In this document: positions 1-64,000 of the stretch, piece after piece
How positions within the stretch are numbered: position 1 is the stretch's first letter
Layout: every line of letters begins with the position of its first letter
Assembly (NCBI RefSeq): GCF_000427665.1
Contig: NZ_KE386572.1
Span: 2,628,196 to 2,692,195, forward strand
DNA length: 64,000 nt
Origin: Geminicoccus roseus DSM 18922
GTDB lineage: Bacteria > Pseudomonadota > Alphaproteobacteria > Geminicoccales > Geminicoccaceae
Reading direction: 5' to 3'
Notes under the pieces: model-generated
Told to the model about the DNA's origin: nothing
Database searches by the model: none
Seen by the model: only the letters and a program-made list of their open reading frames with translations
Program-made: the position numbers and the translations under genes

Positions 1-1
1 G

Positions 2-337
2 ATCGTGGGCCGGTTCGAGGAGGCGGGCTGGGCGCCGGTCGACCTGACGGTCTCGTCGTTCGCACTGCCGTTCTGCCCGCCCGACCGGTTCCCGGCGCTC
101 TGGACGACGATCGGACAGCGGCTCCTGCCGGGCGGCCGGCTCGCCTGCCAGCTGCTCGGGCCGAACGACGGGTTTGCCGGCCAGCCGGGCATCACCCTGC
201 ATGGGCGGCCGGAGGTCGAGGCCCTGCTGGCGGCTTACCGGATCGAGCGGCTGGAGGAGGAGGAAACCGACAGCGTTACCCCGCGCGGCAGGGCCAAGCA
301 CTGGCACCTCTACCACCTGGTCGCCAGGAAGCGGTGA
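2..337 (+). CDS. Class I SAM-dependent methyltransferase, C-terminal part (5' end outside window)
   Basis: The reading frame is already open at the first full codon of the window, so this is the C-terminal ~112 residues of a longer protein. The visible part has the late half of a Rossmann methyltransferase: a segment where peptide is exported from the core beta sheet (DLTVSSFALPFC), then a helix and a strand with a GGRLACQLLGPNDG turn typical of the beta-5 region of TehB/UbiE-like enzymes. The methyl-donor binding loop would lie upstream and cannot be seen, so the substrate is unknown. It ends 24 bases before the convergent plsY stop. Confidence 0.6.
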   Translation: MVGRFEEAGWAPVDLTVSSFALPFCPPDRFPALWTTIGQRLLPGGRLACQLLGPNDGFAGQPGITLHGRPEVEALLAAYRIERLEEEETDSVTPRGRAKHWHLYHLVARKR

Positions 338-361
338 TGCACCAGGGTCCGGGAAGGGCTG

Positions 362-982
362 TCAGGCCTTCTTGGAGAAGCTCACCTTGTTCTCCTCGCC
401 GCGCACCAGCCGGCCGATGTTCTGGTGGTGCTTGAGGATGACGATGATGCCGATCAGCGCGAACAGGAAGGCAGCCTGCGGATCGCCGATCATGTACGCC
501 ACCAGGGCGGCGGTGACCGAGGCTAGCACCGAGCCCAGCGAGACGAAGCGGGTGGCGATGACGGCAGCCAGGAACACCAGCAGCGCCGCCAGCAGGGTCA
601 GCGGGCTCAAGGCCAGCACCACGCCGGCCGCGGTGGCAACGCCCTTGCCGCCCTTGAACTTCAGCCAGGCGGGGAAGCAGTGGCCGAGCACGGCGCCCAG
701 GCCCACCACCAGGGCCACGTCCCGGTTGAACCAGGCCATGGCCAGCAGCACGGGCAGGGCGCCCTTGGCTGCGTCGGCCAGCAGCGTGGCCAGGGCCAGG
801 CCCTTGCGGCCGGTGCGCAGCACGTTGGTGGCGCCGATATTGCCGGAGCCGATCGCGCGGATGTCGCCCGCACCGGCCATCCGGGTGACGATCAGCCCGA
901 ACGGGATCGAGCCGGCGAGATAGCCTGCCAGCAGGGCAAGCAGGAGCGGCCAGCCCCAGGAGGAGGCGGCGATCGGTTCCAT
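362..982 (-). CDS. plsY: Glycerol-3-phosphate acyltransferase PlsY
   Basis: A 206-residue polytopic inner-membrane protein that transfers the acyl group of acyl-phosphate to glycerol-3-phosphate, the first step of phospholipid synthesis in most bacteria. Family motifs are clear: an N-terminal GSIPFGL, then GSGNIGATNVLRT (the SGNxGxTNxxR-type motif) and a central LGHCFPAWLKFKGGKGVAT block, which hold the phosphate- and acyl-binding residues. Several long hydrophobic helices separate them. The start has GAGGA upstream. The gene lies 4 bases after the pyrC-like stop, so it is probably co-transcribed with the pyrimidine genes; this linkage is common in alphaproteobacteria. Confidence 0.95.
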   Translation of the reverse strand: MEPIAASSWGWPLLLALLAGYLAGSIPFGLIVTRMAGAGDIRAIGSGNIGATNVLRTGRKGLALATLLADAAKGALPVLLAMAWFNRDVALVVGLGAVLGHCFPAWLKFKGGKGVATAAGVVLALSPLTLLAALLVFLAAVIATRFVSLGSVLASVTAALVAYMIGDPQAAFLFALIGIIVILKHHQNIGRLVRGEENKVSFSKKA

Positions 983-986
983 GGGT

Positions 987-2297
987 TCAGTCCTCGCTGC
1001 CCGATGACGTCTGGTCGCGGCGGAACACGACCCGCCCGTCGACCAGGGTGGTCTCCACCCGGCCCATCATGAGCCGGCCCTCGAAGGCGGTGTTCTTGGA
1101 CGCGCTGTGGAGGTCGCGCTCGGTGACCTTCCAGGGCCGGTTCGGGTCGAACAGGATCAGGTCGGCCGGGGCGCCCACCGCCAGCGTGCCGGCGTCGATG
1201 CCGAGCAGGCGGGCGGGCGTGGTGGCCAGGCGCGACATCAGGGCCGGCAGGCCGATCCGCCCGTCATGGAACAGGCGCAGCGCCACCGGCAGCAGGGTCT
1301 CCAGCCCGACCACGCCGAACTCGGCGCTGGCGAACGGCAGGCGCTTGCTGTCCTGGTCCTGGGGGCGGTGGTCGGAGGCAATCGCATCGATGGTGCCGTC
1401 GATGACCGCGGCCTCGACCGCCAGCCGGTCGGCCTCCGCGCGCAAGGGCGGCGAGACTTTGGCGAAGGTGCGGTAGCCCTCGACCTCCAGCTCGTTCAGC
1501 GCCAGGTGATGCGGCGTGCAGTCGCAGGTCACCCGGACGCCCTCGGCCTTGGCCCGCCGGATCGCGTCCAGGGTCTCGGCGGTGGTGACCCGGGAAAAAT
1601 GGATCCTGCCCCCGGTGGCCCGCGCCAGGCGCAGGTCGCGCTCGATCATGATGACCTCGGCCTCGCGGGGCACCGAGGTCAGGCCGAGCCTGGCGGCGAT
1701 CGGGCCGGGATTGGCCACGCCGTTGCGAGCGAGGTCCGGCTCCTCGGGATGCTGCACCAGGAAGGCGTCGATCAGCCGGCCATAGGATAGGGCGCGGCGC
1801 ATGATCCGGGCGCTGGCGACCGCCTGGTGGCCGTCGGTGAAGCCGATGGCGCCGGCCTCGCGCAGCAGGCCGAACTCGGCAAGCTGCTCGCCCTTCAGCC
1901 CCTTGGTGATCGCGGCATAGGGATAGACCTTGGCGAGCCGCGCCCGCCTGGCCCGCCTGGCCACGAACTCGACCATGGAAGGGTCGTCGATGGGCGGGAG
2001 GGTGCCGGGCAGGCAGGCAAAGCTGGTGACCCCGCCCGCCACCGCCGCGAGCGCGCCGGTGGCGAAGCTTTCCTTGTGCTCGGCGCCGGGCTCGCCCAGC
2101 TGCACGCGCAGGTCGACCAGGCCCGGCGCCAGCACGGCGCCCTGCGCATCCAGCCGCTCGGCCTCGATCGAGCCGTCCTGGCCGAGACGGGGACCCAGCG
2201 CCGCGATGCGCCCGTGCTGGATCAGCAGGGCGCCAGGCTGCTCGGTGCCGGCGACCGGATCAACCAGCCTGGCATTGGTGATCAGCAGGCGGCTCAT
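987..2297 (-). CDS. pyrC: Dihydroorotase-like protein PyrC' (metal-ligand histidines absent)
   Basis: A 436-residue amidohydrolase-superfamily protein of class I dihydroorotase type. It starts with ATGA overlap on pyrB, so the two are translationally coupled. The barrel-strand-1 motif that normally reads DxHxHLREPG appears here as [10 protein letters not shown] (residues 62-71), so both metal-binding histidines are missing. A lysine is also not where the carbamylated one is expected, while the late SDH motif is kept (IASDHRPQ). In Pseudomonas a comparable inactive PyrC' partner is needed for assembly of the aspartate carbamoyltransferase holoenzyme. I infer the same structural role here, with an active dihydroorotase encoded elsewhere. 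Automatic annotation will call it dihydroorotase. Confidence 0.85.
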
Positions 2298-3250
2298 GGC
2301 CTGGCCTCCCGGTCGGGTCCGGCCAGGGCGTCGAGCACCGCCATGCGGACCGCCACGCCCATCTCCACCTGGTCCAGGATGGCGCTGCGGTCGATGTCGT
2401 CGGCGACCACGCCGTCGATCTCCACGCCGCGGTTCATCGGGCCGGGATGCAGGACCAGCGCGTCCGGGGCGGCGTTGGCGAGCTTATCGCGGGTCAGGCC
2501 GTAGAGCCGGAAATATTCGCGGATCGAGGGCAGGTGGGCGGATTGCATCCGTTCCAGCTGCAGGCGCAGCATCATCACGATGTCCACGCCCTCCAGGCCG
2601 CGCATCATGTCGGTGGTGATCTCGGCGCCATAGGCGTCGATGCCGCCGGGCAGCAGGGTCGGCGGGGCGATCAGCCGGACCCTGGCACCCATGGCGAGCA
2701 GCAGCAGCATGTTGGAGCGGGCCACCCGGGAATGCAGGACGTCGCCGCAGATCGCGACCGTCAGCCCCTCGATGCGCCCCTTGCGCCGGCGGATGGTCAG
2801 CGCGTCGAGCAGGGCCTGGGTCGGGTGCTCGTGCAGGCCGTCCCCGGCATTGACCACCGAGCAGCGGACATGGCGGGCCAGGAGGGCCACCGCACCGCTC
2901 TCGCCATGGCGCACCACCAGCACGTCCGGGTGCATGGCGTTCAGGGTCATCGCGGTGTCGATCAGGGTCTCGCCCTTCTTCACCGAGGAGGTGGCGACCT
3001 CCATGTTGACCACATCGGCGCCCAGCCGCTTGCCGGCCAGCTCGAACGAGGTCCGGGTCCGGGTCGAGTTCTCGAAGAACAGGTTGAGGAGCGTGCGCCC
3101 GGCCAGCCGGTCGCGCCGGTCGGCGAGGCCGCGATTGACGTCCACGCACGCCTCGGCGCGGTCCAGCAGGTCCTGGATCTCGTAGGGGGCCAGTCCCTCG
3201 ATGCCGAGGAGATGAGGCCCGCGGAAACGAAGGGAGTATCGGTCATCCAT
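2294..3250 (-). CDS. pyrB: Aspartate carbamoyltransferase catalytic subunit
   Basis: A 318-residue enzyme that condenses carbamoyl phosphate with aspartate in the committed step of pyrimidine synthesis. The carbamoyl-phosphate signature STRTRTSFE is near residue 60, followed by the mobile-loop lysine region ([12 protein letters not shown]), [11 protein letters not shown] and a C-terminal [13 protein letters not shown]. Length is typical. The stop overlaps the start of the dihydroorotase-like gene by ATGA. No regulatory pyrI is nearby, as expected for the pyrB-pyrC' type complex. Confidence 0.96.
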
Positions 3251-3323
3251 GGCCGGGAGGAATAGGCCCCGGCAGGCCGGTCGACAAGCCGACGAAGCGG
3301 CCGCGGCGACGATCGCTCAGGCG

Positions 3324-3524
3324 TCAGTCGCGCCGCTGCTCGTTCCCGGTGGCCTCGACACGCAGCCCCAGCGGCGCGAACCAGAGGTTCGCCCAGATGG
3401 TCACGCCCATGCGGAGCATCGCCCAGGGCAACAGCCAGGCATCTGGGACATCCGGCCGGGCCCCGGTGGCGGGGAGGGCTGGTACAGGCCTTGTCGGCGT
3501 GCGCAACTGGATGATGTCTGCCAT
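3324..3524 (-). CDS. Small hypothetical protein (66 aa)
   Basis: An unrecognised 66-residue reading frame between pyrB and the SUF operon. Its middle is hydrophobic and tryptophan-rich (PDAWLLPWAMLRMGVTIWANLWF), suggesting one membrane-associated helix; the ends are polar. The Shine-Dalgarno region is weak (GAGG-like, about 10 bases upstream). A conserved-looking inverted repeat and a palindrome sit upstream at 3542-3590 and 3631-3644. It could be real, since it fills the gap in the same direction as its neighbours, but nothing assigns a function. Confidence 0.45.
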   Translation of the reverse strand: MADIIQLRTPTRPVPALPATGARPDVPDAWLLPWAMLRMGVTIWANLWFAPLGLRVEATGNEQRRD

Positions 3525-3541
3525 GAGCGGTCTCGGCCTCG

Positions 3542-3644
3542 CCTGCCAGATCTATGACCGACGTCCCGAGGGTCGTCTATGACTGGCAGGACACCAACCG
3601 GACATTAAGCGCAGGGTGCCATACCCCACGGTGACATGTGTCAC
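3542..3644 (-). promoter_or_regulatory. Inverted repeat and GTGACA-TG-TGTCAC palindrome upstream of the small protein
   Basis: CCTGCCAG (3542-3549) is matched by CTGGCAGG (3583-3590), with an 8-base direct repeat TCTATGAC inside. Upstream, GTGACATGTGTCAC (3631-3644) has two perfect 6-base arms around TG, a shape typical of dimeric regulator sites. They lie between the DUF59 stop and the small protein start, so they could be an operator/promoter for it or part of the SUF operon end. No regulator can be named. Confidence 0.3.
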
Positions 3645-3668
3645 TCCAACCGGACCAAAAGCCTCAGC

Positions 3669-4064
3669 TCAGTAGATCATGCCGAGTTCGAGCTGGGCTT
3701 CTTCGGACATCATCGAGGGATGCCATGGCGGATCCCAGGTGATCTCCACCGTGCACGACGTCACGCCCGCGACGGCGGAAATCTTGTTCTCCACCTCGAT
3801 CGGCAGGGATTCCGCGACCGGGCAGCTCGGCGAGGTCAGGGTCATCGAGACGATCACCCGGTCGCCGTCCTCGATGTCGATCTTGTAGATCAGCCCGAGC
3901 TCGTAGATGTTCACCGGGATCTCGGGGTCGTAGATCGTCTTGAGCACGTCGACGATCTGCTCGCCCAGCCGTTCGATCTCGACGGTGCGCGCCCGGCTGG
4001 CGGCGTCTTCGGGCGTTTCCTGCAGGAACGCTTCGGCGCGATCGAGGCCGCTGTTCTCGTCCAT
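3669..4064 (-). CDS. sufT: DUF59 (MIP18-like) SUF-associated iron-sulfur assembly protein
   Basis: A 131-residue protein with a C-terminal DUF59/MIP18 domain: DPEIPVNIYELGLIY, then LTSPSCPVAESLP with the conserved cysteine, and a final WDPPWHPSMMSEEAQLELG. SufT-type proteins assist iron-sulfur cluster maturation or delivery. It is the last gene of the SUF operon. Two in-frame ATGs exist. The one at 4082 overlaps the sufS stop; the one at 4064 has GAGGAAG five bases upstream and is preferred. The frame also extends further upstream inside sufS, but that part is arginine-rich shadow sequence. Confidence 0.9.
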   Translation of the reverse strand: MDENSGLDRAEAFLQETPEDAASRARTVEIERLGEQIVDVLKTIYDPEIPVNIYELGLIYKIDIEDGDRVIVSMTLTSPSCPVAESLPIEVENKISAVAGVTSCTVEITWDPPWHPSMMSEEAQLELGMIY

Positions 4065-4074
4065 GTCCGCTTCC

Positions 4075-5337
4075 TCAGCCATACTTGCCGACAATGTAGC
4101 GCAGGCTCTTCGCCAGCGCCTCGACATCGGCCTCGTTGTTATAGATGCCGAACGACGCGCGGGCACTGCCTTCCAGGCCGAAGCGCCGGTGCAGCGGCTG
4201 GGCGCAGTGATGGCCGCTGCGGATCGCGATGCCGTCCAGGTCGAGCATCGCCCCGATGTCCTGGTGGTGCAGGCCGTCGACCCAGAACGAGATGGCGCCG
4301 GTGCGGTGGGCTGGCGCCCCCAGCACGTTCAGACCGGGGACCTGCTGCAGCGCGCGCAGGCCGATCGCCATCAGGTGGTCCTCATGGGCCTGGACCGCCT
4401 CGATGTCGAACTGGCGAAACCAGTCCAGCGCCGCCGCCAGGGCATGCACGCCGGCGATGTCCGGCGTGCCGGCCTCGAAGCGGAACGGAATCTCGCCATA
4501 GGTGGTCTCCTCGAAGGAGACCCGGTCGACGATCCCGCCGCCGCCCTGCCAGGGCTGCATGCCCTCCAGGTGCTCGCGCCGGGCGTACAGGACGCCCACC
4601 CCGGAGGGGCCGTAGATCTTGTGGGCGGAGAAGGCCAGGAAGTCGATGTCGAGCGCCTGCACGTCCACCGGCAGGTGCTGCACCGACTGCGCGGCGTCGA
4701 CCAGCACCGGCACGCCCTGGGCGTGCGCCGCTGCGACAATCTCGCCGATCGGGTTGACCGTGCCCAGCACGTTGGAGACCCAGGAGCAGGCCAGCATCCG
4801 GGTGCGCGGCCCGATCATGGCGCGCAGGGCCGCCGTGTCGAGCTCGCCGGCATCGCTGACCGGCGCCGCCACCACCTTGGCGCCGTGGCGGGCGGCGATG
4901 ATCTGCCAGGGCACGATGTTGGAGTGGTGCTCCATGGTCGTGACCAGGATCTCGTCGCCGGCCTGGAGCTTCGGCTCCAGGAACGACCAGGCGACCAGGT
5001 TGATCGATTCGGTGGTGTTGCGGGTGAACACGACCTCGCGCCAGTCGGCCGCCCCCAGGAAGCCCTGCACCTTGCGGCGGGCGCCGTCGAAGGCGTCGCT
5101 GGCGCGCTGGCTGAGGTCGTACACGCCGCGATGGATGTTGGCGTAGTCGTGCCGGTAGAACTCGGCCTGCGCCCGGATCACCGCTTCCGGCTTCTGGGCG
5201 CTGGCTCCGCTGTCGAGGAACACCATCGGCCGGCCGCTCATCGGCTCGGCCAGGATCGGGAACGCGGCGCGCACCGCGTCCACGTCGAGGCTGGGAGCGC
5301 TGACGCGCTCCTGGACGTCGGTGCGCATCTCGCTCAT
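4075..5337 (-). CDS. sufS: Cysteine desulfurase SufS
   Basis: A 420-residue group II PLP-dependent cysteine desulfurase that removes sulfur from cysteine for iron-sulfur cluster building. Key features in order: NTTESINLVA, the TMEHHSNIVPW histidine region, DAAQSVQH (PLP-contacting Asp/Gln), the Schiff-base lysine in SAHKIYGPSG, and the persulfide cysteine in RSGHHCAQP near the C terminus. The ATG at 5337 overlaps the sufD stop by ATGA, showing translational coupling; a longer open frame upstream lies within sufD and is not used. No sufE or sufU sulfur acceptor is adjacent. Confidence 0.96.
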   Translation of the reverse strand: MSEMRTDVQERVSAPSLDVDAVRAAFPILAEPMSGRPMVFLDSGASAQKPEAVIRAQAEFYRHDYANIHRGVYDLSQRASDAFDGARRKVQGFLGAADWREVVFTRNTTESINLVAWSFLEPKLQAGDEILVTTMEHHSNIVPWQIIAARHGAKVVAAPVSDAGELDTAALRAMIGPRTRMLACSWVSNVLGTVNPIGEIVAAAHAQGVPVLVDAAQSVQHLPVDVQALDIDFLAFSAHKIYGPSGVGVLYARREHLEGMQPWQGGGGIVDRVSFEETTYGEIPFRFEAGTPDIAGVHALAAALDWFRQFDIEAVQAHEDHLMAIGLRALQQVPGLNVLGAPAHRTGAISFWVDGLHHQDIGAMLDLDGIAIRSGHHCAQPLHRRFGLEGSARASFGIYNNEADVEALAKSLRYIVGKYG

Positions 5338-6673
5338 CCCAGTTCGGCCAGCCGCTCGCCGCCGGGCAGGCGGGCGAGGATCATCGCCCGGGCGGCATGC
5401 GACACGCTCTCGTCGACGATCCGCTCGAACACCTCGCCGGTGAACGCGAAGGTCAGCATCGAGCGGGCCAGCGCCTCGTCCAGCCCGCGCGAGCGCAGGT
5501 AGAACAGGCCGGCCGGATCCAGGTCGCCGCAGGTGGCGCCATGGCTGCACTTCACGTCGTCGGCATAGATCTCGAGCTCGGGCTTGGCATCGATCTCCGC
5601 ATCGTCCGAAAGCAGCAGGTTGGTGCTCTTCTGGTACGAATTGGTGCGCTGCGCATCCTTGTGCACGAAGATCTTGCCGCTGAAGACCGCGTGGCCCCGC
5701 TCGTCGGCGACCGTCTTGTAGAACTGGTCGGACTCGCAGTCGGGCTGCTCGTGATGCATGCGGATCAGCGTGTCGGCGTGCTCGGTGCCCCGCGGCATGG
5801 TCAGGCCGTTCAGGGTCGCGTTGCTGTGCGTCCCGCGCAGGCGGACCTCCATCTCGTGCCGCTGCAGAGTCCCGCCCAGCGCCATCGTGGTCTGGGTCAG
5901 CCTGGAGCGGCTGCCCAGGGCATAGCGCGACCGGGTGATCGAGCTGCGCCCGTCGCCGTGCTGGGAGGTGCGGTCGAGGGTCAGCTCCGCGTCGTCGGCG
6001 ATCTCCACCGTCTCGACCTGGTTGAGCAGGCTCTCGCCCGCCCCCAGCGCCACGGTGGTCAGGATCGCGTGCAGGCGGGCACCCTTGCCCAGGCGGATCA
6101 CGTGGCGGGGATGCACCATGAACGCGCTGGAGGATGGGGTGAGCAGCGAGATGACCTGCAGCGGCTCGTCCACCGCTACCCCGTCATCCAGGGTGATGAA
6201 CGCGCCATCCTCGGTAAGCGCCCGGTTGAGCGCCTCGAAGGAATGCTCGGGCTCGCCCTCGATCTGGGCGCGGTCGACCAGTTCCGGGCTTTCGGCCAGG
6301 ACATGGGCGAGCGGGCGCACGACCATCCCGGCCGGCAGGCCGCCGATATGGCTGAGCTGCGGGACGATCCGGCCATTCACCATGATCAGCCGGCGCGCCT
6401 TGTGGCCGCCCGCGAAGTGCGGGATGACCAGCGAGGCGTCGGCGCTGTCGCGCGGCGCCACGCCGAACGGCTTGTTCACCAGGCTCGCGGCGTTGGTGTA
6501 CTTCCAGTTCTCGACGCGCGGCGTGGGCACGCCCAGCGCGTTGAACCGCTCGAAGGCGGCGGCGCGCTGTTCCAGCGCCTTGCCGGAACTGCCGGCCGCC
6601 TCGCCGCGCAGGCGCTCGAAGGCCTCCGCGAAGGCGGGCACCGGATCCACGGTGCGGTTGCGGGCGATGCTGG

Positions 6674-6677
<4 letters not shown>
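5334..6677 (-). CDS. sufD: Fe-S cluster assembly scaffold subunit SufD
   Basis: A 447-residue SufBD-family protein, partner of SufB and SufC in the cluster-building scaffold. The C-terminal half holds the diagnostic block with KCSHGATCGDLD, then FYLRSRGLDEALARSML, containing the conserved cysteine and histidine at the SufB-SufD interface. The N-terminal half is the more variable helical part with VENWKYTN, usual for SufD. Its start overlaps the sufC stop by ATGA. Length is typical. Confidence 0.95.
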
Positions 6678-7438
<761 letters not shown>

Positions 7439-7501
7439 GGTCTTCTTCGATCCGGCTGGGTGCCGTCGCACCCCGAAAAATGGTTCAGGACAGGGCGCGG
7501 C

Positions 7502-8947
<1,446 letters not shown>

Positions 8948-8973
8948 GGATGTCGATCTCCCGTTTTCGTCGA

Positions 8974-9462
8974 TCAGGCAGTCAGATATTTCGGGTCGCG
9001 CGCCGGAGCGTGCTTCGGGTCCTCGCCGTCGGTGCCGGCCTCGAGAAACGCCGCTGGGACCGTGCGCGCCATCTCGTCGATGGATACGGCGTCCAGCGCC
9101 ACCCGGATCGCATGGTTGATGGTGTGCCAGTTGGTCCGGGCCGGACAGAACGAGTCGATGCCGCACTCCGCGCCGTTCGGGTCCAGGCAGCTGGTGATCG
9201 CGATCGGGCCGTCCACCGCCTCGATCACCCGGGCCACCGACACGCGCTCGGTGGCGCAGGCCAGACCATAGCCGCCCTTCGCACCCCGATGGCTGACCAG
9301 CAGCCCGGCGCGCACCAGCGTCTTCAAGAGCTTGCTGGTCGTCGGCAAGGGGATGCCGGTGGCGGCGGCGAGCTCCGGCGCGCTCCAATGACGTGCGGGA
9401 TGACGCGCGACCTGCGTGGTCAGCACGATCCCGTAATCAGCAAGGCGGCTCAGTCGAATCAC
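8974..9462 (-). CDS. Rrf2/IscR-family regulator of the SUF operon
   Basis: A 162-residue winged-helix Rrf2-family protein, first gene of the SUF operon. The DNA-binding part is [11 protein letters not shown] through [28 protein letters not shown]. It has three cysteines at 92, 100 and 106 ([15 protein letters not shown]), positions that match the cluster ligands of IscR and of SUF-system regulators. By family knowledge it should sense iron-sulfur status and repress its own operon. A GACCG-N3-CGGTC inverted repeat lies 39 bases upstream. Confidence 0.93.
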
Positions 9463-9500
9463 GCTACCTACGGCCGGTTGTGCAGCTCGGAACCATTCCA

Positions 9501-9513
9501 GACCGGTTCGGTC
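9501..9513. promoter_or_regulatory. Candidate operator of the SUF operon
   Basis: GACCGgttCGGTC is a perfect 5-base inverted repeat starting 39 bases upstream of the Rrf2 regulator, in the only sizeable gap ahead of the operon. Position and symmetry fit autoregulation by the dimeric regulator, but the sequence does not match a consensus I can cite with certainty. Confidence 0.35.
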
Positions 9514-9719
9514 CAGTTTGCACTGCTCAATTGGCGTCGGCGGGCGCTATGTCAAGCGACCACATGGGCGGCCACGGGCCGGAATCGACAATGGCCGGTC
9601 CAGGAAGCAGGCTGGATGGGACAGGCTGCTGGCGGGTGCTGGACAGGTCGTTCGCCGCTGCGCTGGACGATCCCTGCAGCATGGCCCGCGCGGCCGGCAT
9701 GCGCGAAGGAAACGGCTGT

Positions 9720-10160
9720 ATGGACAATCCTGAAGAAGGGGGGCGGCGCATCCTGACCGGCGGCTGTCTGTGCGGGGCGATCCGCTATGCCGTGACCGAC
9801 AGGTTCAGCTATGCCCTGAACTGCCACTGCTCCGACTGCCGCCGAGCCACCGGTTCGGCGTTCAAGCCCTTCGCCGGGATCGAGCGGGACAGGCTGCGCA
9901 TCACCCAGGGCCGGGACAGCCTCCTGCTTCGGGGCGACGAGGCCGCCCACGACGCCTGCTGCAGACGATGCGGCTCGCTGCTGTACTCGGTGGTCCGCGA
10001 CGGGACGTTCGTGCATGTCCTCATGGGCTCGCTCGCCGACGATCCCTCGATCCGCCCGAGCGCGCACATCTTCGTCGCGTCGAAGGCGCCATGGTTCACC
10101 ATCACCGACGACCTGCCGCAGCATGCCGGGCACGCAACGGCCGAGCCGGTGGAGGAATAG
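9720..10160 (+). CDS. GFA-domain zinc protein
   Basis: A 146-residue protein of the glutathione-dependent formaldehyde-activating (GFA/DUF636) family. Zinc-binding cysteines are visible as GGCLCGAIRY (C16, C18), CHCSDCRRATG (C35, C37, C40) and CCRRCGS (C80, C81, C84), with a terminal SKAPWFTITDDLP typical of the family. Most members do not act on formaldehyde and their substrate is unknown. The ATG at 9720 has GAAGGAA about eight bases upstream; the frame extends upstream without support. It is monocistronic, divergent from the SUF operon. Confidence 0.9.
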   Translation: MDNPEEGGRRILTGGCLCGAIRYAVTDRFSYALNCHCSDCRRATGSAFKPFAGIERDRLRITQGRDSLLLRGDEAAHDACCRRCGSLLYSVVRDGTFVHVLMGSLADDPSIRPSAHIFVASKAPWFTITDDLPQHAGHATAEPVEE

Positions 10161-10273
10161 CTCCGGCAATCGCTGCCGGATGGCGGTATGCTTGAGCCGG
10201 CCGGCCGGTTCTGCCAGCGTCGGGTGGCCGGGTGACCCCGGCGGTTCGATCGTTGCGGAGCTTCCCGATCATC

Positions 10274-11500
10274 ATGTCCACTGCGTTGCCGCTTGCCGGG
10301 ATCAGGGTCCTGGATCTCAGCCGGATCCTGGCCGGCCCCACCTGCACCCAGCTCTTGGGCGATCTCGGCGCCGAGGTGATCAAGATCGAGAAGCCGGGCG
10401 AGGGCGACGACACCCGCAAATGGGGGCCGCCCTATGTCCAGGACGCCGAGGGCAAGGACACCCGCGAGAGCGCCTATTATCTCGCCGCCAACCGCAACAA
10501 GCGCTCGGTCGCGGTGGACATCGCCAGGCCGGAGGGCGCGGCCCTGGTCCGGCGCCTGCTGGCCGACTGCCAGATCCTGGTGGAGAACTTCAAGGTCGGC
10601 GGGCTGGCCAAGTACGGCCTGGGCTATGAACAGCTGCGCGAGGAATTCCCGTCCCTGGTCTACTGCTCGATCACCGGCTTCGGCCAGACCGGGCCGTACC
10701 GGGACCGGCCGGGCTACGACTACCTGGCCCAGGGCTATGGCGGGCTCATGAGCGTGACCGGGGAGCCGGACGGCGAGCCGATGAAGGTGGGAACCGCCGT
10801 CGTCGACGTGCTGTGCGGCATGTACGCGTCCGTGGGCATCCTGGCGGCCCTGCGCCATGCGGAGCGGACGGGGCAGGGGCAGCAGATCGACGTCGCGCTC
10901 CTGGACAGCCAGGTGGCCGGGATGATCAACCAGGCCACCAACTACCTGGTGTCGGGCAAGGTGCCCGGCCGGTTGGGCAACCAGCATCCGAACATCGTGC
11001 CCTACCGGGTCTACCAGGCGAAGGACGGCTACGTGATCCTGGCGGTCGGCAACGATACCCAGTTCCGCCGCTTCTGCGCATTCGCGGGCCTGCCGGAGCT
11101 GGCGGACGACCCGCGCTTCGCCACCAACAAGGCGCGGGTGCGGCATCGCGCGGAGATGGACGCGATCCTGCCGCCGGTCATGGCGAGCCGCACGATCGCG
11201 GAGTGGGTGCGGGAACTGAGTGCGCTGGGCGTCCCCTGCGGGCCGGTCAACACGCTGGCGGACGTGTTCGAGGACGAGCAGGTCGAGGCGCGCGGCATGA
11301 GGATCGAGGTGCCGCATGCCAGCGCCGCCAAGGGTAGCGTGCCGCTCCTGGGCAACCCGCTGCGGCTTTCGGCGACGCCGGTGCGCTACGAGAAGGGCCC
11401 GCCGACCCTGGGCCAGGACACGGACGAGGTGCTGCAGGAGCAGCTGGATCTGCCGGAGCACGAGTTGGCCCGGCTGCGGGAAGAGGGGGTGATCGGCTGA
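10274..11500 (+). CDS. CaiB/BaiF family III CoA-transferase
   Basis: A 408-residue family III CoA-transferase that would move CoA between two carboxylic acids. It opens with PLAGIRVLDLSRILAGP and has GAEVIKIEKPGEGDDTR, NRNKRSVAVD, YCSITGFGQTGPY and VGTAVVDVLCGMY, the last holding the catalytic aspartate. No dehydrogenase or lyase partner is adjacent, so the acyl substrate cannot be inferred. The ATG at 10274 is the natural start for the family; the Shine-Dalgarno match is weak. Confidence 0.9.
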   Translation: MSTALPLAGIRVLDLSRILAGPTCTQLLGDLGAEVIKIEKPGEGDDTRKWGPPYVQDAEGKDTRESAYYLAANRNKRSVAVDIARPEGAALVRRLLADCQILVENFKVGGLAKYGLGYEQLREEFPSLVYCSITGFGQTGPYRDRPGYDYLAQGYGGLMSVTGEPDGEPMKVGTAVVDVLCGMYASVGILAALRHAERTGQGQQIDVALLDSQVAGMINQATNYLVSGKVPGRLGNQHPNIVPYRVYQAKDGYVILAVGNDTQFRRFCAFAGLPELADDPRFATNKARVRHRAEMDAILPPVMASRTIAEWVRELSALGVPCGPVNTLADVFEDEQVEARGMRIEVPHASAAKGSVPLLGNPLRLSATPVRYEKGPPTLGQDTDEVLQEQLDLPEHELARLREEGVIG

Positions 11501-11510
11501 GGCCGGCCGG

Positions 11511-12371
11511 TCAGCCCGGCTGTGCCTGCCGCCCCGGCGCCCGGTAGCTGGAGCTGGCGAAGGTCGGGTGGTCGGCCTTCAGGAAGAACAGATGGATCTG
11601 CCAGAGCAGGCCGTCGCCCGGGCGCCACAGGGGGTCGCACAGGTCGGCCGGGCGGAAGCCCATTCCCTTCAGGTGCAGGGACATCTCGTCGAAGGTGAGG
11701 TTGCGGCCGCCGGCGAAGCCCAGCTTGAAGTTGTAGCACTCCATCATGAGGATCGCGGTCTGGCGCAGGGTCTCGGCAGCCCCGGCCAGGATCGGCAGCT
11801 CCGCGCCATGGGTGTCGAACTTCAGGAAGTAGGGCGGGGGCAGGGCATGCTGGGCGATCAGCGTGTCCAGCCTCACCGAGCGAATCCGCTGGGCGTCGCC
11901 GTCGATCGGACCTTCCAGGGCGATCCCGCCGGTCCGGTCGGTCTTGCGCATGCCGATCTCGCCGTCGTGCTCGGCCAGCGCGGCGACCTCGCCGACCAGG
12001 CCCGGCATCTTCTTGGCGAGCTGGTCCCAGACCGGGCGGAAATTCTCGTCCATGTCGATCAGCAGCACCCGGGCACCCGGCCACTGCTCGACGAAGGACA
12101 AGGCGTCGTCGCCCTTGCCGGAGCCCAGGCACACCAGGGTCCCGATCTCGTCGACATTGGCGCGCAGCCGCTTCAGGGTCGAGGCCAGCGAGGTCGGGTG
12201 CGCCAGCATCGCCGCCTGGGACAGCTTCGGCGCCGCCGGCTTTGGCGCAGGCGCCGGCGCAGCGCTGGCGGGTGCCGCAGGCGGCGGAGCCGCGAACTCG
12301 TCCCTGCCGGTGGCCACTGCCCAGGCGCGGCGGAGCCTCGTCAGCAGATCGGATCGGCCGGTCCCTTGCAT
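11511..12371 (-). CDS. FkbM-family SAM-dependent methyltransferase
   Basis: A 286-residue protein. After an N-terminal helix there is an alanine/proline-rich linker (about residues 28-55), then a Rossmann domain beginning [17 protein letters not shown] (SAM loop) with LLIDMDEN at strand 2. The FkbM hallmark [11 protein letters not shown] follows, then a C-terminal [12 protein letters not shown]. FkbM enzymes O-methylate sugars or natural products; no sugar cluster is next to it, so the target is unknown. It is convergent with the CoA-transferase gene, ten bases apart. Confidence 0.8.
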
Positions 12372-12444
12372 GCTCGTCTCCCAGGCTCGCGCTAAAGGCG
12401 CCCGACGCGGCGCCGCTGGCCCCTTGGCAGGACTGCGGGGCGAT

Positions 12445-12480
12445 TCGTCAAGGCTGCTCTGGTCGTCAAGGCTGCTCTGG
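12445..12480. repeat. Perfect 18-bp tandem repeat (two copies)
   Basis: Two head-to-tail copies of TCGTCAAGGCTGCTCTGG occupy 12445-12462 and 12463-12480 without a mismatch. They lie in the 286-base divergent gap between the FkbM gene and prs, the only control region for both. It could be a regulator binding pair or a recent slippage duplication. Confidence 0.7.
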
Positions 12481-12657
12481 CCGCGATGGCCGATGCCTGC
12501 CCCCTTGCGCAGGGGGTGCGGGCGCTGGATCCGCACGACTGCGTTGCAGGATTGCATTGGCGGGTGCCGCCGCCCTTCACCGGAGAGCCGGTCGATGGTA
12601 AGGGGGCCGCGTTCGCCGGACGGGGGTGGTCCGTCCGAGGCCGAAGGTCCGTGCTTC

Positions 12658-13590
12658 ATGAAGATCGTCGCTGCCAACAGCAATCGCCCGCTCGCCGAGG
12701 CGATTGCGGCTTCCCTGCGCATGCCGCTGACCGCGGCCAGCGTCCAGCGATTCGCCGACATGGAGGTGTGGGTCGAGATCCACGAGAACGTCCGCGGCGA
12801 GGACGTCTTCATCGTCCAGTCGACCAGCTACCCGGCCAACGACCATCTGATGGAACTGCTGGTCTGCATCGACGCGCTGCGCCGCGCCTCGGCCCGCCGG
12901 ATTACCGCCGTGGTTCCCTATTTCGGCTATGCCCGCCAGGACCGGAAGCCGGGTCCGCGCACGCCGATCTCGGCCAAGCTGGTCGCCAACCTGATCACCC
13001 GGGCCGGCGCCGACCGGGTCCTGACCCTCGAGCTGCATGCTGCCCAGATCCAGGGCTTCTTCGACATCCCCGTCGACAACATGTTCACCACCCCGATCAT
13101 GGTGCCCGACATCGTCACCCATCTCGGCACCGAGGACCTGGTGATCGTGTCGCCGGACGTGGGCGGGGTGAGCCGGGCGCGCGGCTTCGCCAAGCGGATG
13201 GGCGTGCAGCTCGCGATCGTCGACAAGCGCCGCGAGAAGCCGGGCGCGTCCGAGGTCATGAACGTGATCGGCGAGGTCGGCGGCAAGCGCTGCATCCTGG
13301 TGGACGACATCGTCGACTCCGGCGGGACCTTGTGCAATGCGGCAACCGCGCTATTGAAGGCCGGTGCGCGCAGCGTGCAGGCCTACTGCACCCACGGCGT
13401 GCTGAGTGCCGGCGCCGTGGCGCGGGTGGCGGCGTCCGACCTGGAGCGGCTGGTGATCACCGATTCGATCCGGCCGACCGAGGCGGTGCGCGTCACCGAC
13501 AAGATCCGGGTCGTGTCGGTCGCCCAGTTCATGGGCGAGGCGATCAAGCGGATCTCGAGCGAGGCATCGGTCAGCTCGCTGTTCGACTGA
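12658..13590 (+). CDS. prs: Ribose-phosphate pyrophosphokinase
   Basis: A 310-residue enzyme making PRPP from ribose-5-phosphate and ATP for nucleotide, histidine and tryptophan synthesis. The ATP-binding region has [10 protein letters not shown] (residues 88-97), the central [12 protein letters not shown] and the PRPP loop is DDIVDSGGT (216-224). The C-terminal helix ends SSLFD. Length is that of class I enzymes. The ATG at 12658 gives MKIVAANSN, as expected; an open frame continues upstream through the intergenic region but has no family support. Confidence 0.97.
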
Positions 13591-13671
13591 CGCCGCCTGA
13601 AAGTTTTTCGTGATGGCCTGTCCGGGGCCGGGCATGGGGCCCAGGTGCCGGAGGGGTGGAGTAGAGTGACG

Positions 13672-14256
13672 ATGAGTGATGTCCTGACCCTGAGCGCCGA
13701 AGCGCGCTCGAACCACGGCAAGGGTCCCGCCCGCGCGCTGCGGCGCGCCGGCAAGGTGCCGGCGATCATCTACGGGCCCGGCGGCGAGCCGGAGATGTGC
13801 GCCCTGGTGTTCAACGAGCTGAAGAAGGTCGCCAACAAGCGCAGCTTCTTCAACCAGCTGATGGTGCTCGACTTCGGCAACGGCCGCTCCGAGCGGGTGC
13901 TGCCGCGCGAGGCGCAGTACCATCCCGTCACCAGCGATCCGATGCATGTCGACTTCTACCGTGCCGGCGAGCATGCCACGGTGATCGTCGAAGTCCCGGT
14001 CGTCTTCCTCAACGAGGCTCACTCCCCGGGCCTGAAGATGGGCGGCACGCTCAACATCGTGCGCCGCACCGTCGAGGTCCACGTTCCGGCCGACGCCATC
14101 CCGGATCACCTGGAGGTCGACCTGACCGGCCGCGAGATCGGCGACACGGTCCACTTCAGCGAGATCACCCTGCCGCAGGGCGTGAAGCCGACCATCACCG
14201 ATCGCGACTTCACGATCTGCTCGATCGTTCCGCCGACGGTCGCTCCCGAGGAGTGA
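13672..14256 (+). CDS. rplY: 50S ribosomal protein L25/CTC
   Basis: A 194-residue long-form L25 (CTC/TL5 type) that binds 5S rRNA. The N-terminal L25 domain has SNHGKGPARALRRAGKVPAIIYG and PVTSDPMHVDFYR; the C-terminal TL5 beta domain follows (VEVPVVFLNEAHSPGLK, then the HVPADAIPDHLEVDL block). The ATG at 13672 is preceded by a GGAGGGG/GGAG run. rplY followed by pth is the standard order in this group. Confidence 0.96.
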   Translation: MSDVLTLSAEARSNHGKGPARALRRAGKVPAIIYGPGGEPEMCALVFNELKKVANKRSFFNQLMVLDFGNGRSERVLPREAQYHPVTSDPMHVDFYRAGEHATVIVEVPVVFLNEAHSPGLKMGGTLNIVRRTVEVHVPADAIPDHLEVDLTGREIGDTVHFSEITLPQGVKPTITDRDFTICSIVPPTVAPEE

Positions 14257-14312
14257 GCCTGATGCCGGGCCCGTCGAGGCGTTCATGAAATCCGTGGCAT
14301 GAAGTTCATGGC

Positions 14313-14933
14313 ATGAAGCTCTTCGTCGGGCTCGGCAATCCGGGCGACCAGTACGCGCGCAACCGCCACAATATCGGGTTCATGGCACTGGAAGCGATCG
14401 CTTCCCGCCACCGGGCCTCCAACTGGCAGCGCAAATGGCAGGGCAGGCTCGCCGACGCGACCATCGGAACCGAACGCGTCCTGCTCCTGATGCCGCAGAC
14501 CTTCATGAACCAGTCCGGCCGGTCGGTGGCGGAGGCGGTGCGCTTCCACAAGCTGCTCCCCGACGACGTCGTGGTGTTCCACGACGAACTCGACCTGGCG
14601 CCGGGCAAGGTCCGGGTGAAGCTGGGCGGCGGCGTCGCTGGCCATAACGGCCTGCGCTCGATCCGCGACTGCCTGGGCACGGCCGAGTACAAGCGTGTCC
14701 GGCTGGGCATCGGCCATCCCGGGCACAAGGAGAAGGTGCTGGGCCATGTGCTCGGCGACTTCGCCAAGGCGGACAGGCCCTGGGTGGATCCGCTGCTGGA
14801 TGCCCTGGCCGATGCCGCCCCGTTTCTTGCCTCGGGCGACGATGCCGGTTTCATGAACCGCATCGCCCTGCTCACCGCACCGCCCAAGCCTCCCAGGCCG
14901 CTTCGCGTGGAAGAGCCGCCGGCGACCGGATGA
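14313..14933 (+). CDS. pth: Peptidyl-tRNA hydrolase
   Basis: A 206-residue enzyme that recycles peptidyl-tRNA by cleaving its ester bond. It begins [19 protein letters not shown] with Asn9 and the catalytic His19, and has [13 protein letters not shown] and [15 protein letters not shown] with the conserved aspartate, followed by GHNGLRSI. It is downstream of rplY by 56 bases and likely co-transcribed. Confidence 0.97.
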
Positions 14934-14964
14934 ACCCGTGCCGCCGCGGTGATCCTGCCAGCGG

Positions 14965-15843
14965 CTACTCTTCCTCCAGCTGCCTGCGGTACTGGGCGAA
15001 CTGCGCAAGCGTCTCCTCGGGCACAACCGGAAAATGCAGGTCGAGGCGCGTCATGCTGTCGACGATCGCCCCGGCGACCACCAGCCGGGTGAACCATTTG
15101 TTGTCCGCCGGAACGACATACCAGGGCGCATGTGGCGCTGCGGTCGCCTGGATCGCCTTCTCGTAGGCAGACATGTAGTCGTCCCAGTAGGCGCGTTCCT
15201 TCAGGTCGCCAGCCTCGAACTTCCAGTTCTTCTCGGGATTGTCGAGCCGCTTCAGGAAGCGCTTCTTCTGCTCCTTCTTGGAGACGTTGAGGAAGAACTT
15301 CAGGATCAGCGTGCCCTGGCGCGCCAGGTAGCGCTCGAAATGGGCGATGTCCTCCAGCCGCTCGTCGAAGATGCCCGGGCTGATCAGCGTGGGCGGCAAC
15401 TGCTGCGCTTGGAGGATCTCGCGGTGGACGCGGGCAACCAGCACTTCCTCATAGTAGGAGCGGTTGAACACGCCGATCCGGCCGCGCTCGGGCAGGTTGC
15501 GGCTGGTGCGCCACATGAAGTCGTGGTCCAGTTCCTCCGCCGAGGGGCGCTTGAAGGAGTAGACCTGGACACCCTGCGGGTTGACCCCGGACATGACGTG
15601 CTTGATCGCGCTGTCCTTGCCGGCCGCGTCGATCGCCTGGAAGATCAGCAGCACCGACCAGCGGTTCTGCGCATAGAGCATCTCCTGCAGCTCGGTCAGG
15701 CGCTCGATGCCGACCCGCAGATAGTCCTTCGCGTCCGCCTTCTCGATGCCCAGCTCGTGGGTATCCGCCGGGTCGTGATCGGAGAGCCGGAATGCCTGCC
15801 CGTTCTCGATGCGGTACGGTGCCAGGAATTCGTCCAGCGCCAT
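14965..15843 (-). CDS. Polyphosphate kinase 2 family nucleotide phosphotransferase
   Basis: A 292-residue PPK2-family protein that moves phosphate between polyphosphate and nucleotides. Walker A is AIDAAGKDS (residues 70-78); the lid and Walker B region reads RIGVFNRSYYEEVLV, then HFERYLARQGTLILKFFLN and RLDNPEKNWKF. This pattern matches the TIGR03709-like/class III group that phosphorylates AMP and ADP, though class cannot be fixed by eye. Three ATGs are in a row at 15849-15843; the last is seven bases from GGAG and is chosen. Convergent with pth, divergent from ychF. Confidence 0.9.
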   Translation of the reverse strand: MALDEFLAPYRIENGQAFRLSDHDPADTHELGIEKADAKDYLRVGIERLTELQEMLYAQNRWSVLLIFQAIDAAGKDSAIKHVMSGVNPQGVQVYSFKRPSAEELDHDFMWRTSRNLPERGRIGVFNRSYYEEVLVARVHREILQAQQLPPTLISPGIFDERLEDIAHFERYLARQGTLILKFFLNVSKKEQKKRFLKRLDNPEKNWKFEAGDLKERAYWDDYMSAYEKAIQATAAPHAPWYVVPADNKWFTRLVVAGAIVDSMTRLDLHFPVVPEETLAQFAQYRRQLEEE

Positions 15844-15995
15844 CATCATGCTCCAGGTCCTCGCATCGTTTCCTGGCCAAGTTGATCGTCCGGCAGGCAT
15901 TGGCAAGGCTGCCATGCCTCCCTGCCGCTCGCATCCGCGCCCAGACCCGGCTAGAACCCCGGCAACTTGGTTCCTCTCGCACCTCCTGGACGATC

Positions 15996-17093
15996 ATGGG
16001 CTTCAATTGCGGTATCGTCGGGCTGCCGAATGTCGGCAAGTCCACGCTGTTCAACGCGCTGACCAAGACCGCGGCGGCGGCGGCGGCGAACTACCCGTTC
16101 TGCACGATCGAACCCAACACCGGCCGGGTGCCGGTGCCGGACCCGCGCATCGAAAAGCTGGCCGCGATCGCCAAGTCGCAGAAGACCATCCCGACCCAGC
16201 TGGAGATCAAGGACATCGCCGGGCTGGTGAGGGGCGCCTCGAAGGGCGAAGGGCTGGGCAACCAGTTCCTGGGCGCCATCCGCGAGGTCGACGCGGTGCT
16301 GCACGTGCTGCGCTGCTTCGAGGACGACGACGTGACCCATGTCGAGGGCGGCGTCGATCCCTTGCGCGACCTGGAGCTGATCGAGACCGAGCTGCTGCTG
16401 GCGGACATGGACAGCCTGGAGCGCCAGCGCGACGCCCTGGTGAAGCGCGCGAAGGGCAACGACAAGGAGGCCAAGGAGCGGCTGGCGCTGGCCGAGAAGC
16501 TGCTGCCGCCGATCGGCGACGGCATCCAGGTCCGCTCGATCCCGCTGGCGCCCGAGGAGCGCGAGCTGGCTCGCAGCTTCCAGCTGATGACGGCCAAGCC
16601 GGTCCTCTACGTGCTGAACGTCGAGGAGGGGGCCGCGGCCACCGGCAACGCGCACAGCGCCAGGGTCGCCGCCGAGGTCGCCAAGCACGACGCCGGCTCG
16701 GTGGTGATCTCGGCCTCGATCGAGGCGGAACTGGCCCAGCTCTCCGACGAGGAGCAGGAGGAGTACCTGGCCTCCCTCGGGCTGGAGGAGCCCGGCCTGA
16801 ACAAGGTGATCCGCGCCGGCCACGACCTTCTGGGCCTGCTCACCTTCTTCACGGTGGGCCCCAAGGAGGCGCGGGCCTGGACGGCGCACCGCGGCGCCAC
16901 CGGCCCGGAAGCCGCCGGGGTGATCCATACCGACTTCCAGCGCGGCTATATCTGCGCCGAGATCATCGCCTATGACGATTTCGTGGCGCTTGGCGGCGAG
17001 CAGAAGGCCAAGGAAGTCGGCAAGATGCGCCTGGAAGGCAAGGACTACGTGGTGAAGGACGGCGACGTCTGCCACTTCCGGTTCAACGTCTGA
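15996..17093 (+). CDS. ychF: Redox-regulated Obg-like ATPase YchF
   Basis: A 365-residue conserved P-loop NTPase that associates with ribosomes. G1 is GLPNVGKST (residues 9-17), G3 lies in DIAGLVRGASKGEGLGNQFL, and the G4 motif is NVEE in place of NKxD, the change that gives YchF/OLA1 ATP preference. A central coiled-coil and a C-terminal TGS domain (FQRGYICAEIIAYDDF to DGDVCHFRFNV, shortened) complete it. Length is usual. It is followed two bases later by the chorismate mutase gene. Confidence 0.97.
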   Translation: MGFNCGIVGLPNVGKSTLFNALTKTAAAAAANYPFCTIEPNTGRVPVPDPRIEKLAAIAKSQKTIPTQLEIKDIAGLVRGASKGEGLGNQFLGAIREVDAVLHVLRCFEDDDVTHVEGGVDPLRDLELIETELLLADMDSLERQRDALVKRAKGNDKEAKERLALAEKLLPPIGDGIQVRSIPLAPEERELARSFQLMTAKPVLYVLNVEEGAAATGNAHSARVAAEVAKHDAGSVVISASIEAELAQLSDEEQEEYLASLGLEEPGLNKVIRAGHDLLGLLTFFTVGPKEARAWTAHRGATGPEAAGVIHTDFQRGYICAEIIAYDDFVALGGEQKAKEVGKMRLEGKDYVVKDGDVCHFRFNV

Positions 17094-17094
17094 G

Positions 17095-17673
17095 ATGCCG
17101 CCGCGGGCCTCCCTCCGGACTGCCATTATAGCCCTGGCGGTCCTGGCCAGCCTCCTGCCTGCCGCCGGCCGGGCGGAAGCGCCGGTCGAGGCCCTGCGGG
17201 AGGCGATGGTCCTTCGCCTGGAAGCCATGCCGGACGTCGCCCGGCACAAGTGGAACAATGGATCACCCGTGGAGGACCTGCCGCGCGAGCAGGTCGTGAT
17301 CGAGGCGGCCGTCCGGGAGGGCGAAGGCCTGGGCCTTGCCGACAGCGTCGTCCGCCCGGCCGTGGCGGCCCAGATCGAGGCGGCCAAGGCGGTTCAGGCC
17401 GCCCTGATCGTCCGCTGGACCGCGGAGGAAAGCGGCCCCTTTGCCGGCGTGCCGGATCTGGCGTCGGTGCTGCGGCCGCAGGTCCAGGAGGCGACCAGCG
17501 CCTTTCTGCGCGCGCTTGCCGGGGCGCTGGCCGACCTGCGCGAATGCGCGGCGGTGCTCGAACTTCGGGCGCTGCCGCCGGCGCTGAGCGACCATCCGGA
17601 GGCGTGGCGGATCGCGGCCGAGGGGGTCCTGGCCGCGGCGCAAGGGGCGGCAGCGCCGGCCTGTTCCCCCTGA
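17095..17673 (+). CDS. Secreted AroQ-gamma type chorismate mutase
   Basis: A 192-residue all-helical protein with an N-terminal signal peptide (hydrophobic residues 8-24, cleavage expected near AAGRAEA). The helical core carries residues typical of the exported AroQ-gamma class: Arg41 (LRLEAMPDVA), Lys52 (HKWNN), Asp61-Arg64-Glu65 (VEDLPREQV) and the QIEAAKAVQ helix near 93-101. Enzymes of this class convert chorismate to prephenate in the periplasm or outside the cell; their role in Proteobacteria is unclear. Its ATG is two bases after the ychF stop. Recognition is by motif only. Confidence 0.75.
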   Translation: MPPRASLRTAIIALAVLASLLPAAGRAEAPVEALREAMVLRLEAMPDVARHKWNNGSPVEDLPREQVVIEAAVREGEGLGLADSVVRPAVAAQIEAAKAVQAALIVRWTAEESGPFAGVPDLASVLRPQVQEATSAFLRALAGALADLRECAAVLELRALPPALSDHPEAWRIAAEGVLAAAQGAAAPACSP

Positions 17674-17682
17674 TCGCCGGTC

Positions 17683-18480
17683 TCAGATGTCCAGGTCGAC
17701 GCTCACCGGCACATGGTCGGAGGGCTGGTCCCAGCCGCGCGCGCTGCGCAGGATCGAGCCGCCCGCCAGCCGGTCCCTGATCGCCGGCGCCAGCCAGACA
17801 TGGTCCAGGCGGCGGCCGCGGTCGCTGACCTCCCAGTCGCGGTTGCGGTACGACCACCAGGAATAGAGCTTTTCCGACGGCGGCACGATCTGGCGCAGCG
17901 CGTCGGTGAAGTCGTAGCCCGCCTGGACCCGCTTCAGGGCCTCCACCTCGACGGGTGTGTGGGAGACGACGCCCAGGAGCTGCTTGTGGCTCCAGACGTC
18001 CTGCTCCAGCGGCGCGATGTTCAGGTCGCCGACCACCACCATCCGGTGGTCGCGCCGCTCCATCCCCTCCAGCCACACCGCCATCTCGTTCAGCATCTGC
18101 AGCTTGTGCGCGAATTTCGGGTTGGTCTCGGGATCGGGGATGTCGCCGCCGGCCGGCACGTAGAAGTCGTGGACCTCCAGCTCGTTCTCCAGGGTCACGA
18201 AGCAGTGGCGCGCATGGTCGCTGCCGCACCAGGTCCGGGTGCCGACCGAGCGGAACGGGAGCTTCGAGAGGATCGCCACGCCATGATAGGCCTTCTGGCC
18301 GTAGACATGCTGGTAGGGGAAGCCCAGCGCCCGCATGGCCTCTCCAGGGAAGCGCTCGGTCTCGATCTTGATCTCCTGCAGGCACAGGACATCGGGCCGC
18401 ACCTCCTCGACGACGCGGGCCAGCAGGTCCAGCCGGATCCTGATCGAGTTGACGTTCAGCGTGGTGATCCGCAGGGGCAA
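17683..18480 (-). CDS. xth: Exodeoxyribonuclease III
   Basis: A 265-residue endonuclease/exonuclease/phosphatase-fold protein that cuts at abasic sites and degrades DNA 3' to 5'. Visible motifs: TLNVNSIRIR, LCLQEIKIE with the catalytic glutamate, HDFYVPAGG, VVGDLNIAP with Asp/Asn, RRLDHVWLAP and the final SDHVPV with the catalytic histidine. No ATG fits; a TTG at 18480 with GGAG seven bases upstream gives MPLRITTLN, which matches the family. The longer frame upstream overlaps the glycosylase gene. Confidence 0.95.
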   Translation of the reverse strand: MPLRITTLNVNSIRIRLDLLARVVEEVRPDVLCLQEIKIETERFPGEAMRALGFPYQHVYGQKAYHGVAILSKLPFRSVGTRTWCGSDHARHCFVTLENELEVHDFYVPAGGDIPDPETNPKFAHKLQMLNEMAVWLEGMERRDHRMVVVGDLNIAPLEQDVWSHKQLLGVVSHTPVEVEALKRVQAGYDFTDALRQIVPPSEKLYSWWSYRNRDWEVSDRGRRLDHVWLAPAIRDRLAGGSILRSARGWDQPSDHVPVSVDLDI

Positions 18481-18523
18481 GATCGGCTCCGGTAGGCAGG
18501 TGCGGGGGCAGATAGGGGCGGCG

Positions 18524-19153
18524 TCAGGTCGGGCGGACGAAGCTTTGGCGCAGATGCTCGCAGGGCTCCCGGCAGACACAGCCCTCCAGGTGGTCGTTGA
18601 CCAGCCCGCAGGACTGCATGAAGGCATAGACGGTGGTGGGTCCCACGAAGCTCCAGCCACGCTTGCGCAGGAGCTTGGACAGCGCGGTCGACTCCGGGCT
18701 CTTGGTGAGCGGGATCAGGGTCTCGGGGATGATCCGCTCCGGTCGGGCTTCCGGCGGCGGCTCGAAGCTCCAGACGAGGCCGGCCAGCGTCTGGCCCTGC
18801 TCGCGCAGTTCCAGGTAGCGCTGCGCGTTGTTCAGGACCGATTCGATCTTGCCGCGATGGCGCACGATGCCGGCGTCGCCCAGCAGGCGCTCCAGGTCGG
18901 CCTGGCCGAACCGGACCAGGCGCTCCGGCACGAAGCCGGCGAAGGCGGCCCGGAAGTTCTCGCGCTTGCGCAGGATGGTCAGCCAGGAAAGTCCCGACTG
19001 GAAGCCCTCCAGGCAGAGCTTCTCGAACAAGCGGATCTCGTCGGCGACCGGCCGGCCCCATTCGGTGTCGTGGTAGAGCCGATAGTCCGGCAGGCCGCCA
19101 TGCCAGCGGCAGGTGGCGGTGCCATCCGGGTCGTGCAGCAGGCCGTCGCTCAA
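18524..19153 (-). CDS. tag: DNA-3-methyladenine glycosylase I
   Basis: A 209-residue base-excision repair enzyme that removes 3-methyladenine. It has the N-terminal zinc ligands in CRWHGGLPDYRLYHDTEWG and the C-terminal ones in NDHLEGCVCREPC, plus FEKLCLEGFQSGLSWLTILRKRENFR, GIVRHRGKIES and the WSFVGPTTVYAFMQ block (quoted in parts). No ATG lies in a suitable place; a TTG at 19153 is the likely start with AGGA upstream. It is next to exonuclease III in the same direction, a small repair pair. Confidence 0.93.
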   Translation of the reverse strand: MSDGLLHDPDGTATCRWHGGLPDYRLYHDTEWGRPVADEIRLFEKLCLEGFQSGLSWLTILRKRENFRAAFAGFVPERLVRFGQADLERLLGDAGIVRHRGKIESVLNNAQRYLELREQGQTLAGLVWSFEPPPEARPERIIPETLIPLTKSPESTALSKLLRKRGWSFVGPTTVYAFMQSCGLVNDHLEGCVCREPCEHLRQSFVRPT

Positions 19154-19288
19154 CGTGCTTGGATCCTGGAAGCGGGTTCGGTTTGACCGCGGGGTTCTAC
19201 CAGGGGGCCGGGGAGATTGCATCGCCGGAACTTGCGCGCCAATTTCCGCGCGACCGCAACAACACCGAAGATACGGGGAGGACCGGGC

Positions 19289-20059
19289 ATGCCACGCTTC
19301 GTGGAGCGATTCGGACTGGACGGCAAGAAGGCGCTGGTGACCGGCGCCAGCAAGGGGATGGGCGTCGAGATCTGCGCGGTGCTGGCGGATGCCGGCGCGG
19401 ACATCGTGGCGGTGGCGCGCGACAAGGAGGGGCTCGCCCAGACCAAGGCGCTGGTGGAGAAGGCCGGGCGCCGCTGCCTGACGGTGGAAGCCGACATGGC
19501 GACCGTGGAAGGGCCGCGTCATGCCGCAAAGGTCGCGCTGGACGCCTGGGGCACCATCGACATCCTGGTCAACAATGCCGGGATCGCCCGGGTCTCCCCG
19601 ATCCTCGAGCATTCGGCCGAGGACTGGGACCTGGTGATGGCGGTGAACCTGCGGGCACCCTTCCTGATGGCGCAGGCGCTGGCGCCGAAGATGATCGAGC
19701 AGCGCCGGGGCAAGATCATCAACATCAGCTCGCAGACCAGTGCGGTGGCCCTGGTCGATCATGCCGCCTACCAGGCGTCGAAGAACGGGCTCAACGCGCT
19801 CGGCAAGTGCATGACGATCGAGTGGGCGCAGTACAACATCCAGATCAACGCGATCTGCCCCACCGTGGTGATGACCCCGATGGGGCAGCAGGTCTGGGGG
19901 GCGCCGGAGAAAGGCGACCCGATGAAGGCGAAGATCCCGGCCGGCCGGTTCCTAGAATCGATCGAGGTGGCGGACAGCGTGCTGTTCCTGGCTTCCGACG
20001 CATCCAACATGATCACCGGCGAGACCTTGTTCCTCGACGGTGGCTACTGCTCAGCCTGA
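19289..20059 (+). CDS. Short-chain dehydrogenase/reductase
   Basis: A 256-residue classical SDR, NAD(P)-dependent oxidoreductase. The cofactor loop is TGASKGMG (residues 18-25), then NNAGIA, the ISSQTS serine, YQASK with catalytic Tyr and Lys, and a C-terminal ITGETLFLDGGY. The start at 19289 has GGGAGGA seven bases upstream. The substrate is unknown. A hairpin without a T-run follows at 20074-20096. Confidence 0.92.
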   Translation: MPRFVERFGLDGKKALVTGASKGMGVEICAVLADAGADIVAVARDKEGLAQTKALVEKAGRRCLTVEADMATVEGPRHAAKVALDAWGTIDILVNNAGIARVSPILEHSAEDWDLVMAVNLRAPFLMAQALAPKMIEQRRGKIINISSQTSAVALVDHAAYQASKNGLNALGKCMTIEWAQYNIQINAICPTVVMTPMGQQVWGAPEKGDPMKAKIPAGRFLESIEVADSVLFLASDASNMITGETLFLDGGYCSA

Positions 20060-20400
20060 TCGGATCGGTGGCCAGGGTGCCTGTTGCGGGCACCCTGAAG
20101 CCTAGGAGAGCAGGTCTCCTCGGGAGTGAACTTGGGTGATTCGCAATCCCTGAGAAAGGGATAAACCATTCCTTTCCTGAAAGTCATCATTGCTCTCAAA
20201 ACGCTGCGTTGATTATCGTCGCATCGCCAGAAGCCATCGCTGAATGGCTGTCAGACCCATGCCCGGCACTGGCCGGTACTGGTGCATGAAATCTTGTTAA
20301 TTTCCTGAAATGCGGTGGATTATCAGTCGTTTCCTTGTCAGTCCCGGAGCCCGGGCAGCGAACAACTGCTCCAGTTCTGGTGCGACGACAGGAAACAAGA
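20060..20400 (+). promoter_or_regulatory. Long AT-richer control region before propeller gene 1
   Basis: A 341-base gene-free stretch, clearly less GC-rich than its surroundings. It holds two hairpins (AGGGTGCC/GGCACCCT at 20074-20096 and AGGAGA/TCTCCT at 20104-20120), two exact copies of TTTCCTGAAA (20173-20182, 20301-20310), and a 40-base segment (20301-20340) that aligns with the leader of propeller gene 2. The ribosome-binding site is AGGAAA six bases before the ATG. Confidence 0.5.
20074..20096 (+). terminator. Possible terminator hairpin after the SDR gene
   Basis: An 8-base perfect stem AGGGTGCC/GGCACCCT with a 7-base loop begins 15 bases after the SDR stop. There is no T-run, so it may be a factor-assisted terminator or an mRNA-stabilising hairpin. 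Confidence 0.4.
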
Positions 20401-21858
20401 ATGCGCTCCCTAAGCACCGCCGCGGGTGCCCGCCCGATGGCTGTTCTCGGGCTGGCCCTGCTGGCCTGGTCCGCCACCATGACGGCATCGCCCTTGCCCG
20501 TGCAGGCATCCGACATGCAGCTGGAGGATCGGGTCCGGCTGCACCGCACGCCGTCACGCGGCATGGAGTTCGTGCCGATCGCCAAGGCCGGCACCTCCGG
20601 CGGTGGCAAGTCCTCGCTCAAGGTCGAGATCGTCCGGCAGATCAGCATCGACGGCAACGCGATCGACAACGCCTACTCCAGCGTCCTGCCGCTCGACTTC
20701 AACAATAACGGCACTGCCGAGTTCCTGCACTGGAACGGCCACCGGATCATGCGCCTCTATGGCCGCTACGGCGGCAAGGTCTGGCAGATCTACAATCCTT
20801 CCGGGCGCAAGCAGAGTTCCGAGGCCTACACGCATCGGGACGGCGCTGCGGTCCTCGACCTGGACGGCGACCGCTCCGACGACGTCCTGCACTGCTGGCA
20901 GTCCGGCTCGCAGAAGCTCCTGATCGCCCGCGACGGCAGCACGGGCAAGGAGATCCGCCGGGCCAGCCTGAGCGGCCAGAGCAACGGCCCGACCGCGTTT
21001 TGCCGGATCTCGGTGTACCGGCAGCAGGCCAGCAAGCAGCCGATCATCCTGGTGGCGCACCAGCAGCCGGGCGGGAGCGCCAAGTGCGGCGGCAGGAACT
21101 GGGTCGACAACTGGACCCGGGTGGTGGCGTACGACACCAAGCTGAAAAAGCTGTGGACCACCGACACCTGCCATGCCGGCCACCAGACCGCCGGCGTCGA
21201 CGCCAACAATGACGGTTACCAGGAGTATTTCTTCGTCGGCAAGTACGCCCTGGACTTCAACGGCAAGATCCGCTGCAGCCTGAAGGGCTGGCACCCGTCC
21301 GACCATGTTGACGCGATCCGGGTGGCCAGGCTCGACCCGAGCTCGTCGCGGATGACGGCGGTCGCGGTGGGGCTGACCGGCGGCGGCGCGTTCGATGCCA
21401 GCAACTGCAAATGGCTCTGGGGGCTGCCCAAGTCGGTCCGGAACCCGCAGGAACTGGCGATCGCGCAGCTGGACCCGGCCCCCAAGCCACTTTCGATCAC
21501 GGTCACCCAGCGCGGCTCGGAAACAAATCCGAAGACCTTCGTCCTGAACGCTGACGGCAAGCTGACCCGCGCCATCTCGCGCCGGATCATCCCGATGCAG
21601 AATGCCGAGCTGGACGGCAACCGGACGAATGACGAGCTCCTGGCAATGTTCGGCGAGGTGTTCACCGGCACCGGCAAGCAGCTCCTGTCGCGCAGCTGGT
21701 ACTGGAACCTCAAGGGCACCCGCGTCACCCAGAAGAGCACTTCCAACGTCTATGACCGCTGGGTGGCCTTCCCGCTGCTCTACGACGTCGACAATGACGG
21801 CAAGGACGAGTTCGTCACCTGGGGGCAGAGCCTGATCGTGGTCGGCAAGCCAGGCTGA
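20401..21858 (+). CDS. Secreted calcium-loop beta-propeller-like protein, paralogue 1
   Basis: A 485-residue protein of no family I can name with certainty. A signal peptide covers about residues 1-38 (hydrophobic core AVLGLALLAWSATM, end near VQASD). The mature part has repeated acidic loops like those of FG-GAP/VCBS propellers: DFNNNGTAEF, DLDGDRSDD, DANNDGYQEYF and DVDNDGKDEF. Six cysteines are shared with both paralogues (LHCW, FCRIS, AKCGG, DTCHAGHQ, IRCSL, SNCKW), suggesting disulfides in an exported protein. The order HQTAGVDANNDG, then DHVDAIRVARLDP recalls the propeller of family 11 rhamnogalacturonan lyases, but catalytic function cannot be claimed. First of three tandem copies. Confidence 0.85.
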   Translation: MRSLSTAAGARPMAVLGLALLAWSATMTASPLPVQASDMQLEDRVRLHRTPSRGMEFVPIAKAGTSGGGKSSLKVEIVRQISIDGNAIDNAYSSVLPLDFNNNGTAEFLHWNGHRIMRLYGRYGGKVWQIYNPSGRKQSSEAYTHRDGAAVLDLDGDRSDDVLHCWQSGSQKLLIARDGSTGKEIRRASLSGQSNGPTAFCRISVYRQQASKQPIILVAHQQPGGSAKCGGRNWVDNWTRVVAYDTKLKKLWTTDTCHAGHQTAGVDANNDGYQEYFFVGKYALDFNGKIRCSLKGWHPSDHVDAIRVARLDPSSSRMTAVAVGLTGGGAFDASNCKWLWGLPKSVRNPQELAIAQLDPAPKPLSITVTQRGSETNPKTFVLNADGKLTRAISRRIIPMQNAELDGNRTNDELLAMFGEVFTGTGKQLLSRSWYWNLKGTRVTQKSTSNVYDRWVAFPLLYDVDNDGKDEFVTWGQSLIVVGKPG

Positions 21859-22253
21859 CCAATGAAAATGGCGGCGACGTCCAGGCACGTCGTCGCCGCA
21901 CCGCTGCTTTTGCTGTCCGCTTGTTGCGTTCCGGGCAACTTGCGGAAGTGTCGGAAACATCACCTGCAACTTACTCGGGTACGATCGGAGGAGCGGAGGG
22001 TCTTCTCCTGCGCTCGTTCCCTGGTTTCCGGATATTAATCTGGTGGGGTTGCGCAGGATCACCGGAAATGCCGCGATTCCGAGCAATCACGCGATCATAA
22101 TGCCGGGACAGCGTTCCTGTTGTCGCAGCCGGACATGAATGAAAACTCGTCCATTTCCCGAATTGTCGTGGAATGGAGGGACGTTTTCTTGTCATTTCCG
22201 ACGGCGGGAAAAACTAACTTCCCGCCTATCCAGTGCGACATCAGGAAACGAAC
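21859..22253 (+). promoter_or_regulatory. Control region between propeller genes 1 and 2
   Basis: A 395-base gap. It begins with a GCGGCGACG/CGTCGCCGC hairpin (21871-21899). The distal part, 22154-22194, is recognisably homologous to 20301-20340 before gene 1 (shared TTTCC-GAA-TG-GTGGA and TTTCTTGTCA pieces), and both genes share GTGCGAC-NN-CAGGAAAC over the ribosome-binding site. A further stem GGCGGGAA/TTCCCGCC (about 22202-22227) lies in the leader. The gene-2 region therefore arose with the gene by duplication and carries its own promoter, which I cannot place precisely. Confidence 0.5.
21871..21899 (+). terminator. Terminator hairpin after propeller gene 1
   Basis: A perfect 9-base stem GCGGCGACG/CGTCGCCGC with an 11-base loop starts 12 bases after the stop; a short CTTTTG run lies a little downstream. 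Confidence 0.55.
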
Positions 22254-23711
22254 ATGCGATTCCCGCGAACCGCTGAACGGCCTCGTGTGCATGCTGTGCT
22301 GGGAGCTGGCCTCCTGGCTGCGCTCGTGGCGAGCTTGGCATGGCCCGCAGACAGCCGAGCCGGCAGCCTCGAAACCAAGCTCGAGGACCGCGTTCTGCTT
22401 CATCGCAACGCTCCCCGCGGCATGGAATATGTGCCCACCTCGCGTTCGGGATCGTCCTCAGGGGGCAAATCCTCGCTCAAGGTCAAGGTTCTCAAGAAGC
22501 TCAACATCGACGGCAACGCGATCGACAACGCCTATTCCAGCGTCCTGCCGCTCGATTCGAACAATGATGGCAAGTATGGCTACCTGCACTGGAACGGCCA
22601 CCGCATCATGCGGCTGTTCGACAGGAATGGTAAGAAGATCTGGCAGGTCTACAACGGCTCCGGCCGCAAGCAGAGTTCCGAAGCCTACATCCATCGCGAT
22701 TCGGCGGCGATTCTGGACCTGGACGGCGACAAGAAGGACGACATTCTTCACTGCTGGCAGTCCGGTTCGACCAAGCGTCTGGTCGCCCGTGACGGCGCGA
22801 CCGGCAAGGAGATCCGCCGGGTCAACCTGAGCGGCCAGAGCAACGGCCCGACCGCTTATTGCCGGGTCGCGGTCTACCGCCAGCAGAAGACCAAGAAGCC
22901 GATCATCCTGGTGGCGCACCAGCAGCCGGGCGGCAGCGCGAAGTGCAACAAGAAGAACTGGGTCGACAACTGGACCCGGGTGGTGGCCTTCGACACCAAG
23001 CTGAAGAAGCTGTGGACCAAGGATACCTGTCATGCCGGCCACCAGACCGCCGGCGTCGACGCCAACAATGATGGCTATCAGGAGTATTTCTTCGTCGGCA
23101 AGTACGCGATGGACTTCAACGGCAAGACCCGCTGCAGCCTGAAGGGCTGGAGCAAGACCGACCATGTCGATGCGATCCGGGTGGCCAAGCTCGACCCGAA
23201 GTCGTCGAAGCTGACGGCGGTCGCGATCGGCATGAGCGGTGGCGGCGCCTATGACGCCAGCAACTGCAAGTGGCTGTGGAAGGTGCCGGTCAAGAACCCG
23301 CAGGAACTGGCGATCGCGCAACTCGACCCGGCGCCGAAGCCGCTCTCGGTCACGGTCACCCAGCGGGGCACGGAGAAGAGCCCGAAGACCTACGTCCTGA
23401 ACTCCAAGGGCAAGGTCATCCGCAAGATCTCGCGCCGGATCATCCCGATGCAGAACGCCCAGCTGGACGGAAACAAGAAGAACGACGAGCTGGTGGCGAT
23501 GTTCGGCGAGGTGTTCACCGGTACCGGCAAGCAGCTCCTCTCGCGCAGCTGGTACTGGAACCTCAAGGGTTCCAAGGTGAAGCAGAAGAGCACCTCCAAC
23601 GTCTATGACCGCTGGGTGGCGTTCCCGCTGCTGTTCGACGTCGACAAGGACGGCAAGGACGAGCTCATCACCTGGGGGCAGAGCCTGATCGTGGTCGGCC
23701 GGCCCGGCTGA
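22254..23711 (+). CDS. Secreted calcium-loop beta-propeller-like protein, paralogue 2
   Basis: Also 485 residues and, by eye, about four in five residues identical to paralogue 1 over the central 200. The signal peptide is HAVLGAGLLAALVASLAW, ending near DSRAGS. Acidic loops DSNNDGKYGY, DLDGDKKDD, DANNDGYQEYF and DVDKDGKDEL are kept, as are all six shared cysteines. It is noticeably lysine-rich at positions where paralogue 1 has Arg, Ser or Thr (for example KKLNIDG, KTKKP, NKKNW), so the mature surface should be more basic. ATG at 22254 has AGGAAA upstream; an earlier ATG seven codons before lacks one. A clear intrinsic terminator follows. Confidence 0.85.
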   Translation: MRFPRTAERPRVHAVLGAGLLAALVASLAWPADSRAGSLETKLEDRVLLHRNAPRGMEYVPTSRSGSSSGGKSSLKVKVLKKLNIDGNAIDNAYSSVLPLDSNNDGKYGYLHWNGHRIMRLFDRNGKKIWQVYNGSGRKQSSEAYIHRDSAAILDLDGDKKDDILHCWQSGSTKRLVARDGATGKEIRRVNLSGQSNGPTAYCRVAVYRQQKTKKPIILVAHQQPGGSAKCNKKNWVDNWTRVVAFDTKLKKLWTKDTCHAGHQTAGVDANNDGYQEYFFVGKYAMDFNGKTRCSLKGWSKTDHVDAIRVAKLDPKSSKLTAVAIGMSGGGAYDASNCKWLWKVPVKNPQELAIAQLDPAPKPLSVTVTQRGTEKSPKTYVLNSKGKVIRKISRRIIPMQNAQLDGNKKNDELVAMFGEVFTGTGKQLLSRSWYWNLKGSKVKQKSTSNVYDRWVAFPLLFDVDKDGKDELITWGQSLIVVGRPG

Positions 23712-23736
23712 CGCCTGCAATCCTTCCTCTCGGAGG

Positions 23737-23762
23737 CCCCCGGAAAGCCGGGGGTCTTTTTT
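23737..23762 (+). terminator. Rho-independent terminator after propeller gene 2
   Basis: A textbook structure: CCCCCGG (23737-23743), tetraloop AAAG, CCGGGGG (23748-23754) and the T-run TCTTTTTT (23755-23762). It ends the transcript of gene 2 and shows that gene 3 needs its own promoter. Confidence 0.9.
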
Positions 23763-23988
23763 GCGCCTGCCGGCGAACTTTACCTGAAAATCAAAGCTGA
23801 GGCGGAACAATTCCACTAACGCATTGTGCATCAACGTGAATCAACCAATAAATTCCCGGCAAAATGTCTTTGTTTTTATGAAATACTCGTAATTTCCGCG
23901 ACATCGATAGACCAGCCTTCAACGGCGATCTACTTCCTGGTTCAACTCGGCAGGTCCGGTCGGACATGCCCGTGGGCGGGGAGCCGGA
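23763..23988 (+). promoter_or_regulatory. AT-rich promoter region of propeller gene 3
   Basis: The 226 bases after the terminator are the most AT-rich in the window, especially 23820-23930 with runs such as TTTGTTTTTATGAAATA. A TTTACCTGAAAA element (23779-23790) resembles the TTTCCTGAAA copies before gene 1. The region does not align with the leaders of genes 1 and 2 over any length. I cannot fix the -35 and -10 boxes. Confidence 0.4.
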
Positions 23989-25458
23989 ATGATCGGGTGG
24001 AAACGTCTCTGGCAGTTGAATGCCAGGGCTGCGGCAGGGCTGTGCCTGCTCGTGGCCATGGCCATGTCGGCAACCTCTTCCGCACAGGCGGCCCCGCTCG
24101 ACGACAGGCTGGATGCACGGGTCCTGCTGCACCGCAACGCCCCGCGCGGGATGGAGTACGTCCCCCTGGCGACGGCCACGGCCATTAACGGCTCGCGCCG
24201 CAACGCCCTGAACGTCGACGTGCACATCAAGGCGGAACTGGACGGGACGGCGATCGACAACGTCTACGCCAACGTCCTGCCCCTCGACTTCAACAATAAC
24301 GGCCGTTTCGAATACCTGCACTATAACGGCTACAACTTCATCCAGGCGTTCAACTCCAGTGGCCGCAGGGTCTGGCGGATCACCAACCCGGCCGGCCGCA
24401 AGAACAGCGTCACGGCCGCCACGCATCGCGACGGCGCGGCCATCCTGGAACTGCGGGGGCAGGAGAAGCCGGCCGGCCAGGACGTGCTGCATTGCTGGGC
24501 GGAGGGTTCGCAACGGCTCCTGATCGCCCGCCGCGGCATCACCGGCGCGGAACTGCGCCGGGCGAAGCTGGACGGCACCGCGACCAGCTCCGGAAGCGTC
24601 TGCTACATCTCCGTCTACCGCATGCAGTCGACCGGCAAGCCGATCATCCTGGTGGCCCACAACCAGCCGGGCGGCAACACCCGCTGCGACGGCAAGAACT
24701 ATGTCGACTACTGGACCCGCGTGGTGGCGTTCGACCTCCAGCTGAACCGGCTGTGGCAGACCGACACCTGCCACGCCGGGCACCAGACCGCCGGGGTGGA
24801 CGAGAACGGCGACGGGCTGACCGAGTATTTCTTTGTCGGCAAATATGCTCTCGACGAGAACGGCAAGATCCGCTGCACCCTGCAGGGCTGGAACAGCAAG
24901 GACCATGTCGACGCCATCCGGGTGGGCCAGCTCGACCCGGCCAAGCCGGGACTGCAGGCGGTGGCGGTCGGGCAGACCGGGATGGCCGCCTTTGCGGCCA
25001 ACGACTGCCGGCGCCTTTGGAGCGTGGGCTCCAGCCTGGTGAAGAACGGCCAGGAACTGGCCCTGGCGCAGTTCGATCCGGCGCCGGCACCGCTGTCGAT
25101 CCTGGTCACCCAGCGCGGCTCGGAACCAAAGCCCACCAGCTACGTGGTGAGCGCTCAAGGCAAGCTGCTGCGCAACCTCAAGCGCCGGATCGTGCCGCTG
25201 CAGAACGCCGAGTTCGACGGCGACCGGCGCACCGACGAGATCCTCTCCATGTGGGGCACCGTTGACGACGGTTTTGGCCGGCAGCTCCTCTCCCGGAACT
25301 GGTACTGGAACCTGAAGGGTACCCAGGTGAAGGAGACCGGCCGGCAGGACTATGATCGCTGGGCGCCGTTCCCGGTCCTGTTCGACGTCGACAGCGACGG
25401 CCGCGACGAGATGATCGTCTGGGGCCAGAGCCTTCTCGTGGTGGGCAAGCTGCGCTGA
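23989..25458 (+). CDS. Secreted calcium-loop beta-propeller-like protein, paralogue 3
   Basis: A 489-residue, more diverged member of the tandem family. Signal peptide: AAAGLCLLVAMAMSATSSAQA, cleavage near residue 34. It shares LHRNAPRGMEYVP just after the leader, the six cysteines (LHCW, VCYIS, TRCDG, DTCHAGHQ, IRCTL, NDCRR), and acidic loops DFNNNGRFEY, DENGDGLTEYF and DVDSDGRDEM. The loop DLDGDxxDD of the others is replaced by an ELRGQEKPAGQ insertion, so one calcium site may be lost. A GC hairpin at 25474-25496 separates it from the convergent transporter genes. Function unknown. Confidence 0.85.
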   Translation: MIGWKRLWQLNARAAAGLCLLVAMAMSATSSAQAAPLDDRLDARVLLHRNAPRGMEYVPLATATAINGSRRNALNVDVHIKAELDGTAIDNVYANVLPLDFNNNGRFEYLHYNGYNFIQAFNSSGRRVWRITNPAGRKNSVTAATHRDGAAILELRGQEKPAGQDVLHCWAEGSQRLLIARRGITGAELRRAKLDGTATSSGSVCYISVYRMQSTGKPIILVAHNQPGGNTRCDGKNYVDYWTRVVAFDLQLNRLWQTDTCHAGHQTAGVDENGDGLTEYFFVGKYALDENGKIRCTLQGWNSKDHVDAIRVGQLDPAKPGLQAVAVGQTGMAAFAANDCRRLWSVGSSLVKNGQELALAQFDPAPAPLSILVTQRGSEPKPTSYVVSAQGKLLRNLKRRIVPLQNAEFDGDRRTDEILSMWGTVDDGFGRQLLSRNWYWNLKGTQVKETGRQDYDRWAPFPVLFDVDSDGRDEMIVWGQSLLVVGKLR

Positions 25459-25473
25459 CCAGCCTGCCGGGCG

Positions 25474-25496
25474 GGCGCGGCGCAGCTGGCCGCGCC
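25474..25496. terminator. Hairpin between convergent propeller gene 3 and polyamine transporter
   Basis: GGCGCGGC (25474-25481) pairs with GCCGCGCC (25489-25496). It sits between two converging genes and could stop both transcripts, although there is no T-run on either side. Confidence 0.45.
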
Positions 25497-25524
25497 TGCA
25501 CGGGTCAAGGCGTCGCCGCCGGGC

Positions 25525-26613
25525 TCAGTCGGTGAGCACGATCCCGTCGGCCGGCTCGAACGCCACCCAGCATTCGGTGCCGGTGCGATAAGGTTCCTCA
25601 CGCGAGCGCGACTGGTTGTGGCGAAGCACCACGATCCGGCCGGCCTGCTCGGTCTCCACGAACACCTGGCTGTTGTCGCCGAAATAGGCGACCTGGGCGA
25701 CCTTGCCGGGAAGCCGGACCCAGCCGAGTTCCGGCTCCTCGCGATAAAGGCGCATCTTCTCGGGCCGCACCGCCAGGGCGATCTCCGGGGTGGCCGGGTA
25801 GTCCCAGGGCACGTCGACCAGCCCGATCCCCTTCAGGTCGACCCTGGCCCTGCCGCCGTCCGCCGAAAGCATGTCGCCCTCGAACAGGTTCATCTCGCCG
25901 ATGAAGTCGGCGACGAACCGGCAGTTCGGCTCCTCGTAGAGATCCCAGGGCGGCGCCACCTGCAGGACCTTGCCCCGGTTCATGACCGCGATCAGGTCGG
26001 CCATCGACAGGGCCTCGTCCTGGTCGTGGGTCACGATCACGAAGCTGATGCCGACCTCCTGCTGCAGGCGGACCAGCTCCAGCTGCATGTCCTCGCGCAG
26101 CTTCTTGTCCAGGGCCGACAGAGGCTCGTCGAGCAGCAGGAGCTTGGGCTTCTTCACCAGGGCGCGGGCCAGCGCCACCCGCTGCCGCTGGCCGCCCGAA
26201 AGCTTGTCGGGCTTACGATCGGCGAACGCCTCCAGCTTCACCATGTGCAGGGCTTCCTCGACCCTGGGCTCGATCTCCGCCCGGGGCACGCCCGACACCT
26301 TCAGCCCATAGCCGACATTCTCGCGCACGCTCATGTGCGGGAACACCGCGTAGGACTGGAACACCATGTTGACCGGCCGCTTGTTCGGCGGGATCCCGGC
26401 CATGTCCTCGCCGTCGATCAGGATGCGGCCGGAGGTCGGGTGCTCGAAGCCCGCCAGCATCCGCAGCAGGGTGGTCTTGCCGCAGCCGGACGGACCCAGA
26501 AGGGCGAAGAACGCGTTGTTGGGCACGTCCAGGGTGATGCCGTCCACCGCGTGGAACGAGCCAAAGCTCCGGCGGACATTCTCGAAGCGGACGATGGGGA
26601 CGCCGTTGCTCAT
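25525..26613 (-). CDS. ABC transporter ATPase, spermidine/putrescine type
   Basis: A 362-residue importer ATPase. Walker A GPSGCGKTT, signature LSGGQRQRV, Walker B LLLLDEPLSALD and the H-loop VTHDQDEAL are intact, followed by a C-terminal TOBE-type beta domain (about residues 280-360), as in PotA/PotG. It is last in an operon with two binding proteins and two permeases. The ATG at 26613 overlaps nothing and lies two bases after the permease stop; the frame remains open further upstream inside the permease gene but that is shadow sequence, not a fusion. Confidence 0.94.
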   Translation of the reverse strand: MSNGVPIVRFENVRRSFGSFHAVDGITLDVPNNAFFALLGPSGCGKTTLLRMLAGFEHPTSGRILIDGEDMAGIPPNKRPVNMVFQSYAVFPHMSVRENVGYGLKVSGVPRAEIEPRVEEALHMVKLEAFADRKPDKLSGGQRQRVALARALVKKPKLLLLDEPLSALDKKLREDMQLELVRLQQEVGISFVIVTHDQDEALSMADLIAVMNRGKVLQVAPPWDLYEEPNCRFVADFIGEMNLFEGDMLSADGGRARVDLKGIGLVDVPWDYPATPEIALAVRPEKMRLYREEPELGWVRLPGKVAQVAYFGDNSQVFVETEQAGRIVVLRHNQSRSREEPYRTGTECWVAFEPADGIVLTD

Positions 26614-26615
26614 GG

Positions 26616-27440
26616 TCAGCCGACGCCCTCCGAGGGTTTCTGGAACTTCAGCGCCACCAGGGTGAGCGCCACGGTGAACACGATCAGGATGGTGGAGGCC
26701 GCGTTGACCTCGGGCGTCACGCTCTGGCGGACCATCGAGTAGATCTTGACCGGGAAGGTGATGGTCTCGGGGCCGCTGGTGAAGAAGGTGATCACGAAGT
26801 CGTCCAGCGACAGGGTCATCGCCAGCAGGCCCCCCGCGATCAGACCGGTCTTCATGTAGGGCAGCGTCACGTTCCAGAACGTCTGCCATTCCGAGGCGCC
26901 CAGGTCCTTCGACGCCTCCTCCAGCGACCGGTCGAAGCCTTCCATGCGGGCGCGCACCACCACCGCCACGAACGGGAAGCTGAACACCACGTGGCCGATG
27001 ATCACCTGGCTGAGGTTGAGCGGCCAGGGCAGGCCGGTGGGCCAGCCGACCCGCGCGTAGAACACCAGCAGCGCCACGCCCATGCAGATCTCGGGGATCA
27101 CGATCGGCAGGGCCGAGACGCCGTCCAGCACCGACTTGCCCGGAAAGCGGAAGCGGTAGAGGCCAAGCGCCAGCAGCCCGCCCAGGATCACCGACAGCAC
27201 GGTCGAGACCAGGGCGATCATGATCGAGTTGGTGAAGGCCTCGATCAGCGAGGAATTGTTCAGGGCGCGCCCGTACCAGTCGGTGGTGAAGCCGGTCCAG
27301 ACGATGTTGCGCTTCGACTTGTTGAAGGAGAAGGCGATCAGCACGACGATCGGCGCGTACAGGAAGACGAATACCGCCAGGAGCCACAGGCGGACCCAGG
27401 TCCGCCGGGTGAACTCCAAGGGGCCGATCGGGCTACGCAT
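26616..27440 (-). CDS. ABC transporter permease, PotI type
   Basis: A 274-residue inner-membrane permease with about six helices. The coupling (EAA) loop reads EASKDLGASEWQTFWNV and the N-terminal region YAPIVVLIAFSFNKSK is typical of PotC/PotI polyamine permeases. Its start overlaps the upstream permease gene by eight bases. Confidence 0.93.
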   Translation of the reverse strand: MRSPIGPLEFTRRTWVRLWLLAVFVFLYAPIVVLIAFSFNKSKRNIVWTGFTTDWYGRALNNSSLIEAFTNSIMIALVSTVLSVILGGLLALGLYRFRFPGKSVLDGVSALPIVIPEICMGVALLVFYARVGWPTGLPWPLNLSQVIIGHVVFSFPFVAVVVRARMEGFDRSLEEASKDLGASEWQTFWNVTLPYMKTGLIAGGLLAMTLSLDDFVITFFTSGPETITFPVKIYSMVRQSVTPEVNAASTILIVFTVALTLVALKFQKPSEGVG

Positions 27441-28344
27441 CGGCCTTCTCCTCGCGGGCGGCGTACCAGGCGCGCAGCGCCAGGGCGATGAAGGTCAAAT
27501 AGAGCAGCAAAAAGGACAATGCGGCGCCGAGCGGCAGGTTGTTGGCGGCACGGAACTGCCGCTCGATCACGTTGCCGATCAGCTGGCTGTCCGGGCCGCC
27601 CAGCAGGTCGGAGATCAGGAAGGTGCCCAGTGCCGGGATGAACACCAGGATGATCCCGGAGATGATGCCGGGCTTGGCGAGCTTGACGATCACCTCGAAG
27701 AAGGTGCGGATCTGGCTGGCTCCCAGATCCAGGGAGGCTTCCACCAGCGAGCGGTCGAGCTTCTCCAGGTTGGCGTAGAGCGGCAGCACCATGAAGGGCA
27801 GGTAGATGTAGACGATGCCCATCACCACGGCGGTGTTGTTGTAGAGCAGCGCCAGAGGCTCGAACCGCTCGCCCATCAGGCCGTCCAGGCCCACCGGAGT
27901 CAGCAGGAACTTCACGGCGGTCCATATCGCGCCGATGCCGTCGTTGAGGAAGCCGTTCTGCCGCAGCATCGCGATCATCGCATAGGTGCGGATCAGCATG
28001 TTCGTCCAGAACGGCAGGATCACCAGCAGGAGCAGGAGGCCCTTGTAGCGGCTGGGAGCGAAGCAGATCGCCAGCGCCACGGGAAACGCCACCACCAGGC
28101 AGATCGCGGTGGAGAGCACCGCGATCCACAAGGTCTTGAGGAACAGCTGCAGGTAGATCGGTTGCAGCGCCTCGGCATAGTTCGACATCGTCCAGGTCAC
28201 GACGATGTCGACCGGGCCTTCCCGCTCGCCGATGGCGAAGAACCAGATCCACCCGAGCGGGATCAGGAAGAACAGCAGCAGCCAGAAGGCGGCCGGGGCG
28301 ATGAAGGTCAGGAATACCCAGGGCTGCTGCCGCCAGTTCTCCAA
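27433..28344 (-). CDS. ABC transporter permease, PotH type
   Basis: A 303-residue permease with six predicted helices. The coupling loop is EASLDLGASQIRTFFEVI; the region LPFWTNMLIRTYAMIAML is characteristic of PotB/PotH proteins. It pairs with the PotI-type permease to form the channel. 94 bases separate it from the first binding-protein gene. Confidence 0.93.
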   Translation of the reverse strand: MENWRQQPWVFLTFIAPAAFWLLLFFLIPLGWIWFFAIGEREGPVDIVVTWTMSNYAEALQPIYLQLFLKTLWIAVLSTAICLVVAFPVALAICFAPSRYKGLLLLLVILPFWTNMLIRTYAMIAMLRQNGFLNDGIGAIWTAVKFLLTPVGLDGLMGERFEPLALLYNNTAVVMGIVYIYLPFMVLPLYANLEKLDRSLVEASLDLGASQIRTFFEVIVKLAKPGIISGIILVFIPALGTFLISDLLGGPDSQLIGNVIERQFRAANNLPLGAALSFLLLYLTFIALALRAWYAAREEKADA

Positions 28345-28438
28345 GGTCAGTCCTCACCCCAGGCCGGCCAAGCAGGAGCGCCGGCGCAATGGTCCCACGT
28401 CATGACCCGGTGATCCTGGAAAATGCCGTTGCCGTCGG

Positions 28439-29500
28439 TCAAGCCGCCAGCACGCGGGTGAGGACGTCCTCGTACATCTTTTCGACCTTCTCGCCCTTGT
28501 AGGAGGCCACCTCCGACTGGGCCAGCACCTCGTCCGGCGGATAGACCTGCGGGTCGGTGCGATCCGTCTCGGGCAGGAGCTGCACCGCCGGCTTGTTCGG
28601 GATCGCGTACATGATCTCTTCCGCGATCGCCGCATGGACCTCGGGGCGCAGGATGAAGTCGATGAAGGCATGGGCGTTGTTCGGGTGCGGCGCACCCTTG
28701 GGGATGCACATGCAGTCGATGCCCAGCAGGGAGCCCTCGCTCGGCACCACGAAGTCAAGATCGTCGTCCTCGGCCATCACCTGGCGGAAGTCGCCCATCC
28801 AGTCGACCGCCAGATCCACCTCGCCGGACAGCAACAGGTCCTGGCCGGTGTCAGGCGCGAACATCTTCACGACGCCCCGCTTCTTGGCGTCGAGCAGCAC
28901 GTCCTCGGCCGCCTTCAGGTCGGCGGGATCCTCGCTGTTCAGGGACTTGCCCAGGTATTTCAGCACGGCGCGGATGAGATCGGTGTCGTTGGGCAGGGAG
29001 ACCCGGCCCACCGGCGCGTCCGGACCGAACACCGCGTCCCACGAGGTCGGCTCCTGCTCCACCGCCGACTTGCGGTAGCCGATCGCCAGCAGGCTGTAGG
29101 TATAGGGCGCCCCGTACTTCAGGCCCGGGTCGTAGCTCGGGTTGGCGAAGGCCGGGGCGATGTTCTTCAGGTTCGGGATCAGGGCGTGGTCCAGCGGCAT
29201 CAGCATGTCGCCGGCGACCATCCGCTCCACGAAATTGTTCGACGGGAAGATCACGTCGTAGCCGGGATTGCCCTCGCGCAGCTTGCCGAACAGCTCGTCG
29301 GAGGAGGCGTAGAGGTCGTAGCGTACATCGATCCCGGTGGCGTCGGTGAATTCCGAGAGCGTATCCAGGCCGATATAGGTGTCCCAGTTGTAGACGTTGA
29401 CCTGCTTTTCTTCCTGGGCATGCGCCAGTTTCGCCAGCGGCAGCAGGCTTGCTACGGCCAGGCTGCCTCCAAGCAGGCCGCGGCGGCGGACAGATCGCAT
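28439..29500 (-). CDS. Polyamine ABC transporter substrate-binding protein (copy 1)
   Basis: A 353-residue periplasmic binding protein of the PotD/PotF family. The N terminus MRSVRRRGLLGGSLAVASLLPLA is a likely Tat signal. The mature protein opens with QVNVYNWDTYIG, the conserved start of the family that carries ligand-contacting Trp and Asp, and has FPSNNFVERM and FAPDTGQDLLLSGEVD. The ATG at 29500 has AAGGAG six bases upstream; earlier in-frame ATGs do not. It closely resembles the neighbouring copy 2. Confidence 0.93.
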   Translation of the reverse strand: MRSVRRRGLLGGSLAVASLLPLAKLAHAQEEKQVNVYNWDTYIGLDTLSEFTDATGIDVRYDLYASSDELFGKLREGNPGYDVIFPSNNFVERMVAGDMLMPLDHALIPNLKNIAPAFANPSYDPGLKYGAPYTYSLLAIGYRKSAVEQEPTSWDAVFGPDAPVGRVSLPNDTDLIRAVLKYLGKSLNSEDPADLKAAEDVLLDAKKRGVVKMFAPDTGQDLLLSGEVDLAVDWMGDFRQVMAEDDDLDFVVPSEGSLLGIDCMCIPKGAPHPNNAHAFIDFILRPEVHAAIAEEIMYAIPNKPAVQLLPETDRTDPQVYPPDEVLAQSEVASYKGEKVEKMYEDVLTRVLAA

Positions 29501-29614
29501 GACCATCTCCTTCAAGGTTCGGGCGCTGGCGGGCGACAACGCCATGGGTTGAAAGCGCAGGATCGTGACGGTGTCGTGACGGTCAAGGCCGGCTGGAGCT
29601 CGAGGCGTCCGGCC

Positions 29615-30697
29615 TCAGGCCGCAAGAACCCTGGTCATCGCCTGTTCGTAGAGCGTTTCCACGGCTTCGCCCTTGTAGGTCGCGTACTCGCAGCGGGCGA
29701 GGGTCTCTTCGGAAGGGTAGATCGCCCTGTTGTTCCGGGCGGCTTCCGGGATGAACGCCATCGCGGCGGCATTCGGGCTGGCATACCCGATCTCGGTGGC
29801 GATGGCGCCGTGGACCTCAGGGGTCAGGATGAAGTTGATGAACGCATGGGCATTGATCGGGTGGGGCGCGCCCTTGGGGATGACCATGTTGTCCGACCAG
29901 AGCATGCTGCCTTCTTCCGGGATCACGTAGGCGAGGTCGTCGTCCTCGGCCGCGACCTGCTGGATGTCGCCGGACCATTCCAGGCAAATGTCGACCTCGC
30001 CGGCCAGGAGCAGGTCCTGTCCGGTATCGGGCGCGAAAGTCTTGATGCCGGGCTTGATCCGGATGAGGTAGTCACCGGCAGCGGCGATCTGTGCCGGATC
30101 CCTGGTATCGAGCGAGAAGCCCAGTGCCTTGAGCGCCATGCGCAAGGTATCGACGCCGGACAGCAGCGAGAAGCGGCCCTGCATCGCCTCGTTCTCGGTC
30201 ATGTCCTTCCAGGAGGTCGGCTTGGTCGGGAACATGCTCTGGCGGTAGCCCAGCCCCTGGGTGCCCCAGAAATAGGGCGCGCCCCATTTCAGGCCGGGAT
30301 TGTAGGGGGCATTGGCGAAGGCGGGCGCGATATTCTCGAGATTCGGGATCAACGTGCGGTCGACTGCGATCAGCATGTCGGCCGCCGCCATGCGCTCCAC
30401 GATATTGTTGGACGGGAAGATCACATCAAAACCGGGATTGCCTTCCCGCAGCTTGCCGAACAGTTCGTCAGCCGAGGCGAACAGGTCGTAGCGGACGTCG
30501 ATCCCAGTGGCCTCGGTGAACTCGGCGAGGGTGTCGGTCCCGATATAGGTGTCCCAGTTATAGACATTGACCTGCGCCTCCTCCGCCGCCTGCGCGACGC
30601 GGCCGAACGGCGCGATCGACGCCAGGCTCAGGGTCGTGCCGAGCAGGTGGCGGCGCGACAGGTAGGGCATCGGGAACGGGGAGGGGCGGCGGGCCAT
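29615..30697 (-). CDS. Polyamine ABC transporter substrate-binding protein (copy 2)
   Basis: A 360-residue paralogue of copy 1, placed first in the operon. A twin-arginine signal is plain (YLSRRHLLGTTLSLASIAPFG). The mature start QVNVYNWDTYIG and the block FAPDTGQDLLLAGEVD are nearly the same as in copy 1, whereas the middle (GAPYFWGTQGLGYRQSMF against GAPYTYSLLAIGYRKSAV) differs, so ligand preference may differ. The ATG at 30697 has GGAG nine bases upstream. Two binding proteins sharing one permease pair is the likely arrangement. Confidence 0.92.
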   Translation of the reverse strand: MARRPSPFPMPYLSRRHLLGTTLSLASIAPFGRVAQAAEEAQVNVYNWDTYIGTDTLAEFTEATGIDVRYDLFASADELFGKLREGNPGFDVIFPSNNIVERMAAADMLIAVDRTLIPNLENIAPAFANAPYNPGLKWGAPYFWGTQGLGYRQSMFPTKPTSWKDMTENEAMQGRFSLLSGVDTLRMALKALGFSLDTRDPAQIAAAGDYLIRIKPGIKTFAPDTGQDLLLAGEVDICLEWSGDIQQVAAEDDDLAYVIPEEGSMLWSDNMVIPKGAPHPINAHAFINFILTPEVHGAIATEIGYASPNAAAMAFIPEAARNNRAIYPSEETLARCEYATYKGEAVETLYEQAMTRVLAA

Positions 30698-30797
30698 GGG
30701 CGTGGTCTCCGGCGGTGCGCGGCTGCGAGGCGTCGACGGTCGCCCCGGCACCATGGCCTGTCAACGCAAGTAAGGCAGAATCAGGACGTTCCCGTGA

Positions 30798-30822
30798 CGG
30801 TCCGGCAGCCATCGCCGGACCG
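30798..30822 (-). terminator. Hairpin after the esterase gene
   Basis: CGGTCCGGC (30798-30806) and GCCGGACCG (30814-30822) form a perfect 9-base stem with a 7-base loop, starting eight bases after the esterase stop. It separates that gene from the polyamine operon. No T-run. Confidence 0.5.
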
Positions 30823-30830
30823 GATGTTCG

Positions 30831-31919
30831 TCAGGCCTGAACCCGGTGCTGCAGGAAGAAGCGGATCATCTCCGCCGAGGCGTCGGGACCCTTGGGGTCG
30901 GTGTAGGATCCAGCCGCGCTTCCGCCAAACCAGGCATGGCCGGCACCCTGCACCGCCCAGTGCTCGTGCATCGCCCGGCCGGAACCGTCGGCATAGACGG
31001 TGCGGGTATAGGCATGGCCGTTGTTCACGGCATGGCGCTCGACCGGAAGCGGCGCGGTTGTCTGACGGATCTGGTCGATGATCCGCATGGCGTTGCGCGG
31101 ATGGACGGTCCCGTCCTGGGTGCCATGGAACACGATGGTCGGCACCGCCGGCGCCGCGCCGATCTGGCGGCCGGGCGCGTCGCCCTGGCGCATGGCGGCG
31201 AAGGCGGAGTTCATGTCCTGGGCCGCCCCGAACGGCAGGCCGGAATGGACGCCGGCTGCAGCGTAGAGGTCCGGGTAGAGCAGGGCCATCGCCAGCGCCG
31301 CGGCGCCTCCCGCGGACAGGCCGGCAATGTAGACGCGCCCGGGATCGACCGGGTGCTCGCGCAGGATGTCCCGGGTGATGCCGGCGATCAGGGCCGGCTC
31401 GCCCTGTCCGTGGCGCTGGTGGCCTGGCTCGAACCAGTTCCAGCACCGGGAAGGGTTCGCCGTTTGCGGCTGCTCGGGATAGGCGATCAGCAGGCCGTGG
31501 CGCTCGGCCTGGCGGTTCATGCCGGTACCGGCGGCGAAGTCCGCCGGATCCTGGGTGCAGCCGTGCAGCATCACGACCAGCGGCATGGGCTCCGCGCCGG
31601 CACGGCTTGGGACATAGAGCCGGTAGTCACGGCTGCCGGCGCGGTCGGTGAAGCGGCGCTCCAGGAACGCAGCACCGTCGGGAAGGGGCTCGGCAGGAGT
31701 CCGCTGCCTGAGGAGGCCCTGCAGGCCCTGGAGTCCCTGCAGGTCCTTGGGCAAGTGGCTGCGCAGGTCGGCGAAGCCTGCGCCGGCGGAGGGCAGGTCC
31801 GCGGAGGGCATGGCAGAGGTTCCCCGGCCCTGGCGGAGCTGCGCGGTCGCTTCGCCGAGCCTGCCGGCACGGATCAACCGCATGGCCTCGGCCATGGTCT
31901 GCGAGATGTCGGTGGTCAT
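30831..31919 (-). CDS. PHB-depolymerase-family esterase
   Basis: A 362-residue alpha/beta hydrolase of the Esterase_phd family. Oxyanion region VVMLHGC, nucleophile elbow GLSAGGAAA, a later VFHGTQDGTVH with the acid, and GAGHAW with the catalytic histidine. Relatives with secretion signals degrade extracellular polyhydroxybutyrate or feruloyl esters. This one has no signal peptide; instead the first ~85 residues form a helical, low-complexity segment with a DLQGLQGLQGLL triple repeat. An intracellular role, perhaps on storage granules, is an inference. It is preceded by a small ribbon-helix-helix gene. Confidence 0.88.
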   Translation of the reverse strand: MTTDISQTMAEAMRLIRAGRLGEATAQLRQGRGTSAMPSADLPSAGAGFADLRSHLPKDLQGLQGLQGLLRQRTPAEPLPDGAAFLERRFTDRAGSRDYRLYVPSRAGAEPMPLVVMLHGCTQDPADFAAGTGMNRQAERHGLLIAYPEQPQTANPSRCWNWFEPGHQRHGQGEPALIAGITRDILREHPVDPGRVYIAGLSAGGAAALAMALLYPDLYAAAGVHSGLPFGAAQDMNSAFAAMRQGDAPGRQIGAAPAVPTIVFHGTQDGTVHPRNAMRIIDQIRQTTAPLPVERHAVNNGHAYTRTVYADGSGRAMHEHWAVQGAGHAWFGGSAAGSYTDPKGPDASAEMIRFFLQHRVQA

Positions 31920-31953
31920 GTCGGCGGGAACTTTCGATGTGGGCGACGGGGGA

Positions 31954-32376
31954 TCAGCGGATACGGTCGGCCAGCGCCGCCTTCACGGCGGGGCTGGCGG
32001 CGAGTGCACCGACCACGACCAGCGATTCGATGCTGGCCCGGGCAAGCTCGGGATCGACGTCGGCGGCAATGGTGGCGAGGCCCAGCACGTGGATGCGCAG
32101 CTTCTGGCCGCTGTCGCGGGCAGCCTCCAGCTCGGCCCGGCCGAAATGGCGCAGGCCCAGGTCCAGGCCATGGCGCACGACCGATTTCTGCAGGACGTCG
32201 GCATGGCGCTCGAGCTGGTTGCGGATCGCGGTGCGGATGAAGTCGGTACGGTTGGAGTAGAACCCTTCCCGGACCATCAGGTCGACCTGACCCAAGTCGA
32301 CATAGCCGAGGTTGATCGTGATCTTCTCGCTGTCGCTCGGTCGAGATCGCAGCTCATGAACGTTGTCTGCCATCAT
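31954..32376 (-). CDS. Ribbon-helix-helix (CopG-like) regulator
   Basis: A 140-residue protein. Residues ~18-55 form a ribbon-helix-helix fold: KITINLGYVDLGQVDLMV for the strand and first helix, then SNRTDFIRTAIRNQLERH for the second. The C-terminal ~80 residues are a helical domain of unknown role. It is 34 bases upstream of the esterase gene in the same direction and may regulate that operon. Two ATGs are adjacent at 32376 and 32373. Confidence 0.75.
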   Translation of the reverse strand: MMADNVHELRSRPSDSEKITINLGYVDLGQVDLMVREGFYSNRTDFIRTAIRNQLERHADVLQKSVVRHGLDLGLRHFGRAELEAARDSGQKLRIHVLGLATIAADVDPELARASIESLVVVGALAASPAVKAALADRIR

Positions 32377-32512
32377 CCCATCCCCATGCCATCCGTGTGG
32401 ATGGTAGATGGATGTGCTGAGCTACTGCGGCAAGAGGAGACGTGGCGATTTCGCTCGCACCGTTCGGATCTGGAGCGCTAGGCACGCAGCAGCAGCTGCG
32501 ACGGAGGCAGGC

Positions 32513-33772
32513 TTGGAGATCTGGATCGGGCTGGCGGCGGCCTTCGTGGCCGGTCTGGGTGCAGGTTTCCTGCTGGGACGCTCCGATGCCCGCAGCACGT
32601 CGGCCGGCACCCGGCGCGTGCTGGCGGAACTGGATGGCCGCCGATCCGAGGAAACCGAGGCGCTGCTCGATCAGGTCAAGCTCGCCTTCGCCGAGCTTTC
32701 CCGGGAGGGCGAGAAGCGCGCCGCCGACGAGCTTGCCCGGGCGGTGCAGACCGCCTTCACGGTGGAGCGGACCCTGCAGGGCCATCGCTCGCAGGCGGAG
32801 CGCGCCGAGTTCGAGGCGCGCATCCAGAACGTGCTGGGTCAGGTTGAGCGGCTGGGCGAACTGATCCGGCGGATCGAGCGGGAGAGGGCGGAAAGCTTTT
32901 CGTCCCTGGGCGGCCGGGTCGAGCAGGCCTTCGCCCGTGCCGAGAAGCTGGCCGAAACCACCGCCTCCCTGCGAGACGCGCTGGTGCATGCGCGGGTGCG
33001 TGGCCAGTGGGGCGAGCGGATGGCCGAGGACCTGCTGCGCGCCATGGGGCTGGTCGAGAACCTGCACTGGGTACGCCAGCGTCAACTCGACGACGGCACC
33101 CGGCCGGACATCACCTTCCTGCTGCCCGATGGCCGGGTCCTGCACATGGACGTGAAGTTTCCGTTCGAGAACTGGGCGAGGCTGGTGGAGGCCAGCGACG
33201 AAGAGGGGCGCAGCCGGGCGCGGGCCGCCTTCGTGCGCGACGTGCGCGGGCGGATCGCCGAGGTGGCGAAGCGCGGCTGGTCACGTCCGGAGATCGGTGC
33301 GCTGCCGCTCGCCCTGCTGTTCGTCCCCAACGAACAGGTGTTCGCCGGCATGGTCACCGCCGAGCCGCTGCTGGTCGACGAGGCGATCGGCAAGCGGGTC
33401 TGCCTGGTCGGCCCGGCCAGCCTGTTCGCGGTCCTGGCGCTGATCCGTCACGCTGCCGAGGAGCGCCGGATCGCCGACGGTCTGACCGGCCTCCTGGAGG
33501 CCCTGCATGGGCTGGACGAGGGCTGGCGCGCCCATCTGCAACGGCTGGACCGCCTGGGGCGCCGCCTGGAGGACAGCCTGCGCGACTGGCATGAGCTGCG
33601 CGGCAGCAAGGTGCCGCAGCTGGAGCGTCTGCTGCGGCAGATCGGCGATCACGGGGCGCAGGCTTCGGCCGGGCGGTCGGACGCTCAGTCCGAGGAGAGC
33701 GGCGCGAAAAACAGTTCGTCGAGCCTGCCGGGCGACACCGAGCCCAGCACGTCGAACGTCACGCCATCGTGA
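32513..33772 (+). CDS. rmuC: DNA recombination protein RmuC
   Basis: A 419-residue protein: an N-terminal membrane helix (EIWIGLAAAFVAGLGAGFLLG), a long coiled coil (residues ~35-160), then the RmuC nuclease-like domain with RGQWGERMAEDLLRAMGL, PDITFLLPDGRVLHMDVKFP and PLALLFVPNEQVF. RmuC limits DNA inversion and rearrangement. No ATG fits; the TTG at 32513 follows GGAGGC by four bases and gives the membrane helix directly. Its 3' end overlaps the convergent ZAS gene by 88 bases. Confidence 0.93.
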   Translation: MEIWIGLAAAFVAGLGAGFLLGRSDARSTSAGTRRVLAELDGRRSEETEALLDQVKLAFAELSREGEKRAADELARAVQTAFTVERTLQGHRSQAERAEFEARIQNVLGQVERLGELIRRIERERAESFSSLGGRVEQAFARAEKLAETTASLRDALVHARVRGQWGERMAEDLLRAMGLVENLHWVRQRQLDDGTRPDITFLLPDGRVLHMDVKFPFENWARLVEASDEEGRSRARAAFVRDVRGRIAEVAKRGWSRPEIGALPLALLFVPNEQVFAGMVTAEPLLVDEAIGKRVCLVGPASLFAVLALIRHAAEERRIADGLTGLLEALHGLDEGWRAHLQRLDRLGRRLEDSLRDWHELRGSKVPQLERLLRQIGDHGAQASAGRSDAQSEESGAKNSSSSLPGDTEPSTSNVTPS

Positions 33773-34629
33773 CGGCGGATCATGTGGGCAAGGCCGTGAC
33801 GCCGGGCATAGGCCACCACGTCGGCCGAGACGGATGACATCCCGTCCACGGTCGGCAGGAGCATCAGGCGGTCGTCGTCCCGGCCGGCGGCCAGGACCAC
33901 CGGCCGGCTCTCCATGCCAATCCGCAGCTCGCCACCGCCCAGGAGGGTGATGCCGGGTGGGAGTGCCAGGTCGACCGGCCGCCCGAGCTGGACCTGCAGC
34001 CAGTCAGGCACCTCGGCCGGCTGAACGTCGATCTGGGCGAGATCGACCGGGGCCGCAGCCGGGCTGCCCGTTCCGGCCTCCTCGAACGGCGCGGCGACCG
34101 CTTCGGTGGCGCTGGCGGCATCGACGGGATCGGCACTGCCGAGCAGGCGCAGGTCGCCCCCTGTGTCCTCGGTTGTCTGCGGGTTGGAGCGGATCAGCAC
34201 CCAGCCGCCCGTGCTCACCCCGGCGAGCACGAGGCAGAGAAGGGCCACCACCGACCAGCGCGGCTCACGCACCGGTGCATCCGGCGGCGTCGCCGGCACG
34301 GAGCTCCGGCTTCGCGACGGCGGCGGCAGCAGCGCACCGGTCAGGGAGGTCATCGGCGGGCGTGGCGCCCTGGGCGGCAGCAGGTCGCTCGACCCGGCAG
34401 CGCTCGGCAGGCCGACCAGATCAAGTTCCAGCCCGGTCCAGAGCCGCTGCGTCCTGGCCATCGCGCGGAACCGCTGATGCAGGTCGACCTCGAACTGGCG
34501 AAGCTCCTCGACCCGGGCACGGCAGCTCGGGCAGGTCATCACATGGCGGCGCAGCACGAGCCACTGGGCCCGGCGCAGCCGCCCTTCCAGATATGCCTCG
34601 AGATAGCGTTCGAGGCTCGCGCACTCCAT
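33685..34629 (-). CDS. ZAS zinc-finger (anti-sigma-like) membrane protein
   Basis: A 314-residue protein whose N terminus carries an exact ZAS anti-sigma zinc motif: Cys3, 25 residues, His29, three residues, Cys33, two residues, Cys36 (CPSC). A proline-rich linker leads to one membrane helix (SVVALLCLVLAGVSTGGWVLI), and the rest would be periplasmic, with a unique C-terminal domain (ITLLGGGELRIGM to TFDVLGSVSPGRL). This is the layout of a membrane anti-sigma factor, but no sigma-factor gene is adjacent. The ATG at 34629 follows a GGGGGCAGG run. Confidence 0.75.
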   Translation of the reverse strand: MECASLERYLEAYLEGRLRRAQWLVLRRHVMTCPSCRARVEELRQFEVDLHQRFRAMARTQRLWTGLELDLVGLPSAAGSSDLLPPRAPRPPMTSLTGALLPPPSRSRSSVPATPPDAPVREPRWSVVALLCLVLAGVSTGGWVLIRSNPQTTEDTGGDLRLLGSADPVDAASATEAVAAPFEEAGTGSPAAAPVDLAQIDVQPAEVPDWLQVQLGRPVDLALPPGITLLGGGELRIGMESRPVVLAAGRDDDRLMLLPTVDGMSSVSADVVAYARRHGLAHMIRRHDGVTFDVLGSVSPGRLDELFFAPLSSD

Positions 34630-34937
34630 GCCTGCCCCCACAACACCCGACGCCCGCGACAGAACCGCTACGGCCAATCATGATCCGACAGATCCGCCAG
34701 TCTGTCCACCTCCGGATGCGCGCACTTCGGGCGCTGGAGACCATGGCTGCGCCGCTTGTACGCAGGAGGCGGAATCGGTCCTCCCGGCTCCTGCCTGCCG
34801 ATGTCGGGGTTGCCAAGCGTTGCCGATGCTCTGAACATGCGTCGTCACCGATCGCGCGTGCCGGTCGGACGCCTCTCGTCAGAAGAGTGCCGACCGCGCT
34901 CGAAGCTGCGTGTCGGCAAGGCGGGAGGCCTGAACGA
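34630..34937. other. Divergent intergenic region between ZAS gene and EF-G-like gene
   Basis: 308 bases with no gene I can support. It must contain the promoters for both divergent genes. Short open frames exist on both strands but are arginine- and serine-rich with no ribosome-binding sites. GGGAGG before the EF-G-like ATG is the only clear signal. Confidence 0.5.
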
Positions 34938-36962
34938 ATGAGTACGGAACGTAGCGCACGCAACCTTGCGCTCGTCGGCCCGAACGGCGCCGGCAAGACG
35001 ACTCTGCTCGAGAGCATGCTGTTCGTCTCCGGTGCCCTTCCGCGCAAGGGCAGGGTGGCCGACGGCAGCACGGTGGGCGACCATGCGCCGGAAGCCCGCG
35101 CCCGCCAGATGAGCACCGAGCCGACGCCGGCCACCTTCAACGCCAACGGCGCCAGGCTCACCGTGATCGACTGCCCGGGCTCGGTGGAGTTCATCCACGA
35201 CACGCGCGCGGTCCTGGCCGGGGTCGATGCGGCGGTGGTGGTGGTCGAGCCGGTCCTGGAGCGGATGGTGGCGGTGGCCCCGCTCCTGCATTTCCTGGAT
35301 GAGATCCACCTGCCCCACCTGATCTTCGTCAACAAGATGGACCGTTCGGAAGTTCGCTGGCGCGATCTCCTGGCCGGCTTGCGCTCGGTGAGCCAGCGTC
35401 CGGTGGTGCCGCATCTCTATGCGATCGGGCGGGGCGAGGACCTGGCTGGCTATATCGACCTGGTCGACGAGACCGCCTGGCATTTCAACACCGGTGCCGC
35501 GGCCGACGAGATGCCGATGCCGGAGGAGTACCGGGACCGCGAGGCCCAGGCGCGCCAGGAAATGCTGGAGGCGCTGGCCGACTTCGACGACGAGCTGCTG
35601 GAGCAGATCTTGGAGGACAAGCCGGTCGATCCGGCCACCGTGCTGCGCGATCTCGCCCAGGGGCTCTCCGCCGACCGGGTCGTGCCGGTGCTGCTGGGCG
35701 TGGCGGAGCGGGACATGGGGGTGCGCCGGCTCCTGCGGGCGATCATCGAGGAGGCGCCGGCGCCCGAGACCAGCGCCGAACGGCTGGGGATCGCACCGGA
35801 GGGGCCGCCGCTGGCGCAGGTGCTCAAGACCTATCATGTGCCGCACGCCGGCAAGCTCAGCCTGGCCCGGGTCTGGCGCGGGCCGCTGAAGGACGGCGCC
35901 CAGTTCGGCGGGGTCCGCGTATCCGGCCTGTTTGAGGTCACCGGCGCCAAGAGCGAGACGATCGCGGAGACCCAGAGCGGGACGATCGTGGGCCTCGGCC
36001 GGATGGAGGGCGTGCAGACCGGCGACGTCCTGGGCGGCAGCGAGGGCGAGAGCCGCCATTTGCTGTCGATGGCGCCGCCGCAGCCGATGTACGCCTTCGC
36101 CCTGCACGCCAAGGACCGCAACGACGAGGTCAAGCTCTCGGCGGCCTTCCAGAAGCTCTCGGAGGAGGATCCGGCGATCCGGATGGATCTGGACCCGGAG
36201 ACCCGCGAGACGATCCTGTGGGGGCAGGGCGAGATGCATCTGCGGGTGGCGCTCGATCGTTTGCGCCAGAAATACCGGCTGGACCTGGAGACGCATTCGC
36301 CGCGCACGCCCTACCGGGAGACGATCCGTGCCGGTACCCAGGCGCATGGCCGGCACAAGAAGCAGACCGGCGGCCATGGCCAGTTCGCCGACGTGAAGAT
36401 CGAGATCCAGCCGCGCGAGCGGGGCGGCGGCTTCAACTTCGCCAACAAGATCGTGGGCGGGGCGGTGCCTAAGCAGTTCATCCCGGCCGTCGAGGACGGG
36501 GCGCGCGAATGGCTCGCGCGCGGGCCCCTGGGATTTCCCGTCGTGGACGTCGAGGTGACCCTGCATGACGGGCAGTTCCACTCGGTCGACAGTTCGGAAC
36601 TCGCCTTCAAGCTCGCGACCGGGCTCGCGCTGAAGGAAGGCCTGCCGCACTGCCAGCCGGTGCTGCTGGAGCCGATCCTGGCGATCAGCATCTCGGTGCC
36701 CTCCGACTACACCTCCAAGGCGCTGGCGCTGATCTCCAGCCGGCGGGGCCAGGTCCTGGGCTACGAGGCCAAGGCGGACTGGCCGGGCTGGGACGAGATC
36801 ACCGCCAACATGCCGCAGGCGGAAAGCCACGACCTGGTCCTGCAGCTCCGCTCGATGACCCAGGGCGTCGGCTTCTTCACCTGGATCGTCGACCATCTGG
36901 ACGAGGTGCCGGAGCGGCTCACGCGGGACATCGCCGCCCAGGCATCCGCCGCCACGGCCTGA
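34938..36962 (+). CDS. Elongation factor G-like GTPase (paralogue)
   Basis: A 674-residue translational GTPase with the full EF-G domain order: G domain, domain II (~300-380), domains III-V with RETIRAGTQAHGRHKKQTGGHGQF in domain IV (shortened here) and the final EF-G C-terminal fold. It departs from canonical EF-G: G1 is GPNGAGKT (residues 14-21) in place of AHxDAGKT, G3 is DCPG (78-81), G4 NKMD (132-135), and the switch I RGIT motif is absent (QMSTEPTPAT there). Such forms are known as a second, non-essential EF-G in alphaproteobacteria; their duty is not settled. GGGAGG precedes the ATG. Confidence 0.9.
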   Translation: MSTERSARNLALVGPNGAGKTTLLESMLFVSGALPRKGRVADGSTVGDHAPEARARQMSTEPTPATFNANGARLTVIDCPGSVEFIHDTRAVLAGVDAAVVVVEPVLERMVAVAPLLHFLDEIHLPHLIFVNKMDRSEVRWRDLLAGLRSVSQRPVVPHLYAIGRGEDLAGYIDLVDETAWHFNTGAAADEMPMPEEYRDREAQARQEMLEALADFDDELLEQILEDKPVDPATVLRDLAQGLSADRVVPVLLGVAERDMGVRRLLRAIIEEAPAPETSAERLGIAPEGPPLAQVLKTYHVPHAGKLSLARVWRGPLKDGAQFGGVRVSGLFEVTGAKSETIAETQSGTIVGLGRMEGVQTGDVLGGSEGESRHLLSMAPPQPMYAFALHAKDRNDEVKLSAAFQKLSEEDPAIRMDLDPETRETILWGQGEMHLRVALDRLRQKYRLDLETHSPRTPYRETIRAGTQAHGRHKKQTGGHGQFADVKIEIQPRERGGGFNFANKIVGGAVPKQFIPAVEDGAREWLARGPLGFPVVDVEVTLHDGQFHSVDSSELAFKLATGLALKEGLPHCQPVLLEPILAISISVPSDYTSKALALISSRRGQVLGYEAKADWPGWDEITANMPQAESHDLVLQLRSMTQGVGFFTWIVDHLDEVPERLTRDIAAQASAATA

Positions 36963-36968
36963 CGGGAC

Positions 36969-36991
36969 GAGGGGGCGGCTCCCGCCCCCTC
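36969..36991 (+). terminator. Hairpin after the EF-G-like gene
   Basis: A perfect 10-base GC stem GAGGGGGCGG/CCGCCCCCTC with a 3-base loop lies six bases after the stop. There is no T-run. Confidence 0.55.
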
Positions 36992-37036
36992 GCGTCCTCC
37001 GGTCGCAGCCGCTCGGCAGCGGGCGGCGCGCGTGGC

Positions 37037-37444
37037 ATGATGGGGGACGTGACCCATGCCCTGCCTCATCGCCTGCGCCTCCTGACCGCACGGATCCTCT
37101 GTGCGCTGCTGCTCGGCCAGGTGCTGATCCCGGCGGGCCTGGCGCCGCCTCGCCCGGCCCTTGCCGGCGCCGACGGCAATCTGCTTCCCTCCGTGTTCTG
37201 CTCCGTGGCGCGAGCCGCCAGGGAAGGGCAGCCGGCCCCGGAAGGAGGCGACCATCATCACTGCGTGCTGTGCCGCCTGCCGGCCCTGGCCGCGCTGGGC
37301 GCCGGCATCGTCCCGGCGCCGGACCTGCCGCCTCCCTCTTCCTGGACACGCCTCCGGCACCAGGCACCTGCCGGACGGGCCGGTGCGGTCGACCCGGTCC
37401 ATGGCTTCCAGGCGCGCGCGCCCCCGCCGTTCCCGGCCGCGTGA
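37037..37444 (+). CDS. DUF2946-like protein, copper-associated
   Basis: A 135-residue protein with an N-terminal hydrophobic segment (ARILCALLLGQVLIPAGLA) that acts as signal or membrane anchor, followed by a HHHCVLC metal-binding-looking motif near residue 73 and a proline-rich tail. The HCxxC-type motif and the position directly ahead of PCuAC and Sco genes fit DUF2946, a small family linked to copper genes. The fit is by motif and context, so moderately sure. Confidence 0.65.
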   Translation: MMGDVTHALPHRLRLLTARILCALLLGQVLIPAGLAPPRPALAGADGNLLPSVFCSVARAAREGQPAPEGGDHHHCVLCRLPALAALGAGIVPAPDLPPPSSWTRLRHQAPAGRAGAVDPVHGFQARAPPPFPAA

Positions 37445-37467
37445 ACCGAGGACGACGAGGAAGAACG

Positions 37468-37995
37468 ATGACGAAGTCTTGGATGCGGGCCGCGCTCTGC
37501 GGCGGCCTGCTTGGCATCTTTGCAGGAACGGCACTGGCGTCGGACTACCGGCTGGGCGATCTGGAGATCGGGCAGCCTTGGACGCGGGCGACGGTGGCGG
37601 GGCAGCCGGCGGCCGGCGCCTATTTCTCGATCCACAATGCCGGCTCCGATCCGGACCGGCTGGTATCGGTCGAGAGCCCGGTCGCCCGGGCGGCGGAACT
37701 CCACGACATGAAGGTGGAGAACGGCGTGATGAAGATGCGGCCGCTGGCGGACGGAGTGGCGGTGCCGGCCGGGGCGACGGTGGAACTGGCGCCGGGCGGC
37801 ATGCACGTGATGCTGCTGGGCCCCGAGGGAGCGCTGAAGCCGGGGCAGCAGGTGCCGCTGCGCCTGACCTTCGAGAAGGCCGGCACGGTCGAGGTCGAGC
37901 TCACGGTCGAGAAGCCCGGCGCCAAGGCGGCCAGCCCGGCGCAGGGCCATGACGCCGGTCACGGCAAAGCGATGAACCACGGAACGGGAGGTTGA
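37468..37995 (+). CDS. Periplasmic copper chaperone PCu(A)C
   Basis: A 175-residue protein with a signal peptide (LCGGLLGIFAGTALAS). The copper site follows the family plan: His79, ten residues, Met90, then HVM (His113, Met115). The C terminus is histidine-rich (GHDAGHGKAMNHG), which may add metal binding. PCuAC delivers Cu(I) to the CuA/CuB centres of cytochrome oxidase together with Sco. It overlaps no neighbour but is three bases from the Sco start. Confidence 0.93.
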   Translation: MTKSWMRAALCGGLLGIFAGTALASDYRLGDLEIGQPWTRATVAGQPAAGAYFSIHNAGSDPDRLVSVESPVARAAELHDMKVENGVMKMRPLADGVAVPAGATVELAPGGMHVMLLGPEGALKPGQQVPLRLTFEKAGTVEVELTVEKPGAKAASPAQGHDAGHGKAMNHGTGG

Positions 37996-37997
37996 CC

Positions 37998-38621
37998 ATG
38001 CGCGCTGCGATCCTGCGCTCGGCGGCGGTGGTGGTCCTGGCGGCTGGTACTGCCGGACTGGTCGGCTGGCAGGCCGGCTGGTTCGAGGCGGCGCGGACGC
38101 CGGCGCCGCAGATCCCGGGCGTCATCCGGGAGGCGCCCGTCGGCGGGCCGTTCACCCTGACCAGCCATGACGGCCGCACCGTCACGGAGAAGGACCTGCA
38201 GGGTAAGCTGACGCTGATGTTCTTCGGCTACCGCTTTTGCCCGGACTTCTGCCCGAACGAGCTGCAGAAATACACGGAGGTCCTGGAGCAGCTTGGCCCC
38301 CAGGCGGACAAGGTCCAGGCCTGGTTCGTTTCGATCGATCCGGAGCGGGACCGGCCCGAGGACCTGGCGGAATATGTCGACCTGTTCGATCCCCGGATCG
38401 TCGGCCTGTCCGGCAGCAAGGAGCAGGTTTCCGGGATCTCAAAAGCCTGGAGGGTCTACTATGCCCGGGCCGAGCAGGACGAGAGCACCGACTACCTGAT
38501 GGACCACAGCACCTACAGCTACCTGATGGGTCCGGACGGCACCAACCTCGCCGTGTTCAACTACGAGGTGGCGCCGGAAACCATGGTGAAGGTGATCGAG
38601 GACGAGCTGCCGGCCGGCTGA
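37998..38621 (+). CDS. SCO1/SenC family copper/thiol protein
   Basis: A 207-residue membrane-anchored thioredoxin-fold protein. An N-terminal helix (AAVVVLAAGTAGLVGW) anchors it; the copper/thiol motif is CPDFC (Cys81, Cys85) and the third ligand is His170 (MDHSTYSYL). FVSIDPERDRP is typical. It works with PCuAC in oxidase copper loading. An in-frame TTG two codons upstream exists, but the ATG at 37998 has GGGAGG six bases before it. Confidence 0.94.
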   Translation: MRAAILRSAAVVVLAAGTAGLVGWQAGWFEAARTPAPQIPGVIREAPVGGPFTLTSHDGRTVTEKDLQGKLTLMFFGYRFCPDFCPNELQKYTEVLEQLGPQADKVQAWFVSIDPERDRPEDLAEYVDLFDPRIVGLSGSKEQVSGISKAWRVYYARAEQDESTDYLMDHSTYSYLMGPDGTNLAVFNYEVAPETMVKVIEDELPAG

Positions 38622-38631
38622 TGCCGCCCCG

Positions 38632-39702
38632 TCATGCCGCGGCGCCGGCCGTCGCGGCCGCAAGCGTCGGATCCGCCAGGATCCGGTAGCTGCGGTCGGA
38701 GGGCGACCAGCGCCGGCCCGGCACCATGTCGGCCGGATGCCCCGCCAGCACCGTCCGGGCATCGCGCACCACTTCCGGGCGCGCGCGCCAGTACTGGTGG
38801 TCACCGTCGCCAAGGCCGGTCCAGGCGACCTCGCTGCAGTCGATGCAGACGATCCGGTCGCCCAGCCGGCCGCGGTCGCGCGGCCCGGCGCTGCCCAGCC
38901 GGTCGGGGTTGCCCTTGGTGAGGTCGGAGATCACCAGGGCGCGGTCGCTCTTGGCATAGTAGACATGGATGGCGCCGGCGAGCCGGTCGAGCGGCGCCAG
39001 CTTGTGGTCGACGTTCAGCGCATCGTCGTCCTCGTCCGCCGCCATCAGGAACACGTTGGCGAAGATCCGGGGCAGGCGGTCGCAGTCCAGGATCGTGCGC
39101 AGGCCCTGGACGGCATGGCGGAGCGCCCAGTTGCCCATGCTGTGCGCGACCAGATGGACGCGCTGGCCGCAATCGTTGCGCCCGCTGCGGACCTTGGCGA
39201 GGAACTCCAGCATCGCCGCGATCGCCCGCGCCATCGCCAGTCCGGACGAGGCGGCGTCCGCGCGGTCCATCCCGTAGCGCCAGCGTGGCCGGGTGGCGCC
39301 ATCGGACGGCCAGGAAAACACGAACACCGGCATCGGCCGGTCGCCGCCCCAGCGATGCGCCAGTTCCGCCGCGCGGGCGAGCGACATCGTGAAGTCGGTG
39401 GCGAACCCGTGCAGGAGGATCAGCAGGTCGCTGCCCTCGGCCTGCATCCGCGCCTTGAGCCTGGCGAACACCTGCTCGCTGCCGAACAAAGGGGGAAGGA
39501 CGTCGTCCTCGGCGACCAGGCGCTCGGGCGCCAGGCGGACGAGGCCAGGCTGGTACTGCCCGCCCACCAGCGCCACCTCCGCGCAGCCGACCCGGAACAC
39601 GTGAGGTCCCGCTGCATTGAAGCGCGCACCGAACGTCGTGGCACCGCCGGGCAACTCGGCAAGGTCGCGGTTGGTGGCGAAGCAAACGTCGATCGTCGTC
39701 AT
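38632..39702 (-). CDS. DUF900 alpha/beta hydrolase
   Basis: A 356-residue protein starting TTIDVCFATNRD, typical of the DUF900 hydrolase group. Oxyanion strand LLILLHGFATDF, then FSWPSDG, and nucleophile elbow VAHSMGN. No signal peptide or membrane helix. Substrate unknown. It is convergent with the Sco gene, ten bases apart. Confidence 0.8.
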   Translation of the reverse strand: MTTIDVCFATNRDLAELPGGATTFGARFNAAGPHVFRVGCAEVALVGGQYQPGLVRLAPERLVAEDDVLPPLFGSEQVFARLKARMQAEGSDLLILLHGFATDFTMSLARAAELAHRWGGDRPMPVFVFSWPSDGATRPRWRYGMDRADAASSGLAMARAIAAMLEFLAKVRSGRNDCGQRVHLVAHSMGNWALRHAVQGLRTILDCDRLPRIFANVFLMAADEDDDALNVDHKLAPLDRLAGAIHVYYAKSDRALVISDLTKGNPDRLGSAGPRDRGRLGDRIVCIDCSEVAWTGLGDGDHQYWRARPEVVRDARTVLAGHPADMVPGRRWSPSDRSYRILADPTLAAATAGAAA

Positions 39703-39797
39703 GACGCCTCCGGAGCAGGTCCGGAGTTCCTAGCATGAACCGGAAGAAATAGGAATATTATCTGTGAATGGTGGGCCCCTGGTCCTCGCCTGCCGTT

Positions 39798-40622
39798 TCA
39801 GCTACCGTGGTGCGTCGGGACCTTCTGGTGGCTCGTATTGACGCGGCGCCGCAAGGAGGCATGCCAGGCCGGAGGGAGCACCCGGGACAGCAGGCGCTGG
39901 GTGCCGGCCTTGGCGACCCGTCCAGCAAAGAGCGGCCAGGCGATGCGGCCGGGCAGGCCATGGCGCATCGAGATGTCCCGCAACTCGGCGGCGGCCTGGA
40001 TCCAGCGCCGGTCGGAGGCACCTCCGAGCCGGTAATGGCCCACCAGGCAAGGGTCGTGGACGAAGCGGGCGCCGGCGCGGTGCGCCCGCAGGCACCAGTC
40101 GTAGTCCATCGCGATGCGCAAGGTGGGATCGAACCCCCCGATCTCGTCGAACAGGCCGCGCCGCACCAACAGGGTCGGGTGGTTGATCGCGGGAAAGCCG
40201 CGGTCGATCCGGCCGGCATAGGCCGCGTCGCCCTGGAGCCGATGGGCAGGGCGGCCCGCCAAATCCTCGCAGACAAGATCGCCGAACACCCCGTCCGCCC
40301 CCGTCCGCTCCAGCGTGGCGGCTGCCCGGGCGACCTGGCCTGGCCCCAGCCGGTCGTCGGCGTTCACGAACATGACGTAGGCGCCGCTCGCCCGGGCAAT
40401 GCCCTTGTTGAAGGCATCGGCGATGCCCTGGTCCGGCTCGCTCACCACCACCGCCAGCCGCGGCCGCCAGCGCTCCAGGATCTCCAGGGTGCCGTCGCTG
40501 GAGGCCCCGTCGATCAGGATGTGCTCGATAGCGCGACCGCGCTGTCCGGCTACCGATTCAAGGCTCGCCTCCAGGGTGGAAGCCGCGTTGCGGCAGACGG
40601 TGACGATCGAGACCAGCGGCAA
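39798..40622 (-). CDS. Family 2 glycosyltransferase
   Basis: A 274-residue GT-A fold enzyme: SIVTVCRNA at the start, DGASSDGT for the nucleotide-sugar loop, FVNADDRL as the DxD-like metal site and HPTLLVRRGLFDEIGGFDPTLRIAMDYDW (shortened) for the acceptor part. It probably acts on a surface glycan, but no other glycan genes are near. The start is a TTG ten bases after the small membrane-protein gene. Confidence 0.88.
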   Translation of the reverse strand: MPLVSIVTVCRNAASTLEASLESVAGQRGRAIEHILIDGASSDGTLEILERWRPRLAVVVSEPDQGIADAFNKGIARASGAYVMFVNADDRLGPGQVARAAATLERTGADGVFGDLVCEDLAGRPAHRLQGDAAYAGRIDRGFPAINHPTLLVRRGLFDEIGGFDPTLRIAMDYDWCLRAHRAGARFVHDPCLVGHYRLGGASDRRWIQAAAELRDISMRHGLPGRIAWPLFAGRVAKAGTQRLLSRVLPPAWHASLRRRVNTSHQKVPTHHGS

Positions 40623-40632
40623 TCCGGAACAC

Positions 40633-40884
40633 TCACAATTCGGACGGTTTTCGGGCCAGCTTGGTGAGGACCATCCAGGGTAGCGCGATCGAGACGATCA
40701 TGACGCCTGCCAGGATCAGCATCTCCTGCCGGCCCAGCGGCACTCCGTTTTGCCGGAGGTTGAGATACATCAGGTAGCAGGCGATGATACCGGAGATTCC
40801 GAACACACAGGTCAGTACGGTCCGTAATCGCCGATAGAAGAGGTAGCGCCGGTAGGCGCTGCGATAGCGGACTGCCACGAACAT
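40633..40884 (-). CDS. Small two-helix membrane protein
   Basis: An 83-residue unknown protein with an arginine/tyrosine-rich start (RYRSAYRRYLFYRRLR) and two hydrophobic helices, VLTCVFGISGIIACYLMYL and MLILAGVMIVSIALPWMVL. AGAGGGG directly before the ATG is a good ribosome-binding site. It is immediately upstream of the glycosyltransferase gene and probably in one transcript with it. Confidence 0.65.
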   Translation of the reverse strand: MFVAVRYRSAYRRYLFYRRLRTVLTCVFGISGIIACYLMYLNLRQNGVPLGRQEMLILAGVMIVSIALPWMVLTKLARKPSEL

Positions 40885-41016
40885 CCCCTCTGCATGCGTG
40901 AACAGGCCGCAAATCTACGGTTTATTGTGCAACGCAGCAAGGACGACATGGCAGATCCGGTTAGTTTCCGGTAATGTTGATGCTCCGTGATCTGAGCGAC
41001 GCAGCAGCCCTGCCGC

Positions 41017-41436
41017 TTACCAGGTTCCGATGTTCTCCGCGGACTTCCATGGTTCCGCCGGCTCCAGGGCACCGCCCTTCTGCAGGATCTCGATCGAGAT
41101 CCCGTCCGGCGACTTCACGAACGCCATGCGTCCGTCACGCGGCGGGCGGTTGATGGTCACGCCGTTGTCCTGCAGGTGCTTGCAGAAGGCGTAGATGTCG
41201 TCGACCTCGTAGGCGAGATGGCCGAAGTTCCGGCCGCCGGTATAGGTCTCCGGGTCCCAGTTGTAGGTCAGCTCGATCGGCGCGTCGGGATTGTCCGGAG
41301 CCGCCAGGAACACCAGCGTGTAGCGGCCCTTCTCGCTCTCGCTGCGCCGGGTCTCCTTGAGGCCGAGCAGGTCACGGTAGAAGTGCAGCGACTGCTCGAG
41401 ATCGGTCACCCGGACCATCGTGTGCAGGTAGCGCAA
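41017..41436 (-). CDS. gloA: Lactoylglutathione lyase-like VOC protein
   Basis: A 139-residue glyoxalase I-type protein, two beta-alpha-beta-beta-beta modules. Expected metal ligands are seen: His near LHTMVRV, Glu in IELTYNW, His in GHLAYEV and Glu in ISIEIL. The YNW and RNFGHLA pieces favour glyoxalase I over methylmalonyl-CoA epimerase, although it is divergent from the methylmalonyl-CoA mutase genes. A TTG at 41436 seven bases after GGAGG is the start; the upstream ATG extension is not supported. Confidence 0.85.
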   Translation of the reverse strand: MRYLHTMVRVTDLEQSLHFYRDLLGLKETRRSESEKGRYTLVFLAAPDNPDAPIELTYNWDPETYTGGRNFGHLAYEVDDIYAFCKHLQDNGVTINRPPRDGRMAFVKSPDGISIEILQKGGALEPAEPWKSAENIGTW

Positions 41437-41601
41437 GCCGGTTCCTCCGAATGCTTGGGTGGCGATGATGTAGGGCGGGGCGATCGAGCGCGCCAGGAGC
41501 ATGTCGGCCGTGGTGGTCCTCGACCCTGGTCCGACGTATCGTTGCGGGCAGGGGGACGGCCCAGCCGGTTCCCCTGCCCGACGTCGCCGGAGATCATCCC
41601 C

Positions 41602-43314
41602 GTGGCCCCGCTGCCGAGCCTAGCTGAAGAGTTTCCTGCGCCCGACCTCGGCACGTGGCGGGCGCTGGTCGAGAAGGGCCTGAAAGGTGCCGATTTCGAC
41701 CAGCGGCTGCTGGCGCGCACCGAGGATGGCATTCCGCTTCCCCCGCTGTTCACGCGCCATGACGAACTGCCGGAGCCGGGCCTGCCCGGAACGGCGCCCT
41801 GGGTGCGCGGGTCCGCCGCGGCAAGGACCGGCTGGGACATCCGTGCCCTTTGCCGCCTGCCCGACCCGCTTGCGGCCAACCGGGCGATCCTGGCGGACCT
41901 GGCCGGCGGCGCCAGCTCGATCCTGCTGGATGCGGCGGACCTCGATCCGGCCGACCTGCGGCTGGTGCTGGACGGGGTGATGCTGGACCTGGCGCCGGTC
42001 TACCTGCGCCGGAGCATCGAAGACTTGCAGCGGCGGGACCTGCTGCCTGCGGGCGTCATCGTCGTCCATGATCCGGTGGAGTGCTGGGCTGCGGGCCTGG
42101 TGGACGCTCCCGGCCGCATGCTGGACGCGATCTCGGGCGAGGGATTCGCGCGCATGCCCGACCTCCGCCTGGCGGTGGGCGGTGCGGTGTTCGACGATGC
42201 CGGCGCCAGCGATGCCGAGGAGATCGGGCTCACGGCCGCCGCGGTGATCGGGCATGCCCGTCGCCTGGACGAGATGGGAGTGGCGCCGGAGCTGGCGCTC
42301 GGCCGGATGATCCTGGGCGTCACCACCAGCGCCGATTTCTTCGCGGGCATCGCCAAGCTGCGGGCACTGCGCCGCCTGTGGGGGCGGTTGACCGAGGTGC
42401 TGGGCATCGACCTGCCCCCGGTTGTGCATGCCACCACCTCAGCGCGGATGCTGGCCCGCTACGACGCCTCGACCAACCTGCTGCGCAACACGATCGCGGC
42501 GGCAGCCGCCGGCATGGGCGGGGCGGACGCCGTGACGGTCCTGCCGCACGACCATGCCATCGGCCTGCCCAAGCCGTTCGCGGCCAGGATGGCCCGCAAC
42601 ATCCAGAATGTCCTCCAGGAGGAGAGCCGCCTGGGCCTGGTGGCCGATCCTGCCGGCGGGAGCTGGTATGTCGAGCAACTGACCGACGGGTTGGCCAAGG
42701 CAGCCTGGGCGATCGTGAACAAAGTCGAGGCCGCCGGCGGCCTCGACGCCGCCTGCCGGGATGGTCTGGTGGAGGCGTTGCTGGCGGAGCGGCGGGAGGC
42801 GCGTCGCCAGCGGATCGCGACCCGCGAGCGAACCATCGTCGGGATCAGCCGGTTCTCGGATGCGGCGGAGCGGACTGCCCCTTCGCGTCCTGCCGAGCCG
42901 GAGCGCCGACTGCCGCGGGTTCGCGACGCGGCGCCGTTCGAGGACCTGCGCGAGCGCGTGCTGGCGGCGGAGACACCCCCGGTCCGGATCGTGACCCTGG
43001 GCCCGGCCACGCGCCATGCCGCCCGCCTGGGCTTCGGCCTCGACCTGTTCGCGGCGGCCGGGCTGCGCACCGTCGTCACCGACGACGCCGGCTCCGGCTC
43101 GGCCCGGCTCTCGGTGCTGGCGGGTGCCGACGAGGACTATGCAGAGCAGGGCCCCGACCTGGCGCGCCGGCTGGCGGCGTCGGGCGAGGTCCACCTGCTC
43201 GGCCGCCCGAAGGCGCTGGAGGAAACGCTGCGGGCGGCCGGGGTGACGCGCTTCGTGGCCCAGGGAGAGGACATGGTCGCCTATCTCGGCGAGGTGGTGG
43301 AGCGGCTGGCATGA
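41602..43314 (+). CDS. mutA: Methylmalonyl-CoA mutase small (beta) subunit
   Basis: A 570-residue subunit homologous to the catalytic one but inactive. It has the TIM-barrel part ([34 protein letters not shown]) and a degenerate cobalamin-binding C terminus lacking the DxHxxG motif. It is shorter than many MutA proteins (about 620 residues), mostly in linkers. A GTG at 41602 with GGAG upstream is the start. Its stop overlaps the large-subunit ATG by four bases (ATGA), indicating coupled translation into an alpha-beta dimer. Confidence 0.9.
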
Positions 43315-45467
43315 GCAGGATCCCGAACTTCAGCGACGTGGAATTGGGGTCGCTGGCACCGGCCACGGTTCGTCCGGGCCAGGTGCGGGCCACCCATGAC
43401 ACGCCCGAGACGATCCCGCTCTCGGCGGTCTACACCTCCGCCGACCGGGCCGGCCTGGAGATGCTGGACAGCCTGCCCGGCATCCCGCCGTTCCTGCGCG
43501 GCCCCTACCCGACCATGTATGTCCAGTCGCCCTGGACCATCCGGCAATATGCCGGGTTCTCGACCGCAGAGGCCAGCAACGCCTTCTATCGGCGCAATCT
43601 TGCTGCCGGGCAGAAGGGCCTGTCGATCGCCTTCGACCTCGCCACCCATCGCGGCTACGACAGCGACCATCCGCGCGTGGCCGGCGATGTCGGCATGGCC
43701 GGGGTGGCGATCGATTCGATCCTGGACATGCGCCAGCTGTTCGACGGCATCCCGCTCGACCAGATGAGCGTGTCGATGACCATGAACGGCGCGGTTCTGC
43801 CGGTGCTGGCGCTCTATGTGGTGGCAGCCGAGGAGCAGGGCGTGCCGGCGGCGAAGCTGACCGGTACGATCCAGAACGACATCCTCAAGGAGTTCATGGT
43901 CCGCAACACCTATATCTTTCCGCCCAAGAACAGCATGCGGATCATCTCGGACATCTTCGCCTACACGGCAGAGCACATGCCGAGGTTCAACTCGATCAGC
44001 ATTTCCGGCTACCACATGCAGGAAGCCGGAGCGACCGCCGACCTGGAACTCGGCTACACCCTGGCGGACGGTGTCGAATATGTGCGCGCCGGCATCGCTG
44101 CCGGGCTGCCGGTGGACGCGTTCGCGCCGCGCCTGTCGTTCTTCTGGGCGATCGGCATGAACTTCTACATGGAGGTCGCCAAGCTGCGCGCCGGCCGGCT
44201 GCTCTGGGCCAGGTTGATGAAGCAGTTCCGGCCAGAGGACCAGCGCTCGCTGAGCCTGCGCACCCACTGCCAGACCAGCGGCTGGTCGCTGACTGCCCAG
44301 GACGTGTTCAACAACGTCACCCGCACCATGATCGAGGCGATGGCCGCCACCCAAGGACATACCCAGTCCCTGCACACCAACTCGCTGGACGAGGCGCTGG
44401 CGCTGCCGACGGACTTCTCGGCCCGGATCGCGCGAAACACCCAGATCCTCCTGCAGCAGGAAAGCGGCACGACCCGCCCGGCCGATCCCTGGGGCGGTTC
44501 CTACTTCATCGAGAGGCTCACCCAGGATCTGGCCGAGCGGGCCTGGGCGCATATCGAGGAGGTCGAGGCGTCGGGCGGCATGGCCCGGGCGATCGAGCGC
44601 GGCATCCCCAAGCTGCGGATCGAGGAGGCGGCCGCCCGCACCCAGGCGCGCATCGATTCCGGCCAGCAGACCGTGGTCGGGGTCAACAAGTACCTGGTGG
44701 ACGAGGACGAGAAGATCGAGGTCCTCAAGGTCGACAACAGCGCGGTGCGCGCGGCGCAGCTGGAAAAGCTGGCGCGGCTGAAGGCGGAGCGGAACGGCAA
44801 TGCGGTCGAGGCGGCGCTCGATTCCCTGTCGAGGATGGCGGAGAGCGGCACCGGCAACCTTCTGGCCGGCTCCATCGACGCGGCCAGGGCAGGGGCCACG
44901 GTCGGCGAGATGACGTTGGCGCTGGAGCGGGTCTGGGGCCGCCACGTAGCCGAGATCCGCTCGATCACCGGGGTGTACGGGAAGGAAACCATGTCGGTGC
45001 CCAAGGTCGCCAAGGTCCGCCAAATGGTCGAGGCGTTCGCCGAGCAGGACGGGAGGCGCCCGCGCATCCTGATCTGCAAGATGGGCCAGGACGGCCATGA
45101 CCGCGGCCAGAAAGTGATCGCGTCGAGCTTTGCGGACCTGGGCTTCGACGTGGATATCGGCCCCTTGTTCCAGATGCCGTCGGAGGCTGCCCAGCAGGCG
45201 GTCGACAACGACGTCCATGTGGTGGGGGTGTCCAGCCTCGCCGCCGGCCACCTGACCCTGGTGCCAGAACTCAAGGCCGAACTGTCGGCGCGAGGCCGGG
45301 ACGACATCCTGATCGTGGTGGGCGGGGTGATCCCGCCCCAGGACTACGACGCCCTCCATGCCGCCGGAGCCGCCGCGATCTTCCCGCCAGGCACGGTGAT
45401 CGCCGACGCGGCGGAAAAGCTGGTGGCCCGGCTGAACGAGATGCAGGGCTACGACGTGGCGGTCTGA
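43311..45467 (+). CDS. scpA: Methylmalonyl-CoA mutase large (alpha) subunit
   Basis: A 718-residue adenosylcobalamin enzyme that interconverts methylmalonyl-CoA and succinyl-CoA, used in propionate and odd-chain degradation. The barrel has the substrate tyrosine region [19 protein letters not shown] (shortened) and [11 protein letters not shown]; the C-terminal B12 domain has [11 protein letters not shown] with the axial histidine, SSLAAGH and [10 protein letters not shown]. Length equals known enzymes. No meaB chaperone is in view. Its 3' end overlaps the convergent DUF2239 gene by 19 bases. Confidence 0.96.
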
Positions 45468-46051
45468 TCAGCCCCGGCCGGATCGGCGAAGGCCGCTTCG
45501 GCTAGATGCAGGGCATGGCCGCGGATGTCCGCTGGCCAGTGGGCAATGGCGTCGGTGAACTTCGCACGGTTGCCGGCATAGAGGCCGCGGGCGGCTTCCT
45601 CGTAGCCCGGCCGGTCCCCGGCGATGGCCACCATGAAGCGGTCGGTCGCTTCCTTGGCCTGCCGGGCCCGATCCGCCGGCGCATGGCTGGCCCTGGCCTG
45701 GTCGACCAGCTTGCGCAGCGCCACCGAGGCGCCGCCCGGCTGGCTGCCGAGCCACTCCCAGTGCCGCGGCAGCAGGGTCACCTCCCGCGCGACCACGCCC
45801 AGCCTCGGCCGGCCCGGACCGCGCAGGTTGGCCTGAGCTGCCGCTGCCTCGTTTCTTGAGCGAGGCAACGGCAGCCCGCTGCGCAGGTCGATGTCGACGG
45901 TGCGCCCGGTCCGGTCGTCGAAAACCAGCACCTCGGCGGCGCCAGTGTCGTGCAATACTGCCACCGCGGCTTCCAGCACCGCCTCCGGAGATCCGGACAG
46001 GAGGCGTCGGGTGCCGGTGAAGGCGGTGTACTGCTCGGGCGAACTGCTCAT
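45449..46051 (-). CDS. DUF2239 family protein
   Basis: A 200-residue soluble protein. It shows the pattern of DUF2239: [13 protein letters not shown] at the start, [38 protein letters not shown] and [15 protein letters not shown], then a helical end with [10 protein letters not shown]. The role of the family is unknown. GAGGGAG lies seven bases before the ATG. Its promoter region carries a highly ordered double palindrome (46083-46128). Confidence 0.8.
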
Positions 46052-46080
46052 GTCGGCACTCCCTCAGCCAGGTGTGCCGC

Positions 46081-46128
46081 TTTATACCCGGATATAATTC
46101 GGGCGCACAATATACCCGGGTATAATTC
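46081..46128 (-). promoter_or_regulatory. Promoter with two copies of a TATACCCGGGTATA operator
   Basis: Copy 1 TATACCCGGATATAATTC (46083-46100) and copy 2 TATACCCGGGTATAATTC (46111-46128) differ by one base and start 28 bases apart. The core of copy 2, TATACCCGGGTATA, is a perfect 14-base palindrome. On the minus strand TTGTGC (46105-46110) and TATAAA (46081-46086) are 18 bases apart, so copy 1 fills the spacer and copy 2 lies just upstream of the -35 box. This is the layout of tight regulation of the DUF2239 gene, but the regulator is not encoded nearby. Confidence 0.65.
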
Positions 46129-46143
46129 ATCTTGAGTGCGTGC

Positions 46144-47595
46144 TCAGGCGTCGCCGCCCGAGAAGATGTCCTTGCGGATCACCGCATGGACTCCGAAATT
46201 GCCGTCCACCACCTGGGTCACCCCGAAATCAACCCCGATGGACATCAGCGAGATCGCCTCGTCCTCGGTGAGGCCCTTGGCGTTCATCAGGAACTGCCGC
46301 ATCTTGCGGAACGCATCGCGCATGGCACCGTCGACGGACGACTTGGAGTAGATGGCAGACTGCGCGTCGGCTCCCAGCTCCGACAGGTAGTTGGCATAGG
46401 TGAAGCCATGGACGACCCAGTCGTCCTTGGTCTCCAGCATCGGGAAGTCGAGGCCCTCGAGCGCCGTCCCGGCCAGGTCCTTCTTCTTGTGCAGGATGAG
46501 TTGGAAGGTGCCGGTCAGCGAGCACTCGATCGCGGTGCCGCACAATTCGGAATCACCCTGCGACGCATGGGAGTCGCCGATCGACAGGAGGGCGCCCTCA
46601 ACCGCGACCGGGTAGTACATCACGGCACCCTTGCCGACGCGCCAGTTGTCCATGTTGCCGCCGAAATAGCCGGGCGGGATCGAATCGACCATGTCGGCTT
46701 CGCGCGGCGCCACCGCGATCACGCCGAAATGCGGCCGGATCGGGACCCGGACGTTCTTCAGGACGCCGTAGGTGCGCTCGGTGAGGCTGTGGTCGACCGG
46801 CACGCCCGGATAGTCGATCGTGGGGTGCACGACGCCGAACGGATCGGTCTGCGGCACCCAGCGGAAGTTGTAGACGGCCTTGGCCCAGCTGCGCTCCCCC
46901 GTCGCGTCGATCTCGTAGATCGTGACCACCTCGCGCGGCTTGGGCTCGGTGAGCAGGTCGTTGTAGTGATAGCCCCACCACGCCGCGGCGTTGCTGCCGA
47001 AGGCCTTGCCGGCGAACTCGGGATTGGCGCTGGGACGCGGCTCGACGTCCAGGATGCGCACCTCCAGGACGTCCCCTGGCTCGGCGCCCCGGACATGGAC
47101 GGGGCCAGTGCAGATATGGACGCCGAAGCCCTCGCCGGCGCCGCGGCCATGGATCGAGGCGTCCATCGGACCGGCGCCCCGCCGGTCGACATTCTTCTGG
47201 TCCTTCGTCCAGTGGAACACGCTCTCGGCGCCCGGATCGCCCTTGATCATCCGCTCCGCATCGTCGTTCGCGTGATGGGTGAGCGCCTCGATGGTGACGA
47301 GGTCGCCGGAATTCACCTCCAGCTGCGGCTTCAGGAGCTTGCTGAAATAGCCCCAGTGGACCGTGTCGGCGGTGGCGGGCAGGTAGTGGTAGCCGCGTTT
47401 GGCCGGCTGCGCCGCCTCGGCTGCCCTGGCCATCGCCGGGGTGACCAGGGAAAGGCCGCCGGCCGCGGCGGCGATCCCGCCGGCCGCGGCAACTGCGCTC
47501 TTCATGAAGGAGCGCCGCTCCGCCCCGAGTTCTGCCAGGAAGCGCTGGCGATGCTCGGCAAAATGAGGGCAGTTGCGGTCGTCGCCCTGGCACAT
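46144..47595 (-). CDS. Acetamidase/formamidase family protein with Tat-like signal
   Basis: A 483-residue FmdA_AmdA-family enzyme, expected to release ammonia from small amides. After ~30 polar residues with CQGDDRNC, a Tat-like leader RRSFMKSAVAAAGGIAAAAGG ending near AMARA is seen. The catalytic core has GPVHVRGAEPGDVLEV, PHFGVIAVAP, GGNMDNWRVGKGAVMYYPV (shortened), GDSHASQGDSELCGTAIEC and a C-terminal VDFGVTQVVDG. Export would place it in the periplasm, unlike most relatives. Last gene of the amide operon, 75 bases after an amidase. Confidence 0.88.
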   Translation of the reverse strand: MCQGDDRNCPHFAEHRQRFLAELGAERRSFMKSAVAAAGGIAAAAGGLSLVTPAMARAAEAAQPAKRGYHYLPATADTVHWGYFSKLLKPQLEVNSGDLVTIEALTHHANDDAERMIKGDPGAESVFHWTKDQKNVDRRGAGPMDASIHGRGAGEGFGVHICTGPVHVRGAEPGDVLEVRILDVEPRPSANPEFAGKAFGSNAAAWWGYHYNDLLTEPKPREVVTIYEIDATGERSWAKAVYNFRWVPQTDPFGVVHPTIDYPGVPVDHSLTERTYGVLKNVRVPIRPHFGVIAVAPREADMVDSIPPGYFGGNMDNWRVGKGAVMYYPVAVEGALLSIGDSHASQGDSELCGTAIECSLTGTFQLILHKKKDLAGTALEGLDFPMLETKDDWVVHGFTYANYLSELGADAQSAIYSKSSVDGAMRDAFRKMRQFLMNAKGLTEDEAISLMSIGVDFGVTQVVDGNFGVHAVIRKDIFSGGDA

Positions 47596-47670
47596 TTTAT
47601 TCTGCCTTTCGAAGTGATGTCTTCGAACAGGCAGCAAATTATGTGCCGGAGGTGACCTGGATGCGGGCGC

Positions 47671-48840
47671 CTACTCTGCGAGTGCCCGCGCCAGCCCCAG
47701 CAGCACCTCGTCCGAACCGCGCCACCCGATCAGCGACACGCCGACCGGGATGCCATCATGGCTGGCGAGCGGCAGGTTGATCTGCGGCAGCCCGGTCAGG
47801 CCGGCGATACAGGTCAGCTCGATGATCCGGCCGACTGCCGTGGTCATCTGGGTGAAGCTCTCCTCGCGGCCGGGCGGCAGGATCGGGGTGGTGGGCAGGC
47901 ACAGCACGGCGTCTTGGCCGAGCAGGCCTTCCAGCCGAGCCCGCGCCTTCTCCCGGAAGGCCTTCGGGCCGACGAGTTCCTCGTCGGAGATCAGGCTGGC
48001 CATGGTGATGCTGCGGCCGACCTCGATCGAAAAGCGCGGCACGCAGCGCTCCACCCACGGCCGGAAGGTACGGCCGAACTCGCCGGCCTGCAGCTTGCGC
48101 TGGTTCTCCCACCAGGCAGGAAGATCGCCCTCGCCCAGCTCGACCTCGCCCGTTTGCACGAACGAACCCGAGACTTTCTCCAGCACCGGTGCCAGCGCCG
48201 AGCGCACCTGGGGCACGGCGATGTCGAAGCAGTCCGTCGCGAGCAGCAGTTTCGCCGGCCGGATCTCGGAAGCCGGCGCCTGCAGCAGCACCTCGCCGAC
48301 CTTCACGAAGGTCTCGGCATCCCGGGCGAACCAGCCACAGGTGTCGAAGCTGGGCGACTGGGTGTCCATACCCTCCACGGAGATCCGGCCGTGGGTCGGG
48401 CGCAGTCCGTACAGGCCGCAGAAGCTGGCAGGGGTACGCACCGAGCCGCCTGAATCCGTGCCGAGCGCCGTGTCGACCAGACCGCCGGCCACCGCCGAGG
48501 CGGAGCCGCTGGACGAGCCGCCCGGCACCCGCCCGGGGGCGCTGGGATTGACCGGCGTGCCGTAGAACTGGTTGCGGCCGAGCAGGCCCAGCGAGATCTC
48601 GTCGGTGATGGTCTTGCCGACCAGCGTGGCGCCGGCATCCAGCAGGGCCTGTACCGCCCAGGCATGCCGGCGCGCCGGCGGATGGGTGCGCTCCCAGTCC
48701 GGGTTGCCCCCGCCGGTGCGGTAGCCGGCCACCGCGAACAAGTCCTTGGCGGCAAACGACAGGCCCGCCAGCGGGCCTGTCCTCGCACCTTGGACGACGC
48801 AATCGACATGCGGCACGAACGCGCCGAGTTCGTCCTTCAT
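47671..48840 (-). CDS. Amidase-signature enzyme (A)
   Basis: A 389-residue, rather short amidase-signature enzyme. The Ser-cisSer-Lys triad is in place: lysine in FAAKDLF, cis-serine in GGSSSGSA, nucleophile in GTDSGGSVRTPA. The glutamyl-tRNA amidotransferase-specific regions are absent, so it acts on a small amide. It starts eight bases after the binding-protein gene. Confidence 0.88.
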   Translation of the reverse strand: MKDELGAFVPHVDCVVQGARTGPLAGLSFAAKDLFAVAGYRTGGGNPDWERTHPPARRHAWAVQALLDAGATLVGKTITDEISLGLLGRNQFYGTPVNPSAPGRVPGGSSSGSASAVAGGLVDTALGTDSGGSVRTPASFCGLYGLRPTHGRISVEGMDTQSPSFDTCGWFARDAETFVKVGEVLLQAPASEIRPAKLLLATDCFDIAVPQVRSALAPVLEKVSGSFVQTGEVELGEGDLPAWWENQRKLQAGEFGRTFRPWVERCVPRFSIEVGRSITMASLISDEELVGPKAFREKARARLEGLLGQDAVLCLPTTPILPPGREESFTQMTTAVGRIIELTCIAGLTGLPQINLPLASHDGIPVGVSLIGWRGSDEVLLGLARALAE

Positions 48841-48848
48841 CCTTGGTC

Positions 48849-50468
48849 TCAGGCTTTCTTGATCGTGCGGTAGTCGATGTGCTGGTGGAACCAGTACACG
48901 TAGTTCTCGATGTTCGGCTGCATCGCCACGTCGCCGAACAGCTGCGCCAGCGGGATGCGCGGCACGTCGGCCATCACGATGTTGACCATGTTGGTCAGCG
49001 CCTCCTTGTAGGCGGCGTCGTCCGTGGCGAAGCGGGCGATCTCGATCTGCTCGTCGAGCTCCGGGTTCACGTAGTTGCAGGTGTTGAAGACCGAATTGTT
49101 GCCGCCGTGATAGGTCCAGAAGAAGTGGTACTCGGGATAGTCGAGCCAGGGGTAGAACTCGGCGATCACGAAGGGCATGCTCTTGGACGCCATGTTGGCG
49201 AACCAGTTCGCCCCCGGCACCTTCTCCAGCGTGACCTTGATGCCAATCTTGCCCAGCGATTCCTGGACCAGCAGTGCGATCGGCTCGCGCGTGGTTGCCT
49301 GGCTCAGGTCATAGGACAAGGTGGTCTCGAACCCGTCGGCGAGGCCCGCCTCAGCCAGCAGCGCCTTGGCCTTGTCGAGATCGGTCGAGAACGGCGAGGG
49401 GGTCGGCCAGGTCGGCGGGAAGCTGGTGGTCGAGGGATCGGCGCCGAACATCGGCACGCCGCGGTTGTAGAGGGCGCCGTCCATGATCTGCTGGTAGGGG
49501 ATCGCATGGGCGATCGCCTGGCGGACCTTGAGGTTGTCGAACGGCTTCATCTGCACGTTCATGTCGATGAACAGCAGATCGCCCTGGACCGGGGTGCCGA
49601 CCACCTTGACCGTGTCGCTGGTCGCCATCTCGGCATAGTCCTTGGGCGGGAGGCCCACCGAGATGTCGACATCGCCCTTCTCCAGCAGCGCCCGGCGGGT
49701 GCCGGGGGAGGCGATCTGGCGGAACACGATGCGCTTGAGCTGCGGGGTCGGGCCGGACTTCCAGTCGTCGAACCGGGTCAGCACCAGCTGGTCGCCGGGC
49801 TTCCAGCTCTGCACCATGTAGCCGCCGCCGCCGGCGTCGTTGCGCTGGGTCCATTCCAGGCCCCAGGGATCCGCCTCGGTGACGTGCTCCATCACCAGCT
49901 TCTTGTTGACGATGCAGGGCACCGGCACCGCGCAGTCGGGCAGGCTCAGCTTGTTGGCCTTCTCGAAGGTGATCTTGAAGGTGTGGTCGTCCACCACCGA
50001 GAACTGGTCGGGGCTGGACAGCGAGCCCGCCGCCATCTGGATGGCCGGGAAGCCGCCGGCGGCCACCGCGCGGTCGAACGACCACTTCACGTCCTCGGCG
50101 GTGACCGGGCTGCCGTCGTGGAAGGTCGCGTCCTGGCGCAGGTGGAAGATCAGGGTCTTGCCCTCGTCCAGCACTTCCCAGCTCTCCGCCAGTTCCGGCT
50201 CGAACACGGAGGCGTCATAGCCCGTGGCCCCGTTCGGCATGGTCTTGGTGCCGTGGGTGACCAGGCGGTCGTACACGTTCCAGGCGACCATGCGCGCCTG
50301 GTCGTTGGCCGACGGCAGCATGGTGTCGAGAGAGTTCGGGCCCATCTCGTTGACCAGGATCAGCACGTCCTTGGGCGTGGCGGCGCCCGCCTTCGGGATG
50401 CCCATGGCGGCGACCGATGCGCCGCCGGCCATGAGGCCGAGATAGGTGCGGCGATCCAGCTTGATCAT
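48849..50468 (-). CDS. ABC transporter substrate-binding protein, family 5
   Basis: A 539-residue periplasmic binding protein of the dipeptide/oligopeptide/nickel class. A twin-arginine leader is visible (LDRRTYLGLMAGGASVAAMG). The mature part has LAESWEVLDEGKTLIFHLR, then DVKWSFDRA and VRQAIAHAIPYQQI, hallmarks of SBP_bac_5. It sits between two amidase genes in the amide operon and should deliver substrate to the permeases encoded upstream at 55-57 kb. Confidence 0.94.
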   Translation of the reverse strand: MIKLDRRTYLGLMAGGASVAAMGIPKAGAATPKDVLILVNEMGPNSLDTMLPSANDQARMVAWNVYDRLVTHGTKTMPNGATGYDASVFEPELAESWEVLDEGKTLIFHLRQDATFHDGSPVTAEDVKWSFDRAVAAGGFPAIQMAAGSLSSPDQFSVVDDHTFKITFEKANKLSLPDCAVPVPCIVNKKLVMEHVTEADPWGLEWTQRNDAGGGGYMVQSWKPGDQLVLTRFDDWKSGPTPQLKRIVFRQIASPGTRRALLEKGDVDISVGLPPKDYAEMATSDTVKVVGTPVQGDLLFIDMNVQMKPFDNLKVRQAIAHAIPYQQIMDGALYNRGVPMFGADPSTTSFPPTWPTPSPFSTDLDKAKALLAEAGLADGFETTLSYDLSQATTREPIALLVQESLGKIGIKVTLEKVPGANWFANMASKSMPFVIAEFYPWLDYPEYHFFWTYHGGNNSVFNTCNYVNPELDEQIEIARFATDDAAYKEALTNMVNIVMADVPRIPLAQLFGDVAMQPNIENYVYWFHQHIDYRTIKKA

Positions 50469-50490
50469 GCTCAGGTCTCCGTAAGTAGCG

Positions 50491-51894
50491 TCAGGAGGGC
50501 AGGGCGTTGTTCGTGGCGCCCATCGGCAGGCCGAGGGCGCGGTGATAGGCGTGGCCGAATCCGAGGATCCGGCTGTCCTGGAAGGGCGGGGCGATGAACA
50601 TCAGGCCCTGGGGCAGGCCGTCGGGGCGGAAGCCGTTGGGCACGGCCAGCGCACAGAACTCCATGAGGTTCACGAAGTTCGTGTAGGTGCCCATGATCGC
50701 GTTGCGCTCGATGTTCTTCTCGAGCAGTTCCGCGATCGTGAAGGTCGTGGGCGTGGTGGGGGTCACCATCACGTCGACGTCCTGGAACAGCTTCATCGCG
50801 ATCTTGCGATAGCGGGCGAGCTTGTACTGGGCGACGAAGACGTCCGCGGCCGAATAGTTCGTGCCCCAGGACAGGATCTCGCGCGTGGCCGGGTGGAACC
50901 GCTCGCCGCACTTCTCCCAGACGGGCTTCAGGTTGGCGTAGCGCCTGGCGATGAAGGCGTCCTCGTAGAGGAGCCTGGCGGCGGCTTGGAACGGCGCGTA
51001 GTCGAACGTGACCGCAGTCCCGCCCATGGCTTCCAGGCGGCCGATCGCGGCTTCGAACAGGGCTTCGGCAGCTGTGTCGCCGAAGAACAGGCGGCTTTCC
51101 CTGGAGGGCACCGCGAAGCGGAAGCGGGCCGGTGGCGGGTCGATCTTCAGGTCGAAGGCCGCTGCTTCCGGCAGGGAGAGCGGGTCGTCCTCCACGTGCT
51201 GGATCAACTGGCGGACGGCGTGGACGTTGTCCTCGACGGTCAGGGTCAGGACGGTGTGGCTGGCGCCCATGCCGGCGGCGGAGATGCCGAGCGGGACCAG
51301 GCCGTTGGTGGGCTTCAGGCCCACCAGGTTCTGCAGGGCGGCCGGCACGCGGCCCGAGCCTGCGGCATCGCCGCCCAGCGCGAAGCTGACCAGGCCGGCG
51401 GCGACCACCACGCCGCCGCCCGAGGTCGAGCCGCCGGAGATGTAGTCCTGGTCGAACACGCAGGACGGAATGCCGTAGTCGGTGCGCACGCCGACCACGC
51501 CCATGCCGAACTGGTCCATGTTGTTGCGGCCGATCGCGATCGCGCCCTTGTCGAGCAGGCGCTGGACGATCGGGTCGGTCCGGGTGGCTAGGTACTCGCT
51601 CGCCCGGCAGGCATTGTTGGTGGGGTAGCCCGCGAGGTCGAAGTTTTCCTTGATGCCGAACGGCAGGCCGATCAGCGGGTGCGTGTCCGGCGAAGCACCG
51701 GACGCTTCCAGCTCGGCTGCGGCCGCCAGCGCCCGCTCGCGCGGGATGATCAGCGTCCAGGCCGGATCCGGGCCACGCGCGGCGATGCGGTCGTAGACGG
51801 CGGCGATCACCTGGGAGGGTGTCAGCGTGCCTGCGCGGTAGGCGGCGTGCAGGGTGCGGAAGTCGAGGCTTCCGGTCTCAGGGGACCAGGTCAT
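50491..51894 (-). CDS. Amidase-signature enzyme resembling the allophanate hydrolase amidase domain (B)
   Basis: A 467-residue enzyme. Triad motifs: GIKENFD (Lys), SGGSTSGGG (cis-Ser) and GGDAAGSGRVPA (nucleophile). The series NNMDQFGMGVVG, SFALGGDAAGSGRVPAALQNLVGLKPTNG (shortened), YTNFVNLMEFCALAVPNGF is that of AtzF/allophanate hydrolase, not of ordinary amidases. The C-terminal second domain of the ~600-residue allophanate hydrolases is missing. No urea carboxylase is present. A related carbamoyl or ureido amide is a plausible substrate (inference). Confidence 0.85.
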   Translation of the reverse strand: MTWSPETGSLDFRTLHAAYRAGTLTPSQVIAAVYDRIAARGPDPAWTLIIPRERALAAAAELEASGASPDTHPLIGLPFGIKENFDLAGYPTNNACRASEYLATRTDPIVQRLLDKGAIAIGRNNMDQFGMGVVGVRTDYGIPSCVFDQDYISGGSTSGGGVVVAAGLVSFALGGDAAGSGRVPAALQNLVGLKPTNGLVPLGISAAGMGASHTVLTLTVEDNVHAVRQLIQHVEDDPLSLPEAAAFDLKIDPPPARFRFAVPSRESRLFFGDTAAEALFEAAIGRLEAMGGTAVTFDYAPFQAAARLLYEDAFIARRYANLKPVWEKCGERFHPATREILSWGTNYSAADVFVAQYKLARYRKIAMKLFQDVDVMVTPTTPTTFTIAELLEKNIERNAIMGTYTNFVNLMEFCALAVPNGFRPDGLPQGLMFIAPPFQDSRILGFGHAYHRALGLPMGATNNALPS

Positions 51895-51898
51895 CGGG

Positions 51899-53362
51899 TC
51901 AGAGGCCCAGTTCGGCGACGAGCGGGGGCCAGGAGTCCTTCCAGGGCTTCGCCTGTTCGAAGGCGGCCGAGGCCTTGAGGACCATCGGGTCGTCCAGGTG
52001 GCGGCCCACGATCTGCAGGCCCACCGGCAGGCGGTCCTTGGTGAAGCCGGCCGGGATGGAGGCCGCGGGCTGGCCCGTCAGGTTCATGATGTAGGTGAAC
52101 GCTAGCCAGTCGCCGCTGGTCACCATCCTGCCCTCGATGATCTCCGGCCCCTGCATGTGCACCGGGAAGGGCGGCACGGCGAGGGTCGGGGTGAGCAGCA
52201 GGTCGTAGCGCTGCATGAAGCGCCACATCTTGTTGACCACCATCTTGCGCACGGTCTTGGCGTCGGTGAACTCGGCGCCGGTCCATTCCTTGCTGACCAG
52301 CGCCAGGAGGTGCGGGGAAACCTCCTTCTCGCGGCCCTGGATCATCCTGCGCATGCCGGAGAGGTCGCTCTCGGCCGCGACCAGCGTCCAGAAAGAGGGG
52401 AAGGGGTCCTCCCAGCTGGGATGGGCCTCCTCCACGATGCAGCCCAGGTCCTCGAAGACCTTCACGGCCTCGCCCACCACGCGGCGCACCTCGGGATCGA
52501 CCGGCGCATAGCCCCAGTCGGCGCTGTAGGCGACCCGCAGGCCCTTGAGCGACGCGGGCTTGGCAACCTCGTTCCAGTCGAAGTCAGGCCTGGGCAGGGA
52601 GTAGCGGTCACGCATGTCCGGGCCAGATGCGATCACGCTCAGCATCAGCGCCGAATCGGCCACCGTGCGGCTCATCGGACCGATATGCTCCAGGGACTCC
52701 CAGCTCGACACGCCCGGGTATCGCTCGTCGCGGCAGCCGGGATAGAGCGGCACCCGGCCCATCGACGCCTTCATGCCATAGAGGCCGGAATGGGCCGCCG
52801 GGATGCGGATCGAGCCCCCGCCGTCCGAGCCGATCGCAAACGGGGACACGCCGCAGGCCACCGAGGCGCCGGAGCCGGCCGAGGAGCCGCCTGGCGTCAG
52901 CGCCAGGTTCCAGGGATTGCGGGTGGTCTCGAACACCGGGTTGTGGCCGACGCCGCTGTAGCCGAACTCCGGCACGTTGGTCTTGCCGAGGATGACGGCG
53001 CCGGCGTCCGTCAGGCGCTCGACGACGATGTCGTCCTCCTCGGGCACGAAGTCCTCGTAGAACTTCGAGCCCATGACGGTGCGGATGCCCTTGGTCGCGA
53101 CCAGGTCCTTGATGCCGATCGGCACCCCGGCGAGCGGCCCGGGATCCTCGCCGGCCGCAACCTTGCGGTCGACCTCGGCGGCAGCGGCGCGGGCGACGTC
53201 GGGGGTGGGCACGCAGTAGGCGTGGATGTGGGGCTCCAGCTTCTCCATGCGGCGGAGTGCTGCCTCAGTGACCTCGGCGGCGGAGAACTGCTTGGTCCGG
53301 ATCTTCTGCGCCAGCTCCGTGGCGGGCAGGCGCGCGATCTCGTTGTCGGTGCTTGAGGACAT
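51899..53362 (-). CDS. Amidase-signature enzyme (C)
   Basis: A 487-residue enzyme. Triad motifs GIKDLVATKG (Lys), TPGGSSAGSGASVACG (cis-Ser) and GSDGGGSIRIPA (nucleophile) are intact; the end LPVGLQIVGRHLDD is typical. The start MSSSTDNE lies 20 bases after the ATPase stop. Its stop is four bases from the next amidase, so both are clearly in one transcript. Confidence 0.9.
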   Translation of the reverse strand: MSSSTDNEIARLPATELAQKIRTKQFSAAEVTEAALRRMEKLEPHIHAYCVPTPDVARAAAAEVDRKVAAGEDPGPLAGVPIGIKDLVATKGIRTVMGSKFYEDFVPEEDDIVVERLTDAGAVILGKTNVPEFGYSGVGHNPVFETTRNPWNLALTPGGSSAGSGASVACGVSPFAIGSDGGGSIRIPAAHSGLYGMKASMGRVPLYPGCRDERYPGVSSWESLEHIGPMSRTVADSALMLSVIASGPDMRDRYSLPRPDFDWNEVAKPASLKGLRVAYSADWGYAPVDPEVRRVVGEAVKVFEDLGCIVEEAHPSWEDPFPSFWTLVAAESDLSGMRRMIQGREKEVSPHLLALVSKEWTGAEFTDAKTVRKMVVNKMWRFMQRYDLLLTPTLAVPPFPVHMQGPEIIEGRMVTSGDWLAFTYIMNLTGQPAASIPAGFTKDRLPVGLQIVGRHLDDPMVLKASAAFEQAKPWKDSWPPLVAELGL

Positions 53363-53382
53363 CGTCGGATCCAGTGGCTTGG

Positions 53383-54354
53383 TCAGGCGGCGGAGACAAA
53401 ATGACAGGCAGCCTCGTGCTGCCGGCCGGCGGGCCTGAGCAGGGGAGCCTGCTCGGTGCAGGCGGTCGTGCCCATCGGGCATCGGCCGTAGAAGCGGCAG
53501 ACCCTGGGGTCGGGATCAATCGGGCTGCGCGGGCTGCCTTCCAGGCGCGGCGGATGCTTGCCCCGATGGGTCGGGTCGGGGATCGCAGCCAGCAGGGCGC
53601 GCGTGTAGGGGTGCTTCGGCTCGCGGAAGAGTTCCTCGGCCGGCGCCGTCTCGATGGCCTTGCCCAGATACATGACGACCACCCGCTCGCAGAGCAGGCG
53701 GACCACGTTCAGGTCATGGGAGACGAACAGGTAGCTCATCCCCAGCCGGTCGCGCAGATCGGCCAGCAGGCGCAGGATGACGGCTTGGACCGACACGTCC
53801 AGGGCAGAGGTCGGCTCGTCCAGGATCAGCAGCGCCGGCTCCACTGCGATGGCGCGGGCAATGCCGACCCGGGCGCGCTGGCCGCCGGAAAGCTGGTGCG
53901 GGTAGCGGCCGATCAGTTCCTGCGGCAATCCCACCAGATCGACCGCCTTGCGCACGCGCTCCTCCAACTCGGCCCGGCTCCTGGGCCGGACCAGCAGGCG
54001 GATCGGGTCGGCGATCGCCTCGAACACCTTGAAGTGCGGGTTCAGGCTTTCGGTCGGGTCCTGGAACACCACCTGGATGCGAGCGCGTTCCGGCGACCTG
54101 ACGAACTTGCCCAGCGGAATCGCGCCGATGTCCTGGCCATCGAAGCGGATCGTGCCGCCGGACGGGTCGGTGAGGCGGGCAAGCAAGCGGGCCAAGGTCG
54201 ACTTGCCGCAACCGGATTCGCCGACCAGTCCCACGCTCTCGCCGCGGTTCACCACCAGGTCGACGCCATCGACCGCATGCAGCGTGCCGCGCTTCTTGCC
54301 CTCGCCAGTCGGGTAGAATTTCTGCAAGCCGCGTACTTCGAGGAGGGGGGTCAT
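53383..54354 (-). CDS. ABC transporter ATPase, OppF/DppF type
   Basis: A 323-residue ATPase. Walker [10 protein letters not shown], signature LSGGQRARV, Walker [13 protein letters not shown], and a C-terminal oligopeptide-transporter extension with cysteines ([14 protein letters not shown]) that in relatives can bind an iron-sulfur cluster. ATG at 54354 overlaps the stop of the OppD-type gene (ATGA). Confidence 0.94.
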
Positions 54355-55319
54355 GCAGGCCGCCAGCATCGGACGAGGTGGTCGCCGGCAAGCTCGGTCA
54401 CCGGCAGGGGCTGTGCGTCGCAGGTCTCGATCCGCCGCTCGCAGCGGTCGCGGAACCGGCAGAACGGCAGGTCGGCGCGGCGCAGGTCGGGCAGGCCGCC
54501 GGGGATCGAGCCCAGGTCGGAAATGGCCCCGGCGGCCGCCGGGGTCGCCGCGATCAGCTTGGCGCTGTACGGATGCGCCGCCTGGGCGAGCAGCGTCTCC
54601 GTCGGAGCGTCCTCGACCGTGTGGCCGGCATGCATGACCACGATCCGGTCGCAGTATTCGCCGGCCAGGCCCAGGTCATGGGTGATCAGGAGCGCCCCCA
54701 TCCGGGTCTGGTCGACCATCTCCCGGATCAGGTCCATGACCACCGCCTGGGTGGTGACGTCCAGGCCGGTCGTGGGCTCGTCCGCGATCAGCAGCATCGG
54801 CTCGCAGGCCAGCGCCATGGCGATCATGACCCGCTGGCACATGCCGCCGGAGAGTTCGAACGGATAGGCATCGTAGCGGCGTGCGGCATCGGGGATACGG
54901 ACCCGCTCCAGGGCCTCGATCGCCTTCTTCCTGGCGTCGCGGCCGGTGACCGGGCCATGGCGGCGCAGCACGTCCTCGATCTGCCTGCCGACCTTGCGGA
55001 TCGGGTTCAGCGCCGTGCGCGGGCTCTGGAAGATCATCGAGATCTCCCGGCCGCGCATGGCCCGCATCGCCGCCCCGTTCTGTGCGAGCAGGTCGGCGCC
55101 GGCGAAATGCATCGTGCCGCCGCCGATCTCGGCCGTGTTCTCCAGCAGGCCCATGATCGCGAAGGCGCTCACGGACTTGCCGGAGCCGCTCTCGCCGACG
55201 ATGCCCAGGATCTCGCCGCGGTCGATGTGGAAGGAGACGTCCTGGAGCGCCTTCACCCGGCCCTCACGGGTGCGGAAGTCCAGGGACAGGCGGTCGACAT
55301 TCAGGAGGGGCTGGCTCAC
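54351..55319 (-). CDS. ABC transporter ATPase, OppD/DppD type
   Basis: A 322-residue ATPase. Walker A GESGSGKSV, signature LSGGMCQRV, Walker B LLIADEPTTGLD and the C-terminal CRFRDRCERRIETC cysteine-rich extension. Two GTG codons compete as start (55325 and 55319); the second has GGGAG about six bases upstream and is preferred. Pairs with the OppF-type ATPase. Confidence 0.93.
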   Translation of the reverse strand: MSQPLLNVDRLSLDFRTREGRVKALQDVSFHIDRGEILGIVGESGSGKSVSAFAIMGLLENTAEIGGGTMHFAGADLLAQNGAAMRAMRGREISMIFQSPRTALNPIRKVGRQIEDVLRRHGPVTGRDARKKAIEALERVRIPDAARRYDAYPFELSGGMCQRVMIAMALACEPMLLIADEPTTGLDVTTQAVVMDLIREMVDQTRMGALLITHDLGLAGEYCDRIVVMHAGHTVEDAPTETLLAQAAHPYSAKLIAATPAAAGAISDLGSIPGGLPDLRRADLPFCRFRDRCERRIETCDAQPLPVTELAGDHLVRCWRPA

Positions 55320-55350
55320 GAGCACCTCCCATTCAGCCTAGGCAACGCCT

Positions 55351-56202
55351 TCATGTGCGCCTCCGGGGATCGATCATGTCGCGCAGCCCGTCGCCCAGGA
55401 GGTTGAAGCAGAACACCGCCAGCACGAGCGCCATGCCGGGAAACACGAAGGTCCACCACTCGCCGGAGAAGATATAGCTGGCGCCCTCGGACACCATGAT
55501 CCCCCATTCCGCCTCCGGCGGGCGCACCCCTAGGCCGATGAAGGACAGGCCGGCGGCGTTCAGGATCGCCCAGCCCATGTTGAGCGAAGCCTGCACCATC
55601 ATGGGCGGCAGGATGTTCGGGACGATGTGCCGGGCGAGGATGCGGGCCGAGCCGTTGCCGCCCATTCGCGCCGCTTCGACATAGGGCGCATCACGGCGGA
55701 CATTCACTTCGGCTCGGGCATAGCGGCCGTAGAAGGGCAGGTTGATGATGATGGTCGCGATGATGATGTTGACCACGCTGTTGCCCAGCGCCGCCACGAT
55801 GCCCATCGCCAGCACGAACAAAGGGAATGCCATGATCGTGTCGAACACCCGGCCGATCATCTGGTCGACGAAGCCGCCGCGGTAGCCGGCGATGGCTCCC
55901 AGGCCCGTGCCCAGCACGAAGGACACCGCGACGGCGGTGACGGCCATGCCCAGGTCCAGGCGGGCCGCCACCACGACGCGGCTGAAGATGTCGCGGCCCA
56001 GATGGTCGGTGCCGAACCAGTGCTGCCAGGAAGGCGGCACCATGCGCGCCTGGGAATCGGTCATCAGCGGGTCGTAGGGCACCACCGATGGCCCGATCAC
56101 CGCGCAGAGCACCAGGAAGGTGAAGATCACGAAGGCCAGCAGCGTCAGCGGGTTCTCGCCGAACGCGTGACGGGTGTCCTTGGCGAAGGTCGCGAGGGTC
56201 AT
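55351..56202 (-). CDS. ABC transporter permease, DppC/OppC type
   Basis: A 283-residue permease with an N-terminal helix, a periplasmic loop with WFGTDHLGRDIFSRVV (typical of DppC) and five further helices. The coupling loop has EAARMGGNGSARILARHIVPN. It starts four bases after the DppB-type stop. Confidence 0.95.
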   Translation of the reverse strand: MTLATFAKDTRHAFGENPLTLLAFVIFTFLVLCAVIGPSVVPYDPLMTDSQARMVPPSWQHWFGTDHLGRDIFSRVVVAARLDLGMAVTAVAVSFVLGTGLGAIAGYRGGFVDQMIGRVFDTIMAFPLFVLAMGIVAALGNSVVNIIIATIIINLPFYGRYARAEVNVRRDAPYVEAARMGGNGSARILARHIVPNILPPMMVQASLNMGWAILNAAGLSFIGLGVRPPEAEWGIMVSEGASYIFSGEWWTFVFPGMALVLAVFCFNLLGDGLRDMIDPRRRT

Positions 56203-56206
56203 GCGG

Positions 56207-57208
56207 TCAGCTCTCGAAGCGCACGCGCGGGTCGATCATTCCGGCGACCAGGTCGACCACGAGGTTCAGCAGCACGTAGATCACCGCCATCATCAGGATG
56301 AAGCCCTGCACGGCGGCGTAGTCCGAGGCGATCACCGCGCTCACCGCATAGGCCCCGATCCCGGGCCAGCCGAACACCTGCTCGATCAGCACGTTCGACC
56401 CGAGCAGGAACGAGAAGATCATGCCCATGATGTTGGTGATCGAGAGCAGGGCGTTGCGGAAGGCGTAGGCGAACAGGATGGTGGAGGCCGCCAGGCCGTT
56501 GGCGCGTGCGGTGCGGACGAAGTCGCTGCCCAGCGCCGTCAGCATCGCAGCGCGGGTCATCCGGGCGATCGGGGCCAGCGCGAACATGGCGAGCGCGATC
56601 GAGGGCAGGACCAACTGCGCCAGGGAACCGTGAAAGGCTTCGGTGTCACCGGCGATCAGCGTGTCGATCAGGTAGAAGCCCGTCACCGGATCGGGGGCGA
56701 CGAAGTAGATCTCGTCGATCCGGCCCAGGGGCTGGGGCGCCCAGCCCAGCAGGTAGTAGAAGACATAGACCAGCAGCAGGGCGACGAAGAAGGTGGGGAA
56801 GGCGGCTGCGACCGTGACGGCGCCCCGGCAGAAATGGTCGACCAGCGAGTTCGGCCGGGCCGCGGCGAACACGCCCAGCGGCACCGCGATCAGGATCGCC
56901 AGGATCAGTGCGGAGAAGGTCAGTTCCATCGAAGCCGGCAGGCGCTGGATCAGGTCGTCCATCACCTGCTGCCCGGTGGTGAGCGAGGTGCCGAGGCTGC
57001 CCCGGGCGAGATCCAGGACATACACGACGAACTGCTCCGGCAAGCTCTTGTCGAGGCCCAGGCTCTCCCGGACCTGCCGCACCGATTCGGCATTGGCGGC
57101 CGGGCCCGCGAAATAAACGGCGGGATCGCCCGGCAGGGCACGCGACAGGAGGAACGTCGCGATGATCACGCCGATCAGGCTGGGGATGGCGGACGCTACG
57201 CGGCGCAA
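56207..57208 (-). CDS. ABC transporter permease, DppB/OppB type
   Basis: A 333-residue permease and first gene of the amide operon. It has LPGDPAVYFAGP near the start, and a coupling loop RTARANGLAASTILFAYAFRNA (shortened here) with the EAA-like pattern, ending in DPRVRFES. The coordinates use the TTG at 57208, but the family usually begins M..YILRR; the preceding codons encode SYI, and GAGGAG (57234-57239) is seven bases from a CTG at 57226, which may be the true, unusual start. Confidence 0.92.
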   Translation of the reverse strand: MRRVASAIPSLIGVIIATFLLSRALPGDPAVYFAGPAANAESVRQVRESLGLDKSLPEQFVVYVLDLARGSLGTSLTTGQQVMDDLIQRLPASMELTFSALILAILIAVPLGVFAAARPNSLVDHFCRGAVTVAAAFPTFFVALLLVYVFYYLLGWAPQPLGRIDEIYFVAPDPVTGFYLIDTLIAGDTEAFHGSLAQLVLPSIALAMFALAPIARMTRAAMLTALGSDFVRTARANGLAASTILFAYAFRNALLSITNIMGMIFSFLLGSNVLIEQVFGWPGIGAYAVSAVIASDYAAVQGFILMMAVIYVLLNLVVDLVAGMIDPRVRFES

Positions 57209-57226
57209 GATGTAGCTGGCGGGCAG

Positions 57227-57442
57227 GGGAGTGCTCCTCGCTGCGGGACCAGGTCAGGCGACCTTTGTGGCAGGGAGGCAGCAAGCGACATGCCATTCCG
57301 GGCGCCTTAGCGAGGCGATGTGGTGTCGATGTGGGATTCGAGGAGTTTGCGCAGGCCAGAGAGCCCGGCGTGAACGAGAGGCTGCCGCCGGAGCGTGCAG
57401 GTGATCATGAATGAAGCAGGAACGGCGCCACCCGAAGCGTTG
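57227..57442. other. Control region of the amide operon
   Basis: The gap between the DppB-type gene and the RND gene is 283 bases in all. This part should contain the promoter of the nine-gene operon, which reads leftwards. I see no certain -35/-10 pair and no operator; the only strong signal is the GAGGAG ribosome-binding site. Confidence 0.4.
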
Positions 57443-57480
57443 CGCCGGGATCCTCCGTCAAGCGGCGGAGGATCCCGGCG
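57443..57480 (-). terminator. 15-bp perfect inverted repeat after the RND gene
   Basis: CGCCGGGATCCTCCG (57443-57457) and its exact complement (57466-57480) flank an 8-base loop, 11 bases after the RND stop. It lacks a T-run on the minus strand, but the strength and place suggest the end of the efflux operon. Confidence 0.65.
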
Positions 57481-57491
57481 TCGAGCCTAGC

Positions 57492-60400
57492 TCAGGAAGC
57501 GGCGGGCGCCGTCACGGTCTTGCCACGCCGGCCGGCCAGCCAGCGGCAGACCACGTAGAACACCGGCGTGAACAACAGCCCGAACAGGGTCACGCCCAGC
57601 ATGCCCGCGAACACGGTGGTGCCCAGCGTGCGCCGCATCTCGGCGCCGGCGCCGGAACTGAGCATCAGCGGCACCACGCCCAGGATGAAGGCCATCGAGG
57701 TCATCACGATCGGGCGCAGGCGCGTGCGTGCCGCCTCCACGGCGGCATCCAGCCGGTTCATGCCGTGTTCCTCGGCCTGCTTGGCGAACTCCACGATCAG
57801 GATCGCGTTCTTCGCCGCCAGGCCGATCAGCACCACCAGGCCGATCTGCACCAGGATGTCGTTGGCAAACCCGCCGGCAAGCACGCCGGTGATCGCCGCC
57901 AGGATGCACATCGGCACGATCAGCACGACCGCCAGCGGCAGCAGCCAGCTCTCATAGAGGGCGGCCAGCACCAGGAACACGAACACCACCGCAGCCCCGA
58001 AGGCGAAGATCGCGGTGTTGCCCGCCAGCTTTTCCTGCAGGGACAGCTCGGTCCACTGGAAGGCGAAGCCGGTCGGCAGGATGTCGGTCGCCAGCCGCTC
58101 CATCTTGTCCAGCGCCTGGGCGCTGGAGGTGCCGGGCAGGGTGGAGCCCTGCACCTCCGCCGCCGGATAGAGATTGTAGCGCGGTACCCGGTACGGACCG
58201 GTGATGTCGCGGAAGCTGGCGACCGAGCCCAGCGGCACCATGGCGCCGTTGTCGCTGCGGGTCTTCAGCCGCGCCACGTCGCGCGGGTCGCGGCGGTAGG
58301 GCCAGTCGGCCTGGGCGGTGACGCGGAAGGTCCGCCCGGCGAGGTTGTAGTCGTTGACGTAGGCGGAGCCGAGATAGACCTCCAGCGCCTCGAACACCCG
58401 GGACGCCGGCACCTCCAGCATTTCCGCCTGCACCCGGTCGATGTCGGCGAACACCTTCGGCGTCTTCGTGCTGAACAGGGAGAACACCGAGGTGAGCCCG
58501 GGCTCCTGGTTGGCCGCCTGGGCCAGCGCCTGGGTGGCTTCCTCCAAGGACGGCAGGCCGCGGCCGTTGCGGTCCTGGATCATCATCTTGAAGCCACCGC
58601 CCGTGCCCAGGCCGCGGACCGGCGGCGGCATCAGGCTGAACACCATGGCTTCCTGGACGCCCCCGAGCCGCTGGCGCAGGTCGTTCAGGATGGTCTGGGC
58701 GTCCAGGCCCTCCGCGACACGCTCGGGGAAGGGCTGCAAAGGCGAGAAGATGGCGCCGCCGCTCGGCGTGTTGGTGAAGGTGGCGCCATCGAAGCCGGCG
58801 AACGCCACGCTGTGCGCGACGCCCGGGGTTTCCCGCACCATCTGGGCGACCTTGCGCACGACCTCGTCAGTGCGGGCCAGGGAGGAGCCTGGAGGCAGCT
58901 GGACCACCGTGATCAGGTAGCCCTGGTCCTGCTCCGGGATGAACCCGCCTGGAGCCCGTTCCACCTGGTACCAGGTCAGGCCGATCAGCCCGGCATAGAC
59001 GACCAGCACCAGGGCCGACATCCGCACCATGCGCCGGGTCAGTCCCGCATAGCCGCCGGACACCCGGTCGAACACCCGGTCGAAGCCGCGGAAGAAGGCG
59101 TGGACCGGGCGGGTGAACAGGTTCGGCTTCGCCTGAGCGGAATGCGGCTTGAGCAGGAGCGCCGCCAGCGCGGGGCTGAGGGTCAGCGAGACGATCAGCG
59201 AGATGCCGGTCGCCGCGGCGATGGTGAGCGCGAACTGGCGGTAGAACTGGCCGGAGATGCCGGTGATGAACGCGGTGGGCACGAACACCGCGATCAGGAC
59301 CAGGGCGATCGCCACCAGGGCGGTGCCGACTTCGTCCATGGTCTTGTGCGCCGCCTCCTTGGGCGTCATGCCGGCAGCCAGGTTGCGCTCGACGTTCTCC
59401 ACCACGACGATCGCATCGTCGACCACGATGCCGATCGCCAGCACCAGGCCGAATAGCGACAGGTTGTTCAAGGAGAAGCCGATCGCGGCCATCACCGCAA
59501 AGGTGCCGATCAGGGAGACCGGAATCGCGATGATCGGGATGATCGACGCGCGCCAGGTCTTCAGGAACAGGATCACGACGATCACGACCAGCACGATCGC
59601 CTCGATGATGGTCTTGTAGACCTCGTGCACCGATTCGGAGATGAACACGGTCGGGTCGTAGACGATCCGGTATTCCAGCCCGTCCGGGAAGCTGGCGGAG
59701 AGCTCCTGCATGGTGGCGCGCAGCTTCTCCGCGGTCGCCAGCGCATTGGAGCCCGGGCGCTGGAACACCAGGAGCGGCAGGGCCTGGTCCTCGTCCAGAT
59801 AGCCGATGGTGGAATAGTCGACCGCGCCCACCTCGACCCGCGCCACGTCGCGGACCCGGGTCACCCGGCCGCTGCCATCGGTCTTGATGACGATGTTGGC
59901 GAATTCCTTCGGCTCCACCAGACGGCCCTTGGTTTCCAGGTTGAGCTGGAAATCGCCCGGAGACGTGGTCGGCGGCTGGTTCAGGATGCCGGACGCGACC
60001 TGGACGTTCTGGGCGCGCAGAGCCTCGACGATCTCGCCGGGCGTCAGGTCGAGGGCAGCGGCGCGCTCCGGGTCGATCCAGACCCTCATCGAATACTCGC
60101 GCGAGCCGAACAGGCGCACGTCGCCGACCCCGTCCAGGCGCGCCAGGACATCGCGAACCTGCAGGACCGCGTAGTTGGACAAATAGAGCAGGTCGACCTT
60201 GTCGTTCGTCGCCAGCAGATGGATCACCATCAGCATGTCCGGCGAGCTTTTCTGGGTGGTGATGCCGAGCCTGCGCACCTCCTCCGGCAGGCTCGCCTCG
60301 GCGATCGCGACCCGGTTCTGGACGAGCACCTGCGCCTTATCCAGGTCGGTACCCAGCTGGAAGGCGATGGTGATGGTGAGGGCGCCATCCGCGGTGGATT

Positions 60401-60647
60401 GCGAGGACATGTAGAGCATGTCCTCCACGCCATTGATCTCCTGCTCCAGAGGCGCCGCGACCGTGTCGGCCACGGTCTCCGCGGAGGCGCCGGGATAGTT
60501 GGCGGTGACTGTCACGGTCGGCGGTGCGACCTCGGGATACTGGGCGACCGGCAGGCCCCAGTAGGCGATGGCGCCGACGATGGTGATGACGATCGAGATG
60601 ACCGCCGCGAAGATCGGGCGGTCCACGAAGACATGGGTGAAGCGCAT
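57492..60647 (-). CDS. RND efflux transporter, HAE1 (AcrB/MexB) type
   Basis: A 1051-residue inner-membrane proton antiporter for drugs and other toxic compounds. Twelve helices and two large periplasmic loops are arranged as usual. The proton-relay residues are present: two aspartates in GIVVDDAIVVVENVE (helix 4) and the lysine in AAKNAILIVEFAK (helix 10). The start at MRFTHVFVDRP has GAGGAA upstream; ten more codons upstream are not needed. It follows its adaptor by ten bases. No outer-membrane channel gene is linked. Confidence 0.96.
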   Translation of the reverse strand: MRFTHVFVDRPIFAAVISIVITIVGAIAYWGLPVAQYPEVAPPTVTVTANYPGASAETVADTVAAPLEQEINGVEDMLYMSSQSTADGALTITIAFQLGTDLDKAQVLVQNRVAIAEASLPEEVRRLGITTQKSSPDMLMVIHLLATNDKVDLLYLSNYAVLQVRDVLARLDGVGDVRLFGSREYSMRVWIDPERAAALDLTPGEIVEALRAQNVQVASGILNQPPTTSPGDFQLNLETKGRLVEPKEFANIVIKTDGSGRVTRVRDVARVEVGAVDYSTIGYLDEDQALPLLVFQRPGSNALATAEKLRATMQELSASFPDGLEYRIVYDPTVFISESVHEVYKTIIEAIVLVVIVVILFLKTWRASIIPIIAIPVSLIGTFAVMAAIGFSLNNLSLFGLVLAIGIVVDDAIVVVENVERNLAAGMTPKEAAHKTMDEVGTALVAIALVLIAVFVPTAFITGISGQFYRQFALTIAAATGISLIVSLTLSPALAALLLKPHSAQAKPNLFTRPVHAFFRGFDRVFDRVSGGYAGLTRRMVRMSALVLVVYAGLIGLTWYQVERAPGGFIPEQDQGYLITVVQLPPGSSLARTDEVVRKVAQMVRETPGVAHSVAFAGFDGATFTNTPSGGAIFSPLQPFPERVAEGLDAQTILNDLRQRLGGVQEAMVFSLMPPPVRGLGTGGGFKMMIQDRNGRGLPSLEEATQALAQAANQEPGLTSVFSLFSTKTPKVFADIDRVQAEMLEVPASRVFEALEVYLGSAYVNDYNLAGRTFRVTAQADWPYRRDPRDVARLKTRSDNGAMVPLGSVASFRDITGPYRVPRYNLYPAAEVQGSTLPGTSSAQALDKMERLATDILPTGFAFQWTELSLQEKLAGNTAIFAFGAAVVFVFLVLAALYESWLLPLAVVLIVPMCILAAITGVLAGGFANDILVQIGLVVLIGLAAKNAILIVEFAKQAEEHGMNRLDAAVEAARTRLRPIVMTSMAFILGVVPLMLSSGAGAEMRRTLGTTVFAGMLGVTLFGLLFTPVFYVVCRWLAGRRGKTVTAPAAS

Positions 60648-60657
60648 CGGCCGTTCC

Positions 60658-61818
60658 TCAGTCTTCGTTCGCGGCAAGCTCGACCGTGCCGGCCTGCGGG
60701 GTGACCTTCTCCCCCGGCCGGGCGCGGACCAGCCCGTCGATGATCACGTCGTCGTCGGCGGTGATGCCCTCGCGCACCACGCGCAGCCCGTCATGGAGCG
60801 GGCCAGGGCGGATCACCTTTGCCTGGACCGTGCCTTCTTCATCAACCGTCATCAGCAGCTTGCGCGCCTGGTCGCTGACCACGGCGCGATCCGGCACCAG
60901 GATTGCCTGGTAGGGCTCGGAGCCGGGCAGGCCCAGCCGCCCGAACTGGCCGGGAGTGAGGAAAAGGCCAGGATTCTGCACGATCGCGCGTGCGCGCATG
61001 GTTCCGCTGGCCGGGTCGATCCGGTTGTCGAGAAAGTCGAGCGTGCCGGTGAGGGTCCATTCCTTCTCGTCCGGCAGGCGCAGGGCCACCTCGACCTTGC
61101 CATCGCGCTGGGAAGCCATCCGGCCCTCCGCCGCGGCCCGGGAGTAGGCCAGGAACTCGGTCTCGCTCATGTCGAAGTCGAAATAGATCGGGTCGAGCGC
61201 CACGATCGTGGTGAGCACGGTGGCGGCCGGCTCGCCGCTCACGAGGTTGCCGATATCCACCAGACGACGCGAAATCCGGCCGTCCAAGGGCGCCCGCACC
61301 TCCGTGAACTCGAGGTCCAGCTTGGCCTTGTCGAGGGCAGCCTCGGCAGCCAGGACGCCGGCATCGGCGATCTGCTTGTCCTGCAGGCGCTGATCGAAGG
61401 TCGCCTTGGCGACGGCCGAGCTTGAGACCAGCGCACGCGACCGCTCCAGGTCGGTCACCGCCAGCTGCTGTCTCGCCTTGGCGCTGGCGAGATCGGCTTC
61501 CGCCTCATGCAGGGCGTTCTGGAACGGGCGCTGGTCGATGACGAACAGAAGATCACCGGTCTTGACCATCTGCCCGTCGGTGAAGGCGATCTTGTCGAGA
61601 TAGCCGGAGACGCGGGCGCGGACGTCCACGCTGGCGGCCGGGTTGAACCGGCCGGTGAACTCGTCCCGGTCGACGATCTGCTGCACCAGGGGCTTGGCGA
61701 CGGTCACTTCCGGAGGCGGCGGCGCAGCCGACTGCTGTTCCTCCTCCGTGCCGCAGCTGGCGAGGAGCGCCAGCACGCCCGCGGCAATGCCGAAGCGGCG
61801 AATACTCCCGATCGTCAT
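60658..61818 (-). CDS. RND efflux periplasmic adaptor (membrane fusion lipoprotein)
   Basis: A 386-residue adaptor of the AcrA/MexA family. A lipoprotein signal ends in LLASCG, so Cys is expected to be lipidated. The lipoyl/barrel-sandwich halves (VRARVSGYLDKIAFTDGQMVKTGDLLF and EVRAPLDGRISR, shortened) flank an alpha hairpin (about residues 100-160). It bridges the RND pump and an outer-membrane channel. First gene of the efflux operon. Confidence 0.95.
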   Translation of the reverse strand: MTIGSIRRFGIAAGVLALLASCGTEEEQQSAAPPPPEVTVAKPLVQQIVDRDEFTGRFNPAASVDVRARVSGYLDKIAFTDGQMVKTGDLLFVIDQRPFQNALHEAEADLASAKARQQLAVTDLERSRALVSSSAVAKATFDQRLQDKQIADAGVLAAEAALDKAKLDLEFTEVRAPLDGRISRRLVDIGNLVSGEPAATVLTTIVALDPIYFDFDMSETEFLAYSRAAAEGRMASQRDGKVEVALRLPDEKEWTLTGTLDFLDNRIDPASGTMRARAIVQNPGLFLTPGQFGRLGLPGSEPYQAILVPDRAVVSDQARKLLMTVDEEGTVQAKVIRPGPLHDGLRVVREGITADDDVIIDGLVRARPGEKVTPQAGTVELAANED

Positions 61819-62160
61819 CTAGCGTCCTCCGAAGGATCGACGTCAGCTCGGAGCAAGCGGCAGCCCACCGGCTGTAGTTCATGCTGTGCCATAGGCGGGG
61901 CCATGACAGTTCCGGTCAATTCTTTCCTGTACGAATCCTTCAGGAATGGAGCCGGGGTGGGATGTCTCCGCGCGGGGAGAGGGAGGCTGCACGGTGTCGG
62001 CACGTACCGATCCCTATATCTTAGCGATCGTTACGAAATGGGAAGCCGGGCCGGAGGTTCAACCAACGATGCTGGCGAAACTTTCTCCGGCCAAACCGGC
62101 TTGGTCCGGCTGTGGCCGGTGATCTTGTCCTTGAGCAGCCACAGCATACCTAGGATCACG
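61819..62160. promoter_or_regulatory. Divergent control region of the efflux operon and its TetR regulator
   Basis: 342 bases with no supported gene. Near the middle an almost symmetrical TAGCGATCGTTA (62022-62033, one mismatched pair) lies next to an AT-rich CTATATC tract that could be the -10 region of the efflux promoter. This is the natural place for TetR-type repression of both directions. The frame of the regulator is open through part of the region but has no ribosome-binding site there. Confidence 0.4.
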
Positions 62161-62838
62161 ATGCCGGAATCCTCCACCACCAAGACGTGCCACCGCCCCA
62201 AGACCGGCCCGGCACGGGGACGACCTCGCTCCTTCGATCGCGACATTGCTCTGGACCAGGCGATGAGGCTGTTCTGGCGGCAGGGCTACGCCGCCACGTC
62301 GATCGCTGAACTCACCGCCGCGATGGGCATCAATCCACCCAGCCTGTATGGCGCATTCGGGGATAAGGAGCGGCTTTTCCTGGAAGCCGTCGAACGCTAC
62401 CAGCGTTCGGCCGATGCCGCGGCCGAGCAAATCCTGGCCGAGGCTCCGACCGCCCGTGCCGCGATCGAGAACCTGCTGCGCTCGGTGGCCGAGCAGTTCA
62501 CCTGCCCGGACCAGCCCTCCGGCTGCATGGTCGTCACTGCCGTCATGAACTGTCCCGATGCCGAAGGGCACCTGAAGGAGGTCATGGCCAGGATCCGTGC
62601 CGCTTCGGCGGGACGGATCTTGAACCGGATCCGCGACGCGATCGCCACCGGCGAACTGCCTGCCGATACCGACGCCGATGCTCTTGGCGCCTTCTTCGAC
62701 ACCGTTCTGCAGGGCATGACGATCCAGGCCCGCGACGGCGCCTCGCGCGCATCCCTTTGTGCCATCGCTGCCTGTGCGATGCGGGCCTGGCCGGATCGCC
62801 GCGCGGCCTCGGCGAAACCAACGGAAGATCGCCCCTAG
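62161..62838 (+). CDS. TetR/AcrR-family regulator
   Basis: A 225-residue repressor-type protein. The N-terminal helix-turn-helix reads FDRDIALDQAMRLFWRQGYAATSIAELTAAMGINPPSLYGAFGDKERLF (shown in family form; parts only are diagnostic: GYAATSIAEL, PSLYGAFGDKE). The C-terminal domain would bind an inducer. Divergent from the RND efflux genes, its probable target. AGGA lies five bases before the ATG. It is convergent with the gamma-glutamyltransferase gene. Confidence 0.93.
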   Translation: MPESSTTKTCHRPKTGPARGRPRSFDRDIALDQAMRLFWRQGYAATSIAELTAAMGINPPSLYGAFGDKERLFLEAVERYQRSADAAAEQILAEAPTARAAIENLLRSVAEQFTCPDQPSGCMVVTAVMNCPDAEGHLKEVMARIRAASAGRILNRIRDAIATGELPADTDADALGAFFDTVLQGMTIQARDGASRASLCAIAACAMRAWPDRRAASAKPTEDRP

Positions 62839-62871
62839 GCTTGGCGGGCCCGGCGAGGCGGATGCGGCAAC

Positions 62872-64000
62872 CTACTGCCCCCTTGCCGCGCCTTCGCGAC
62901 GGGGATCGACGCCGCTCTCGAGCGTTTCATCGCCAATCAGGATCGCATGCAGGCCGCTGTTGAGCGGCTTGACCTGGACCTCCTGGCCGCGGGAACGCAA
63001 GGCTTCCTCCATGGCCGCGGCCTCCGTGCCGGCTTCCAGCTCGGCGGGGCCGTTGCGGCTCAGCACATGGCCCATGGCCACGGCTTCCTGCGGGCTCATG
63101 CCCCAGTCCAGCACGGCCACCAGCGCCTGCGCGACATAGCCGATGATCTGGCTGCCGCCCGGGGAGCCGATGAGAAGGACCGGCTCCCCGGCCTCGTCGA
63201 ACACGATGGTCGGCGCCATCGAGCTGCGCGGGCGCTTGCCCGGCTGGACGCGATTGGCGACCGGCCGGCCCCCTTCCTCGGGGGCAAAGGAGAAGTCGGT
63301 CAGCTCGTTGTTGAGCAGGAAGCCTCCAACCATCATTCTGCTGCCGAACCCGCTCTCGATCGTCGTCGTCATCGAAATGGCGTTGCCGTCGTCGTCGACC
63401 ACCACGAGATGGGACGTTCCCGGCAGCTTGTCGCTGTCGTCCGGCGCCAGCAACCCGGCTTCGCGCCAGGGCGGGTTGCCGGCGACCGCCTTCTCGATCG
63501 AGCTGTCCAGCCGGATCTGCTGGGCCCGGCTGGTCAGGTAGGCCTGGTCGAGCAGTCCCCGCACCGGCACCGACACGAAATCGTCGTCCGCCAGGAACAG
63601 GTTGCGATCGGCAAACGCCAGCTTGGAGGCCTCCACGAGTGCCTGCATGCCGTCCGCGGTCGGTCCCAGGCTCGGCAGATCGAAATGCTCCAGCAGGCCC
63701 AGGACCTGCAGCACGGCGACGCCGCCCGAGCTGGGCGGCCCCATGCCGCACACCTCATAGGCACGGTAAGGCCGGCAGACCGGGGGCCGCATGACGACCC
63801 GGTAGTCGGCGAGGTCCTGCCGGGTCATCGCGCCGGGATTGACCGGGGCGCTGCGCACCGTCTCCACCAGCGCATCGCCGATCCGGCCGCGATAGAGCGG
63901 CGCACTGCCTTCCTTGGCGATCTGGCGAAGGGTTGCTGCGAATTCCGGATTGCGCAGGACCGTGCCGGCGGCACGCGGCTTGCCGTCGGTGTCGAGGAAA
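62872..64000 (-). CDS. ggt: Gamma-glutamyltransferase, C-terminal part (start outside window)
   Basis: The frame stays open to the right end of the window, so the N terminus is missing. About 376 residues are seen. Upstream codons encode LRNPEFAATLRQIAKEG and LYRGRIGD, usual for the large-subunit end. The self-cleavage and catalytic threonine lies in PGTSHLVVVD, followed by SMTTTIESGFGS, GGFLLNNELTDFSF and the oxyanion GSPGGSQIIGY. These enzymes transfer or hydrolyse gamma-glutamyl groups of glutathione in the periplasm; the signal peptide would be upstream. Confidence 0.95.
   Translation of the reverse strand, partial: FLDTDGKPRAAGTVLRNPEFAATLRQIAKEGSAPLYRGRIGDALVETVRSAPVNPGAMTRQDLADYRVVMRPPVCRPYRAYEVCGMGPPSSGGVAVLQVLGLLEHFDLPSLGPTADGMQALVEASKLAFADRNLFLADDDFVSVPVRGLLDQAYLTSRAQQIRLDSSIEKAVAGNPPWREAGLLAPDDSDKLPGTSHLVVVDDDGNAISMTTTIESGFGSRMMVGGFLLNNELTDFSFAPEEGGRPVANRVQPGKRPRSSMAPTIVFDEAGEPVLLIGSPGGSQIIGYVAQALVAVLDWGMSPQEAVAMGHVLSRNGPAELEAGTEAAAMEEALRSRGQEVQVKPLNSGLHAILIGDETLESGVDPRREGAARGQ

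Follow-up and report, generated by a model that had tools for sequence, protein, structure and literature searches.

Predicted secreted β-propeller proteins related to PL11 lyases in the genus Geminicoccus

Three tandem genes and their family

What do three similar genes standing in tandem in Geminicoccus roseus DSM 18922, whose genus has received little study and has been met in marine and desert-crust samples, encode, and do their products cleave glycans, bind them or serve another role? In the 64,000-nucleotide stretch analysed here (the window), the genes lie on the forward strand at 20401..21858 (copy 1), 22254..23711 (copy 2) and 23989..25458 (copy 3), as open, intact reading frames of 485, 485 and 489 codons for predicted secreted PL11-like β-propeller proteins of the same lengths in amino acids. 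The initial annotation had reported a signal peptide, six shared cysteines, an LHR-type segment and calcium-type loops in all three, and each of these features is found. By inspection, the signal peptides of copies 1 to 3 end in AxA-type sites (...VQA-S, ...SRA-G and ...AQA-A), supporting the proposed secretion. Each mature chain has exactly six cysteines, common to all 13 Geminicoccus members of the family; the segment LHR..xRGMEYVP is found in the copies, copy 1 having the variant RGMEFVP; and DxNxDG/DxDxDG loops begin near residues 101, 155, 269 and 462 in copy 2 numbering, the loop near 155 being degenerate in copy 3. Pfam search and the structural model agree in making the window copies single-domain proteins.

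Copies 1 and 2 had been described as very alike, which their 76% identity bears out; copy 3, the most divergent, shares 57% with copy 1. Over the last third, copies 1 and 2 have 84-89% nucleotide identity, whereas copy 1 has 68-72% with its counterpart in G. harenae; because the two paralogs are the more alike in this stretch, gene conversion probably keeps them so. In the tree, copy 3 falls outside copies 1 and 2, as the earlier proposal of an older copy implies, but it does so on a long branch (0.87), for which faster change is an alternative to greater age. A hairpin followed by a T run at 23732..23762 on the forward strand, 3' of copy 2 (-22.6 kcal/mol, z -2.1), is a likely intrinsic terminator and suggests that copy 3 is transcribed separately from copy 2; it is absent from the list of the terminator consensus scan. 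The mature copy 2 protein is strongly basic (pI 9.8, net charge +32). Together with its two orthologs it spans +30 to +32, against +1 to +17 in the other Geminicoccus members, which lends support to functional specialisation, as had been suggested.

The family numbers five copies in G. roseus (the tandem three and two elsewhere, one of them fused to a three-helix module present twice) and four each in G. harenae and G. flavidas. Hence, the local expansion noted earlier is real for the tandem three, but the expansion as such is genus-wide. A divergent member with 32% identity in another Geminicoccaceae genome (L027) brings the total to 14. Its net charge of -22 makes it acidic, which means that a basic charge is no general family trait, and it has lost together the cysteines at 231 and 259, between which a disulfide is expected in the other members. 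No homologs were found outside the Geminicoccaceae among the sampled genomes of the class and phylum, or in a plasmid search, and an NCBIfam search matched no family. Ortholog pairs show dN/dS of 0.14-0.33, that is, purifying selection, which marks these as real genes.

Predicted fold and the PL11 active site

Structure prediction for copy 2 (pLDDT 77, pTM 0.79) gives an eight-bladed β-propeller, the fold class that the initial annotation had anticipated. Foldseek ranks YesW, the B. licheniformis PL11 protein and YesX first, with E between 2e-14 and 8e-14; the fourth match is weaker by more than four orders of magnitude. Among the VIA matches listed, the alignment to YesX is both the longest (363 residues) and the one of highest identity (21%), at Z 22.5, and YxaL has the top Z (25, at 13% identity); Bap1 aligns over 338 residues at 17% identity. 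The fold matches to Bap1, BamB and YxaL were left out of membership decisions, and a viral structure library returned generic propellers only. The profile comparisons point the same way: hmmsearch with the family profile against solved proteins recovers YesW (E 1.5e-7) and YesX (E 3.7e-6) and no further solved protein up to E 1, and hhalign against a profile of five PL11 proteins gives a probability of 97% (E 4e-11, 261 columns). The PL11 sequences for comparison were drawn from plasmid records, since no true PL11 scored above cut-off in the 142 class genomes sampled. Relatedness to PL11 and the shared motif order are thus upheld.

In Pfam terms, FG-GAP_3 (PF13517) scores 32.1 and 32.6 bits in copies 1 and 2, above the cut-off of 26.9, and only 18.7 bits in copy 3, and at E 0.1 it matches all 14 members. 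RGL11_C (PF21348) stays below its curated cut-off of 27, with 24.6 bits in copy 3 and 21.4 bits in the L027 member; it matches two of the 14 members at E 0.1. One family member also has a weak PQQ_2 match. This match and the Z of about 23-24 for the BamB chains among the VIA matches listed raise the idea of a propeller that serves assembly or redox chemistry in the periplasm, in the manner of BamB or the PQQ enzymes. We regard it as highly improbable: BamB identity is 11-13%, and the family profile matches PL11 alone among solved proteins. BamB is also not known to have such calcium loops or the six cysteines.

The active site can be compared residue by residue. The calcium-blade positions of YesW are 158, 222 and 369 (PMC3123361), and in the profile alignment the family calcium loops are in register with all three. 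The activity-linked calcium site of YesW has the ligands His363, His399, Asp401 and Glu422 (PMC8787155). In the hhalign alignment the first three correspond to H263, H304 and D306, invariant in 14 of 14 members, so that three of the four ligands are kept; the loop bearing Glu422 is a gap, though a substitute ligand might come from elsewhere in space. The substrate carboxyl is held in YesW by Arg452 and Lys535. At the level of profile alignment, the former pairs with E351 (Glu in 13 of 14 members, His in that of L027); the latter site, outside the hhalign range, lies by inspection near R453/W454, where R, K, H, Q and A vary. The stacking residue Tyr595 is absent, the last residues of the family aligning to YesX 552, before the AYNQPPH segment. 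The N-terminal PL11 domain is also missing: about 40 mature, low-pLDDT residues come before the first blade strand, at 77, and PL11 proteins have roughly 100 residues ahead of the first calcium blade region. With the Glu422 loop, Arg452, the C-terminal Tyr segment and the N-terminal domain lost, these proteins do not, as judged from the alignments, strictly qualify as PL11 lyases, and the membership that had been left to a check of catalytic residues falls away.

They could instead constitute a new polysaccharide lyase or hydrolase, with the His-His-Asp calcium site catalytic, the PL11 Arg, Lys and Tyr replaced, and the exopolysaccharide of the genus itself rather than pectin as substrate. The invariance of H263, H304 and D306 even in the 32%-identical member favors such an enzyme, as does a palindrome common to genes for secreted enzymes (PL14-like, GH10 and GH56-like; see below). 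We nevertheless consider it unlikely in view of the deleted Glu422 loop, the Glu or His in place of Arg452, the absent Tyr595 segment and the variable Lys535 site.

An upstream palindrome and glycan-related gene context

The palindrome TTTCCGGAAA, with at most one mismatch, occurs upstream of nine of the 13 family genes and one of 122 control genes, counts which are not independent as the family upstream regions include orthologs. It ranks best of 1024 palindromic 10-mers upstream of the family (shuffle mean 0.27, maximum 3). In the window, TTTCCTGAAA, one mismatch away, lies on the forward strand upstream of copy 1 at 20173..20182 and again at 20301..20310, 100 bp from the gene; TTTCCGGATA, likewise one mismatch away, lies on the same strand at 22025..22034, 229 bp upstream of copy 2. 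The exact palindrome stands 97 bp (G. harenae) and 100 bp (G. flavidas) upstream of the copy 1 counterparts. In the genome as a whole, WWTCCGGAWW outnumbers its reversed control by 44 to 6; this was rejected as evidence because relatives lacking the family are similarly skewed (27 to 5, 24 to 4 and 20 to 1). Two observations survive this control: the palindrome is enriched ahead of the family genes, and exact TTTCCGGAAA makes up 10/44 of the WWTCCGGAWW sites in G. roseus, against 1/24 in genome G003 and 5/41 in genome G015. In GC-rich DNA the gene caller makes reading frames too long, so that calls of a site as inside a gene are unreliable. A literature search returned no relevant paper on the palindrome in bacteria.

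Further sites precede a PL14-like lyase gene, a gene coding for a module-GH56-like protein, and divergent GH10/GH3 and GT2/acyltransferase genes; others stand ahead of choloylglycine hydrolase, carboxylesterase, GSDH and DUF2501 genes, which have no clear glycan link. The propeller genes and sugar-processing genes may be under a common DNA switch. Moreover, the N-terminal module of one family member is common to four GH56-like proteins, and the L027 homolog adjoins a gene for an Ig/laminin-G protein that resembles adhesins, and genes similar to those for asparagine synthase, glycosyltransferase and flippase (named by inspection) lie nearby. The palindrome, the common module and the L027 context point to extracellular polysaccharide, so the earlier statement that no neighbor gives the role holds for the adjacent genes only.

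An alternative is a structural surface or adhesion protein—part of an envelope layer, or mediating cell-cell or cell-surface attachment—whose partner would be a protein or mineral. The integrin-type calcium blades, the high cysteine content and the presence of the secreted YxaL and Bap1 among the close folds would suit such a protein. However, motif, module and homology all point to sugar, and we think this role decidedly unlikely.

Proposed role and comparison with known systems

We prefer, at a probability we put near even, the reading that the main role of these secreted PL11-related propellers is to bind glycans at the outer surface or in the biofilm matrix, with sugars on the surface of the same cell as the probable ligand. 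They are related by descent to the PL11 catalytic propeller, and would be exported, disulfide-bonded, calcium-loaded eight-bladed propellers. Outside the cell, the calcium loops and three disulfides would stiffen the ring, and the His-His-Asp metal site and basic residues would hold a uronic-acid or other anionic exopolysaccharide. Different polymers or conditions might call for different copies, the highly basic copy 2 lineage being the foremost case. As their promoters have TTTCCGGAAA in common with genes for secreted glycan-active enzymes, the propellers may be made during remodelling of the surface polysaccharide. Against binding stand the three invariant calcium-site ligands, more than a pure scaffold needs, the acidic L027 member, the palindrome at genes whose link to glycans is not clear, and the many propellers of the same fold with other roles.

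A broader proposal, conceivable but doubtful, is a genus-specific matrix-glycan regulon in which one regulator would control the PL14-like, GH56-like, GH10, GH3 and exopolysaccharide synthesis genes together with the propellers, whose lyase site is partly lost; these would be either non-catalytic glycan clamps or lyases of a new family in which the catalytic site has changed. If glycan binding is the true role, a pectin-lyase-type propeller has been remade into a lineage-specific surface family, keeping the metal site and dropping the substrate-gripping residues—a testable instance of an enzyme turned lectin—and the palindrome may mark out a regulon for polysaccharide in the genus.

Among known systems, the PL11 proteins (YesW 2z8r/2zux, YesX 2zuy, B. 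licheniformis 4cag) share the eight blades, three calcium loops in register, predicted secretion, the order HQ..VDANNDG then DHVDAIRVAKLDP, and the equivalents of His363, His399 and Asp401. Unlike them, the family has about 450 rather than about 600 residues, without the N-terminal domain and C-terminal segment, has six extra conserved cysteines, and is encoded outside any pectin gene cluster. The signal peptide and the calcium motif in loop AB recall the FG-GAP_3/VCBS superfamily (PF13517; PMC8023676), but that is a broad assemblage with no single function, and the Geminicoccus family forms a distinct sub-family near the RGL11 branch. YxaL of Bacillus velezensis (7dxn) is likewise a secreted propeller, but one known as a plant growth-promoting factor. 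The copies lack the beta-prism and mucin-binding modules of Vibrio Bap1/RbmC, to which no sequence-level match was found. Yet the eight-bladed propeller of Bap1/RbmC binds Vibrio polysaccharide (PMC10102183), and, by analogy, we propose that the secreted propellers of Geminicoccus bind the cell's own exopolysaccharide.

Tandem genes and their relatives

The features ascribed to the three tandem genes by the initial annotation are borne out. Copy 1 (20401-21858), copy 2 (22254-23711) and copy 3 (23989-25458) are intact plus-strand genes. Their products all carry a signal peptide (by inspection), an RGMExVP segment, three or four loops of the Dx[DN]xDG type and, once mature, six cysteines. Identity is 76% between copies 1 and 2, whose final thirds have a gene-conversion-like pattern, and 57% between copies 3 and 1. 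As a hairpin with a T run follows copy 2, copy 3 is probably its own transcription unit.

Two further members lie elsewhere in this genome, on C5 (1281602-1283047, and 2951485-2952852 on the minus strand). The survey of copy number and neighbors proposed earlier gives five members here and four each in G. harenae and G. flavidas, both of which have a tandem pair at the equivalent place, between exonuclease/glycosylase-like genes and a polyamine-type transporter (names by inspection), whereas the third tandem copy is confined to the window's genome. Family ortholog pairs have dN/dS values of 0.14-0.33. Across a survey of sequences within the phylum and of plasmids, a distant member (32% identity) occurs in one other Geminicoccaceae genome; a search of 28 further genomes of that family, of 289 sampled from the class and 200 from the phylum, and of plasmids found no others.

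Two neighboring loci are also of note: L025:6347-8218 (-), the divergent neighbor of the member at C5:1281602, codes for an FG-GAP protein with a DUF4114-like stretch, and window 28439-30697 (-) specifies two adjoining proteins of periplasmic polyamine-binding type that resemble each other and stand ahead of a single transporter, an arrangement kept in G. flavidas.

A predicted propeller related to PL11 lyases

The propeller fold and the kinship with family 11 rhamnogalacturonan lyases (PL11) suspected at the outset both find support. The AlphaFold model of copy 2 (pLDDT 77, pTM 0.79) is a propeller, the models here being predicted from alignments of few sequences (14 and 4), and its best three Foldseek matches are all PL11 structures. 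In VIA, YxaL and BamB rank slightly above the PL11 enzyme YesX by Z, with YesX aligning over more residues and at higher identity than any other match listed (363 residues, 21%). A family profile recovers as sole relatives among solved proteins YesW (E 1.5e-7) and YesX (E 3.7e-6), both PL11, and profile-profile comparison with five PL11 proteins drawn from plasmid records yields a probability of 97% (E 4e-11, 261 columns). FG-GAP_3 also matches each of the 14 members at E 0.1, and copies 1 and 2 exceed its curated cut-off.

YesW has calcium blades at 158, 222 and 369, plus another calcium site required for activity (PMC3123361). The family loops at 101, 155 and 269 (copy 2 numbering) align with these blades, and a fourth, at 462, is peculiar to the family. 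The calcium ligands and substrate contacts listed for two Bacteroides PL11 enzymes (PMC8787155) correspond, by our alignment-based, spacing-checked conversion, to YesW His363, His399, Asp401, Glu422, Arg452, Lys535 and Tyr595. The suggested check of catalytic residues divides along this list: H263, H304 and D306, the counterparts of His363, His399 and Asp401, are invariant in 14/14 members, whereas the Glu422 loop is deleted, E351 aligns with Arg452 and the Tyr595 segment is absent. Lys535 lies beyond the aligned range, its apparent counterpart position being variable; the N-terminal domain of PL11 proteins is also absent. Judged from these alignments, the family is homologous to PL11 and keeps the greater part of its metal site, though not the substrate-gripping set, and should not be filed as PL11. 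The main rival reading is an enzyme whose active site has been altered. We favor secreted glycan-binding matrix proteins, presumably inactive as lyases, which may bind the same polymer class as PL11.

Charge hints at specialization: copy 2 and its counterparts in the other two species are strongly basic (net +30 to +32, pI 9.8-9.9), against +1 to +17 in the remaining Geminicoccus members; the distant member is acidic. The latter lacks C231 and C259 together, which suggests a disulfide between them.

An upstream palindrome and a shared module

The palindrome TTTCCGGAAA, with at most one mismatch, occurs in the upstream 300 bases of 9/13 Geminicoccus members, whose ortholog upstreams are not independent observations, versus 1/122 control genes, and in 4/5 members of the window's genome alone. 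It ranks best among all 1024 palindromic 10-mers in the family upstreams, where shuffled upstreams give a mean of 0.27 and a maximum of 3; we infer a regulator behind it. Paralog upstreams within one genome share no further similarity by BLAST at the setting used. A genome-wide excess of a looser pattern was dropped as evidence, not being specific.

Exact or near sites in this genome include C5 369808, 858803, 1584349, 2953703, 3988229, 4380773, 5357582 and 5368145, many preceding secreted or polysaccharide-related genes (gene calls in GC-rich flanks are approximate). The exact site at 369808 lies ~80 bp upstream of a PL14-like secreted lyase (L081:1216-2427 (-); 27.3 bits, cut-off 27), 5357582 precedes a divergent GH10/GH3 pair, and 5368145 a divergent GT2-DUF3131/acyltransferase pair. 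Genes for GSDH, a carboxylesterase, a choloylglycine hydrolase and DUF2501 follow further sites. G. flavidas likewise has an exact site ahead of a gene resembling this GSDH gene; a near site there is flanked by sulfotransferase-like and polysaccharide pyruvyltransferase-like genes (names by inspection). At L107:11193-15978 (-), two tandem DUF3131 proteins and a GT2 glycosyltransferase lie opposite an acyltransferase, a possible exopolysaccharide unit.

The single control gene with the palindrome belongs to a GH56-like set tied to the family by a ~65-residue module (LGNVVIDTSGWRYNMTVMREQAKT...), for which Pfam gave no family. Two copies are found in the member at C5:2951485, and two to five in each of four further secreted proteins encoded in this genome (module genes: L026:8983-10839 (-); L051:3912-5207, 5763-7886 (-); L052:4038-5450 (-); L053:5040-6326 (+)). 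The repeats, joined by Gly/Ser/Pro linkers, precede GH56-like domains and, in one case, a propeller; the module is not present in the syntenic G. flavidas counterpart of that member. The C-terminal domain of the four proteins matches GH56 hyaluronidases in a PDB profile search (E 5e-5), the Pfam match being sub-threshold, and a weak model of one (pLDDT 64) shows each module as three helices, along with a barrel of alternating strands and helices.

A probable role at the cell surface

Evidence on role beyond the adjacent genes comes from the palindrome, the shared module and the neighbors of the distant member, which adjoins a 1232-residue surface protein of Ig/cadherin/laminin-G make-up and has glycan-synthesis-like genes nearby. 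In the matrix-protein reading, calcium, if it occupies the loops, and disulfides would keep the propeller ring stable in its extracellular setting; its basic surface, together with what remains of the metal site, would hold an anionic exopolysaccharide. The nearest functional precedent, with no family membership claimed, is the binding of Vibrio polysaccharide by the propellers of Bap1/RbmC (PMC10102183).
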